Shown: positions 1-46,433 of the stretch, one piece after another
Layout of the letters: every line of letters starts with the position of its first letter
Numbering within the stretch: position 1 is the stretch's first letter
From: Saccharofermentans sp.
GTDB taxonomy: Bacteria; Bacillota_A; Clostridia; Saccharofermentanales; Saccharofermentanaceae
Direction of reading: 5' to 3'
Assembly (NCBI GenBank): GCA_024695565.1
Contig: JAILHX010000118.1
Location: forward strand, 1 to 46,433
Length of the DNA: 46,433 nt
Notes under the pieces: generated by a model
Database searches by the model: none
Seen by the model: only the letters and a program-made list of their open reading frames with translations
Told to the model about the DNA's origin: nothing
Made by a program: the position numbers and the translations under genes

Positions 1-1380
1 AAGGTGCCGGAGCTTTTGGAAGGAGCATTGAAATTCGGCATCAAACCCGGACTTGAGCGCATCAGCAATCTGATGAACCTTCTTGGAAACCCACAGGACA
101 GTTTTAAGTCTATACATATCGCAGGAACAAACGGAAAAGGTTCTGTTGCAACTTATATCTCAACCATAATGGCTGTAAGTGATAAGAAGGTAGGAGTATT
201 TACTTCACCTTACTTAGAACGCTTCGGCGAGAGGATCAGGATAATCGACGGACGTGACGGCCTTACGAAGTTTTTAGAAGACGATTCTTATGGTGAGATT
301 TCTTCTTCTGACCTCGAAAAGTATTCTGAAATGGTAAGACAGGCAAGAAGCAGGATGCTTGAAGAAGGTCTGTGCGACGAGCCTACTGAATTCGAACTTA
401 TTACCGCTATATGCTTCCTTTATTTTGCAGACCGGAAGATAGATGTTGCAGTCCTTGAAGTGGGTCTCGGAGGCCGTCTTGATTCCACGAACATAATAAG
501 AAACCCTCTGGTTACGGTGATCACCGCTATCGGTTTAGACCACACAGGTGTTCTCGGCAATACGATATCCGAGATCACAGGCGAGAAGGCCGGAATATTA
601 AAAGAAGGTGCTCCTTGTGTAGCTTTCGATCCTGGCCTCATGATCCTTCCGGATGACATGAAGAATGACGTAAGAAAGACTCTCATTTCCAAGGCATCAA
701 AGAAGAATATCGACATTACTTTTGCAGGAAGCAAAGAAGCTTTTGACAGTGCCGAGTTTACAGAAGACGGCAGGATGAGATTTAAGTACGATGGTGAGAC
801 TTATGTAACTGCTTTAAACGGAAAGCATCAGATAGGAAATGCCATCACGGCTATAGAAGCTGCCAGAAAGTGCGGCGTGACCGGAACTGATATCCTCGAA
901 GGAATAACCCTTGCAAGATGGAAGTGCAGAGCTGAGATCTTAAGCCTTGATCCCGTGGTAATTATAGACGGCGGTCACAATCCCCAGGGTGCATTAAGCC
1001 TTGGCGGAGCAATGAACGATATGCTCGGCGGTTCTTTAAGGGGCAAACCTGTAAGAATTCTCATGGGCGTTATGCAGGACAAGGATGTAACAGGGATCCT
1101 CGAAGCCTATAAAACATGCGGTATAAACATAGTCAGTGCCGTCACGGTAACGCCTGATAATCCCAGAAGCGAACCTGCCGATATTCTCGCGAAAAAAATC
1201 GAACATGTGTATAATGTTTCCGAAGATTTGGTGGTATGCCCAGATGCCATAGAAGGCGCCAGGGCTGCCTATGAGAAATCCGTCAAAGACGGCTATGTCC
1301 TTCTTGCGACAGGATCACTTTATCTTGCGGGCCAGATCAGGTCCACGTTGAAAGGATTGACCGAATGCACGACTACTTAA
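1..1380 (+). CDS. folC: FolC, folylpolyglutamate synthase / dihydrofolate synthase (5' end cut by window)
   Basis: Adds glutamate to folates, and often to dihydropteroate, in the cytoplasm using ATP. The frame is open from base 4 (a GTG) to a TAA at 1378-1380. The sequence opens inside the conserved family start (GALKFGIKPGLERI), so roughly ten or more N-terminal residues probably lie before the window and the GTG is probably not the start. The Mur-ligase-type P-loop GTNGKGS is at residues 41-47 counted from base 4, the metal and substrate region LEVGLGGRLDSTN follows at about 150, and the C-terminal domain motif DGGHNPQG begins near residue 322. All expected landmarks are intact. The next gene starts inside its 3' end, so they are probably co-transcribed. 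Confidence 0.95.
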   Translation, partial: KVPELLEGALKFGIKPGLERISNLMNLLGNPQDSFKSIHIAGTNGKGSVATYISTIMAVSDKKVGVFTSPYLERFGERIRIIDGRDGLTKFLEDDSYGEISSSDLEKYSEMVRQARSRMLEEGLCDEPTEFELITAICFLYFADRKIDVAVLEVGLGGRLDSTNIIRNPLVTVITAIGLDHTGVLGNTISEITGEKAGILKEGAPCVAFDPGLMILPDDMKNDVRKTLISKASKKNIDITFAGSKEAFDSAEFTEDGRMRFKYDGETYVTALNGKHQIGNAITAIEAARKCGVTGTDILEGITLARWKCRAEILSLDPVVIIDGGHNPQGALSLGGAMNDMLGGSLRGKPVRILMGVMQDKDVTGILEAYKTCGINIVSAVTVTPDNPRSEPADILAKKIEHVYNVSEDLVVCPDAIEGARAAYEKSVKDGYVLLATGSLYLAGQIRSTLKGLTECTTT

Positions 1381-2375
1381 GCTTATGCATGATGATTCAG
1401 CCTATTAATGAGTCCAGCCTCATTCTTTTTGACGTGAGCAATGAAGAGAAGGCCAGGATAGTCCGTCAGTTCAACAGAGCTCTCCAGAATTCACAGGGCG
1501 ACGGTACGGACGTTGCGCAGATATTCTTAAAGCCCCTTATCTCACAGTATCAGAAGTGGGGCGATCCCGCATTGATCTTCGGTCTCTGCCTCGCCAGGGA
1601 AGGCCAGTTCAAGAGAGCTGAAGGAAGTCTTGTTTTCGCGATCCAGGGCGTACTTGGTACAGAGCAGTATCTTACGATCGCTCAGGAAGCATTAAGAATG
1701 GTCAGAGAGGATATCAAGAATCCTCCGGCAGATCTTCCGCCTGCAGATATCGCAGGCAAGCTCAAGAGTGCACAGATGGCTCAGGGGTCATCTCCTGCAG
1801 CCAGAGCAAACTTCCAGGCGCCGATCCTTATGAAGGCGCAGAAGACTTCCGAAGCACCTCAGATGGCATCTTCAAAAGAGAGAAGAGATATCATGATGCG
1901 TTCGGGCGGAGTTGCCGATGAGCTTCCTGATGATTCAATAGATATTGAGGATATAAAATCTCCCAGAGAGAGAATGAAAACTTTGGTGATAATCGGCGTC
2001 GTAATTCTGTCAATGTTACTAGTGACGATACTTATCATATTTGGTATTATTCCTCTGGTAAAACAGATAGAGTCCGGCGGGGACGCGCAAGACAGACTTG
2101 AATATCTGTATGGCGAGTTCCGCAAGAACAGATACGATCCTGAAGTATCAGCCATCGTAAGTGCTTATGAATCAAGCTACGGCACGATATTTGCCCCTTC
2201 ACAGGCATCGGATACTTCTTCTGCGGAGAGTATGACAGACACATCTGATACATCTTCAACTGAGACTGAACTCACGGCATATCTGGCTGAGACAACAGCA
2301 GGAGAAGAGACAACCACAGAAGGGGAAGAGACAGCTGAAGGCGAGATGACGGCTGAAGGAGATACGGAAGAATGA
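1365..2375 (+). CDS. Unknown single-pass membrane protein with acidic Thr/Ser/Glu-rich tail
   Basis: I do not recognise the family. The frame overlaps the end of folC and the start of thrC (ATGA overlap at 2372), so it sits in a translationally coupled operon. The ATG at 1365 is uncertain: in-frame ATGs at 1389 and 1392 would remove about eight or nine residues. Residues about 20-120 are helical and soluble-looking, then comes a disordered linker, then one strongly hydrophobic segment at about residues 206-228, preceded by basic RERMK. The end is a repetitive tail of Thr, Ser and Glu, with repeated (E/T)AEG-like units. The predicted topology is cytoplasmic N-terminus and exported acidic C-terminus. 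The N-terminal half could be TPR-like (the segment with WGDPALIFGLCLAREGQF), but this is only an impression. Confidence 0.8.
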   Translation: MHDYLSLCMMIQPINESSLILFDVSNEEKARIVRQFNRALQNSQGDGTDVAQIFLKPLISQYQKWGDPALIFGLCLAREGQFKRAEGSLVFAIQGVLGTEQYLTIAQEALRMVREDIKNPPADLPPADIAGKLKSAQMAQGSSPAARANFQAPILMKAQKTSEAPQMASSKERRDIMMRSGGVADELPDDSIDIEDIKSPRERMKTLVIIGVVILSMLLVTILIIFGIIPLVKQIESGGDAQDRLEYLYGEFRKNRYDPEVSAIVSAYESSYGTIFAPSQASDTSSAESMTDTSDTSSTETELTAYLAETTAGEETTTEGEETAEGEMTAEGDTEE

Positions 2376-3877
2376 ACTACATAAGTACAAGAGGATTTGA
2401 AGGAAAGTTTTCTTCAAGCGAAGCGATCATCAGAGGCATCGCTCCTGATGGAGGCCTCTTTGTTCCCGAGACTATTCCGCAGCTCACAAAAGAAGATCTC
2501 GAAGCAATGCAGACGATGGAGTTCTATCAGCTCTCTGCATTCGTTCTTTCCAAGTTCCTTACAGATTTTACCGAGGAAGAACTCCTCGATTATACAAGAC
2601 AGGCTTATGCCGAAGAGAAGTGGGGCGAGAATCCCATTCCTCTCGTTCAGATGAACGAATATAACGACAGGGAATATATCTTAGAGCTCTGGCACGGACC
2701 TACGTGCGCATTCAAGGATGTTGCACTCCAGCTCCTGCCTCATCTCATGACGGCTTCTGCAAAGAAGACAGGTACACATAAGAAGATCTGCATCCTTACG
2801 GCTACATCAGGTGATACAGGCAAGGCTGCACTTGAAGGCTTCAAGGACCTTCCCGGAACAGAGATCATCGTATTCTATCCGACAGGCGGCGTATCCGAAG
2901 CACAGAAGCTCCAGATGACGACAACGGGCGGATCCAATACTCACGTTATCGCTGTCAACGGATGCTTTGATGATGCACAGACAGGTGTTAAGAGGATCTT
3001 CGTTGATATGGAATTTGCCATTACTCTTGATGATCATGATACGATGCTCTCATCTGCAAACTCCATTAACTGGGGAAGATTAGCACCTCAGATCGCTTAC
3101 TATGTATATTCATATGTTGAATTATTGAGAAAAGGCAAGATCGATCTTACCGAGTCTTTCAACATCGTTGTTCCTACGGGCAACTTCGGTAATATCCTTG
3201 CTGCATGGTTTGCAAAGCAGATGGGCATTCCCGTTCACAAGCTTATCTGCGCTTCCAACCGCAATAAGGTATTATGTGACTTCTTCTCCAGCGGTACTTA
3301 TGACCGCAACAGGGAATTCTATAAGACATCATCACCTTCGATGGATATTCTTATCTCTTCGAATCTCGAGAGACTTCTTTTCGAGATCGCTGACAAGGAT
3401 CCTGCAAAGGTTACAGACTGGATGAGAAAACTCAATGACGAGGGCAAGTACAGTGTCGACAAGGATACACTGAAGGCATTGCAGAGACTCTTTGTCGGAG
3501 GCTTTGCCGATGAGACAGGCGTTTTGAAGACGATCCTTGAAGTCTACGACCGTACAGACCACGTTATCGATCCTCATACCGCCGTAGGTTTTAATATCTA
3601 CGGAAGATACCATCAGAGATCGGGCGACGAGAGCAAGACGGTATTTGTTTCTACAGCATCACCGTTCAAGTTCGCACCGGCAGTTATGGAAGCGCTTAGA
3701 GGTACCGGTTATTCCAACGATAAGGATATACCCGATATCATCGCCGAACTTGCCGAAGAGAGCGGTCTTGAAGTTCCCCAGTCTATCGCCGAACTGCCGT
3801 CTCTTGAAGTAAGGCATAAGGACGTTATCGAGAAGGAACAGATGATGAGCATGGTGCGCAAGATCCTTCTTGATTGA
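2372..3877 (+). CDS. thrC: Threonine synthase
   Basis: Converts O-phosphohomoserine to threonine and phosphate with pyridoxal phosphate, in the cytoplasm. At 501 aa it belongs to the longer ThrC class. It begins with the family's N-terminal signature (YISTRG, PDGGLFVPE) and has the PLP lysine K115 in HGPTCAFKDVALQ. The SGDTGKAALEG phosphate loop and the GNFGNILAAWFAKQMG segment are both present. The ATG overlaps the stop of the previous gene by four bases. A strong intrinsic terminator follows about 12 bases after the stop, closing the folC-unknown-thrC unit. Nothing is missing from the conserved core. Confidence 0.96.
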   Translation: MNYISTRGFEGKFSSSEAIIRGIAPDGGLFVPETIPQLTKEDLEAMQTMEFYQLSAFVLSKFLTDFTEEELLDYTRQAYAEEKWGENPIPLVQMNEYNDREYILELWHGPTCAFKDVALQLLPHLMTASAKKTGTHKKICILTATSGDTGKAALEGFKDLPGTEIIVFYPTGGVSEAQKLQMTTTGGSNTHVIAVNGCFDDAQTGVKRIFVDMEFAITLDDHDTMLSSANSINWGRLAPQIAYYVYSYVELLRKGKIDLTESFNIVVPTGNFGNILAAWFAKQMGIPVHKLICASNRNKVLCDFFSSGTYDRNREFYKTSSPSMDILISSNLERLLFEIADKDPAKVTDWMRKLNDEGKYSVDKDTLKALQRLFVGGFADETGVLKTILEVYDRTDHVIDPHTAVGFNIYGRYHQRSGDESKTVFVSTASPFKFAPAVMEALRGTGYSNDKDIPDIIAELAEESGLEVPQSIAELPSLEVRHKDVIEKEQMMSMVRKILLD

Positions 3878-3889
3878 TTTGCAATCTAA

Positions 3890-3920
3890 GGCTTTTTCTC
3901 CCGTAGAAAAAGCCTTTTTT
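3890..3920 (+). terminator. Intrinsic terminator after thrC
   Basis: A perfect 9-bp stem, GGCTTTTTC (3890-3898) with GAAAAAGCC (3906-3914), has a 7-base loop and runs into T3915-T3920. It lies between thrC and carA, only about 20 bases before the carA ATG, so carA must be served by read-through or by a promoter that I could not identify in the 63-base gap. Confidence 0.9.
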
Positions 3921-3940
3921 ATAAACAGGGGGTTAAAGAC

Positions 3941-5020
3941 ATGAAACGTTATTTGGTATTGGAGAACGGAAACGTTTACGAAGGCGAAGCAATGGGTGCC
4001 GAAGGCAGTGTCATTTCCGAGATCGTATTTACGACTGCGATGACAGCTTACTTAGAGACACTGACGGATCCCAGCTACAAAGGACAGGCTGTAGTTCAGA
4101 CCTTCCCCCTGATAGGCAACTACGGAATAATCACTCCCGATATGGAGAGCTCGAAAGTCAATGTCTCAGGCTATATCGTAAGAGAAGCTTGCGATCTTCC
4201 TTCCAACTTCAGATGTGAGAAGGATCTCGATACATTCCTTAAGGAACAGGGAATTCCGGGTCTTAAGGGAATCGATACGAGAGCTCTTACAAAGTGCTTA
4301 AGAGAATCAGGCACGATGAACGGTGCGATCTGCAACTCCCCTGATGAGTTCTCTATTGATGAGATCAAGGCATATAAGATCAAGGATCCTGTTGAGGAAG
4401 TTACGACACCTGAAGAAAAAGTCGTAGAGCCTCAAGGAGAACTTAAGTTTAAGATCGCGATGTTCGACTTCGGAATCAAGGGCAACATCACAAGAGAACT
4501 TGCAAAGAGAGGATGCGAAGTTCATCTTCTTCCCGCAGATACAAGTGCTGATAAGGTAAGAGAACTTGCACCTGACGGAATCTTCCTGTCAAACGGCCCG
4601 GGAGATCCGGAAGACAACATAAAGGCTATTGAGACCATGAAGGATCTCAAGGACAGCGGCATCCCGATCATGGGCATCTGCCTGGGTCACCAGATCCTAG
4701 CTCTTGCACACGGTTTTCAGACATCCAAGCTCAAGTACGGTCACAGAGGTGCGAACCACCCTGTTAAGAATCTTGAGACAGGCAAGGTATACATCACATC
4801 ACAAAACCACGGTTATCAGGTCGTAAGTTCTTCGATCGATCCTGAGGTTGCAAAAGAATACTTTGTTAATGTTAACGACGGAACAAACGAAGGAATCAAG
4901 TATATCGGCAAGCCCGCTTACTCGGTACAGTTCCACCCGGAAGCATGCGGCGGACCGAAGGATACGGAATTCCTTTTCGACACATTTATAAACATGATGG
5001 AAGACAGGGGGAACAAGTAA
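3941..5020 (+). CDS. carA: Carbamoyl-phosphate synthase small (glutaminase) subunit
   Basis: Hydrolyses glutamine and channels ammonia to the large subunit for carbamoyl phosphate, the precursor of arginine and pyrimidines. Its length of 359 aa is typical. The N-terminal CPSase small-chain domain (LENGNVYEGEAMGAEG, TAMTAYLETLTDPSYKGQ) is followed by a class I glutamine amidotransferase domain. The nucleophile is C247 in MGICLGHQ, and the His/Glu pair is H332 and E334 in FHPEAC. A GGGGG-type ribosome binding site precedes the ATG (AGGGGGTTAAAGAC). It ends one base before the carB-dapF gene, so the two subunits are translated as a pair. Confidence 0.97.
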   Translation: MKRYLVLENGNVYEGEAMGAEGSVISEIVFTTAMTAYLETLTDPSYKGQAVVQTFPLIGNYGIITPDMESSKVNVSGYIVREACDLPSNFRCEKDLDTFLKEQGIPGLKGIDTRALTKCLRESGTMNGAICNSPDEFSIDEIKAYKIKDPVEEVTTPEEKVVEPQGELKFKIAMFDFGIKGNITRELAKRGCEVHLLPADTSADKVRELAPDGIFLSNGPGDPEDNIKAIETMKDLKDSGIPIMGICLGHQILALAHGFQTSKLKYGHRGANHPVKNLETGKVYITSQNHGYQVVSSSIDPEVAKEYFVNVNDGTNEGIKYIGKPAYSVQFHPEACGGPKDTEFLFDTFINMMEDRGNK

Positions 5021-5021
5021 T

Positions 5022-8000
5022 ATGCCATTAGATAAAACCATTAGAAAAGTTCTTGTAATAGGTTCCGGTCCTATCGTGATCGGACAGGCCGCAGAATTCG
5101 ATTACGCAGGCACACAGGCCTGCAGAGCACTTCGTGAAGACGGCATCGAGATAGTTCTCCTCAATTCCAATCCTGCTACCATCATGACCGACAAGTCGAT
5201 GGCAGATAAGATCTATATCGAGCCTCTGACACTTACAACAGTCAAGAGAATAATCGAGACAGAAAGACCTGACTCGATCCTCTCCGGCCTTGGCGGACAG
5301 ACAGCCCTGACACTCTGCATGCAGCTTGCAAAGGAAGGATTCCTTGAATCACACGGCGTTAAGCTCCTTGGCTCTTCACCCGAATGTATCGATAAGGCTG
5401 AAGACCGTCAGATGTTCAAGGACACGATGGAATCGATAGGCCAGCCCTGCATCCCTTCGAAGGTCGTAACGACAGTAGAAGATGCTCTGGATTTTGCTGA
5501 AGAAATAGGTTATCCGGTTATCGTAAGACCTGCCTTCACATTAGGAGGAACGGGCGGCGGAATCGCAAACAATAAGGATGAACTCTATGAGACTGCAAGA
5601 AACGGACTTGCATTATCTCCTATCACTCAGGTCCTCATCGAGCGCGGAATCGCAGGATGGAAAGAGATCGAGTTCGAAGTAATAAGAGATAAGGACGGCA
5701 ACGTTATCACGGTCTGCTCGATGGAGAACTTGGATCCCGTCGGCGTACACACCGGTGACTCCATCGTTATCGCTCCTGCGGTAACTCTTTCGGACAAAGA
5801 ATATCAGATGCTCAGAACAGCATCACTTAACATCATTGAAGCTCTGGGCGTAGAGGGCGGATGCAACTGCCAGTTTGCGCTTAACCCTGACTCATTCGAG
5901 TATGCGGTAATCGAAGTTAACCCGAGAGTTTCAAGATCATCTGCTCTCGCATCCAAAGCAACGGGTTATCCTATCGCAAAGGTTGCAACAAAGATCGCGA
6001 TCGGTTACAGGCTCCACGAGATCGTTAATGCGGTAACAGGCCACACATATGCTGCTTTTGAGCCTGCACTAGACTACGTTGCAGTTAAGTATCCGAAGTG
6101 GCCTTTTGACAAGTTCGTATATGCAAAGAGAGATCTGGGCACACAGATGAAGGCTACAGGCGAAGTCATGTCTATCTCCGATTCGTTCGAGAGTGCCCTC
6201 ATGAAGGCCGTAAGAGGCGCAGAGATCTCTGCTGATACACTGCACCTTGCAAAGATGGAAGAAGTATCTGATGAAGATCTCATGCCTAACTGCATCAAGC
6301 CTACTGACGAGAGACTCTTCTATGTTGCTGAAGCTATCAGAAGAGGAATTGATATCAGCGAGATCAATAAGCAGACAAAGATAGATATGTGGTTCCTTGC
6401 AAAGATCAGGAACCTTATAGAATTTGAGAAAGACATCACCGGAAAAGAGATCTCTTTTGATGAATACGTAAAGGCAAAGAAATTAGGTTTCACCGACAAG
6501 GCGATCGCAAGGATCACAGGAAATCCCGTTACATATGAGCTCAAACCTACGTTTAAGATGGTCGATACGTGCGCAGGCGAGTTCGAAGCACATACGCCTT
6601 ACTTCTACGCTACATTCAATACCCCGGAAGCCGGCGGTGAGAATGAAGCAGACTTCGAGAAGGCAGGCGATAAGGACAAGAAGACAGTAATCGTATTCGG
6701 TTCAGGCCCGATCAGGATCGGTCAGGGAATCGAGTTCGACTACGCTGCTGTTCACTGCGTACACGCGCTCCGTAACTTAGGCTACAGAGTAGTTATCGTA
6801 AACAACAACCCTGAGACGGTATCCACAGACTTCGACACGGGCGACAGACTCTACTTCGAGCCTCTGACACCTGAGGACGTAATGAACATCGTTCATCAGG
6901 AGCAGCCCTTCGGCGTAGTAGTCGCATTCGGAGGTCAGACTGCCATCAAGCTTACGAAAACTCTTTCCGAGAACAATATAAACATCATCGGAACCTCTGC
7001 AGATTCGATCGATATGGCAGAAGACCGCGAGAGATTCGATGAGCTTTTAGAGCGCCTCGGAATCGCAAGACCTAAGGGCTTCTCAGTACTTACGTTAGAA
7101 GAAGCACTTAAGGCTGCAAACTCACTTGAATATCCTGTGCTCTTAAGACCTTCTTACGTTCTCGGCGGCCAGAACATGATCATTGCCTTCAACGACGAAG
7201 ACGTAAATGAGTACATGAGGATCATCCTCGCACAGGGCATCGAGAATCCTGTCCTCATCGATAAGTACATCCAGGGCAGGGAGATCGAAGTCGACGCTAT
7301 CTACGACGGTAAGGACGTATTGATCCCGGGCCTCATGGAGCACGTTGAGCGTGCAGGAATCCATTCCGGTGACTCTATTGCTATGTATCCTGCAAAGCAT
7401 ATCTACGACGATATGTATAAGAAGCTCACTGATACTACGATCGCGCTCTGCGACGGACTTAAGTCAACGGGTATCGTTAATATCCAGTACATCGTTAAGG
7501 ACAACAGGATCTATGTTATCGAGGTCAACCCGAGAGCATCAAGAACCGTTCCTTACATGAGCAAGGTAACGGGCATCCCGATGGTAGACGTTGCCATCGA
7601 AGTAAGTCTCGGAACACCTCTTGCGGACATGGACTACGGCACGGGATTCTACAGACAGTCTCCTTATACCGCAGTCAAGGTCCCTGTATTCTCATTCGAG
7701 AAGCTCACGGACGTTGATACGCAATTGGGACCTGAGATGAAGTCTACGGGTGAAGTCTTAGGTGTCGGCAGAAACCTCTCAGAGGCTTTGTATAAGGGTC
7801 TTGTTGCAGCAGGTTACAAGATGTATAAGCGCGGCGGTGTATTCATCACCGTCAGAAATTCAGACAAGCCTGAGATCGTTGAGATCGCCAAGAAGTTCGA
7901 TTCTATGGGCTTCAAGCTCTACGCTACAAACGGCACTGCAGAAGCATTGAGACAGGCAGGAATGGAAGTTACCGCAGTATCTAAGATCCACGAGTCTGAT

Positions 8001-9080
8001 GAGAACAATACGATGTCCTTGATCGAGAGCGGCAAGATCAACTACATCATCTCAACATCTGCAAAGGGAAGGCTCCCTGCAAGAGACTCCGTTAAGCTCC
8101 GCCGCCGTGCGGTCATGCTCGGCATTCCCTGCCTTACGGCTGTTGATACAGCAGACGCTCTTGCTGATTCACTCATGAGCCATTTCTCCGAGATCAATAC
8201 TGAGCTCGTAGACATCAACAACATGCGTGACAAGAGACGTAAGATCAACTTCATCAAGATGCAGGGCGCAGGCAACGATTACATCTACATCGACTGCATG
8301 GAGAGCATGGTATCTTCACCGGAATCTCTGTCGGTATACATGAGTGACAGACACTTCGGTGTAGGCGGTGACGGCATCGTTCTCATAGCTCCTTCAAAGG
8401 TTGCAGACTGCCGGATGATCATGTTCAATCTGGACGGTTCCGAAGGCATGATGTGCGGTAACGCGATAAGATGCGTTGCTAAGTATATGTACGACGAGCG
8501 CGGACATAAGAAGAGACACATGAAGATCGAGACGAAGAGCGGTATCAAGACTCTCGAACTCATGACATCAGGCGGTGTCGTTGTAAGAGTTAAGGTAGAT
8601 ATGGGCAAGGCAGAACTTTATCCGCCTAAGATCCCCTGCACACTTAAGGGTGATACGGCTGTCAACGTTCCGGTAAATATAGACGGTGATGAATATAAGA
8701 TCACTGCAGTTTCAATGGGTAATCCCCACGCTGTCGTATTCACCGATCTCGTTGACGTTATGGATCTCAACACTATCGGACCTAAGTTCGAATACGCAAC
8801 AGAGATCTTCCCCGAGAGAGTCAACACAGAGTTCGTCAAAGTCATCGACGACCACACACTCAAGATGAGAGTATGGGAGAGAGGCTCAGGCGAGACAATG
8901 GCTTGCGGAACAGGTGCCTGCGCAACGGTAGTTGCAGCATGTGAGAACGGTTACTGCAGGAAGGGCGAAGATATCAGAGTTATCCTCAAGGGCGGCGAGC
9001 TCATCATCAACTACACTGATGACACTGTCTTCATGACAGGCAACTGCGCCAAGGTTTTCGAGGGCTCCATGGAGGTTTAA
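5022..9080 (+). CDS. carB-dapF: In-frame fusion: carbamoyl-phosphate synthase large subunit joined to diaminopimelate epimerase
   Basis: One uninterrupted 1352-codon frame. Residues 1 to about 1065 are a complete CarB: first ATP-grasp half (GSGPIVIGQAAEFDYAG), second half from about 556 (FGSGPIRIGQGIEFDYA), and an MGS-like allosteric domain from about 935 (FITVRN, ATNGTAEALRQ, SAKGR). Residues about 1074-1352 are a complete DapF, with INFIKMQGAGNDY and both catalytic cysteines: C1145 in MMCGNAIRC and C1295 in MACGTGACA. DapF interconverts LL- and meso-diaminopimelate for lysine and peptidoglycan. An in-frame ATG at 8223 (residue 1068) could start a separate DapF, but no Shine-Dalgarno sequence precedes it. 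The join is short and has no stop codon. A shorter reading as two genes would need a sequencing error. dapL, the partner enzyme, is at 22359-23543. Confidence 0.93.
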   Translation: MPLDKTIRKVLVIGSGPIVIGQAAEFDYAGTQACRALREDGIEIVLLNSNPATIMTDKSMADKIYIEPLTLTTVKRIIETERPDSILSGLGGQTALTLCMQLAKEGFLESHGVKLLGSSPECIDKAEDRQMFKDTMESIGQPCIPSKVVTTVEDALDFAEEIGYPVIVRPAFTLGGTGGGIANNKDELYETARNGLALSPITQVLIERGIAGWKEIEFEVIRDKDGNVITVCSMENLDPVGVHTGDSIVIAPAVTLSDKEYQMLRTASLNIIEALGVEGGCNCQFALNPDSFEYAVIEVNPRVSRSSALASKATGYPIAKVATKIAIGYRLHEIVNAVTGHTYAAFEPALDYVAVKYPKWPFDKFVYAKRDLGTQMKATGEVMSISDSFESALMKAVRGAEISADTLHLAKMEEVSDEDLMPNCIKPTDERLFYVAEAIRRGIDISEINKQTKIDMWFLAKIRNLIEFEKDITGKEISFDEYVKAKKLGFTDKAIARITGNPVTYELKPTFKMVDTCAGEFEAHTPYFYATFNTPEAGGENEADFEKAGDKDKKTVIVFGSGPIRIGQGIEFDYAAVHCVHALRNLGYRVVIVNNNPETVSTDFDTGDRLYFEPLTPEDVMNIVHQEQPFGVVVAFGGQTAIKLTKTLSENNINIIGTSADSIDMAEDRERFDELLERLGIARPKGFSVLTLEEALKAANSLEYPVLLRPSYVLGGQNMIIAFNDEDVNEYMRIILAQGIENPVLIDKYIQGREIEVDAIYDGKDVLIPGLMEHVERAGIHSGDSIAMYPAKHIYDDMYKKLTDTTIALCDGLKSTGIVNIQYIVKDNRIYVIEVNPRASRTVPYMSKVTGIPMVDVAIEVSLGTPLADMDYGTGFYRQSPYTAVKVPVFSFEKLTDVDTQLGPEMKSTGEVLGVGRNLSEALYKGLVAAGYKMYKRGGVFITVRNSDKPEIVEIAKKFDSMGFKLYATNGTAEALRQAGMEVTAVSKIHESDENNTMSLIESGKINYIISTSAKGRLPARDSVKLRRRAVMLGIPCLTAVDTADALADSLMSHFSEINTELVDINNMRDKRRKINFIKMQGAGNDYIYIDCMESMVSSPESLSVYMSDRHFGVGGDGIVLIAPSKVADCRMIMFNLDGSEGMMCGNAIRCVAKYMYDERGHKKRHMKIETKSGIKTLELMTSGGVVVRVKVDMGKAELYPPKIPCTLKGDTAVNVPVNIDGDEYKITAVSMGNPHAVVFTDLVDVMDLNTIGPKFEYATEIFPERVNTEFVKVIDDHTLKMRVWERGSGETMACGTGACATVVAACENGYCRKGEDIRVILKGGELIINYTDDTVFMTGNCAKVFEGSMEV

Positions 9081-9742
9081 TGGAACCGGAAAACAGACGC
9101 TTCAAAGCAGCGGTTTTCGACATGGACGGACTGATCCTCGATTCAGAGAGGACAGTACTTACATGCTGGGAAAAGATCGGTGAGAAATACGGCTTTAAAG
9201 ATATCGTGACTTACGGTATCAGTGTTATCGGCAAGAATAAGAAAGCTACAATAGCCGAGTTTGAGAGAGTATACGGCCAGCCCGGCGACCGCTATGAGCG
9301 CGAACTTCGTGTGATGTATAACGAACTTGCCGCGCAAGGCAAAGTGCCGCTCAAGCCTCATACGATCGAACTTCTGAGCGCGATGAAAAATGCAGGCATG
9401 AAGACCGCGATCGCTTCATCTTCGACAAGAGAAGAAGTGACTTCACAGATGGAAATGCTGGGCGCTCTGCCTTACTTCGATACCTGTGTCTGCGGAGACC
9501 AGGTAACAAAATCCAAACCCGATCCGGAGATATTCCTTCTCGCATGTGATGCACTTGGCATTAAACCTGAAGAGGGAGTAGGACTCGAAGATTCTTTTAA
9601 CGGAGTAAGATCATGTAAGGCATCAGGTCTATATACGGTCATGGTACCGGATATCATTCAGCCTGATGATGAGATGAAGGATCTGGCAGATGTTATCCTG
9701 CCTTCGTTAAAAGACGTTCAGGACTTCCTGAATCTCAGATAA
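9080..9742 (+). CDS. HAD-superfamily phosphatase, beta-phosphoglucomutase-like
   Basis: A 220-aa cytoplasmic hydrolase of the haloacid dehalogenase superfamily. Motif I is FDMDGLILDSE with D14 (nucleophile) and D16 (acid/base). Motif II lies in AIASSSTREEV, the motif III lysine is in SKPDPEIF, and motif IV is GLEDSFNG. An alpha-helical cap lies between motifs I and II, as in the PGM/phosphatase-like subgroup. Substrate cannot be read from sequence: sugar phosphates are likely. The ATG shares a base with the stop of the carB-dapF gene (TAATG), so translation is probably coupled. The 3' end overlaps the converging EamA gene by 25 bases. Confidence 0.9.
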   Translation: MEPENRRFKAAVFDMDGLILDSERTVLTCWEKIGEKYGFKDIVTYGISVIGKNKKATIAEFERVYGQPGDRYERELRVMYNELAAQGKVPLKPHTIELLSAMKNAGMKTAIASSSTREEVTSQMEMLGALPYFDTCVCGDQVTKSKPDPEIFLLACDALGIKPEEGVGLEDSFNGVRSCKASGLYTVMVPDIIQPDDEMKDLADVILPSLKDVQDFLNLR

Positions 9743-10635
9743 TTATTGTTATAAAGATAGTTCATAACGGATGCGCCGATGATTATTACGTATCCGATTA
9801 TGCTTATCCAGTCAGGGATCTCACCTAAGAAGATGAGGCCCAGAAGTGCCGTGAATATTACCGTCGAATAATCGTAGATGGATATCTCTTTTGCAGGACA
9901 TGCGGCATAAGCCGATGTGATGAATATCTGTCCGAAGCAGGCAGCGACACCCGTAAGAACGCAGAACAGGAACTGTATCAGCGTGATTGGCTGATAAGTG
10001 AAGATAATGAACGGGATCAGCGCAATGCACGAGAACGTCGAGAAAAATGCCACGACTACGATCCCGCGTTCGCCTTTGATGGTTGCTTTGCGCAGGAATG
10101 TGTATGCGATACCGGCGCTGATACCGCCTATAAGTGCTACCGCAAGAGGGAAGACAGAATCACCGCTGATGCCGAGACTGCCGAACAGGAACGACGGTTT
10201 GACGACGAATACAGCACCTGCAATGGCAGTAAGGATCGCAGCCCATTGGAAACCGTCAGCAGCTTCCTTGAGAACGAAAATGGATGTCAGCATCGCGAAG
10301 AAGGGCGAGAGCTTGTTGAGCATCATGGCATCGGACATATTGGTGTTGGAGATCGCGTAGAAGTTTGCGATGACACCTATAGTGCCGAATGATGCACGCA
10401 TGATAAGGCTCGGGAGAGCCCCCTTCTTGATCTTAAACTTCTCAGGGCTTCTCGCGAGCATTATGTAGGACATTACTATCGCAACGAGATTTCTGAAGAA
10501 TGCCTTCTGGAATACGGGCATGTCTCCTGCGAGATTAATGAACAAAGCCATGCATGCAAAAGAGAATGACGACAAAAGAAGATATGCGATCCCTCTTTTA
10601 CGCGGTGACAAGTTGACTAAAGTTTTAACAGACAC
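9718..10635 (-). CDS. EamA/DMT-superfamily permease
   Basis: A 305-aa integral membrane protein with about ten hydrophobic segments arranged as two EamA repeats, the usual drug/metabolite transporter layout. The first repeat ends around FVVKPSF, and the second contains GGISAGIAYTFLRK and a late IFLGEIPDWISIIGYVIII segment typical of the family. The substrate is unknown. It starts with GTG at 10633-10635, supported by AAAGAGG eight or so bases upstream. A promoter is visible at 10661-10687. Its 3' end runs 25 bases into the converging HAD gene and no terminator separates the two. Confidence 0.9.
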   Translation of the reverse strand: MSVKTLVNLSPRKRGIAYLLLSSFSFACMALFINLAGDMPVFQKAFFRNLVAIVMSYIMLARSPEKFKIKKGALPSLIMRASFGTIGVIANFYAISNTNMSDAMMLNKLSPFFAMLTSIFVLKEAADGFQWAAILTAIAGAVFVVKPSFLFGSLGISGDSVFPLAVALIGGISAGIAYTFLRKATIKGERGIVVVAFFSTFSCIALIPFIIFTYQPITLIQFLFCVLTGVAACFGQIFITSAYAACPAKEISIYDYSTVIFTALLGLIFLGEIPDWISIIGYVIIIGASVMNYLYNNNYLRFRKS

Positions 10636-10660
10636 TATGATACCCTCTTTCCAATAAACA

Positions 10661-10687
10661 ATTATACCTGATGTTTCCGTTAGTCAA
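10661..10687 (-). promoter_or_regulatory. Promoter for the EamA permease
   Basis: On the minus strand TTGACT (10687-10682) and a perfect TATAAT (10666-10661) are separated by 15 bases, a little short of the ideal 17. The -10 box lies about 25 bases before the GTG start, leaving a short leader that contains the ribosome binding site. Confidence 0.6.
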
Positions 10688-10770
10688 GGGCTAATGTCGG
10701 TGCCTCGTGTGAATAAACAAAAAAATATGATAATATTGTATTTAATAAACTACTCCAAAAAAGTAACGCT

Positions 10771-13299
10771 ATGTCAATTGGGGACTATATTTTTTCATTG
10801 CTTATCGAACCACTAAAACTTCTGTTGGAAGTTGTGTTTTTTTATGCCTTTAAGGTCACTGACAACGTCGGTCTGTCTATAATTGTCATGAGCCTTGTTG
10901 TTAATTTCGTAGTCCTTCCCCTATATAAACGTGCCGACGAACTGCAGGCTGAAGAGCGGGACATTCAGGCCAAGATGGCTGACCGTATCAAACGCACCAA
11001 GCAGACATTCAAGGGTGATGAGCGCTTCATGATGCTTAAGGAATACTACCGCATTAATCACTACAAGCCGATCTACGCTCTTAAGAGCTCAGTATCGCTC
11101 CTGCTTCAGATTCCTTTTTTTATCGCTGCATACAGTTTTTTATCAGAACTCAAGCTTGTTGAGGGAATGTCACTAGGACCTGTCCGTGATCTGGGACAAC
11201 CTGATTCGCTAATTGTTTTAGGAAACATCAGTATAAATTTGCTGCCTTTCATAATGACAGCGATCAATATTATTTCCGCACTCATTTATCTAAACAAATC
11301 TCCCATTAAAGAAAAACTGAAATTAATCCTAATCGCGTTAGTTTTTCTGGTCCTGTTGTATAATTCGCCTTCCGCTCTTGTTTTTTATTGGACTTTGAAT
11401 AATTTGTTCTCGCTGATAAAGAATCTTGTATTGCGTTTTAAGGAAAAAAAAGACGGAATTGTTCCGACGATCAGCAAGGCAAAGAATTGGTCTGATATGG
11501 CAGTTGTCTTTTTAGCAGGTTCTGTTTTGGCCATTCTTACCGGAGTGATGATTCCATCGAAAATCATTGCGTCTAATCCTGAAGAAATTATTAACGTCTT
11601 TATTCCTGTCCCTCATTCTCCATTGGATTATTTGATTAACAGTGCACTTATTTCATGTGGAACATTTCTGATCTGGGTTCCGGTTTTTTATTATCTCGTT
11701 AGTGGAAAGCTCGGTAAGATTATTTCGCGTGCGCTGGTAGCTATTGCGTCTGTAGGAGTGTTAAATAGTATTGCATTTGATCCGGATTTTGGCTTTTTGA
11801 CAAGCAAGTTAGTATATGAAAAAGCAATGTCTTTTAGAGTTACAGATATTTTGATTAATCTGGCTGCAGATGCCGCAGTAGTTGCGGTAGTTATCTTTGT
11901 TGGGCAGAAGATATCATCATATAAAAAGATTTCTGTTTTACTTCTTTTATCTGTAATTGTATTTTCCGGTACAAATATAGCGTTTTTCCTTATTAACTAC
12001 CATGGAGTGAACTATAGAGTGAATTCTTATGATGAAACAAAGCTTTCGATGACCCAAACCGGAGAGAATGTTGTTGTGATAATGATGGACAGGATGATAG
12101 GTGCTTACATTCCTTTTATTTTCGCTGAACATCCTGAAGTCAAAACTCAATTTGAAGGATTCACATATTACCCTAATACTTTGTCATACGGTGTTGCTAC
12201 GAATATTGCTTCTCCGGCATTGTTTGGCGGTTACGAATATACTCCGGAGAGACTTAATGCCAGATCGAACGAATTGTTAAAAGATAAACATAACGAGGCT
12301 CTTTTGGTTATGCCTACTATCTTTTCTGATAATGATTGGAATGTAACGGTATGCGATCTCCCGTATGTGGATTATGCATGGCTGTCAGATACCAGTGCGT
12401 TTGATGGATATAACGGTATCCATGCATACAATCTTTCCCGTTCTATGAACAGTGATATGCTTGCTGAATCCGGTAAAGAACTTGAAGAACGTCTTAATAG
12501 AAACTTCTTTTGCTATGGATTAATGAAGACGATGCCATACATTATCCAACCTTTAATATATACAAATGGTTCCTATACACATTTTTATGGTTATTCTGTA
12601 GATGAGAACCTGCAAGGAACATTTATTAGAGAGCAGATGGCGTTAGCTTCGTTGAGTAGTGTTGTCGAAATTTCTGACTCTTCACAAAACTGCTTTATTG
12701 CATTTTCCAATCGAACTACACATGAAGTATGTCTTCTTTCTGATGAACGATACGATGGGAAGCTCGTTGTTGATGGAAAAGCACTCTACTTTGATGATGA
12801 AGAAGATTACAAGTCGTACCAATGCAATGTTCAGGCGTGCATTTTATTAGGACAATGGTTTGATTATTTGCGCGAAAACGACTTGTACGATAATACAAGA
12901 ATAATTATTGTTGCAGACCACGGTTATGGTTTGTGTAATATTGATGAACTTTTACTGGAAGATATTGGATTTGATGCTGAATGGGTTAACCCGGTTCTGC
13001 TTGTCAAAGATTTTAACCAGAACGGATTTACCGTTTCGGATGAGTTGATGACTAATGCTGACACACCTTTTCTTGCTATGGATGGAGTAGTAGAAAACCC
13101 GGTTAATCCATTTACAGGAGAACCAATTGTAGCAGAAGATAAAAGTCAAGACCAATTGCTTTATATATCAACAGAGTGGTTCACTGTTACTAATAACGGA
13201 ACTCAGTTTAAGGATGATAAAGCGTATTGGCTTACTGTTCATGATAATATTTGGAATGATGACAATTGGACAAAATACGACTTGCCTGCTGAGAATTAG
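10771..13299 (+). CDS. YidC/Oxa1-like membrane domain fused to sulfatase/alkaline-phosphatase-like domain
   Basis: An 842-aa protein. Residues about 1-220 resemble YidC/Oxa1 insertases (NVGLSIIVMSLVVNFVVLPLYK, a charged hairpin, LLLQIPFFIAAYSFL, ALVFYWTLNNLFSLIKN). Residues about 230-425 add several further membrane segments. Residues about 430-842 look like an extracytoplasmic alkaline-phosphatase-fold domain: a buried strand ending in the metal-ligand-like D440 (VVVIMMDRM), then NRTTHE, and D716-H717 in IIIVADHGYG. Such domains act as phosphoglycerol or phosphoethanolamine transferases or sulfatases on surface glycans. The nucleophile could not be assigned. The DNA is visibly more AT-rich than its neighbours, with many TTT, ATT and AAA codons, suggesting acquisition by transfer. 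The SD before the ATG is weak. True insertase activity is doubtful. Confidence 0.8.
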   Translation: MSIGDYIFSLLIEPLKLLLEVVFFYAFKVTDNVGLSIIVMSLVVNFVVLPLYKRADELQAEERDIQAKMADRIKRTKQTFKGDERFMMLKEYYRINHYKPIYALKSSVSLLLQIPFFIAAYSFLSELKLVEGMSLGPVRDLGQPDSLIVLGNISINLLPFIMTAINIISALIYLNKSPIKEKLKLILIALVFLVLLYNSPSALVFYWTLNNLFSLIKNLVLRFKEKKDGIVPTISKAKNWSDMAVVFLAGSVLAILTGVMIPSKIIASNPEEIINVFIPVPHSPLDYLINSALISCGTFLIWVPVFYYLVSGKLGKIISRALVAIASVGVLNSIAFDPDFGFLTSKLVYEKAMSFRVTDILINLAADAAVVAVVIFVGQKISSYKKISVLLLLSVIVFSGTNIAFFLINYHGVNYRVNSYDETKLSMTQTGENVVVIMMDRMIGAYIPFIFAEHPEVKTQFEGFTYYPNTLSYGVATNIASPALFGGYEYTPERLNARSNELLKDKHNEALLVMPTIFSDNDWNVTVCDLPYVDYAWLSDTSAFDGYNGIHAYNLSRSMNSDMLAESGKELEERLNRNFFCYGLMKTMPYIIQPLIYTNGSYTHFYGYSVDENLQGTFIREQMALASLSSVVEISDSSQNCFIAFSNRTTHEVCLLSDERYDGKLVVDGKALYFDDEEDYKSYQCNVQACILLGQWFDYLRENDLYDNTRIIIVADHGYGLCNIDELLLEDIGFDAEWVNPVLLVKDFNQNGFTVSDELMTNADTPFLAMDGVVENPVNPFTGEPIVAEDKSQDQLLYISTEWFTVTNNGTQFKDDKAYWLTVHDNIWNDDNWTKYDLPAEN

Positions 13300-13340
13300 A
13301 ATATGTATCGATGTATTCACTTGATTAATTGATCTTAATC

Positions 13341-13823
13341 TCAGCGATTATCGATTTTCTCAGGATACATGTCGTGATGGAAAAGCCGGTCCTCGGCAAC
13401 GCTCTCCCACCTGGTTCCCGGTTTGCCGTAATTGCAGTAAGGATCGATGGAGATTCCGCCGCGCGGTGTGAACTTGCCCCAGACTTCGATATACTTGGGA
13501 TCCATGAGCTTTATCAGGTCCTTCATGATGATGTTTACGCAGTCCTCATGGAAGTCGCCGTGATTACGGAACGAGAACAGATAAAGCTTTAATGACTTGC
13601 TCTCGACCATTCGCTCTCCCGGGACATAAGATATCGTTATCGTAGCAAAATCCGGCTGTCCCGTGATAGGGCACAGGCTCGTAAATTCCGGACAATTGAA
13701 CTTAACGAAGTAGTCGTTGCCGGGGTGCTTGTTGATGAATGTCTCAAGAACGGACGGATCGTAATCCATGCTGTATTTTGTTCCTGCACTTCCGAGCTTT
13801 GTAAGGCCTTCTTTCTCACGCAT
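13341..13823 (-). CDS. queF: NADPH-dependent 7-cyano-7-deazaguanine reductase
   Basis: Reduces preQ0 to preQ1 in the queuosine pathway. This is the short, unimodular Bacillus-type QueF of 160 aa. The catalytic cysteine C51 ([14 protein letters not shown]) and the following aspartate D58 are present, as are the NADPH-site [20 protein letters not shown] and [12 protein letters not shown]. The frame is open further upstream, but the ATG at 13821-13823 is preferred because AAGGGGTG lies just before it and the family begins at [11 protein letters not shown]. It sits four bases after the stop of the YhhQ-type transporter, so the two form an operon. It converges with the YidC-sulfatase gene across a 41-base gap. 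Confidence 0.95.
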
Positions 13824-13827
13824 GATA

Positions 13828-14508
13828 TCACCCCTTAATGATGTTGTACTTGATGCCTTCATCATATACGTCGATTCCTTCAGCCTTCTTGATGATCCTT
13901 ACAACAAGGTATGTAAGAGGCGTGAAGATGATCTCGTATGCGACCTTGAACAGATACTGGAAAAGGATCATCTTGAGGACGACTGAATTCTCCATTGTTC
14001 CCCAGAAAGAGATCGTGATAAAGATAATTGAGTCAAGACCTTCGCCGACTACCGTTGATAAGATAGTGCGCAGCCAGAGGTTCTTGCCCTTTGTGACAAC
14101 CTTAAGTCTTGAGAGAATGATAGAGTTGGAGAACTCGCCGAAGAGATAACCTGCAAAAGAAGCTACAGCTACTCTCGGTGTTGTTCCCATAACGGTTGCA
14201 TATGCTTCCTGGTTCTCCCAGTAACCGGGATGGGGAAGTGCAATAGTCAGAAGGTAGATGCATACCGCAAAGAAGCTGCATGCAAAGCCGAGCCAGATAA
14301 CCGTTCTGACCTTCCTGAAGCCATAGACCTCAGTAAATACGTCGCCGATGATGTATGTCAGCGGGAACAGGATAACAGCCGCAGGCAGCGTGATGTCTTC
14401 TGTTACAGCCCACATCTTGCCTGCTATAAGGTTCGATAAAAGAAGGCATGTAACAAATACGATGCCTATGCACATGAATAATCTTGATACCGTTTTAGTC
14501 TCGTTCAT
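13828..14508 (-). CDS. yhhQ: Queuosine precursor transporter, YhhQ/VUT family
   Basis: A 226-aa membrane protein of the DUF165 (YhhQ) family, known for uptake of preQ0/preQ1. It has about six hydrophobic segments. Visible family marks are [12 protein letters not shown] near the start, [20 protein letters not shown], and [17 protein letters not shown] before the last segments. The ATG follows TTAGGAGAT at a good distance. Expression is probably controlled by the long structured leader that ends in a terminator-like hairpin just before the ribosome binding site. Its partner queF follows immediately, and a second, unrelated precursor transporter (queT) is in the divergent operon. Confidence 0.92.
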
Positions 14509-14664
14509 TAACTTATCTCCTAATAAAAAATGACTCCAAAATCAGGAGCCACATTCAATCAAAATGCATACCGGAATATGCAGATATGTTAATGATCAAA
14601 ACGGTTGTCCTGGTTTTGTTTATCGACAGGATGGCACAAACGAACTGTCGGCGCTCATAAACGC
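14509..14664 (-). promoter_or_regulatory. Structured 5' leader of yhhQ-queF, candidate preQ1-type regulatory RNA
   Basis: About 155 bases separate the predicted transcription start from the yhhQ ATG. Read on the minus strand the leader has a 6-bp stem CGACAG/CTGTCG (14650-14645 with 14629-14624) around a 15-base loop. An A-rich tail follows directly, and its CAAA can pair with UUUG in that loop, giving an H-type pseudoknot shape like the preQ1-I class. A competing stem CAAAAC/GTTTTG (14618-14613 with 14602-14597) overlaps the tail. A terminator hairpin comes last. The known preQ1-I consensus bases do not match well, so the class assignment is inference from shape and gene context. Confidence 0.4.
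14525..14551 (-). terminator. Terminator-like hairpin in yhhQ leader (attenuator)
   Basis: On the minus strand a 7-bp stem TGGCTCC/GGAGTCA with loop TGATTTT is followed by T-rich sequence, with six Ts (14530-14525). It lies 5' of the yhhQ ribosome binding site, so it would stop transcription before the gene, as expected for an attenuator or riboswitch expression platform. Confidence 0.7.
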
Positions 14665-14670
14665 GCAAGA

Positions 14671-14699
14671 AATATATCATCTATATATCTTAAAATCAA
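14671..14699 (-). promoter_or_regulatory. Promoter for yhhQ-queF
   Basis: TTGATT (14699-14694) and TATATT (14676-14671) on the minus strand are exactly 17 bases apart. It is divergent from the promoter at 14730-14758, with the two -35 boxes about 30 bases apart. Confidence 0.6.
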
Positions 14700-14729
14700 G
14701 TGGCGGCTCAATATTTGGGCTATATTTGA

Positions 14730-14758
14730 TTGACACGGACTACAGCACAAAATACAAT
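14730..14758 (+). promoter_or_regulatory. Promoter for the Gfo-queT operon
   Basis: A perfect TTGACA (14730-14735) and TACAAT (14753-14758) are 17 bases apart. Transcription would start near 14765, about 30 bases before the ATG at 14795. Confidence 0.75.
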
Positions 14759-14794
14759 TAATAAGTTATTTTCTGGTGAATAAGAGGTTCGGAT

Positions 14795-15754
14795 ATGCTT
14801 AGAGTTGGTATTCTCGGTTGCGGAAATATCGCTGCAAAAGTTGCAGACAGTCTGAAGGGCAGCAGATCGGTTGTCGTAGCAGGTGTTGCTGCCAGGGAGA
14901 GAAATAAGGCAAAGAAATTTGCATCAGCCCACTGTCCTGACGCAAAGGTGTTTACGGGTTATGAGAAGCTTGCTGCAGCAGATGATATCGATCTCATCTA
15001 CATTGCAACCCCCAACACATATCACTACGAACATGCGATCTTATGCATCAAGGAGTATAAGAACGTTCTTATTGAGAAGCCTTTTGCGATGAGCAAGGCT
15101 GAAGCAGACAGCATCTTCTTCGAGGCGAAGAACAGAGGCGTATTTGTCGCAGAGGCCATGTGGACTTCATATCTTCCCCTTCATAAGAAGATCCTCGAAT
15201 GGATCAATGAAGGCAGGATAGGCAGTGTTAAATATGTGACTGCAAACTTAGGCTATGATATCGAGAACGTGCCGAGACTTAACAGCACGGTATTGGGCGG
15301 CGGAAGTTATCTTGATCTCGGTGTTTACACGACAAACTTCGCACTCTCATTCATGGGCGATGACATCAGGGTATCAAGAGTATTTGCAAGGCAGCTGTCT
15401 TCCGGAATCGACAAGGATACTTCATATAGCATCGAATCTGAAGATGGCAGTATACTCGGAAACTTCTATGTTACCATGTGTGCAAACACCGATAAGGATG
15501 GAGTCATCACAGGCGAAGAGGGCAAGATCAGGGTCACCAATATAAACAACTACCGTAAGATCGCTCTTTATACAACAGATGATGAGCTGATCGAAGAAGT
15601 GGAAGCTAATGAGGATTATTTACACGGTTATGTATATGAATTTGAAGCCTGCGGCGAGGCAATCTCCAAGGGACTCATTCAGGCACCTGACATGCCGTGG
15701 AGCAGGACGGTAAAGATCGCACAGATCAATGATACGGTCCGGTCGATGATGTGA
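14795..15754 (+). CDS. Gfo/Idh/MocA-family NAD(P)-dependent oxidoreductase
   Basis: A 319-aa cytoplasmic dehydrogenase. The Rossmann fingerprint GILGCGNIAAKVADSL is at the N-terminus. The family motif IEKPFAMSKAEA, with its catalytic EKP lysine, lies near residue 100, and LDLGVYTTNFALSF supplies the later substrate-side region. The sugar or cyclitol substrate cannot be told. The closest general resemblance is to dihydrodiol or xylose dehydrogenase-like members. The ATG has AAGAGG upstream and a good promoter (14730-14758). It is the first gene of a run in which successive genes touch or overlap, followed one base later by queT. Confidence 0.92.
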   Translation: MLRVGILGCGNIAAKVADSLKGSRSVVVAGVAARERNKAKKFASAHCPDAKVFTGYEKLAAADDIDLIYIATPNTYHYEHAILCIKEYKNVLIEKPFAMSKAEADSIFFEAKNRGVFVAEAMWTSYLPLHKKILEWINEGRIGSVKYVTANLGYDIENVPRLNSTVLGGGSYLDLGVYTTNFALSFMGDDIRVSRVFARQLSSGIDKDTSYSIESEDGSILGNFYVTMCANTDKDGVITGEEGKIRVTNINNYRKIALYTTDDELIEEVEANEDYLHGYVYEFEACGEAISKGLIQAPDMPWSRTVKIAQINDTVRSMM

Positions 15755-15755
15755 T

Positions 15756-16283
15756 ATGGCAGATATTAATTCCAAAAGAAATAAGAATAAAAAGACCATA
15801 AAGTTCATTGTATTCAACGGAATCATTGCGGCTTTATATGTTGTGCTGGCGTATGTTTTCGCGCCCATATCATACGGGCCCATACAGGCAAGAATAGCAG
15901 AGTGCATGACGATCTTTCCGGCATTTTCCTGGGGAACCATCCCGGGAGTTACGTTGGGGTGCCTCATTGCCAATCTGATCAATCCTGATAATCTGGGACC
16001 CGTCGATATAATCGGAGGAACTTTGGCAACACTCTTGGCAGGAGTGTTATCCTACATTCTCGGCAGGAAGATCAAATGGCTCGGCCTGATTCCGCCGGTC
16101 ATCGTAAACGGCATTGTCGTCGGAGGGTATCTGTCATTTCTGAGCCTTGATGAGGTCACGGCAGGAGGAATGCTGTTTACCATGCTTACCGTAGCTGCCG
16201 GCGAACTTGCCGTAATGATCGTTATCGGAGCTCCGCTCATTGCTATAATTGACAAAACAGGTTTAGGGAAGAAATTGCCATGA
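15756..16283 (+). CDS. queT: QueT-family queuosine precursor transporter
   Basis: A 175-aa membrane protein of the COG4708/QueT family, the substrate-binding S component type linked elsewhere to preQ1 riboswitches. It starts with a basic cytoplasmic stretch (KRNKNKKTIKF), then has about five to six hydrophobic segments with the family's YGPIQARIAECMTIFPAF and NPDNLGPVDIIGGTLATLLAG. The ATG is one base after the previous stop, and its own stop overlaps the next ATG (ATGA). No energy-coupling module is nearby, so it would depend on an ECF module elsewhere or work alone. It duplicates the presumed function of the divergent YhhQ-type gene. Confidence 0.92.
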   Translation: MADINSKRNKNKKTIKFIVFNGIIAALYVVLAYVFAPISYGPIQARIAECMTIFPAFSWGTIPGVTLGCLIANLINPDNLGPVDIIGGTLATLLAGVLSYILGRKIKWLGLIPPVIVNGIVVGGYLSFLSLDEVTAGGMLFTMLTVAAGELAVMIVIGAPLIAIIDKTGLGKKLP

Positions 16284-16891
16284 CACAATATTTTGATCCG
16301 AATCCCATGACGCCTTCTGAGCGCAGGGTCATACCATACAGAATGAACGGGATCAACTTCACGTTCTATACGGACACGTCCGTATTCTCGCGCAAAGAAG
16401 TTGACTTCGGCACCAATCTTCTTATCGACACACTCGTAAAAGACATCAAGGCAAGAGGTCCGAAGATGGAACGCTTTGCTGACTTAGGCTGTGGTGTCGG
16501 TATCGTCGGCATCGTTATCAAGTCTTGTTTTATGGCATTTGACGTAACAGGTGTCGATATCAATTCCAGAGCTGTAGCTCTCGCAAGAGAGAACAGCCAG
16601 CTCAACGGCGTAAACTGCAGGTTCTTATCAAGCGATATCCTCTTCGGAGTAAGAGACGAGCACTTCGATCTGATAGCAACAAATCCTCCCGTAAGAGCCG
16701 GTAAGAAAACCGTATTCGGATTCTATGAGCAGTCTTATAACGCGCTTAATCCCGGCGGATATCTCTATGTCGTCCTGCAGCGCAAGCAGGGCGCTCCGTC
16801 AACCATGGATAAACTTAAGGAACTGTTCGGAAACTGCGAGACGCTTGCCATTGACGGCGGTTACCGTGTAATGAGGGCGCGAAAAGAATGA
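16280..16891 (+). CDS. Class I SAM-dependent methyltransferase, RsmC/YbxB-like
   Basis: A 203-aa cytoplasmic methyltransferase of the MTS family, which in known members methylates guanine in 16S rRNA. The SAM-binding motif I is FADLGCGVGIVGIV near residue 67. The acidic strand end VTGVDINSRAVALARENSQLNG follows, and the catalytic motif is ATNPPVRAG near 133, characteristic of RsmC/YbxB rather than of protein methyltransferases. Only the catalytic half is present, as in Gram-positive YbxB. It overlaps queT at its start and the PF06541 gene at its end by ATGA junctions. The exact target base is inference. Confidence 0.88.
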   Translation: MTQYFDPNPMTPSERRVIPYRMNGINFTFYTDTSVFSRKEVDFGTNLLIDTLVKDIKARGPKMERFADLGCGVGIVGIVIKSCFMAFDVTGVDINSRAVALARENSQLNGVNCRFLSSDILFGVRDEHFDLIATNPPVRAGKKTVFGFYEQSYNALNPGGYLYVVLQRKQGAPSTMDKLKELFGNCETLAIDGGYRVMRARKE

Positions 16892-17886
16892 GCTTACCCT
16901 ATCCGTTCCTTGAATCATATCTGATGTTCTTCATCTACAGCTTTGTCGGCTGGGTAGTTGAAGTCGTCTACTACGGACTTACGGAAGGCAAGTTCATCAA
17001 CAGGGGCTTTTTGGCGGGCCCCCTCTGTCCCGTTTACGGACTGGGCTTCTATGCTGCCATCTGGCTCTTTGAACCGTTCAGGAACAACTTCTTCATCATC
17101 TTCTTCGGAATGGCTTCGGCATGTACTCTGGTCGAGCTTATTGCCGGCGTGATCCTCTACCACACTTTCCATATGCGCTGGTGGGATTATTCGGATTACA
17201 AGTTTAACTTCAGAGGTTATATCTGCCTGAGATTCTTTGTTTACTGGGGAATTGCGGCTTCTCTCGGCATTTACGTTCTGCACCCTACGGTAAAGTGGCT
17301 GATCGCTCACATTAATACACCCGTAAGGCTCGGTATTGCCATCGGTCTATCCGTTGTTCTGGTCGCCGATATCATCACGACAATCATCACGATCATCGGA
17401 TTCAAGAAGAAGTTTGCTTCGATCGTGAAGATGACCAGCGGTGTTAAGGGAGTATCGGACCTGATCGGTTCGCAGATCTACAGTGCTGTTGATACTATCG
17501 TTACGGTCAGTGAGCCTACGAGAAATCACTACGATCAGTACCGTAAACTGATCGAGCAGAACCGCCAGCAGGAGAGAGAACTGGCTGCCCAGCACAGAGC
17601 AGAGGAGAAGGCTTTTGCAAACCAGTTTACCGAGGTCGAGAAAGAGAGCCTCAGGATCGCCAAGGATCAGGCTGTCAGCACGATCGGTTCTCTCGTAAGG
17701 TCGTTTAAGAAGAACGAGCAGCGTCTGGTAAAGGTCGTCAGTTTAAGGCCTAGTGATGCCGGCGCAGCCGTAATGAGATTCATCAAGAAGAGAACGGGCA
17801 ATGACGATGCCGAGCTTTTCGCGATCGAAGAAGACGATTCAATCGAAAAAGATACAAAAGAGTATAATAAACGCGACATTTGTTAA
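16888..17886 (+). CDS. PF06541-type membrane protein (putative ABC-transporter type IV, CmpB-like)
   Basis: A 332-aa membrane protein. The first ~175 residues hold about five hydrophobic segments with the family pattern FFIYSFVGWVVEVVYY, the NRGFLAGPLCPVYGLG signature and WWDYSDYKFNFRGYICLRF. Residues about 210-260 form a charged, Gln/Glu/Arg-rich probable coiled coil in the cytoplasm (EQNRQQERELAAQHRAEEK), followed by a basic and acidic tail. The name ABC transporter is historical: no ATPase is adjacent and no transport function is established. It begins in an ATGA overlap with the methyltransferase and ends 13 bases before the Mrp gene. Confidence 0.85.
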   Translation: MSLPYPFLESYLMFFIYSFVGWVVEVVYYGLTEGKFINRGFLAGPLCPVYGLGFYAAIWLFEPFRNNFFIIFFGMASACTLVELIAGVILYHTFHMRWWDYSDYKFNFRGYICLRFFVYWGIAASLGIYVLHPTVKWLIAHINTPVRLGIAIGLSVVLVADIITTIITIIGFKKKFASIVKMTSGVKGVSDLIGSQIYSAVDTIVTVSEPTRNHYDQYRKLIEQNRQQERELAAQHRAEEKAFANQFTEVEKESLRIAKDQAVSTIGSLVRSFKKNEQRLVKVVSLRPSDAGAAVMRFIKKRTGNDDAELFAIEEDDSIEKDTKEYNKRDIC

Positions 17887-17899
17887 AGGAGATTTTTTT

Positions 17900-18748
17900 A
17901 TGTCATCAGCATGCGATTCATGCCCTTCAAAGAATGGCTGCACATCACAGGATACTTGTCCTTCCGCAAACGGTCCTGCCAAGGACCCTCTTGCAAACGG
18001 TTCTTCCGTAAAGGCCGTCATCGGTGTAGCAAGTGGTAAGGGCGGTGTAGGCAAATCATTCGTAACCACTGTGCTTGCTGTTCAGCTTGCACGCAAAGGA
18101 TACAAGGTCGGCATTATGGACGCCGATATAACAGGCCCTTCTATCCCGCAGTCATTCGGACTTGCAGATAACCTCATGGCAACAGATGATCAGCTCATCG
18201 TTCCTGCAGAAACTTCTGAGGGTATCAAGGTCGTAAGCGTTAACCTCGTGCTCGAGAACAAGGAAGCCCCTGTAATCTGGAGAGGTCCCGTTCTCAACTC
18301 GCTCGTAAAGCAGTTCTGGGGACAGGTCAACTGGGGTCCTCTTGATGTCCTTCTCATCGATATGCCGCCGGGAACAGGCGATGTACCTCTTACGGTATTC
18401 CAGGCTATTCCTCTCGACGGCATCGTCCTCGTCGCAACAAGTCAGGATCTCGTATCCATGATCGTCAACAAGGCGCGCAACATGGCTTCCATGATGAACG
18501 TTCCCGTTCTCGGAATGGTTGAGAACATGAGTTATATCAAGTGCCCTCACTGCGGCGACGAGATAAGACTCTATGGTGACGGTTCTGCCATCGAGAAGTC
18601 AGCAGCAGAGATCGGATCTACGGTAACAGACAGGATCCCGTTAGATCCTGAAGTAACAAAGCTCGTCGATTCGGGCAGGGCAGGATCCGTAAGCGAGGAC
18701 CTCCTTACCGGCACAGTTGAGATGGCTGTTCAGCTGATCGAAAAGTGA
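17900..18748 (+). CDS. mrp: Mrp/Nbp35-family Fe-S cluster carrier ATPase
   Basis: A 282-aa P-loop ATPase of the Mrp/ApbC/Nbp35 group, which binds and delivers iron-sulphur clusters in the cytoplasm. It has the deviant Walker A GKGGVGKS with the signature lysine, the IMDADITGPSIPQSF segment, LLIDMPPGTGDV, and the CxxC of IKCPHCG that holds the bridging cluster. The N-terminus adds a Cys-rich stretch (CDSCPSKNGC), as in Nbp35-like members. The frame is open upstream, but the ATG at 17900 is preferred because AAAGGAG lies just before it and the Cys-rich start follows. Its stop overlaps the GTG of the next gene. Confidence 0.94.
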   Translation: MSSACDSCPSKNGCTSQDTCPSANGPAKDPLANGSSVKAVIGVASGKGGVGKSFVTTVLAVQLARKGYKVGIMDADITGPSIPQSFGLADNLMATDDQLIVPAETSEGIKVVSVNLVLENKEAPVIWRGPVLNSLVKQFWGQVNWGPLDVLLIDMPPGTGDVPLTVFQAIPLDGIVLVATSQDLVSMIVNKARNMASMMNVPVLGMVENMSYIKCPHCGDEIRLYGDGSAIEKSAAEIGSTVTDRIPLDPEVTKLVDSGRAGSVSEDLLTGTVEMAVQLIEK

Positions 18749-19263
18749 AAAGATATCTGGCATTAGTCGTAACCATACTGTTCTCGTTTGTCTTATTGTG
18801 CTCATGCTCAAAGGCAGGCGACAACGCCGTGTATCAATATCTCGGAGACTATTCTTACAGCGCACCTGCTGTATGCATGGTCTACGAGGCTGTTGAAGGT
18901 GAGTTCGACGATTCCGGCAATCCTTATTACGGAATACAGTACCGTGAGGTCAAGGACTTAAACGGACTTCTTACTTCCGGCAACACCATAATGATCTATT
19001 TCTACAGCTCGATGTCGAGTGAAGCAGCCGCTGTCACCGCCGCGATAGAAGACCTTGCACAGAGCTATCAGGGCAAGGTCACAGTCGTGATGCTGGATGC
19101 AATCGTATACCGGGAAATTATCGAGAAATATAACATCGAAGCAGTTCCCGAATTCGTACTTATAAAAGCCGGTCAGGAAGACAAAGTATTCAACAGCGCT
19201 GCCAGCGAATACTGGACGGTCAGCGATGTGGTATTATGGCTTCAGAGCAACGGAGTAGCGTGA
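18745..19263 (+). CDS. Thioredoxin-fold lipoprotein without a CxxC active site
   Basis: A 172-aa exported protein. A short signal peptide (KRYLALVVTILFSFVLL) ends in a lipobox with the lipidated cysteine probably C21 (LCSC). The rest reads like a thioredoxin fold: a central strand MIYFYSS, then VTVVMLDAIVYREIIEKYNIEAVPEFVLIKAG, which keeps the cis-proline region (AVPEF). Where thioredoxins have WCxxC this protein has SSMSSEA, so redox activity is not expected. It may be a structural or binding variant. It starts with GTG inside the mrp stop (GTGA), and ispF begins nine bases after its stop. Confidence 0.8.
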   Translation: MKRYLALVVTILFSFVLLCSCSKAGDNAVYQYLGDYSYSAPAVCMVYEAVEGEFDDSGNPYYGIQYREVKDLNGLLTSGNTIMIYFYSSMSSEAAAVTAAIEDLAQSYQGKVTVVMLDAIVYREIIEKYNIEAVPEFVLIKAGQEDKVFNSAASEYWTVSDVVLWLQSNGVA

Positions 19264-19272
19264 GGATTAAAT

Positions 19273-19767
19273 ATGGGAAATATCATCTCTATCAGCACGA
19301 TCGGACAGGACAGTCACAGATTCGGTTCACCCTGCGGTGAGACCACGATAAAACTCGGCGGAATCGATATACCTTTTGATAAGCCCATTGAAGCAAACAG
19401 CGACGGTGATGTCGTATATCACGCAATAACAAACGCCATCTCCGGATTTACGGGAGTAAATATCTTAGGCGGAGAAGCAGACAAGATCTGCCTTGAGCAA
19501 GGAATAAAAGACAGTTCGATCTATCTTGAGAAAGCACTCGAATATCTTAAAGAAGGCAGGATCGTTCACTGCTCGGTCACTATCGAGTGCCTTAGGCCTA
19601 AGCTCATGCCTCACATTCCTGCGATGAAAGAATCCATAGGAAGCATTCTCGGCATTCCGGCATCTTCTGTAGGCATTACGGCAACGACCGGTGAAGGCCT
19701 CACGGGTTTTGGCAGGGGAGAAGGAATACAGGTATTCTGCATCCTTACATTTACAAAAGAAATCTGA
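19273..19767 (+). CDS. ispF: IspF-type 2-C-methyl-D-erythritol 2,4-cyclodiphosphate synthase (variant)
   Basis: Cyclises CDP-ME 2-phosphate in the MEP isoprenoid pathway, as a trimer. The 164-aa length is normal. The metal ligands are visible in IGQDSHRFG (Asp, His) and in VVYHAI (His). The C-terminal ATTGEGLTGFGRGEG nucleotide loop is intact. Differences from the classical enzyme: AHSDGD reads ANSDGD, and the GDIGxxFPDTD segment reads VNILGGEADK, so the usual Asp there is Asn. I recall similar sequences in other Clostridia, so this looks like a subfamily rather than decay. It ends exactly where the opposing ispD ends. Confidence 0.88.
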   Translation: MGNIISISTIGQDSHRFGSPCGETTIKLGGIDIPFDKPIEANSDGDVVYHAITNAISGFTGVNILGGEADKICLEQGIKDSSIYLEKALEYLKEGRIVHCSVTIECLRPKLMPHIPAMKESIGSILGIPASSVGITATTGEGLTGFGRGEGIQVFCILTFTKEI

Positions 19768-20517
19768 TCAGTCGTGGAACGGCTCGCTCTCGCCTCTGGT
19801 TCTGACGATCTCTGATGCGATGGCGATATCTTCGGGCGTCGTTATCTTAAGGTTCGAATAAAGTCCCTTAGTCAGATAAACATCAAAACCGTATTTAGTT
19901 GCCAGTGCAGTATCATCTGTCGCGGAGATACCTTCATCTGTTGCCTTCATGTAGCAGATCTCAATATCCCTGAACTTAAAACCCTGGGGTGTAAGTATTT
20001 CATAGAATCTGGATCTGTCAGGCGTATCGATCACCTTGACTTCTCCATCCGGAGTGATCTCCACTTCCTTCAGCGTGTTCTTGACGGGGACTGCAGAAGC
20101 GCATACGGCATGATCCTTCAGACCGTCGATGCATGCAGTGATCTCTTCTGTCGTTACCAGACAGCGGGCGCCGTCGTGAACGAGAACAAGATCATCATCA
20201 CCGGCGTCGTTTATAAGATTAAGACCGAGTGATACAGACTCTGTTCTTGTGCTTCCGCCAAGTGTGAAGAGGATGTTGATATCAGGAAAGTATTCAGCGC
20301 ACATCGCCTTCAGAAGATCGATGAGGTCATGTGTAGTAACAACGATGATCTTGTATTCCAATCCGGCATAGCACGCTCTGCAGACTTCGGCGACGGCCCC
20401 GAGTGTTCTTAATATTACAGGGCTCCCCTCAACATTTCTCATGAGCTTAGGCTGGCCTATTCCCATACGTGTTCCGCTTCCTGCGGCAGGTATCAGAAAA
20501 TAACATTTTTGACTCAT
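19768..20517 (-). CDS. ispD: 2-C-methyl-D-erythritol 4-phosphate cytidylyltransferase
   Basis: Makes CDP-ME from MEP and CTP, two steps before IspF. The 249-aa protein starts with the nucleotidyltransferase signature LIPAAGSGTRMG, where the usual second lysine region reads GQPKLM. It carries VLVHDGARCLVT and ends with the family's DTALATKYGFDVYLTKGLYSNLKITTPEDIAIA. The ATG is preceded by a full AGGAGGT. It lies 21 bases after radA and is probably read from the radA promoter. Its TGA abuts the ispF TGA with no base between the two genes. Confidence 0.94.
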   Translation of the reverse strand: MSQKCYFLIPAAGSGTRMGIGQPKLMRNVEGSPVILRTLGAVAEVCRACYAGLEYKIIVVTTHDLIDLLKAMCAEYFPDINILFTLGGSTRTESVSLGLNLINDAGDDDLVLVHDGARCLVTTEEITACIDGLKDHAVCASAVPVKNTLKEVEITPDGEVKVIDTPDRSRFYEILTPQGFKFRDIEICYMKATDEGISATDDTALATKYGFDVYLTKGLYSNLKITTPEDIAIASEIVRTRGESEPFHD

Positions 20518-20538
20518 AAGAACACCTCCTTCTTGCTG

Positions 20539-21957
20539 TTATGAGAACAGTATATCAACAGCTTCCTTAAGGTTATCTGCGTATATGAATTCAGGGGAGG
20601 GATTACCTGCGAATATATCAGGTGATGCGTTCGCAAGTTCCTTCTCAAGAGCATCCTTGGAACTGCCGGGAAGGACTACGGTCGTGATACCGAGCCTTGC
20701 TGAAGCAAGACATCTCTTAAGTATCCTGCTGACAGGTCTGATCTCGCCTGACAAACCTACTTCTCCTAAGATCAGGGTATTAGGTCTGACGCTTACGCCT
20801 CTGGCGGAAGATACCGTTGCCATGCATACTGCAAGGTCGGTGGCAGGATCGCTGACCTTAAGTCCGCCGATGACGTTAACAAAACAATCCTTGGATGTAA
20901 GACCTAACTGCAGGATCTTCTCGCAGACTGCGAGGAGCATAAGGACTCTTCCGCGCTCGGGACCTGAAGTCATTCTCTGCGGGTTGGCATAAACGCTCTC
21001 GGTGCAGAGTGCCTGAACTTCGATGGTAAGTGCATCGTTGCCTTCGAGTGTGGAAGTCAATACCGAGCCGGGGCTGTTGAGCGGTCTGCCGGCAACGAGC
21101 AGAGCCTTGGAACTGTCAACGGGAATAAGACCTGTCTCGCCCATCTCGAAGAAGCATATCTCGTTGGATCTGCCGAAGCGGTTCTTGGCAGAGCGGATGA
21201 TCCGGTATCCGCCTGTGGCGTCACCTTCAAATCCCAATACGGTATCCACCATATGCTCAATGGTCTTAGGTCCTGCGATGGAACCGTCCTTCGCAATATG
21301 GCCGACCATGATTATCGTGATGTTGTTTGTCTTGGCGATCCTGATAAGACCTGCAGCAACTTCCCTGATCTGTGCAACACCGCCGGGTGTTCCCGCAACC
21401 TGTTCGGAATAAAGAGTCTGTATTGAATCGATGATCGCAAGGCACGGCTTATGGGTCTTGAGCTGTTCTGCGATTGCTTCGAATCTCGTCTCGCCGCAGA
21501 TAAGGATGTCCCTCTTTATCTTAAGTCTTGCTGCGCGCATGCCGATCTGTGCAGGAGATTCCTCGCCTGAGATGTAGAGGATCTCGCCGTCTGCCTTATA
21601 TGAATCCGCAAGCTGCATGAGGATGGTCGATTTACCGATGCCGGGTTCACCCGCCACGAGTGTAACGGAACCTTCTGTTACACCTCCTCCGAATAATGTA
21701 TCAAGGCTCGGGATGCCTGTGGAATGCCGCTTGTAATTCTCCTTGCCTGCATCCTTAAGTCTTACCGTGACTGCAGAATCAGTCCACGAATACTGATTAG
21801 CCGTGAAAGCAGGGGAGTCTGTCTTGGCCTTGGCCGGAGCCTTCTCGGCAGGAGCTTCGACAAAAGTGTTGAACATGCCGCAGCCGGGGCACTTGCCCAT
21901 CCAGCCGGATGTCTCATATCCGCATTCCTTACAGAAAAATGTAGTCTTCTTAGCCAT
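20539..21957 (-). CDS. radA: DNA repair protein RadA
   Basis: A 472-aa ATPase that helps process recombination intermediates with RecA. The order is complete: an N-terminal C4 zinc finger (C9, C12, C23, C26), Walker A GEPGIGKST, the RadA-specific KNRFG motif in SAKNRFGRSNEI, and a C-terminal Lon-protease-like domain (GGLKVSDPATDLAVCMA, LGEVGLSGEIRPV). The frame is open to 21990, but the first ATG there overlaps a TATAAT box (21994-21989). Transcription should therefore begin downstream of it, and the start at 21957 (MAKKTTFFC) is chosen. This makes a very short leader with AGGA only two bases before the ATG. Confidence 0.96.
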   Translation of the reverse strand: MAKKTTFFCKECGYETSGWMGKCPGCGMFNTFVEAPAEKAPAKAKTDSPAFTANQYSWTDSAVTVRLKDAGKENYKRHSTGIPSLDTLFGGGVTEGSVTLVAGEPGIGKSTILMQLADSYKADGEILYISGEESPAQIGMRAARLKIKRDILICGETRFEAIAEQLKTHKPCLAIIDSIQTLYSEQVAGTPGGVAQIREVAAGLIRIAKTNNITIIMVGHIAKDGSIAGPKTIEHMVDTVLGFEGDATGGYRIIRSAKNRFGRSNEICFFEMGETGLIPVDSSKALLVAGRPLNSPGSVLTSTLEGNDALTIEVQALCTESVYANPQRMTSGPERGRVLMLLAVCEKILQLGLTSKDCFVNVIGGLKVSDPATDLAVCMATVSSARGVSVRPNTLILGEVGLSGEIRPVSRILKRCLASARLGITTVVLPGSSKDALEKELANASPDIFAGNPSPEFIYADNLKEAVDILFS

Positions 21958-21988
21958 GATCCTATCCATCCATATCTTTATTAATTGC

Positions 21989-21994
21989 ATTATA
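21989..21994 (-). promoter_or_regulatory. -10 box of radA
   Basis: A perfect TATAAT on the minus strand, 32 bases before the chosen radA ATG. No good -35 hexamer is visible 17 bases upstream (CATTAA at best). It decides the radA start by overlapping the first possible ATG. Confidence 0.55.
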
Positions 21995-22027
21995 ACAAAG
22001 GTTCTTTTCTATTAATGGGCCAATATT

Positions 22028-22083
22028 GAGGAAGGGTCTGAGGTTGAAGCGTAGAAGGAGTAGAAGGCAGAGGAAGGGTAGGA
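22028..22083 (+). repeat. Purine-rich tract with a direct repeat
   Basis: The plus strand is almost only A and G here, and GAGGAAGGGT occurs twice (22028-22037 and 22070-22079). It lies between the radA promoter and the 53-bp array. No coding or RNA function can be read from it. Confidence 0.6.
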
Positions 22084-22281
22084 TGCCCCAAATTATTCAA
22101 TTACTCATTTCCGGGGCAAATGAAACAACGTAAAACTGCCCCGGATGCAGGATTTTCGAGAACTTGGGGCAACGAATACACGTTGGTTTTGCCCCGAATC
22201 TTAATGTTCACGCTTCTTGGGGCATAAAGAGAACTCATAAATTTGCCCCGGATTTTCAAATAAATAAATAAATCTGGGGCA
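22084..22281. repeat. Four-unit inverted-repeat array with a 53-bp period
   Basis: TGCCCC occurs at 22084, 22137, 22190 and 22244. GGGGCA occurs at 22113, 22166, 22219 and 22276. Each unit is TGCCCC, 23 bases (26 in the last), GGGGCA, then 18 bases. The steps are 53, 53 and 54 bp for the left arm, and 53, 53 and 57 for the right. Flanks share a weaker consensus (tTGCCCCggat and ttGGGGCAaa), but the intervening sequences are unrelated. The period of 53 is not a multiple of three, so it is not a coding repeat. It sits between the dapL terminator and the radA promoter and resembles no named element I know. Confidence 0.9.
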
Positions 22282-22299
22282 AATTGTTGCAATGTTCTC

Positions 22300-22338
22300 A
22301 AAAAGAAGGGCCGCCTGCGTTCAAGCAGACAGCCCCTT
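22300..22338 (-). terminator. Intrinsic terminator after dapL
   Basis: On the minus strand AAGGGGCTGTCTGC pairs with GCAGGCGGCCCTT across loop TTGAA, with G-T wobbles and one bulged G, then CTTTTT. It lies about 20 bases past the dapL stop. Confidence 0.85.
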
Positions 22339-22358
22339 GGTTAATAAATCTGTTCCGC

Positions 22359-23543
22359 TTACAGTGTCTTGAAGAATCCGCAGGCCTTGAGAGTGTTCTC
22401 GTAAGATCCGAATGCCGTGAGACGGAAGTAGCCGGCGCCGTTCTCGCCGAAGCCTTCGCCGGGGGTGCCGACGATTCCGAATCTGTTAAGGAGCGAATCG
22501 AAGAAGTCCCAGCTTCCCATGTTGTCCGGGCACTCGAGCCAGATGTAAGGCGAGTTGACACCGCCCGTGAAGTAGATGCCCTTCTCTGTGAATACTTCAG
22601 CGAGGGCAGCAGCGTTGCGCTTGTAGTAAGCGATGTTAGCTTTGCAGTCTTCCATGCCCTGGCCTGAGAGTGAAGCTGCAGCGCCCTTCTGTGTAACGTA
22701 TGATACGCCGTTAAACTTAGTTGCCTGTCGTCTTGCCCAGAACTTTGAGAGCTTGATGCCGTTAACTTCAAGTCCGTCCGGAACGACAGTCCAGCCGCAT
22801 CTTACGCCTGTGAAGCCTGCGAACTTGGAGAATGAAGATACTTCGACAGCGCATGTGTCAGCGCCGGGGATCTCATAGATCGTGTGAGGCTTGTCTTCTG
22901 TGATGAATGCTTCGTATGCGGCGTCGAAAATGATCAGTGAACCGGTCTTAAGCGCGAAGTTGACCCATGCCGTGAGGCCTTCGTAGCTGTAGACTGCGCC
23001 GGTTGGATTGTTGGGTGAGCAGATGTAGATAACGGAAGGCTCGATGTTTGTATCAGCGGGCGGGAGGGGAAGGAAGTCATTCTCCTTATTGCCTGCGACG
23101 AATGATACCTTTCTGCCGTTCATGAGATTTGAGTCAACATAAACGGGATATACGGGGTCAGGGATGATCACCGGGTTGTCTCCCAGAACGTCGGGAAGGT
23201 TGCCCAGATCACTTTTGGCACCGTCAGATACATAGATGATCTCATAAGTTACAGAAGGTGCGCCGATCTCCTTGTAATGAGCCGCAATAGCGTCTCTTAA
23301 GAAATCGTATCCGTATTCCGGCGGATAACCCTTGAATGTTTCCTTGGAAGACATCTCCTTAACGGCTTCTTCCATTGCTGAAGTAATTGACCGGGGGAGA
23401 GGCAGTGTGACATCACCGATGCCCATTCTGATTATCTCTCTGCCGGGATTTTCTGTCTGGAACTTCTTTACGCGCTTTGCGATGTCGGAGAAGAGATATG
23501 TTTCTTTTACGTCAAGGAAGTGGTCGTTAAGTTTGATGTTCAT
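22359..23543 (-). CDS. dapL: LL-diaminopimelate aminotransferase
   Basis: Converts tetrahydrodipicolinate and glutamate directly to LL-DAP, bypassing acylated intermediates. At 394 aa it is slightly short of the family norm. Recognisable marks are MGIGDVTLPLP, YPPEYGYDFLRDAIA, SDGAKSDLGN, DPVYPVYVDSN, CSPNNPTGAVY, and the PLP lysine in SSFSKFAGFTGVRCGW. The ATG follows GAGGTGA at a good distance. Its product is the substrate of DapF, which here is fused to CarB at 5022-9080. Upstream is a likely promoter at 23575-23603, and downstream a clear terminator. Confidence 0.94.
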   Translation of the reverse strand: MNIKLNDHFLDVKETYLFSDIAKRVKKFQTENPGREIIRMGIGDVTLPLPRSITSAMEEAVKEMSSKETFKGYPPEYGYDFLRDAIAAHYKEIGAPSVTYEIIYVSDGAKSDLGNLPDVLGDNPVIIPDPVYPVYVDSNLMNGRKVSFVAGNKENDFLPLPPADTNIEPSVIYICSPNNPTGAVYSYEGLTAWVNFALKTGSLIIFDAAYEAFITEDKPHTIYEIPGADTCAVEVSSFSKFAGFTGVRCGWTVVPDGLEVNGIKLSKFWARRQATKFNGVSYVTQKGAAASLSGQGMEDCKANIAYYKRNAAALAEVFTEKGIYFTGGVNSPYIWLECPDNMGSWDFFDSLLNRFGIVGTPGEGFGENGAGYFRLTAFGSYENTLKACGFFKTL

Positions 23544-23574
23544 AGTTTGTCACCTCTAACTAAAATCTTCGAAC

Positions 23575-23603
23575 ATTGTAACACGCGCTTTTTTTGCGTG
23601 AAT
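23575..23603 (-). promoter_or_regulatory. Probable dapL promoter with a CACGC/GCGTG inverted repeat
   Basis: On the minus strand TACAAT (23580-23575) has TTCACG 16 bases upstream. The spacer holds CACGC...GCGTG arms around a run of A/T, which could be an operator. The -35 match is poor, so confidence is low. Confidence 0.4.
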
Positions 23604-23665
23604 AAAAAACTTATCGTACACATGCACAAAAGAATGCCTGATAAAAAGTCGTTGATAAAACAGTG

Positions 23666-23671
23666 TATAAT
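23666..23671 (+). promoter_or_regulatory. -10 box before the adenylate-forming gene
   Basis: TATAAT preceded by GTG, about 44 bases before the TTG start at 23715. No convincing -35 box is at 17 bases. Confidence 0.45.
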
Positions 23672-23714
23672 ATGACGCAGGATCAGCTTATCTGCTAACA
23701 AGGGAGAGGCATTC

Positions 23715-25493
23715 TTGGAAAGTCATTGGAGCGTATTCTATCCTGAGAAATACTCGAATCCGGAACTCAATTCGGTTGAGACTCTTTACATGCGCATCAG
23801 GAAGGTCTGCATCGAGAATCCTGACAGGACCGCATTGGAGTACGGCACATCCAAATTCACTTATTCCGAATTCCTCGATAAGATCAATCAGACAGCGCTC
23901 GCATGGAAGAGACTGGGTGTCAAAAAAGGCGATGTCGTATTGCTCGCCATGGGCACGAATCCCCTGAATGTCATCACGATCTATGCACTGGATAAGATCG
24001 GAGCATCATCTGCTCTGGCGGTGCCTGATTTTGCAACAGAGTATTTTGTCGAATATGCGAAAAATGTCGGCGCCAAGTACTGCCTGATGAGCTGCAACCA
24101 GTATCTGAATTATTCGTCTGTTCTGAAGCAGACATATATAAAGACAGTCATCATCGGCAAGTACCGTGAGATGTCAGCGGGTCTGAACGTGATAACTGCC
24201 AGATTCTATCCGCTTGCAAGCTATGACGCTCCGGTGCCTAAGTCTGTTCCGGAAGGGATCAAACTCTGTTTTTGGAAAGACGTTCAAGCACTTGCGGACA
24301 GTTCTTCAGAACAGGAGGACGCGATCTTCGATCTGGATAACAACCGGACGGTCCTTTATCTGTTCCCGAGTGTTCCGACCGCGTGTGAAGCAATAAAGTT
24401 CAATGCCAGGAGCCTCAATATCTCAGCCAATCTTACGGAGATGGTAATTAAGACCAGCGATGATCTTACGGGAAGGCCGGTAAGAATGCTGTGCCTTAAT
24501 GAGAGCTGTTTTTCATTCGGCTTTGTGGTCGGTATACATAATGTCCTCTGCTGTGCACAGACGGTACTCCTGTTTACCTGGTACGATCCCGGCAGGATCC
24601 TTTTTGCGATCAGGAAATTCAAACCCGACGTGCTTATCGGATATTACAGTAACGTTGCTTCGATCAACAAGGCAGGTACGGGCTCTAATATATTGAAGAC
24701 TGTTGACAGGATAATAGTCGGCGGAGGCCTTCTTACGAGCAGCCAGAAGGCGACGCTTTTCGAGATAGCCCAGAATTCGAACAAGAAACTGTCGCTGTGT
24801 TCGATCACCGGCTGCGATGAAGTGCTGACTTATGCGTACGGACCTTCCGATCTCGAGAGCGACAGGCTTATCGGATTCCCGCTGCCCGGTGTCATTATGC
24901 GTGTTGCAGACAGCAACACGGGTCTTGACGCTTCGGAAGGTACGGAAGGCGAGATAGCCGTATGTTCGCCAATCGCTACGAGCATGGGGCTTGGCGAAGG
25001 CAAGGCAGGCCAGGATAAGTACAGAAAACTTCCTGACGGAAGATACTGGTTTTTCACGGGGATAATCGGTAAACAGGACGGTAACAAGATGTTTTATCTC
25101 GTGGGTGATAAAACGAAGTGCGCCAGGATCAACAGTTATCCCGTATATCCTGACAGGGTAGACGAAGCCGTGCAGATGACAGAAGGTGTTGTTGAGGCAT
25201 GTTCTGTTATCATCGAAAAGCCTGAGGGTCCTGTCCTTATTACTGCCGTAGTTCCCCAGGAAGACTATTTCTTCGATAATTCCAGCATGGAAGAATTAAG
25301 GGATAAGATCGAGTCGGAGTGTAAGATGACCCTTCATGAGGCAATGAGACCTTCGGAGATCGTTTTCTTTGTTTCTCTGCCACGCAATTCCAGAGGAACC
25401 ATGGATTATGAGGCAATCAAGGAGAAGATCGAACTCATCCAGAATGATGATGTTGCCGAAAATTTTCCTCTGGAATCCGAGGTAACGGAATAA
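23715..25493 (+). CDS. AMP-binding (adenylate-forming) family protein with degenerate motifs
   Basis: A 592-aa protein with the overall order of acyl-CoA synthetases and NRPS A-domains (FTYSEFLDKINQTALAWKRLGVKKGDVVLLAMG at the start, a C-terminal PVYPDRVDEAV lobe). Key motifs are altered. The phosphate loop usually written TSGTTGxPK reads FPSVPTACEAIKFN at about 217-230. The TGD motif reads FTGIIGKQDG, and the A10 lysine of PRxxxGK is replaced by T562 (PRNSRGTMDY). An active ligase is therefore doubtful, and a binding or structural role is possible. It starts with TTG, supported by AAGGGAGAGG, and stands alone before the DUF885 gene. Confidence 0.75.
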   Translation: MESHWSVFYPEKYSNPELNSVETLYMRIRKVCIENPDRTALEYGTSKFTYSEFLDKINQTALAWKRLGVKKGDVVLLAMGTNPLNVITIYALDKIGASSALAVPDFATEYFVEYAKNVGAKYCLMSCNQYLNYSSVLKQTYIKTVIIGKYREMSAGLNVITARFYPLASYDAPVPKSVPEGIKLCFWKDVQALADSSSEQEDAIFDLDNNRTVLYLFPSVPTACEAIKFNARSLNISANLTEMVIKTSDDLTGRPVRMLCLNESCFSFGFVVGIHNVLCCAQTVLLFTWYDPGRILFAIRKFKPDVLIGYYSNVASINKAGTGSNILKTVDRIIVGGGLLTSSQKATLFEIAQNSNKKLSLCSITGCDEVLTYAYGPSDLESDRLIGFPLPGVIMRVADSNTGLDASEGTEGEIAVCSPIATSMGLGEGKAGQDKYRKLPDGRYWFFTGIIGKQDGNKMFYLVGDKTKCARINSYPVYPDRVDEAVQMTEGVVEACSVIIEKPEGPVLITAVVPQEDYFFDNSSMEELRDKIESECKMTLHEAMRPSEIVFFVSLPRNSRGTMDYEAIKEKIELIQNDDVAENFPLESEVTE

Positions 25494-25578
25494 TCTTTGT
25501 GTTAAAATTCGTTTGATTTCTACATAAATCAATAAGGGATAATGATTTGGGTAATAAGGAAAAGGAGATGATCACACA

Positions 25579-27585
25579 ATGAAAAAACTACCCAAAAGAA
25601 TAGTTGCGCTCCTATGCGCAGCTGCTCTTCTGCTTCCCATGGCTGCCTGCACTGAGTCAGGCGGCGGCAGATCGGGCGGCGGAAGACATTCCGGCGGAGA
25701 CAGCAAACCGCGCGGCGGTGATGAGACTTATGCAACGGATATCACGGATCCCACGGATCCCACGGATCCTACTGATCCTACCGATCCTACGGATCCTACA
25801 GGAACAACCCCGGTATATACCGGCGATTTCATTCCTACATCAGATGAACTGACATATCCTGATCATGTGGCTACTCTCGATGAGATCCATCCTTATCACG
25901 AACCCGGTACTCTGCAGGGTACTGATGCACTTGATATGCTCACACAGGTTGAAAATGATGTTCTCTGGCATGAGGTCACTAGTTATGCCGACATAGAGAT
26001 CCTCTTTGATGAACCTGAAAAATTCGGTTTCTACTATACCGACATCACATGGGGAGATTTTATTACCATCGACCAGTATGGCGAGGAACAGATCTACTAT
26101 GAGAAGATGCTCGAGAACCTTTTGATGATCGATTACACTACACTGAGCGGTGACGACAAACTCTGCTATGACAAGATGGTTTATGATCTTGAAGAGACGA
26201 TTTATGCATATTCATACACGTCGTTCAATTATTATACGATGATCTTCAACTATCTCGTAGGACCGCAGTCTGATATCCTTTTCGTTCTTGAGGTGTTCTC
26301 TTTCGAGACGGTTGAGGATGCCCAGAATTACATCCTGCTCGTTAAGGATATTGACAGATACTATGACCTGATGTGTGAATACGAAGAGGAGAGAGTTGCC
26401 TACGGCTTCGCATCTTCTGACAACAGCTATGAGGAAGCTGCGGTCTCATTCGATAATCTTGTCGCACAGAAGGATGACTGCTTCCTATATGCTTCATTCG
26501 AAGAGAGGCTCGACAACATCAAAGATCTCTCGTCTGCTGACAGGGACAGGCTCATAGCAGAGCACGAGAGCGCGATGAAGGACGTCATGTTCCCTGAGTT
26601 TCAGGAGTGCGCTGACCGCATGAGAGCTCTTAAGGGCTCAGGCGGAGTAGATGCGGGTCTTTGCGAGTACAGAGGCGGAGACGCTTACTATGCAATGCTT
26701 ACGAGAGGCATGACAAACAGCGGTAAGACAGTTGATGAGAGCATTGCTGCTCTTGATGCAAGGATCGATATGATCTATGACGAGTTCAATGACATCATCA
26801 ACTCAGGATTCGGCTGGTATGACGAGTATTTAAATCATGCATATTCAAAGGGCGACATCAATGACAATCTCGATTATCTCTATGGTGAGATCGGTGCCGA
26901 TTTCCCGGATATTCCTTCACACAGTTACTTCATGATGGACGTTCCCGAAGTGTTCGAAGAGAACTTCTCACCGGCAGCTTACCTCGGTTATCACCTCGAC
27001 AACTTTGACTCGAACATGCTTATCGTAAATAACTCACAGGTTGACGATGACTTTGGTGTAACAGTTGCACACGAGGCATATCCCGGACACATGTTCCAGT
27101 CGATCTACACACGTGCCCATACAACTCATCCGTACCTGTATCTGACGGAGTCCACAGGCTATCTGGAAGGATGGGCTACATATGTCGAGAATTACTCGAT
27201 GAAGTACTTTACGGATAACGGCGAGATCTCCGATGCGATGACCCTCATCAGAGACGAGTCGCTGTTAGGTCTTCTTTGCAGTACGAGAGTTGACTATGGA
27301 ATCCATGTTGAGAACTGGTCTTTGCAGGACTGCATCGACTATTTCAACGGCTTCGGATTCGGTGTTACCGAGGATTCTTTCTCGAAGTTCTACACGCTTA
27401 TCGTTACCGATCCCGGCTATTATGCAAAGTACGGAATGGGTTATCTGTGGACACAGCAGACCATGGAAGATATGCACGCTCTGCACCCTGATGCAACGGA
27501 TAAGGAGATCCATACGGCATACCTTGATTCGATGACAGGAACGTTTGAACAGATCAATGCATACATGGATGAACTCTTAAGCTGA
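25579..27585 (+). CDS. DUF885-family zinc-peptidase-like lipoprotein
   Basis: A 668-aa exported lipoprotein. The signal peptide ends in LPMAAC with lipidated C24. A Gly/Arg/Ser-rich stretch and six DPT repeats then form a flexible tether (residues about 25-80). The globular part is a DUF885 (PF05960) protein. The probable metal site is H498-E499 and H504 in HEAYPGHMF, with ESTGYLEGWATYVEN downstream as the usual second-ligand region. These proteins are thought to be metallopeptidases, but substrates are unknown. The SD AAAGGAG lies about 11 bases before the ATG. A strong terminator follows at 27609-27648, so it is probably monocistronic or the end of a unit with the previous gene. Confidence 0.9.
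   Translation: MKKLPKRIVALLCAAALLLPMAACTESGGGRSGGGRHSGGDSKPRGGDETYATDITDPTDPTDPTDPTDPTDPTGTTPVYTGDFIPTSDELTYPDHVATLDEIHPYHEPGTLQGTDALDMLTQVENDVLWHEVTSYADIEILFDEPEKFGFYYTDITWGDFITIDQYGEEQIYYEKMLENLLMIDYTTLSGDDKLCYDKMVYDLEETIYAYSYTSFNYYTMIFNYLVGPQSDILFVLEVFSFETVEDAQNYILLVKDIDRYYDLMCEYEEERVAYGFASSDNSYEEAAVSFDNLVAQKDDCFLYASFEERLDNIKDLSSADRDRLIAEHESAMKDVMFPEFQECADRMRALKGSGGVDAGLCEYRGGDAYYAMLTRGMTNSGKTVDESIAALDARIDMIYDEFNDIINSGFGWYDEYLNHAYSKGDINDNLDYLYGEIGADFPDIPSHSYFMMDVPEVFEENFSPAAYLGYHLDNFDSNMLIVNNSQVDDDFGVTVAHEAYPGHMFQSIYTRAHTTHPYLYLTESTGYLEGWATYVENYSMKYFTDNGEISDAMTLIRDESLLGLLCSTRVDYGIHVENWSLQDCIDYFNGFGFGVTEDSFSKFYTLIVTDPGYYAKYGMGYLWTQQTMEDMHALHPDATDKEIHTAYLDSMTGTFEQINAYMDELLS
25747..25800 (+). 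repeat. 9-bp tandem repeat coding for Asp-Pro-Thr
   Basis: Six copies of a GATCC(C/T)AC(G/T/C/A)-like unit in frame within the DUF885 lipoprotein. Copy-number change would keep the frame and only alter tether length. Confidence 0.85.
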
Positions 27586-27608
27586 TCCGTTGCCACAAAA
27601 AAACACCA

Positions 27609-27648
27609 AAAGGTCCCTTGGGCAGATTTGCCCGGGGGCCTTTATTTT
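27609..27648 (+). terminator. Intrinsic terminator after the DUF885 gene
   Basis: AAAGGTCCCTTGGGCA faces TGCCCGGGGGCCTTT, with a few mismatches in the middle, then TTTATTTT. It lies about 25 bases after the stop. Confidence 0.85.
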
Positions 27649-27697
27649 AGGGCTTTTCCGCGAAAATTACGCTTTGATAACATTTTATTTATTTTTC

Positions 27698-27724
27698 TTG
27701 AGAATAATATGGTTGTGTTATAAT
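27698..27724 (+). promoter_or_regulatory. Promoter for the PP2C-like/LysM-like gene
   Basis: TTGAGA (27698-27703) and TATAAT (27719-27724) are separated by 15 bases. The ATG at 27756 with GGAGG follows about 30 bases later. Confidence 0.6.
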
Positions 27725-27755
27725 TAGCGTGAATAATTATACGGAGGACGGCTTC

Positions 27756-30700
27756 ATGGCTACCTTAACAAGGCTTGCTAGCACGCTGACAGCGCGCTAT
27801 TTCCCTTCCGGCACACTCACAGACGCTTTCTATCTTGACGGTAGATTATGCGGCAAGAGAGAGACTAGACAGGCCGATATTACTATCGACAAAGACGAGA
27901 GAGGTTTCTTCTTCTCGCTTTTCACGCATCCTACGATCGAAGGTTTTGAACCGGGAACCATTCCGCCGTTCGAACCCCAGCTCAGAGGCCTTTGCAACGA
28001 AGTAAAGACAGCCCACAAAGAGATCGACGCTATGATCGAAAAATTCCTGTCAACCGCAGTAGAGGTTGCAGGTACGACCAAACTTACAGATAACGAGACG
28101 AGAGACCCGTATTTCACCGGTGTCATCGTTAGAGATTCCGAGGCGTTTGCAGTTACTATCGGCGGCGGCCTCGCATTCCTATACAGAGACGACACGATGT
28201 TCCCTCTGACTGACGCAGGCATTCCCATGGAGCCTATCGATGCTTACGGCAACAGAGTCGGTGACTTTCAGTATTACTGCTCATCCAAGACAGCCAATGC
28301 TCTCTGGTCTAACTTCTTCACGCTTACACCTGACGACTGCATCATCCTCTGCAACAAGGCAATCTACGATGCATTGGGTCAGAGAGAGATCTTAAGGATC
28401 CTCACAGACGCTGAGGACCAGTGCGATGCAGCAGGCCTCATCCTTACGCAGGCTTCTGCAAGAATGCCCAACACACCTATGCAGATCTCCATCTCATTCG
28501 TTGAGAGCGTTACGAAGGAAGAGAAGAGAGGCTTGTTCGGCAAGAAAAAGAAGAACAAGGATTACGACAGTGCCAGCCACGAACTTTTAGAGTCCACGGT
28601 CGAGGGCGGTGAAGTCGGTGCAGCAGCCAAGGCAATTGCTGATGCAGGCTTCGTAAGCCTCACACCCGAAGCTGCCGTTGTACCCGCCGCTGCAGCTGCA
28701 GCCGCAGCCGCACCTGCTGACGGAAGCGTACAGTTCGGCGATATGGCAGGACAGCCCGAAGCACAGAAGGTTCCTGAAGCTGCACCCGAATTCCCTGATA
28801 AGACATCCACACCTGAAGAACTCTCTGCTGAAGAAGCAATGAAGAGGATCTTCGGTGAGATGCAGAAGTCGGCACAGAGTGATTCCGAAGCAGTATCCCA
28901 GGCAGAGGCTGCCGCTGCTCAGGATTCACCGTTCGTATTCAATATTGACAACGTCGCTACTTCACAGGAAGTTGCTGCCGCAGCTCCTGCAGCACCTGTC
29001 ATGGAGACGGTCTCAAAGACTGAGTTTACTCCTGACATGTCAGACGATTCGCCGACGAAGCCCGTATCTGATATCAATTCACTCCTGTTTACTTCTTCAT
29101 CCGGAGTTCTTGCAAAGGCAATCGCAGAATCCAAGGCGAAGGAAACAGCTGCCAAGGAGACAACGATCGCTGATCTTACAGAAGAACCCGTTGTTCCTGT
29201 TATCCCTGCAGCACCCGTTGCTCCTGTTGCTCCTGCTGCTGCCGCTCCTGCAGCTGCCGCAGTTCCGTTTGCCGGCGCTGCTGTTGCCGGTGCCGCTGCT
29301 GCGGTTCCGCCCGCACCTGCAGTTGTCAACAAGCCCGAAGAGATCGTTTTCGCGCCCGGCGAAGTAAAAGCTGACGCAGGTCAGTCTGATGTAACAGCCA
29401 ATGCTGAAGATACATTCGATCCTTACGGCAAGACTTCTGCCCAGGAACTCAAGAATACGGCACCTATCGTATTTGGCGATGACGGTCTTGCTCCGAAGGA
29501 AGAGCCCGTTGTATCCGAAGAAGTCTCTTCAATTCCTGTTCCTGAGTATGAACTCACGGAGAACAAGCCCGAATTGAAGGATGAAGATAAGCTCGGCATC
29601 GATTTCCCTGAGACGGATAAGCCTCAGGAAGTCATCCACGAACCTGCACCCCAGGCTGTTATCAAAGAAGAGCCTGTTGCAGCACCTGCCGAAGACGACA
29701 TCGTACTGCCGTTCGGCAATCCCGCATATGTATCCGGCATGGAAGAGCCTGTCGCAAAGGCAGACGATATTCCCCAGATGCCGCTCTACGATTCTGATAA
29801 TTACAACAACCCGGTCAACGCGGTCGGTTCAGAAGAGAATATCTCACAACCCTACGAGAATGCTTCGTTCTACGGAGATTACGCAGGTGCTGAAGCTCAG
29901 GCAGAGGCGGGCCAGCAGGTTCCTCCTTACCAGCCCTACGGCGCAGAGGCATTCTCAGCCGTTGACCAGAGCAGCTTCGGTACATATGGCACACAGAATG
30001 AGAATATGCAGGGAGGTGCACCTATGGACAGTAACGGATATCCCGAGTTCGGAAATGGCGAGAACGGATACGTTCCCGGCTATGATCAGGCACCTTCCGG
30101 CGGATATGAGCAATATCCCAATGGCGAATATCAGGATCCCAATGCCGCTGCGTCACCTTTCTATCAGCAGGAAGGCGGATATACAGACTTCGGAGCACAG
30201 GCTCAGGAAGCATATGGTGACGATTATGCCCAGCCTCAGGCTTCCGCTTCTTCTTCAGCTTCATTAGACGACGAGTGGTTCAATAACATCCTCGGTGTTG
30301 ATGATGCAGGCCAGGCTTATGGCGGAGAGCAGGGTTACGGTTACGATCCTGCAGGCGAAGCACAGCCCGTTATGCCCGATGCACAGCAGCAGGCCCAGTA
30401 CACGAACCCCGGCCAGACTTCTTACAGACCTTCAGGCTCAGGCCCGAACAATAACGGAAGACCTACAGGCAGCGCACCCCGTACGAGTGCTTCTTCAGGC
30501 GCAGGCGGAGGCGGCGGAAAGAAGATGAAGCTTAACCGCAACGGTTATATGTTCATCGCATTCCTCGCGATCTTACTGATCTGCATCATTATCGTTGTTG
30601 CCCTGATCGCAAGAGGATGCAGCAAGAAGCCGGAGCCTACAGAGACATCTGTAACTGTTGCTTCCGAATCCATCACGACGGCACCTACAGCTCCGTCTAC

Positions 30701-31061
30701 CCAGGCAACTCTTGCAGATCCTTCTGCTCCTATCGGTTATTTCGTATTCTCCGACTATACCGGTTACAGGACTTGGTGGGATGTATTCCATTACGTTTAC
30801 GGTTATGATATCGAGAATAACAGCGATCCGAGAATTGCGATCATCATCACTTATAACAAGCTCGATCCAACTACTTACTCAGGTCCTAACAGCGGAGACA
30901 GACTCCTCCTGCCTCCTAAGGAAGTAATCGATGGAACGCTCGAGAATACCTGGAGTGCAGGCCCTGATGCAGGAGCTGCTACAGGTGCTGACGGTGCAGT
31001 CGAGACACAGGCCGGTGAGACAACATCTGACGAGATTACAAGTTCGATCCACATCACCTGA
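27756..31061 (+). CDS. Large membrane protein: PP2C-like pseudophosphatase, disordered linker, one TM, LysM-like outer domain
   Basis: A 1101-aa protein starting at ATG 27756, chosen over an in-frame GTG at 27729 because GGAGG lies eight bases before it. Residues about 1-255 have the strand pattern of PP2C phosphatases: AVTIGGGLAFLYRDDTMFPLTD resembles the GDSRxYLxRxG strand, and PDDCIILCNKAIYDALGQREI resembles the GDxxLLCSDGL strand. The metal-binding aspartates are replaced, so catalysis is not expected. Basic KKKKNK follows, then about 650 residues rich in Ala/Pro/Glu and later Gly/Tyr/Gln. One membrane helix lies at about 932-955. The outside part has a Thr/Ser spacer and a LysM-like region (about 994-1058: TWWDVFHYVYG, IIITYNKLD, SGDRLLLPP). 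It could link cytoplasmic signalling to peptidoglycan. Confidence 0.78.
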   Translation: MATLTRLASTLTARYFPSGTLTDAFYLDGRLCGKRETRQADITIDKDERGFFFSLFTHPTIEGFEPGTIPPFEPQLRGLCNEVKTAHKEIDAMIEKFLSTAVEVAGTTKLTDNETRDPYFTGVIVRDSEAFAVTIGGGLAFLYRDDTMFPLTDAGIPMEPIDAYGNRVGDFQYYCSSKTANALWSNFFTLTPDDCIILCNKAIYDALGQREILRILTDAEDQCDAAGLILTQASARMPNTPMQISISFVESVTKEEKRGLFGKKKKNKDYDSASHELLESTVEGGEVGAAAKAIADAGFVSLTPEAAVVPAAAAAAAAAPADGSVQFGDMAGQPEAQKVPEAAPEFPDKTSTPEELSAEEAMKRIFGEMQKSAQSDSEAVSQAEAAAAQDSPFVFNIDNVATSQEVAAAAPAAPVMETVSKTEFTPDMSDDSPTKPVSDINSLLFTSSSGVLAKAIAESKAKETAAKETTIADLTEEPVVPVIPAAPVAPVAPAAAAPAAAAVPFAGAAVAGAAAAVPPAPAVVNKPEEIVFAPGEVKADAGQSDVTANAEDTFDPYGKTSAQELKNTAPIVFGDDGLAPKEEPVVSEEVSSIPVPEYELTENKPELKDEDKLGIDFPETDKPQEVIHEPAPQAVIKEEPVAAPAEDDIVLPFGNPAYVSGMEEPVAKADDIPQMPLYDSDNYNNPVNAVGSEENISQPYENASFYGDYAGAEAQAEAGQQVPPYQPYGAEAFSAVDQSSFGTYGTQNENMQGGAPMDSNGYPEFGNGENGYVPGYDQAPSGGYEQYPNGEYQDPNAAASPFYQQEGGYTDFGAQAQEAYGDDYAQPQASASSSASLDDEWFNNILGVDDAGQAYGGEQGYGYDPAGEAQPVMPDAQQQAQYTNPGQTSYRPSGSGPNNNGRPTGSAPRTSASSGAGGGGGKKMKLNRNGYMFIAFLAILLICIIIVVALIARGCSKKPEPTETSVTVASESITTAPTAPSTQATLADPSAPIGYFVFSDYTGYRTWWDVFHYVYGYDIENNSDPRIAIIITYNKLDPTTYSGPNSGDRLLLPPKEVIDGTLENTWSAGPDAGAATGADGAVETQAGETTSDEITSSIHIT

Positions 31062-31097
31062 TCTGTCAAGCGAAAATCATTATCATACACAATCAGA

Positions 31098-31136
31098 CCG
31101 CCTGCTGTGAATTCCACGGCAGGCGGCTTGTTTTTT
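31098..31136 (+). terminator. Intrinsic terminator after the PP2C-like/LysM-like gene
   Basis: A perfect CCGCCTGC/GCAGGCGG stem (31098-31105 with 31119-31126), with a GTG/CAC inner pairing, runs into CTTGTTTTTT. Confidence 0.9.
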
Positions 31137-31183
31137 GGCTATTTAGTCAACTCATTTTGTAACAAAAAAGTAAGATTCAAGTA

Positions 31184-31189
31184 TATAAT
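31184..31189 (+). promoter_or_regulatory. -10 box of the serC-like/serA operon
   Basis: A perfect TATAAT about 42 bases before the ATG at 31231. The best -35 candidate (TTGTAA at 31157) is 21 bases away, too far, so the -35 is uncertain. Confidence 0.5.
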
Positions 31190-31230
31190 GCTATTGCTCT
31201 AATAATAACGCGCGAAAAGAGGGTTTTAAC

Positions 31231-32316
31231 ATGCATAAGAAACTGTTCATACCTGGACCTATCGAAGTTTCGCAGGATGTACTGGAGAAGATGGCTACAC
31301 CGATGATCGGACACAGGACCAAGGATATGTCCGCTCTTCAGCAGTCAATTTCCGAGAAGCTCCAGAAGGTAATGATGACAAACAACACTATCGTTTTGTC
31401 AACATCATCAGGCAGTGGTCTTATGGAAGGTGCCGTAAGAAGTTTTACAAAGACAAGAGCCGCCGTTTTCTCCATCGGCGCATTCGGTAAGAGATGGCAC
31501 AAAATGTGCACATCCAACGGCATTGCAGCTGACATCTTCGAATCAGAGCTCGGTCAGCCTACAACACCTGAGATGATCGAGGCAGCTCTTTCAACAGGCA
31601 AGTACGACCTTATCACGATTACACAGAATGAGACATCAACAGGCATCCATAATCCCATGGATAAGCTTGCTGAGGTATATAAGAAGTATCCTGAAGTCAT
31701 CGTATGCGTTGACGCGGTTTCATCAATGGCAGGCGACTATATCCCTGTAGATGAGCTCGGAATCGACGTATGCATCACTTCAACACAGAAGTGCTTGGGC
31801 CTGCCTCCGGGAATGGCTATCGCTTCCGTATCCGACAAGGCTATCAAGAAGGCTGAGACAGTAGAGAACAGAGGTCTTTACTTCGATTACTTGGAACTCG
31901 TTAAGTTCGTTAAGGAGAAGCCCTATCAGTATCCTTCAACACCTTCCGAGTCACACATGTTCGCACTCGACTATCAGCTCGACAAGATCCTTGCTGAAGG
32001 CATAGAGAACAGATATCAGAGGCATGTTAAGCTCGCCAAGATCGCTCAGGACTGGGCAAGAGAGAATTGCGAACTCTACTCAAATCCCGAGAATCTCTCA
32101 GTAACGGTTACCTGTGTAACAAATACAACAGGCGTCCCTACTTCAGACCTTATCAAGGCAATGGGCGAGAAGGGTTACCTCATGAGCAACGGTTACGGTC
32201 CTCTCAAGGACAAGACCTTCAGGATCGCTCACATGGGTGATCTTACAGAAGAAGAGCTTAAGGCATATCTCAAAGACCTTGAAGAGACGATCGCAGAACT
32301 TAAGGCAAAGGCATAA
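31231..32316 (+). CDS. serC: Class V aminotransferase, probable phosphoserine aminotransferase of the SGAT/AGAT type
   Basis: A 361-aa PLP enzyme of the alanine-glyoxylate/serine-glyoxylate aminotransferase branch, not the classical SerC branch. The opening FIPGPIEVS and MIGHRTKDM are typical. D161 (VCVDAVSSMAGD) and the PLP lysine K187 (ITSTQKCLGLPPG) are clear. In several Clostridia and archaea such enzymes supply phosphoserine next to serA, and serA follows here after 22 bases. The role in serine synthesis is therefore well supported by context, though not proven by sequence. It is preceded by AAAGAGGG and a -10 box. Confidence 0.88.
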   Translation: MHKKLFIPGPIEVSQDVLEKMATPMIGHRTKDMSALQQSISEKLQKVMMTNNTIVLSTSSGSGLMEGAVRSFTKTRAAVFSIGAFGKRWHKMCTSNGIAADIFESELGQPTTPEMIEAALSTGKYDLITITQNETSTGIHNPMDKLAEVYKKYPEVIVCVDAVSSMAGDYIPVDELGIDVCITSTQKCLGLPPGMAIASVSDKAIKKAETVENRGLYFDYLELVKFVKEKPYQYPSTPSESHMFALDYQLDKILAEGIENRYQRHVKLAKIAQDWARENCELYSNPENLSVTVTCVTNTTGVPTSDLIKAMGEKGYLMSNGYGPLKDKTFRIAHMGDLTEEELKAYLKDLEETIAELKAKA

Positions 32317-32338
32317 TTAATTACGGGGGAATATAAAC

Positions 32339-33961
32339 ATGAAGATCCTTATCACAGAGAGCATCGCAGAAGAGAGCGTTCAGTACTTAAGAGACAGAGG
32401 CTACGAAGTAGAAGAGTACTTAGGTCATTCCCAGGAAGAGATCGAGCAGTACATCAAGGGTTTTGACGCTATCATCGTAAGATCAGCTACTAAGATCAAC
32501 GAAGCACTTTTGGATAATGCAGACTGCCTCAAGGCTGTCGGAAGAGCAGGTACAGGTATCGACAACATCGACGTTAAGGCTTGTACAGAGCACGGCGTCA
32601 TCGCTCTTAACACTCCTACTGCAAACAACATGGCAGCAGGTGAGCTCGCCGTAGGTCACGCTTTCTCGATCTTCCGTAACCTCTGCACAGCTAACGAAGG
32701 CGTTCACAACGGCGACTTCAGACGCGGCAACTGGGTAGGAATCGAGCTCGAAGGCAAGACTGCAGGTGTTATCGGCTTAGGCCGTATCGGTTCTATCGTA
32801 TCCAGAAAGCTCAAGGGCGTAGGCATGAACGTGATCGCATACGATCCTTATGTTCCCCAGGAGAAGTTTGACAAGCTCGGAGTTACAAGATGCAAGACAC
32901 TTGATGAGCTCCTTCCCCAGTGCGATCTCATCACGCTCCACACACCTAAGACCAAGGAGACATACGGCATCCTTTCCAAGGAACAGCTCTATAAGTGCAA
33001 GAGAGGCGTCAGGATCGTTAACGCTGCAAGAGGCGGTCTTGTTAACGAGCAGGATCTCGCAGATGCATTGGCTGACGGCCAGGTAGCTGCAGCTGCAATC
33101 GACGTTTTCGACAAGGAGCCTTCTTATAACAAGGCACCCGGCGAGCAGGAGTACGATAACGTTCTCCTCCACGCACCTCACTGCTATATCACACCTCACC
33201 TCGGTGCTTCCACAGTTGAAGCTACGGCTAAGGTTGGTCAGGGCATCGTTGAGCTTATCGACGGTGCTTTGAAGGGTGAGCTCGTTGCAGCCATCAACAT
33301 GCCCAAGTTCTCAGGCTGCATCGAAGACATCAAGCCTTACTGCTCACTCGCTGAGAAGATCGGCCGCATGTATTTCCAGGCTGAAGCTACACCTATCTCC
33401 AAGGTGGAAGTAAGATACAGAGGCGAACTCGCTGAGAGCTCCGGCACAGGCATCATCACACTCTCACTCATGATGGGTCTTCTTAAGGGTATGGGCAATG
33501 ACCACGTATCTTATGTAAACGCTCAGGAGTGCATGGCTGACACAGGTATCGAAGTTGTCGAGACAAAGACAGAGTCCATCCAGAAGTACAACAACTTGAT
33601 CAACGTTAAGTTCGTTACTGAAGACGGCAGAGAGCTTAAGATCAACGGAACGGTATTCGGACCTGACACAGAGGTTATCGTTTCTTTCTTCGGTTACGAG
33701 ATGAACTGCCCGCTCTCCAACACAGTTCTCGCTCTTAAGAACAACGATGTTCCGGGAGTTATCGGAAGGATCGCTACGATCCTTGGATCTCACAACATCA
33801 ACATCGCTTCCATGCATTGGGGAAGAAAGAACCAGGACGGTTCCGATAATCCGCATGCTCAGGCTTTCGTTGCCATCGACCAGCCTGTATCACAGGAAAT
33901 CATCGATGAGCTTTCAAAGGCAGAGGGTGTACTCAAGGTATCGCTCTTAGAGCTCGCATAA
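32339..33961 (+). CDS. serA: D-3-phosphoglycerate dehydrogenase
   Basis: Oxidises 3-phosphoglycerate to 3-phosphohydroxypyruvate, the first step of serine synthesis. The 540-aa protein is the long type: substrate domain (IVRSATKINEALLD, GRAGTGIDNID), NAD domain (GLGRIGSIVSRKL, NAARGGLVNEQDL with the catalytic Arg, PHLGAST with the His), an intervening ASB-like domain at about 320-450, and a C-terminal ACT domain (ALKNNDVPGVIGRIATILGSHNINIASMHWGR). The ACT domain implies feedback control by serine, as known for the family. A good SD (GGGGGAAT) precedes the ATG. It is the second gene of the serine operon. Confidence 0.96.
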   Translation: MKILITESIAEESVQYLRDRGYEVEEYLGHSQEEIEQYIKGFDAIIVRSATKINEALLDNADCLKAVGRAGTGIDNIDVKACTEHGVIALNTPTANNMAAGELAVGHAFSIFRNLCTANEGVHNGDFRRGNWVGIELEGKTAGVIGLGRIGSIVSRKLKGVGMNVIAYDPYVPQEKFDKLGVTRCKTLDELLPQCDLITLHTPKTKETYGILSKEQLYKCKRGVRIVNAARGGLVNEQDLADALADGQVAAAAIDVFDKEPSYNKAPGEQEYDNVLLHAPHCYITPHLGASTVEATAKVGQGIVELIDGALKGELVAAINMPKFSGCIEDIKPYCSLAEKIGRMYFQAEATPISKVEVRYRGELAESSGTGIITLSLMMGLLKGMGNDHVSYVNAQECMADTGIEVVETKTESIQKYNNLINVKFVTEDGRELKINGTVFGPDTEVIVSFFGYEMNCPLSNTVLALKNNDVPGVIGRIATILGSHNINIASMHWGRKNQDGSDNPHAQAFVAIDQPVSQEIIDELSKAEGVLKVSLLELA

Positions 33962-34004
33962 TATATAATACAAATTAAAGTATCAGACCGCAGGGGTTTT
34001 GCCG

Positions 34005-35051
34005 GTGAAATACCATTATTCAAGAAAAGAAGGTTGGCTGGGTAATCCCTGCGGTCTTCTATATTTCAGAGGAATATATCATTTATTCTTCCAGCTCAAT
34101 CCGTACAGCTTCAGGTACGGCCCTATGCACTGGGGTCATGTAACGTCTGAAGACCTTATCAATTGGGAAGAATGTCCGGTAGCCATAAGCCCCGAGAATG
34201 AACTAAGCTGCAATTCAGGTTCTGCAATAGTTCACGACGGTAAGATATGGTTATTCTATACGTCCCTGTCTAACGATAACAAAGAGACTGTGTGTGCCTG
34301 CTGCTCAGGTGACGGAGTTAACTTCACCAAGATGGGGAGTCCTGTTGCCACATCTCCTTTTGAAGGGACATCCAAGTTCAGAGATCCTTTTGTAATGCGC
34401 TACGGCAGTGGTTTCCGCATGATAGTAGGTGCCGGCAAATTCGGCGTCGCTAAGGTAGTGCAGTTCGAATCAGACGACCTCATCAACTGGACTTATAAGG
34501 GTGAACTGTTATCAGACGGCAAGTACGGAAGTGTTATCGAAGCTCCCCAGATGCTTAATATCGACGGCAAGTGGGTATTCATCATTCAGGGAGAGCGTCA
34601 CGTTCCGACCAAGGTCTTATTTGCTACCGGTGACTACGACGGTGAGAGGTTTGTTTTCGACGACGCATCAGACCCGTTCAAACCCGTAGATCTCGGAGAA
34701 GACTTCCTTAATCCCGTTACATGTGAAGATGCGGAAGGCAGAATGGTCCTTATGTCATGGATGTTCTCCATGAAGATGAACTCTGCTGCCATAAGCATTC
34801 CGAAGGAAGTGTTGATCTCAAGGAGCGGCGAAGTGTGCCTCGTGCCTTACGGCGAATTAAGACACCTGAGCGTTGCAGAGAGCAGTTTTGTGGGCTACGG
34901 CGCAGGACGGCTCATGGTTACATTTGAAGGCCGCACGTTGTTTGACAGAGCATACAGAGAATGCCCTGAGATCAGGGTAATAGAAGATATCGGAACGGTC
35001 GAGGTATTCTTAAACGGCGGCCGCGAGATGATATCGCTCTTTATCTGCTGA
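34005..35051 (+). CDS. GH32-like protein with substituted catalytic nucleophile
   Basis: A 348-aa protein with the five-bladed propeller signature of family GH32 (invertase/fructanase): YHLFFQLNPYSFRYGPMHWGHVTSEDLINWE, the RDP motif with D127, and an acid/base-like E179 in IEAPQM. The first motif, normally WMNDPNG with the nucleophilic Asp, reads WLGNPCG, so N14 stands where the Asp should be. A short sandwich tail ends in VEVFLNGGREM. There is no signal peptide. The GTG at 34005 is preferred to the TTG at 33999 because AGGGG lies eight bases before it. Probably inactive as a hydrolase unless another residue substitutes. It may bind fructan-like glycans. Confidence 0.82.
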   Translation: MKYHYSRKEGWLGNPCGLLYFRGIYHLFFQLNPYSFRYGPMHWGHVTSEDLINWEECPVAISPENELSCNSGSAIVHDGKIWLFYTSLSNDNKETVCACCSGDGVNFTKMGSPVATSPFEGTSKFRDPFVMRYGSGFRMIVGAGKFGVAKVVQFESDDLINWTYKGELLSDGKYGSVIEAPQMLNIDGKWVFIIQGERHVPTKVLFATGDYDGERFVFDDASDPFKPVDLGEDFLNPVTCEDAEGRMVLMSWMFSMKMNSAAISIPKEVLISRSGEVCLVPYGELRHLSVAESSFVGYGAGRLMVTFEGRTLFDRAYRECPEIRVIEDIGTVEVFLNGGREMISLFIC

Positions 35052-35056
35052 TATTC

Positions 35057-35620
35057 ATGACGAAGATTCTTGCCGAAGGCAGGGGATATCAGATCCTGTA
35101 CAAAGAAAGAGGCGAAGACAGCGAGAAGATCGCTTCTTCAGGCATGTCCGCACTCTCAAGATTGGATGTCCCTGTCCCGGGGATCATTCCTGCAGCTGAT
35201 TCCGGCAGGAGAATACGGATCTTGAATAAGAGATACTATCTTGTCTGTCAGGGCAGGTTTGATGAAGCAGAAGGCGTGATGGAAGACCTGCTGTTCCACG
35301 ATTCTAAGACCAACCGCACATTCCCCGTAAAGCGCATGAGAAAAGGCGTCAAGGAAGCCCGACTTACTTACAGCGTCTTAAGTTATAACGAAGAAAAAGA
35401 CCTGTCCTTCGTATCAGTCGTATTGGATACGGGAAGAACTCACCAGATCAGGACCCAGTTCGCATCAAGAAAACATCCCCTTGCAGGAGACGGCAAATAC
35501 GGGAGCAGGATCAAGTGCCCGATAGCTCTCGTCATGGCTGAATTAACTTACGATGAAGGTGAGGGGTCTGACCCCGTTACGATTAATACCGATCCAAAAG
35601 AAGAACTGCCGGAAGTCTAA
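35057..35620 (+). CDS. Short RluA-family RNA pseudouridine synthase
   Basis: A 187-aa protein lacking the S4 domain and with a condensed N-terminal half. The catalytic aspartate is D37 in SRLDVPVPGI, matching the HRLD motif. YYLVCQGRF, the KEARLTYSVL strand and DTGRTHQIRTQFASRKHPLAGDGKYG are diagnostic of RluA/RluC/RluD. The normal segment before HRLD is much shorter than usual, so substrate range may differ. The ATG is five bases after the stop of the GH32-like gene with no clear SD, suggesting translational coupling. It converges with the DUF2298 gene with only two bases between the stops. Confidence 0.85.
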   Translation: MTKILAEGRGYQILYKERGEDSEKIASSGMSALSRLDVPVPGIIPAADSGRRIRILNKRYYLVCQGRFDEAEGVMEDLLFHDSKTNRTFPVKRMRKGVKEARLTYSVLSYNEEKDLSFVSVVLDTGRTHQIRTQFASRKHPLAGDGKYGSRIKCPIALVMAELTYDEGEGSDPVTINTDPKEELPEV

Positions 35621-35622
35621 AA

Positions 35623-38304
35623 TCAGCCGATGTCTGAAGCCATTCCCAGAGGCGCAACCTTATAGATCCTTAAGTTACCGTATGTGAATACCTCTTCTCC
35701 GAGCTCAGCAAATACCTCTGAATTATCGAACTTATATCTGAAGAGTTCCATGTCTCCGATAATGATGTATTCTATCTGATATTTGTTGATGAGGTCCTGA
35801 ACCTCAGCAGCATTCGTGCTCGTATATAGGATATCGATATCCTTATGGCGCGGTGTGATATAGAGTTTCCATACATCCCTGTCAGGATCGGAAACCAGCG
35901 TATCCGACGCTTTGTCCACGATTCCGTGATAACGCCAGAGCCATTCATGAGTCTGCCATCCGAATACGGTGGGAAGACCTGTATAAGCTGAGATAATGTT
36001 GTTGTCAGTGTAGCTGTTGCCATATACTTCGCAGATAACGGGGCTCCCCTTAACTTCTGAATTGAACCAGTTAATGGCTTCCATATAAGGCGTAAGATTG
36101 CCGGCATGGTTATCTTCCACCACATAACTTACGTGATTTGCAATATAAGCCGTACCGTCCAAGCCCCTGTAACGCTCGCGGTTCCAGTTCTCGCCTGAAC
36201 GCTGCTTTAATGATGCCAGTGTGTAGTGGGCAGGGATAAAGAGAAGGAGCGCGAAGAAGAGCCCGATAACAAAGAGAGGTGTCGAATACTTACCGTTTTT
36301 GCTGACGAACCATATGAGTCTGATGATCGAATAGACCATCGTCATTGACAGGATAATGAACGCTGCGAATGTGAACTTGAACATCGTGTTCGAACGCAGG
36401 TATCCGCCTGTATAAATGTCTCTTACGTAGAAAATCTCAGGTGCGGCAAGAAGCATGAGAGCTACGACCGTCATGCCGCATACGAAGATGTCTATGATGT
36501 TGCGCTCGCAGAAGAACTTCTGAACGGGGTTGGTATAAGTATTCTCGCTTCCGACGACAAGAGCCCTGGTATTGCCTGCCTGAGCCTTCTTCTTTGCCTT
36601 GACGGATGAGATGTACATGTAGTTCTTGCTCGCGAAAACTATCACCACAAAAGCCACGCTGATTATCACGTGCGTGCCCCAGAGAATGAACAGCTGGAAC
36701 AGTGAAGAACGGTTCCGTACCATTCCGAGCGAATTGGAGATCATGTCGAAGTTCATGTTGAACGTCAGAGCCGTAAGTGAAGCGACAGAGAATACGAAGC
36801 TCATCTGGAAAGATGTTCTGGGAAGAGCTGTAGGGCTTACGACGCAGAACAGGAAAGAAGCAACCATGAGCAGTGACTCTAATGCAAAAAGGACTACCGG
36901 ATTACTGCCCTGTGACAGGTAGATCAGCAGGATGCCCAGTACGTTTACTACGAAAACAACAGCTCCGACTATGTTCGTGAACTTAGGCGATCTTACGATG
37001 TTCAGCACGAAGAAACCCATGGAACAGAAGATGAAGTAGATCAAAAAGTCCCAGTAGTTAGTCATCTGGGCGCATCCCAAGAGGACCGCGCAAAGTACGA
37101 GTTCGAGAGTTATGGATGATTCGAACTCGGGCACGATCCTGCCTTCGCCGCTGATATTATCCAAAGTATGTTTTATATCGATCTCCTCTTTGGTCGGGAG
37201 CTTGACCGAGCAGATCATGGAGAGAACGATCGCCGATATGAGAAGAACGATCATCATCGATATGACATGCGCATGAAGGTCTCCAACAAGGTATGAATAG
37301 AACGGAAATTCCTCGATCGTAAAGTCGCCGCCGTTTGTCGTGACTTCAGGATTCCATCCGATGAATCTCGTGCTGTCGGGATAGAAGAAATTATCCGTTC
37401 TTCCGACGTCTATGCCGAGACTCTTGAAGATGTTGAGCAGGCCGTTTCCGAAGCTGTTCTCATCGTAATAGAACGAGTGCGAGTTGCCCCAGACGGATAC
37501 TGCAAGACCCGTTGCGATTCCTGCCACATACTTAATTAGTTTGTTATCGGTAAATCCCTTGGTTGCAGCAGCTTCTATAAGGAACTTTCCTATGGAGAAA
37601 CTCATGGCAAAAGGAATAGCCGTAGCCGAGCACATGGCGAGGTTATAGCCGACGCCCGAAGGAACATTAGTCGTCTTGACCATGACAGACCAGATATACT
37701 GGCCGAAGTAGTAATAGTTGATCTGATGGCCAGAGAGCCACATGTCTCTTGCAGGGAGCTGGTCGTTCCTCAGCATCGACATTATGAAGCCGTAATCCAT
37801 GAACTTCTCCTGACCGTTGATGTCAGGCAAAAATCCCTTGAAGTAGCACATCAGGAAGAACATAACGACGAACATTGTCTCTTCTACTACGACAGCTTCA
37901 ACGAAGCCTTTGGTGTTAAGCTTCTTTTTGAGAGAATCCCTGAATGTCTTGGGAACATAACAAAGCGCTCCGACTATCAGGGCAGAGAGCAGGATGCATA
38001 TGATGTTGATCCTGAAGATCTTAACGTGGGTAAGTGTCCATAAGACCAGACACGTGAATATGAGTCCCATAGGCTGGGACAGGAAAAAGCCTCCGGAAGA
38101 GAACTTATCCCAGAGTTTTGCTGCCAGAGGCAATGTAACAAATCCGAAGAGGAATAGAACAAATACCCACCAGAGAGCATGAAGAGTGTCTGCTGTTCCC
38201 ATGGTGAGGATGCCGATAAGTGCACCGGCAATGAACGGGATTAGGAGCAGAACAAAACGCAAAGGAGATGTTGCCTCGAAAGGAGCCGGAATGTTCTTCC
38301 TCAT
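35623..38304 (-). CDS. DUF2298 (Chlor_Arch_YYY) polytopic membrane protein
   Basis: An 893-aa membrane protein with many hydrophobic segments and a C-terminal soluble-looking part (about 720-893). The YYY hallmark is present: EKFMDYGF at 166-173 and INYYYFGQY at 195-203, with WLSGHQ before it. An extracytoplasmic loop at about 310-345 holds DAH-like HAHV residues (YLVGDLHAHVISMM). The family is best known from Chloroflexi and archaea and resembles GT-C type glycosyltransferases, but its function is not established. Its ATG overlaps the stop of the FAD oxidoreductase (ATGA), so the two are probably functionally tied. Confidence 0.85.
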   Translation of the reverse strand: MRKNIPAPFEATSPLRFVLLLIPFIAGALIGILTMGTADTLHALWWVFVLFLFGFVTLPLAAKLWDKFSSGGFFLSQPMGLIFTCLVLWTLTHVKIFRINIICILLSALIVGALCYVPKTFRDSLKKKLNTKGFVEAVVVEETMFVVMFFLMCYFKGFLPDINGQEKFMDYGFIMSMLRNDQLPARDMWLSGHQINYYYFGQYIWSVMVKTTNVPSGVGYNLAMCSATAIPFAMSFSIGKFLIEAAATKGFTDNKLIKYVAGIATGLAVSVWGNSHSFYYDENSFGNGLLNIFKSLGIDVGRTDNFFYPDSTRFIGWNPEVTTNGGDFTIEEFPFYSYLVGDLHAHVISMMIVLLISAIVLSMICSVKLPTKEEIDIKHTLDNISGEGRIVPEFESSITLELVLCAVLLGCAQMTNYWDFLIYFIFCSMGFFVLNIVRSPKFTNIVGAVVFVVNVLGILLIYLSQGSNPVVLFALESLLMVASFLFCVVSPTALPRTSFQMSFVFSVASLTALTFNMNFDMISNSLGMVRNRSSLFQLFILWGTHVIISVAFVVIVFASKNYMYISSVKAKKKAQAGNTRALVVGSENTYTNPVQKFFCERNIIDIFVCGMTVVALMLLAAPEIFYVRDIYTGGYLRSNTMFKFTFAAFIILSMTMVYSIIRLIWFVSKNGKYSTPLFVIGLFFALLLFIPAHYTLASLKQRSGENWNRERYRGLDGTAYIANHVSYVVEDNHAGNLTPYMEAINWFNSEVKGSPVICEVYGNSYTDNNIISAYTGLPTVFGWQTHEWLWRYHGIVDKASDTLVSDPDRDVWKLYITPRHKDIDILYTSTNAAEVQDLINKYQIEYIIIGDMELFRYKFDNSEVFAELGEEVFTYGNLRIYKVAPLGMASDIG

Positions 38305-39455
38305 GACAGAACTCCTTCTTGAGGTTCTTTTGTCACGCTGTCCTGACTGCCAAGCTCGGTAACGGGAGCATGGTTTGCCGGTTTTGCGAGCGACAGCTCA
38401 TATGACTTTATGATCTCCGAACTGATTCTGCCTGCCAGAGCTACAACGGAATCCATGTGGTTCTCCGGAGTCTCATTGGTGGCAAACTTCGTAAGTCCGG
38501 TTGAACATACATAGAGGTTATCACAAGGATTTGTAAGATCTATCTCGGGATATTGGGATGTCAGTGCATAACGTGTCTTTGTGAGACGCCATGACTTAAC
38601 ATCGGATTTGCGGAGCGAAGGATAGAGTTTTCGAAGACCTGCAAAATACTTGAGCATGATGTTCGCATCGGAATCTATCCATAGTGCATCGGTAATCGAG
38701 CATGAGCCTACGAGATATACGACGGCACCGCCGTAATTGCGCTCGCCGAAAGCGCTTGAGTGATTGATTATCGCCTTGAACGGAAGCCCTGAATCCTTCG
38801 GAGGGACCTGATAGAACATCTGGGATATTTCGTGCTTCATTACCATCATGGCAGTGATCTTTGCACTGTAAGTAACGTTCATTAAGATGTCCCTGTCATC
38901 CATCGGGATAGGAAGACCGTGGCTGACGTTAACAAAGGTCCTGCATGAACCTGTGAAGATAACGTAAGCGCTGTCTATGACAACTCTTGTTGAATTCGAG
39001 AGGATGCAGCTCGTGCGGTACATACCGCTGCCAAGTCTTGCGATCTCCGCAACAGTGGTCGAATAGCAGATGTGTCCGCCGTTATCGGTTATCTCCTGCA
39101 TGAGGCTTGAGATAAGGCAGACAAAACCGCCTTCGTAATATCCTACTTTGCGGTGTGAAGCTTTGCCGGACCATGCCGAATCGAACCAGCTGATCCTGTC
39201 ATCGACACCCATCTCCTTGGACAGGGCGAGCAGCGATTTGTCGCTCTTTCTAAGGTGGTGAGGCAAAAGTTCCAAATACTCTCTTCCTATCCTGGTATAG
39301 GCGAGAAGACCGCCGGGAGATGTAAGCTCTTCTACGACAGTAACATTGAAGCCTGCCTTTGCAAGCTTCATGCCGCATGTAAGACCCGACAGTCCGGATC
39401 CGATAATGCAGACAGTTTTGCTCTCGTCCAAAAACTTGTTATCTGGATCCGTCAT
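38301..39455 (-). CDS. FAD-dependent amine-oxidase/phytoene-desaturase-like oxidoreductase
   Basis: A 384-aa flavoprotein candidate. The dinucleotide fingerprint is VCIIGSGLSGLTCGMKLAKAG followed by VTVVEE, and SPGGLLAYTRIG continues the FAD-binding region typical of protoporphyrinogen-oxidase and UDP-galactopyranose mutase-like enzymes. Near the C-terminus NLYVCSTGLTKFATNETPENHMDSVVALAG replaces the usual glycine-rich FAD motif in a recognisable position. The substrate is unknown. It overlaps DUF1015 upstream and DUF2298 downstream by ATGA junctions. The coupling to a GT-C-like membrane protein suggests a sugar or lipid-linked substrate. Confidence 0.8.
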   Translation of the reverse strand: MTDPDNKFLDESKTVCIIGSGLSGLTCGMKLAKAGFNVTVVEELTSPGGLLAYTRIGREYLELLPHHLRKSDKSLLALSKEMGVDDRISWFDSAWSGKASHRKVGYYEGGFVCLISSLMQEITDNGGHICYSTTVAEIARLGSGMYRTSCILSNSTRVVIDSAYVIFTGSCRTFVNVSHGLPIPMDDRDILMNVTYSAKITAMMVMKHEISQMFYQVPPKDSGLPFKAIINHSSAFGERNYGGAVVYLVGSCSITDALWIDSDANIMLKYFAGLRKLYPSLRKSDVKSWRLTKTRYALTSQYPEIDLTNPCDNLYVCSTGLTKFATNETPENHMDSVVALAGRISSEIIKSYELSLAKPANHAPVTELGSQDSVTKEPQEGVLS

Positions 39456-40714
39456 TCGATTATCTTAGCCTCAAGATAGAATCTCTTCTCGAAAGCTTCA
39501 CCCATAGAGAAAGTCTTTCTCGGGAAAACGCCTTCCTTCTCAACTGTGACGAAGAAAGTATCTTTGCTGATAGCGGGAACGAGGATTCCCGCATTGCCTG
39601 CTGTCGCAAGCTTTCTTACGGAATCTTCGCCGTGAATGTAATCGCACTCAAGTCCCAAACTGTCGATCATCATCTGAACTGATCCTATGGCGAGAGTGTG
39701 GGGAGGATTTTCAAGAGATACCCTGATATCTTCTGATCCTTCCGATACAACGACAAAGCTCTGCCTTAAGTCATCATCAGTATCCGTCTCAATGCCGTTA
39801 TCCTTGAAGTATTCCTTGGCTTTTGCGATGAACTCTTCAGCTGTGATATTGAATACGACTCTGTGGATCGGCTCAAAATCGAGTCCCTTGTCGTGAATAT
39901 TTACGATCTCAGCAAGCGCATATCTTGCAGGGTGATTCTGTTTCTGATCTTCTGACAGTGTTGCTCTTATGTTCTCCCAGTGAGCCTTCGCGGAAGCAAG
40001 CGAGTGGTTGCCGTCGCCAACGAGGAATAAGAGTCCGTCAGAGTTATTTGCCTTCAGCGTCTTAAGACCGTCAACGATCGATTCAGCTATAGGTGAACCG
40101 TCAGGGATAAATGTGCCCCCGATATGTCCTGAACCGAGCATGAGATCAGTATCGTAAACAGGCGTCAGACCTTCAGCTTCAGCCATGCCGAATGCTTTCT
40201 CGATAGTAATCCCTTGAGGATCGTCGATGAGGATCATGATGTGAGGGAGTTCCAGCGGCGAATTTGCCCTGATCCTTACTCTCGGAGGGATCCTCGAGAG
40301 TACCGTTCCTTCGGTTGCCCTGCAGATATTCTTGTTTCCGGGTTCGAAGCTGTAGCCCTCAAGGTCAATAGCAGCCATAAGGCCCTTCCTGGAGGGGTGG
40401 AGCTCAGTAGCTCTGTCTGTAAGGATGAAGCCTGTCCCGAGGCTTTGGAGAATACCTTCGTCGAGGTACTGTCTTGCCGTCCTGGCAATCGATCCGAGCT
40501 TTTCAGTCTCTTTGTCTGTTCCGAGATAGACTTCGGGAAGAACGAGATTCAATGTTGAAGGAGCATTTCCCACTTCCTTCTCGCAGTTCTCCCAGTATTC
40601 AGGCTCTGATGTATATTGGTCGCAGGCAATTACTGCCCATTTCTTAAAATCTGTTCCCTGCTGCGGAATAAGGATGTCCGGTACCGCAAAACCGATATCA
40701 TTAACGGTTCTCAC
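39452..40714 (-). CDS. DUF1015-family protein
   Basis: A 420-aa cytoplasmic protein of PF06245. The start region (FAVPDILIPQ, WAVIACDQYTSEPEYWENCE), DDPQGITIEKAFG and the highly conserved LFLVGDGNHSLASAKAHWENI are diagnostic. The biochemical role is not settled. In Clostridia the family is often seen near serA and serC, and here the serine operon is about 6 kb away, which fits loosely. The frame is open to 40759, but GTG 40714 is chosen because AGGTGGGG lies about eight bases before it. It is the first gene of the three-gene overlapping operon. Confidence 0.85.
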   Translation of the reverse strand: MRTVNDIGFAVPDILIPQQGTDFKKWAVIACDQYTSEPEYWENCEKEVGNAPSTLNLVLPEVYLGTDKETEKLGSIARTARQYLDEGILQSLGTGFILTDRATELHPSRKGLMAAIDLEGYSFEPGNKNICRATEGTVLSRIPPRVRIRANSPLELPHIMILIDDPQGITIEKAFGMAEAEGLTPVYDTDLMLGSGHIGGTFIPDGSPIAESIVDGLKTLKANNSDGLLFLVGDGNHSLASAKAHWENIRATLSEDQKQNHPARYALAEIVNIHDKGLDFEPIHRVVFNITAEEFIAKAKEYFKDNGIETDTDDDLRQSFVVVSEGSEDIRVSLENPPHTLAIGSVQMMIDSLGLECDYIHGEDSVRKLATAGNAGILVPAISKDTFFVTVEKEGVFPRKTFSMGEAFEKRFYLEAKIIE

Positions 40715-40943
40715 TTTGATTACCCCACCTAAACAATAAAGTGCCTTACATTCTATCACGGTCAGTCTCCGTTTTGGGAATTAAAAGAGGCTTTTTTATG
40801 TTTTTTACGGGCCGGACAGGCAGGCTTGCAGTTTTCGCGCTTCTTTACACCGTGAGACTCATTTGAGACTGTTTGGCCTTCATTTACTCAAACGTAATAT
40901 CGGCAGATTCCGGCTGAAACCTTGGTGCTGAAGCTGATATTTC

Positions 40944-40983
40944 CCCGTTTAAACTCCCGTTGTGTAACGGAAAAATAAACGGG
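40944..40983. repeat. Nested inverted repeats (cruciform or two-arm hairpin)
   Basis: Outer arms CCCGTTTA (40944-40951) and TAAACGGG (40976-40983) enclose an inner stem CCGTT/AACGG (40957-40961 with 40966-40970). It lies in the 525-base non-coding gap between DUF1015 and the WYL regulator. No U-tract follows directly, so it is not a simple terminator. Confidence 0.6.
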
Positions 40984-41000
40984 ATTTTGAAGTTCTCAAA

Positions 41001-41116
41001 AAAACTGTTGCAAAAACTATGGCCTAAGCCATACTTTTTACCACAGAAATCACCTCAAGACCTCGAAAACTGTGGCAAAACATGTGGCCTAAGCCATACT
41101 TTTTGCCATACTTTTT
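41001..41116. repeat. Imperfect 65-bp tandem repeat with hairpin cores
   Basis: Two 44-base blocks, 41001-41044 and 41066-41109, are offset by exactly 65 and agree at nearly all positions. Both carry an identical TGGCCTAAGCCATACTTTTT (41020-41039 and 41085-41104). The core is a GGC/GCC-type hairpin with loop CTAA, followed by ACTTTTT. A third partial copy GCCATACTTTTT is at 41105-41116. The units look like weak terminators on the plus strand, but no gene ends upstream on that strand. They may be a genome-wide intergenic repeat. Confidence 0.8.
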
Positions 41117-41194
41117 ACTGTTCATCGAATATGTCTGGTAACACATTGTTTTCACGTGCCCAAAAACACATAAGAATATTAACTTAGAGTACTG

Positions 41195-41210
41195 TTAATG
41201 GTACTATTAA
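41195..41210. promoter_or_regulatory. Near-perfect palindrome before the WYL regulator
   Basis: TTAATGGTACTATTAA is symmetric at 14 of 16 positions and lies 30 bases before the chosen ATG. It could be the operator for autoregulation by the WYL protein. No separate -10/-35 pair could be fixed, although the surroundings are AT-rich. Confidence 0.4.
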
Positions 41211-41239
41211 TTCATCGAAAACATCAGGGAGGCAGACTT

Positions 41240-42331
41240 ATGGCAAACAGTGAATTAGCGAAGCTCAAGATCTTATTTATCTACGATTATTTCAAGACAC
41301 AAGTCAGTTCCTCAGGCGGCAAAGAAGCGGTTTCCGTAAATGATCTGATCGCATATCTTGAACAGGAAACGGGATCGACTTTTGAGCGCAAATCGATCTA
41401 CGCGGACATCAATAAGATCAACGAATACGTGCAAAAATCCGGCCTGACAAAAGACGATAACTGGATCTTCTGCGAAGGCAAAAAGTATAAGCGCTCGGAT
41501 CTTAAAGATGAGATCCTGATCGATGAAGCAAGACTCATTGTTGATGCCATAAGCACGACGCCTTTCGTCGATTCAGATCTGTGTGAAAAGATCATCAAGA
41601 TGTTCCCGACATATTTCCCCGAAGGATATCAGAAGAGAACACTCTATCCTCACTTTGAGAAGGTGGACAAGAGGAGCATTTTCAGGCTCAACAGCATCAG
41701 AAGCGGAATCGAAGAGAAGCGTTCCCTTAAGATCGTATACGGATACATGCTCGGCAGTGAGCTTACCGAGAAAACAGAGAAGACCGTGTCGCCGATGGCC
41801 TTAGACTGGCAGAACAACTGTTATTACCTTATTGCGATCGACAATGCCGATGCAAAAGATCTTGAGAGAGACCAGGCGCTGTCAAAGGCTCTGAAACGTT
41901 ACCGTGTTGACCGTATGGCCAGTGTCTCGCTGCTCGACGGCTCAAACTATATTGATTACAAAAACGACAGGATGAGAGACCAGGAACTTAAGAGTTTTAT
42001 CGGTAATTCTGTCTCTGCATATTCGAGCGATCAGATGACACATATGGGGATCACGATAACCGGAACCACCCGTAAGGAGGTCTTAAGAGCTTATAATGCA
42101 TTTGCATCCAAGGTTAGCGATAAGGTCAGGATCGCTGACGATACTAAACTTGATAAGGGCGTATTGAAGATCAGTGTGAACACCGGTCTTGCCCCGACGC
42201 TTTATACGGATCTTTTTGAGCTGTCGACATTTGATGGCGTTAAGATCGAGATCGATAACGATGAAGTATGCCGTAAATATGGAGAATATATTAAGAAAGC
42301 GGCTCAGGCTGCAAAACTTAAGAAGCTCTAA
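41240..42331 (+). CDS. WYL-domain transcriptional regulator
   Basis: A 363-aa regulator. The N-terminal ~90 residues form a winged-helix-like DNA-binding part (LAKLKILFIYDYF, SVNDLIAYLEQETGSTFERKSIYADINKINEYVQ). The WYL domain is at about 155-245 (RSLKIVYGYMLG, VSPMALDWQNNCYYLIAIDNAD, KRYRVDRMASVSLLD). A WCX-like C-terminal region completes the protein. WYL domains sense nucleic acids or small ligands, and the ligand is unknown here. The start at 41240 is chosen over 41198 because AGGGAGG lies about eight bases before it. It stands alone, with repeats upstream and the alaS promoter right after its stop. Confidence 0.9.
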   Translation: MANSELAKLKILFIYDYFKTQVSSSGGKEAVSVNDLIAYLEQETGSTFERKSIYADINKINEYVQKSGLTKDDNWIFCEGKKYKRSDLKDEILIDEARLIVDAISTTPFVDSDLCEKIIKMFPTYFPEGYQKRTLYPHFEKVDKRSIFRLNSIRSGIEEKRSLKIVYGYMLGSELTEKTEKTVSPMALDWQNNCYYLIAIDNADAKDLERDQALSKALKRYRVDRMASVSLLDGSNYIDYKNDRMRDQELKSFIGNSVSAYSSDQMTHMGITITGTTRKEVLRAYNAFASKVSDKVRIADDTKLDKGVLKISVNTGLAPTLYTDLFELSTFDGVKIEIDNDEVCRKYGEYIKKAAQAAKLKKL

Positions 42332-42360
42332 TTGCAAACGCAATTCAAACGATTTATAAT
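42332..42360 (+). promoter_or_regulatory. Promoter for alaS
   Basis: TTGCAA (42332-42337) and a perfect TATAAT (42355-42360) are 17 bases apart, beginning immediately after the WYL gene stop. The 66-base gap is too short for a T-box leader. Confidence 0.65.
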
Positions 42361-42397
42361 TTCTAAGTTTTATTTTTATTAAGGAGTAATAGCACCG

Positions 42398-45091
42398 ATG
42401 AGACAATTTACGTCAAAAGAGCTTAGGAAGACCTGGAAGGATTTTTATATTGAGAGAGGTCACGTTGATGTAGGTGCCGTATCATTAGTATCTGACGGTT
42501 CAACCGGCGTTTTATTCAATGTTGCCGGAATGCAGCCCCTGATGCCTTACCTTCTCGGAGAGAAGCACCCTATGGGAACAAGGCTTTGCAATGTTCAGGG
42601 TTGTGTCCGTACCAACGATATCGATTCAGTAGGTGACAGAAGTCACGTTACCTTCTTTGAGATGATGGGCAGCTGGAGCCTTGGTGACTACTTCAAGGAA
42701 GAAAGATGCAAGTGGAGTTACGAACTCCTTACCGACGTGTTTGGATTTGATAAGGATCACCTTGCAGCAACGGTTTTCGCAGGTGACGAGAATGCTCCCA
42801 GAGATGAAGAGGGCGCACAGTTCAGGATCGCTTCAGGATTCAAGCCTGAGAATATCTACTATCTCGGTGCAGACGATAACTGGTGGGGACTTGAGTACGG
42901 TCCCTGCGGTCCGGACAGCGAGATGTTCTATATTGCCGACGTTCCCGATTGCGGACCTGACTGCGGTCCGGGATGCTCCTGCGGCAAATACACTGAGATC
43001 GGCAATGATGTTTTCATGCAGTACGAGAAGCATCAGGACGGTCACCTCACACCCTTAAAGCAGAAGAACGTTGATACGGGCTGGGGTCTTGAGAGGATCC
43101 TTGCTTTCCTTAACGGAACAAAGGACGTTTATAAGACAGACCTCTTTACTGATGCCATCGCTTATATCGAGAACGCATCCGGTGTTAAGTACGATTCAGA
43201 CGAGAAGCTCACAAAGTCAATGAGAGTCTTAGCTGACCATATCCGTACGAGTGTAATGCTCATCGGAGACAGCGCAAAGCTCGTTCCTTCCAACGCAGGT
43301 GCAGGCTATGTCTTGAGACGTCTTATCAGACGTGCAGTAAGACACGTAAGGACATTAGGTCTTAACAAGGAGCACATTTTAGGCCTTGCAAAGATCTACA
43401 TCGACAACGTTTATAACGACAGCTATCCGCTCCTTGCAACAAACCGTGAGTTTATCTTAAATGAGCTCGACAAGGAGATCGCAAGATTTGAGAGCACATT
43501 AGAGAACGGTATCAAGGAGTTCAAGAAGATCCTTGATGACAAGAACAAGGCCGGTGTAAAGGAAATCGACGGCGAATCTGCATTCTACCTCTACGATACA
43601 TTCGGATTCCCTATTGAGCTCACAGTTGAGATGGCTGCAGAAGAAGGCCTCACTGTTGATGAAGAAGGTTTCAAGGCAGCAATGGAAGCCCAGAAGCAGC
43701 GTGCAAGAGAAGCTACACTTAAGAACGCTTCTGATCTCGCTCTGGGTACTAAGGACCTTCCTGCTGAGATCGTATCTGATGACAGGCAGACAGAGTTTGT
43801 AGGTTATGAGCAGCTCGGTACAGAAGCAGTACTTCTCCACCTCATCAAGGCAGCCGCAGAAGGAAACCTCAAGACCGCAGAAGAAGCTTCTGAGGGCGAT
43901 GACGTGATCGCCATATTTGATAAGACTTCCCTCTACGCTACGATGGGCGGTCAGATCCACGACGAAGGTGTTATCACAGGCGAAGGTTTTGAAGCTAAGG
44001 TCATCTCCGTTGATAAGGATAAGGCAGGCAAGTATCTGCACGCTCTGAAGATCACTTCCGGCACTGTTAAGCAGGGAGCTTCTGTAACTATCACAACTGA
44101 CAAGGCAGAAAGACTTGCAATTGCCAGAAACCATACAGCTACACACATCCTGCTCGCATCTCTCCAAAAGGTCCTGGGTCCTCAGGTTGAGCAGGCAGGT
44201 TCTTATGTCGGCAGCGACAGGTTAAGATTCGACTTCAACCACTTCCAGGCAATGACAGCTGAAGAAATCGCAAAGGTTGAGGAGATGGTAAATGACGTTG
44301 TCCTCCAGGCGCTTCCTGTTGAGACTAAGGTCCTCGGTATTGAAGAAGCTAAGAAGCTCGGCGCTACTGCGATCTTCGGCGAGAAGTACGGCGAAGTCGT
44401 AAGAGTCGTTGCAGTAGGTGATTTCAGTGATCCGTTCGATCTCGAGTTCTGCGGTGGTACACACCTTACAAACAGCGCGCAGATCGGCCAGTTCAGGATC
44501 GTATCCGAATCAGGTATCGCTGCAGGCGTCAGAAGAATAGAAGCAGTTACAGGCGTTAAGTGCTACGAGATGAACAAGGCTGACAGAAACCTCATCGATA
44601 ATGCTGCTGCAGCTCTTAAGACTCCCAAGGATAAGATCGTTGAGAGGATCGAATCCCTTCACGCAGAAGTTAAGTCTCTCGAAAAAGAACTCGCTGAGAT
44701 CGAGAAGGCCAAGGCAGGTTCATTTGCTGACAGTGCCATCTCAGGCGCTAAGGATATCGGCGGCGTCAAGGCAGTTATCGCTGAGTGCAGTGCAGCTGAT
44801 GCGGCAGCACTGAGAGATACAGCCGACAAGATCAGAGACAAATTGGACTGCGGCGTAGTATTCCTCGCAGCTAACGGCGGCGACAAGCTCCTGTTCACAG
44901 CTATGGCTACTAAGTCTGCTAACGAGAAGGGCGCTCACTGCGGAAACATCATCAAGGAAGCTGCAAAGGTTGCAGGCGGTGGTGGCGGCGGACGTCCCGA
45001 CATGGCTCAGGCAGGCGGTAAGGATGTAAGTAAGCTCTCTGAAGCACTCGCCAAGGCTGAGGAAGTCCTGGCTTCACAGGTAAACGGTTAA
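42398..45091 (+). CDS. alaS: Alanine-tRNA ligase
   Basis: Charges tRNA-Ala. The 897-aa protein has the class II catalytic core (GSWSLGDYFKEE, AGAGYVLRRLIRRAVRH), the editing domain with its zinc ligands (NHTATHILLASL and FCGGTHLTNSAQIG), a coiled coil (residues about 735-775) and a C-Ala domain ending in AGGGGGGRPDMAQAGG. The N-terminal segment contains an unusual Cys-rich loop CGPDCGPGCSCGKYTEIGN in the catalytic domain, seen in clostridial AlaRS. A good SD (AAGGAGTAAT) precedes the ATG, with its own promoter. The HIT gene follows after 12 bases. Confidence 0.97.
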   Translation: MRQFTSKELRKTWKDFYIERGHVDVGAVSLVSDGSTGVLFNVAGMQPLMPYLLGEKHPMGTRLCNVQGCVRTNDIDSVGDRSHVTFFEMMGSWSLGDYFKEERCKWSYELLTDVFGFDKDHLAATVFAGDENAPRDEEGAQFRIASGFKPENIYYLGADDNWWGLEYGPCGPDSEMFYIADVPDCGPDCGPGCSCGKYTEIGNDVFMQYEKHQDGHLTPLKQKNVDTGWGLERILAFLNGTKDVYKTDLFTDAIAYIENASGVKYDSDEKLTKSMRVLADHIRTSVMLIGDSAKLVPSNAGAGYVLRRLIRRAVRHVRTLGLNKEHILGLAKIYIDNVYNDSYPLLATNREFILNELDKEIARFESTLENGIKEFKKILDDKNKAGVKEIDGESAFYLYDTFGFPIELTVEMAAEEGLTVDEEGFKAAMEAQKQRAREATLKNASDLALGTKDLPAEIVSDDRQTEFVGYEQLGTEAVLLHLIKAAAEGNLKTAEEASEGDDVIAIFDKTSLYATMGGQIHDEGVITGEGFEAKVISVDKDKAGKYLHALKITSGTVKQGASVTITTDKAERLAIARNHTATHILLASLQKVLGPQVEQAGSYVGSDRLRFDFNHFQAMTAEEIAKVEEMVNDVVLQALPVETKVLGIEEAKKLGATAIFGEKYGEVVRVVAVGDFSDPFDLEFCGGTHLTNSAQIGQFRIVSESGIAAGVRRIEAVTGVKCYEMNKADRNLIDNAAAALKTPKDKIVERIESLHAEVKSLEKELAEIEKAKAGSFADSAISGAKDIGGVKAVIAECSAADAAALRDTADKIRDKLDCGVVFLAANGGDKLLFTAMATKSANEKGAHCGNIIKEAAKVAGGGGGGRPDMAQAGGKDVSKLSEALAKAEEVLASQVNG

Positions 45092-45103
45092 AGGAGAACA
45101 GTT

Positions 45104-45445
45104 ATGTGCTTATTTTGCGATATCGTTGAGGGCAAGATCCCTTCAACAAAGGTATATGAGAACGATTACGTGTTGTGCTTCAAGGATATCAATCCGGTAG
45201 CTCCCGTACATGTTCTCGTAGTTCCGAAGAAGCACTTTGCCAACATCAACGAACTGGCAAGTGATCCTGAGGGTGCACTTTATTCTGCAGAGATCACCAA
45301 GGCAATTGCCGAGGTAGCAAAGATCAGCGGCGTAAGCGATGCTTACAGAACGATCAACAACTGCGGTGAAGCAGCAGGGCAGACCGTTATGCACGTTCAC
45401 TTCCATGTGATCGGCGGTACGACTCTTACGGAGAAACTCATCTGA
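45104..45445 (+). CDS. HIT-family (HinT-like) nucleotide hydrolase
   Basis: A 113-aa cytoplasmic protein. The HIT motif HVHFHVIGG near the C-terminus holds the catalytic histidines, and CLFCDIVEGKIPSTKVYEND opens with the usual zinc-type cysteines of this subgroup. Family members cleave AMP from phosphoramidates, including aminoacyl adenylates. Its position 12 bases after alaS, with an AAAGGAG SD, suits a role in clearing such products from tRNA synthetases. That link is inference from context. Confidence 0.94.
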   Translation: MCLFCDIVEGKIPSTKVYENDYVLCFKDINPVAPVHVLVVPKKHFANINELASDPEGALYSAEITKAIAEVAKISGVSDAYRTINNCGEAAGQTVMHVHFHVIGGTTLTEKLI

Positions 45446-45449
45446 TCCT

Positions 45450-46097
45450 ATGGCTAGAATGAGAACTAAGCGCAATATACCTGTGCGCATGGAGAAATGC
45501 CATGAGCGCTGGTTTGATGCGCCATTATTTAACCGCGGAAAGTGGAGAGAAGCCTGCGGCTTTTCTGAAGATATTCCGGTTTGGCTCGAGATCGGCTGCG
45601 GCAAAGGGAAATTTTGCACGGAGATGGCCTTAAGGCATCCGGAAGTGCTCTATATTGCCATGGAAAAGGACGCTTCCGTTACGCTTGCGGCAATTGAGAA
45701 AGCACACGCTCTTGAGATCCCGAATCTCTTCTTCATCAGAGGCGACGCCAATCTCATCGAGAACTATTTTGCTGAAGACGAAGTAAACAGGATATTTCTG
45801 AACTTCTCAGACCCCTGGACCAGGCAGAATAAGCCAAAGCGCCGTCTGACCTACAGAGACTTCCTCAATAAGTACAAGGTCATGATGCGTGAGGGCGGTG
45901 CGATCGAGTTCAAGACCGATAACGACGACCTGTTTGACTTCTCGCTGAACGAATTCAAAGAAACCGGATTTACGCTGACCGATGTGACCCGCGACCTTCA
46001 TAACAGCGAGTGGAATGAAGAGAATATCCGCACCGAGTTTGAGCAGAAGTTCGCAGATCAGGGCATCCCGATCAAGAGAGTCGTTGCGGTGATGTAA
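45450..46097 (+). CDS. trmB: tRNA (guanine-N7-)-methyltransferase
   Basis: Methylates G46 of tRNAs with SAM. The 215-aa length is normal. The SAM motif WLEIGCGKGKFCTEMALRHP, the MEKDASVTLAAIEKA strand, and the catalytic NFSDPWTRQNKPKRRLTY region with the conserved Asp are all present, as is the late IEFKTDNDDLFDFS. It starts five bases after the HIT stop with no SD of its own in the gap, so translation is probably coupled. A terminator lies about 90 bases after its stop. Confidence 0.96.
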   Translation: MARMRTKRNIPVRMEKCHERWFDAPLFNRGKWREACGFSEDIPVWLEIGCGKGKFCTEMALRHPEVLYIAMEKDASVTLAAIEKAHALEIPNLFFIRGDANLIENYFAEDEVNRIFLNFSDPWTRQNKPKRRLTYRDFLNKYKVMMREGGAIEFKTDNDDLFDFSLNEFKETGFTLTDVTRDLHNSEWNEENIRTEFEQKFADQGIPIKRVVAVM

Positions 46098-46186
46098 GTT
46101 TTCGATCGCGGCTTAAAAGTCTTCGAAAAAGATTCCCGGACCAATGCATTATACCGCCCGGAAGCAAAACAAAAATCGTTTGAGTG

Positions 46187-46213
46187 AAAAAAGGGGCAAT
46201 CAGCTCCTTTTTT
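46187..46213 (+). terminator. Terminator after trmB
   Basis: AAAAAAGGGGC pairs with GCTCCTTTTTT (one G-T wobble) around loop AATCA. The A-run and T-run make it able to work on both strands. It closes the alaS-HIT-trmB unit. Confidence 0.85.
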
Positions 46214-46349
46214 ATTAAAATTTACATTCTTATGACAAAAATGCTGTGGAAAACCCTGTATCAGTGGAGTAGAATTCTTACGGTGCAGAACTAAGAGCAC
46301 TATTTTAAGTTTAATAATCCCGGTTAAGGGAATTTAGGAGGAATTCAAT

Positions 46350-46433
46350 ATGGCAGTAAAAGTTGCGATTAACGGTTTCGGTCGTATCGGTCGTCTTGCT
46401 TTCAGACAGATGTTCGGTGCTGAGGGTTATGAG
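46350..46433 (+). CDS. gap: Glyceraldehyde-3-phosphate dehydrogenase, N-terminus only
   Basis: The window ends 28 codons into this gene. The start [20 protein letters not shown] is the classical NAD-binding opening of glycolytic GAPDH, and a full AGGAGG lies before the ATG. The gap between trmB and this gene holds the terminator at 46187 and a TAGAAT at 46270-46275 that may be its -10 box. No clear -35 was found. Confidence 0.93.

Follow-up and report, generated by a model that had tools for sequence, protein, structure and literature searches.

REPIN/RAYT systems consist of short extragenic palindromes scattered in numerous copies, with a cluster of each palindrome type next to the gene of one enzyme, and the same can be said of the arrays described here. 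In the available text of the reports concerned, RAYT is the presumed mover of REPINs (PMC3116915), REPs usually exceed 100 copies (PMC2817692) and a GTAG or CGTC tag stands at the foot of the REP palindrome (PMC3733652). In behaviour, REPIN/RAYT is the closest system. It differs in that its enzyme is a Y1/HUH transposase, whereas the enzyme here is PD-(D/E)XK-like, with no Y1 match for three members searched against Pfam; in that about ten sites are found here against the usual >100 REPs; and in that our units share mainly their arms and follow one another at steps near whole helical turns. Set against RAYT, the nuclease family considered below has up to 15 matches per genome. The arm ends of our array, read by eye, bear neither a GTAG nor a CGTC tag.

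TIGR-Tas loci resemble our arrays in that short repeats alternate, with variable spacers, beside an effector gene, and in that the repeats differ between loci; the accessible part of the report describes two distinct alternating repeats of 8-12 nt, spacers of about 9 nt, 36-nt RNAs and a Nop-domain protein (PMC12045711), whereas here one arm recurs in inverted alternation at steps of 50-85 bp, near helical turns. CRISPR consists of direct repeats with unique spacers, unlike the present repeats, which alternate in orientation. Phased repeats for cooperative protein binding are found in iteron and centromere arrays (parC, tubC), from which ours differ as alternating palindromes that are dispersed over the chromosome and whose arms differ between paralogous genes. 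Rpn/Transposase_31 nucleases belong to the PD-(D/E)XK fold. The available text on them links them to DNA mobility and phage defence (PMC5350276, PMC10327210), and the family reported here differs from them by a variable N-terminal part that is tied to DNA arrays. Literature searches, with most subscription papers outside their coverage, returned nothing on arrays of this sort or on the nuclease family. We class the system as a variant among partnerships of a repeat and its private enzyme, and there is a real possibility that it merits a separate category.

The palindrome array between dapL and radA

The window, by which we mean the whole analysed stretch of 46,433 nucleotides from Saccharofermentans sp. 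(contig JAILHX010000118.1), carries four palindromic units in a row (Table 1), which together make up a single copy of a class of palindrome arrays that are helically phased and apparently mobile. The original prediction had described four TGCCCC/GGGGCA pairs in perfect alternation, placed between the dapL terminator and the radA promoter, and both the arrangement and the location were borne out: TGCCCC was re-found at steps of 53, 53 and 54 bp and GGGGCA at 22113, 22166, 22219 and 22276 (steps 53, 53 and 57), with loops of 23-26 and linkers of 18-19. The sequence between the arms, thought to be unrelated, is nearly so; loops and linkers are AT-rich and weakly similar to each other.

Table 1. 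Features of the array and its surroundings in the window
Feature	Position	Strand	Remark
Palindromic unit 1	22084..22118		TGCCCC-N23-GGGGCA
Palindromic unit 2	22137..22171		TGCCCC-N23-GGGGCA; starts 53 bp past unit 1
Palindromic unit 3	22190..22224		TGCCCC-N23-GGGGCA; starts 53 bp past unit 2
Palindromic unit 4	22244..22281		TGCCCC-N26-GGGGCA; starts 54 bp past unit 3
dapL gene	22359-23543	minus	flanks the array
dapL intrinsic terminator	22300..22340	minus	stem and T run, read by eye; array just past it
radA promoter region TTGTTATAAT	21989..22024	minus	putative, read by eye; common to relatives; outside the array
radA ORF	20539-21990	minus	likely MAKK start near 21957

Four matches of TGCCCC-N18-30-GGGGCA lie in the window and none in 100 dinucleotide-preserving shuffles of it. 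When the window was scanned for any exact 6-bp arm with near-equal loops, this array alone was found, through three of its four units (the fourth loop is 3 longer), and three or more pairs appeared in 0 of 100 shuffles. The array is real and chance is excluded. It can fold on either strand (z -4.6 and -4.0), to which we attach little weight since any palindrome array would yield such values. No Rfam family matched in the window at gathering thresholds, and a tRNA search of the window found none.

A DapL scan of relatives left 80 loci, the first 30 of which were read. In 18 of these 30 radA adjoins dapL; 15 of the 18 have a gap of 24-163 bp and no array by scan, and three (L002, L005 and L006) have an array at the place of the window's array with different arms. 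In L002, which belongs to genome G001, it consists of TTACTTGCTG-N19-CAGCAAGTAA three times at 73 bp. The place of the array is thus common to relatives, its arms and step are not conserved, and this variation of the arms is the key to its nature. Terminator-like stems similar to the dapL terminator of the window stand at the matching place in relatives. L005 shows, at 7403-7503 and just past it, interleaved complementary arm pairs (TTGACTGTTT and GGTACCTGTTT with their complements), where simple alternation is seen elsewhere.

Arm words, steps and the DNA helix

Arms are common within an array and, for the types searched, among the dispersed arrays of one genome. Searched as three arms, the TGCCCC type was found at 11 places, spread over 4 of the 115 genomes of the family of G003; the arrays read have steps of 51-52. 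A three-arm match of the TGCCCC pattern was also seen in 28 viral contigs, a count that may be chance. The TTACTTGCTG/CAGCAAGTAA pair of G001 was counted 24 times there and 0 times in five other genomes searched. With up to 2 mismatches per arm, G001 holds 10 such arrays with 36 units, and all 26 steps are 73 bp. Their arms are nearly invariant while loops and linkers vary, often with a central A/T tract, which keeps to one strand in 8 of the 10 arrays, so that those arrays are directional; a strand-neutral central tract was for this reason rejected. A 400-kb sample of the same genome contained seven arrays with several arm words, and a shuffle of the sample none. Two further observations concern G001. 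At 13978-14440 of L128 three arrays with three arm words lie side by side, as at an insertion hot spot, and a single extra hairpin TTACGTACCT/AGGTACGTAA stands to the right of 6 of the 10 TTACTTGCTG arrays (L133, L134, L135, L138, L139 and L140, slightly varied in L135).

A scan of 1.85 Mb of relatives' DNA for any exact 7-bp arm returned 123 arrays, overlapping and orthologous loci included, and none in shuffled DNA. Their steps fall at 50-53 bp (72 arrays), 61-64 (7), 72-76 (24), 83-85 (4) and 103-106 (11), the rest being one array each at 55, 93, 125 and 132 and one outside the range printed; the clusters at 50-53, 61-64, 72-76 and 83-85 bp correspond to about 5, 6, 7 and 8 helical turns. 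Across 47 arm families the best period is 10.45 bp (R 0.78). For 15 families that do not belong to the 50-53 class, the mean distance from whole turns of 10.5 bp is 0.06 bp (Rayleigh R 0.72, p about 4e-4), a value computed from one hand-entered step per arm family, with repeats of a family left out, and without steps 103-106 and 125 (doubles of 52 and 62.5) and 132 (L124, a poor fit to whole turns), the step of 55 (L115) being included. Also counted among the 15 is the step of 62 of a longer repeat pair, GGGACTTTCCCGGGAC..., at 3023-3134 of L179, downstream of a nuclease gene, which looks unlike the arm arrays.

Steps near whole helical turns point to proteins on one face of double-stranded DNA rather than to RNA. 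The suggestion that all arms face one side of the helix, drawn from a 53-bp step close to five turns, gains support from the clustering of steps at whole turns in many relatives; the companion suggestion of an RNA of alternately pairing stems is disfavoured by the same phasing.

A nuclease family and the arrays upstream of its genes

An array stands beside a gene of one family in three genomes, and TGCCCC arrays lie upstream of nuclease genes in G024, G025 and G082; the one TGCCCC array of G075 was not linked to such a gene. Three members of the family gave no significant Pfam match, Nop and Rpn/Transposase_31 included. In PADLOC, however, their C-terminal half gave matches to PD-(D/E)XK domains of candidate proteins, among them a profile match (E 4e-26) to the C-terminus of PDC-S68. 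In 50 sequences the acidic active-site motif comprises invariant R155 S156 K157 E159, P188 D189 and H205 G207, with E204 nearly so; judged from this, the family looks like a predicted nuclease with a conserved PD-(D/E)XK motif. A structure model (pLDDT 92) consists of a helix, a three-stranded sheet, a long helix and a C-terminal domain, and the structural matches of this last domain include the Bax1, Vsr and VRR_NUC nucleases at modest scores. For the N-terminal hairpin, the fifth-ranked structure was a TasH chain of TIGR-Tas; the RNA-guided reading that it might invite was set aside, since generic coiled coils score just as high and the array steps keep to the turns of DNA.

Matches to the family, some of them distant, occur in 111 of the 115 genomes of the family of G003, with up to 15 in one genome, and matches, many of them partial, in 43 of 291 genomes of the class. 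Two phage records match the nuclease, one covering at least 80% of the query (28% identity), and six plasmids match it, none at 80% coverage. Phage and plasmid records hold almost no full-length relative of the nuclease, and a viral origin was set aside. No gene of the family was found in the window, and we infer that a TGCCCC-type nuclease is encoded elsewhere in the same genome.

Of 74 nuclease loci, 46 have an exact four-arm array (K>=6) in the 420 bp upstream and none has one downstream (one locus has only 28 bp there), and such an array appeared in 1 of 1480 shuffles, the 74 counting one gene twice (L207 = L175), the close orthologues L156/L157 and L191/L210, and the broken gene L224 with its 99-aa open frame. 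Seven loci had been reached via an array or via the gene initially seen next to one (L136, L156, L157, L172, L191, L207 and L210); when they are left out, 39 of 67 loci have an upstream array, these 67 having been chosen, among the matches listed, without looking for arrays. By scan, a two-unit array was present upstream in 20 of the first 30 loci. With a mismatch-tolerant score of at least 23 the counts are 50/74 upstream, 2/73 downstream and 0/740 in shuffles, and in 41 of these 50 loci the array ends 110-176 bp before the start codon. Outside the family of G003, 12 loci (L264-L275) were scanned over 700 bp: eight have K>=6 arrays upstream, two of the 12 have them downstream too, and none of 240 shuffles does, with steps of 52-54, 62-63 and 73-76 and of 83 in one more; L264 has many units on both sides of its nuclease gene. 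Arms differ from gene to gene, save between close relatives.

A second sequence accompanies many of these genes. In 43 of the 74 nuclease loci (among L156-L185, L219-L258 and four more) the palindrome GAGACTAGTCTC, allowing up to 3 mismatches, starts at a distance of 69-133 bp from the start codon, on its upstream side; shuffling left it in 1 of 74 stretches. This suggests one regulator common to the paralogues. Exact TGAGACYRGTCTCA occurs 3-7 times per genome in eight genomes, in some cases beside nuclease genes.

The similarity of arms correlates with identity in every protein region among 46 genes. A partial Mantel test on n=46 genes, which compares two arm registers and leaves out L191 and L157, singles out the sheet (residues 31-58; r=0.13, p=0.0005) and the first helix (r=0.11, p=0.0055), with p=0.79 for the nuclease domain; in earlier comparisons of arm similarity the register was wrong for a few loci, L172 among them. 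In the pair L170/L172 the nuclease domains are 98% identical, the sheets 46%, and the arms differ; L226/L229 resemble them (97% and 46%). The arms are the same in L175/L210 and in L169/L170, two pairs with 93% identity in the sheet and 78-81% in the nuclease domain (78% for L175/L210). From the sequences, such pairs have the look of natural exchanges of the N-terminal part along with its arms, and it is likely that the N-terminal part reads the arms. The link between arms and sheet is imperfect, since similar arms also occur in some pairs whose sheets disagree at half of their positions.

Dispersed copies and their possible origin

Four arm types of nuclease-gene arrays were searched for, and each was re-found at other places of its genome. 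TTACTTGCTG arrays occupy 10 sites in G001, one beside a nuclease gene. Elements of the TTACACCA type (about 88 bp, two units at 50 bp) occupy nine sites in G019 and seven in G081, and one copy stands before a nuclease gene in each of G019, G081 and G005. Genomes with the cognate gene hold 17, 12 and 5 TTACACCA hairpins, against three exact ones each in G004, G075 and G015, where no close N-terminus was found (best 43% identity); the single hairpins of G026, G049, G054 and G110 are taken for chance. TTCCACGGAA is confined to 1 of 115 genomes, twice at its nuclease gene and only once elsewhere. The array in the window is likewise a dispersed copy, of the TGCCCC type.

Of 29 dispersed arrays, none has its midpoint inside an ORF of at least 150 aa, and 14 lie in convergent, 13 in co-directional and 2 in divergent gaps, against 13, 109 and 51 of 173 in a baseline drawn from simple ORF calls at other loci of the group (Fisher, convergent p=4e-7, divergent p=0.01); the 29 omit arrays beside nuclease genes and several orthologous copies and still contain the orthologous pair L199/L213 as well as both the window and L002, one place with different arms. 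When the sequence outside the arms is compared between G001 arrays, units that share a rank are 46% alike and units of other ranks 38% (p=8e-15, the pairs not being independent), a likeness that fits en bloc copies. At one orthologous site G081 has an array (L209) and G075 none (L290), the matching flanks being 184 bp and 26 bp apart, respectively; no clean target-site duplication could be defined at the unoccupied site. The number of units also differs at one orthologous site, with three in L202 and two in its orthologues L214 and L218.

These results bear on the multi-site operator once proposed for the locus, of which the general form, a region with several binding sites, is supported. An operator conserved for radA or dapL was rejected, because the array is absent or has other arms in the syntenic relatives (15 and 3 of 18) and because dispersed arrays avoid divergent-gene gaps (2/29 against 51/173); the original prediction had itself tied conservation to the arms, and these vary among relatives. 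A mobile, REPIN-like element fits better than an operator.

On balance it seems probable to us that the phased palindrome arrays are binding sites of a private nuclease and have spread like REPINs, the binding, the dimers, the catalysis and the mobilisation being what we infer from the pattern. Every arm type would serve as the site of a single member of this multi-copy PD-(D/E)XK family. The N-terminal region of the nuclease (helix, three-stranded beta sheet, helix) is the probable reader of the arms, possibly with dimers placed along one face of the DNA, and the C-terminal domain may nick or cut. The nuclease gene bears its own array roughly 120-260 bp upstream; copies would spread as blocks to intergenic places, mostly the 3' ends of genes, with single units gained or lost, and the nuclease would be the likeliest agent of this spread, as RAYT is for REPINs. 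It is tempting to go further and to picture a mobile system in which the nuclease, through a site reader at its N-terminus that can be exchanged, both spreads and maintains the phased arrays that belong to it, many pairs of nuclease and private word in one genome trading readers; we put this forward as quite possible and no less tentative for that. An unexplained repeat class of rumen and gut Clostridia is now linked to a specific, unnamed enzyme family, and its many natural pairs of reader domain and arm word could help to work out a DNA-recognition code. If the proposal is true, it would add a second, independent partnership of the REPIN/RAYT kind, with a bearing on why genomes keep such repeats.

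Other readings of the same data were considered. The nuclease might repress its own gene through the array, the dispersed arrays serving as decoy or storage until phage DNA competes and spreading by ordinary recombination. The position of the array upstream of the gene and near the GAGACTAGTCTC palindrome would suit such autoregulation, phased sites would suit cooperative binding, and the nuclease domain does resemble C-terminal domains of candidate phage-defence proteins in PADLOC; we nevertheless hold this to be rather unlikely, for copies that look en bloc, their place at gene 3' ends and their variable presence among relatives call for a spreading agent. A host nucleoid protein with chromosome-organising or transcription-punctuation sites, unrelated to the nuclease, would also account for phasing and for an intergenic 3' position, but a host architectural protein is expected to keep one site, whereas the arms vary by species and gene copy and match the array of the nuclease gene, which leaves little credence for it. 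As for chance or ordinary terminators, which the short 6-bp arms and the adjoining terminator might bring to mind, the shuffles of the window and the recurrence of the same architecture in relatives reduce their probability practically to nil.

ToxI-type antitoxin RNAs and TIGR arrays provide models for arrays that act as RNA, that is, as transcribed hairpins guiding or inhibiting the nuclease. Such a role would agree with the folding on either strand and with the directionality of 8 of the 10 G001 arrays, needless for a plain DNA site, and the available text on TIGR-Tas does describe repeat arrays beside an effector gene, with stem-loop variants (PMC12045711). We consider it very improbable all the same: the steps cluster at turns of the DNA helix and, at 50-85 bp, do not fit the 36-nt TIGR unit, and the array lies upstream of the likely promoter of the nuclease gene, as read by eye.

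Two minor observations were made in the window itself. A purine-rich stretch of the plus strand at 22028-22083 touches the array on the radA side, and at 25735-25799 an in-frame tandem repeat of 9 bp encodes a Thr-Asp-Pro stretch in a putative lipoprotein ORF (25579-27585).
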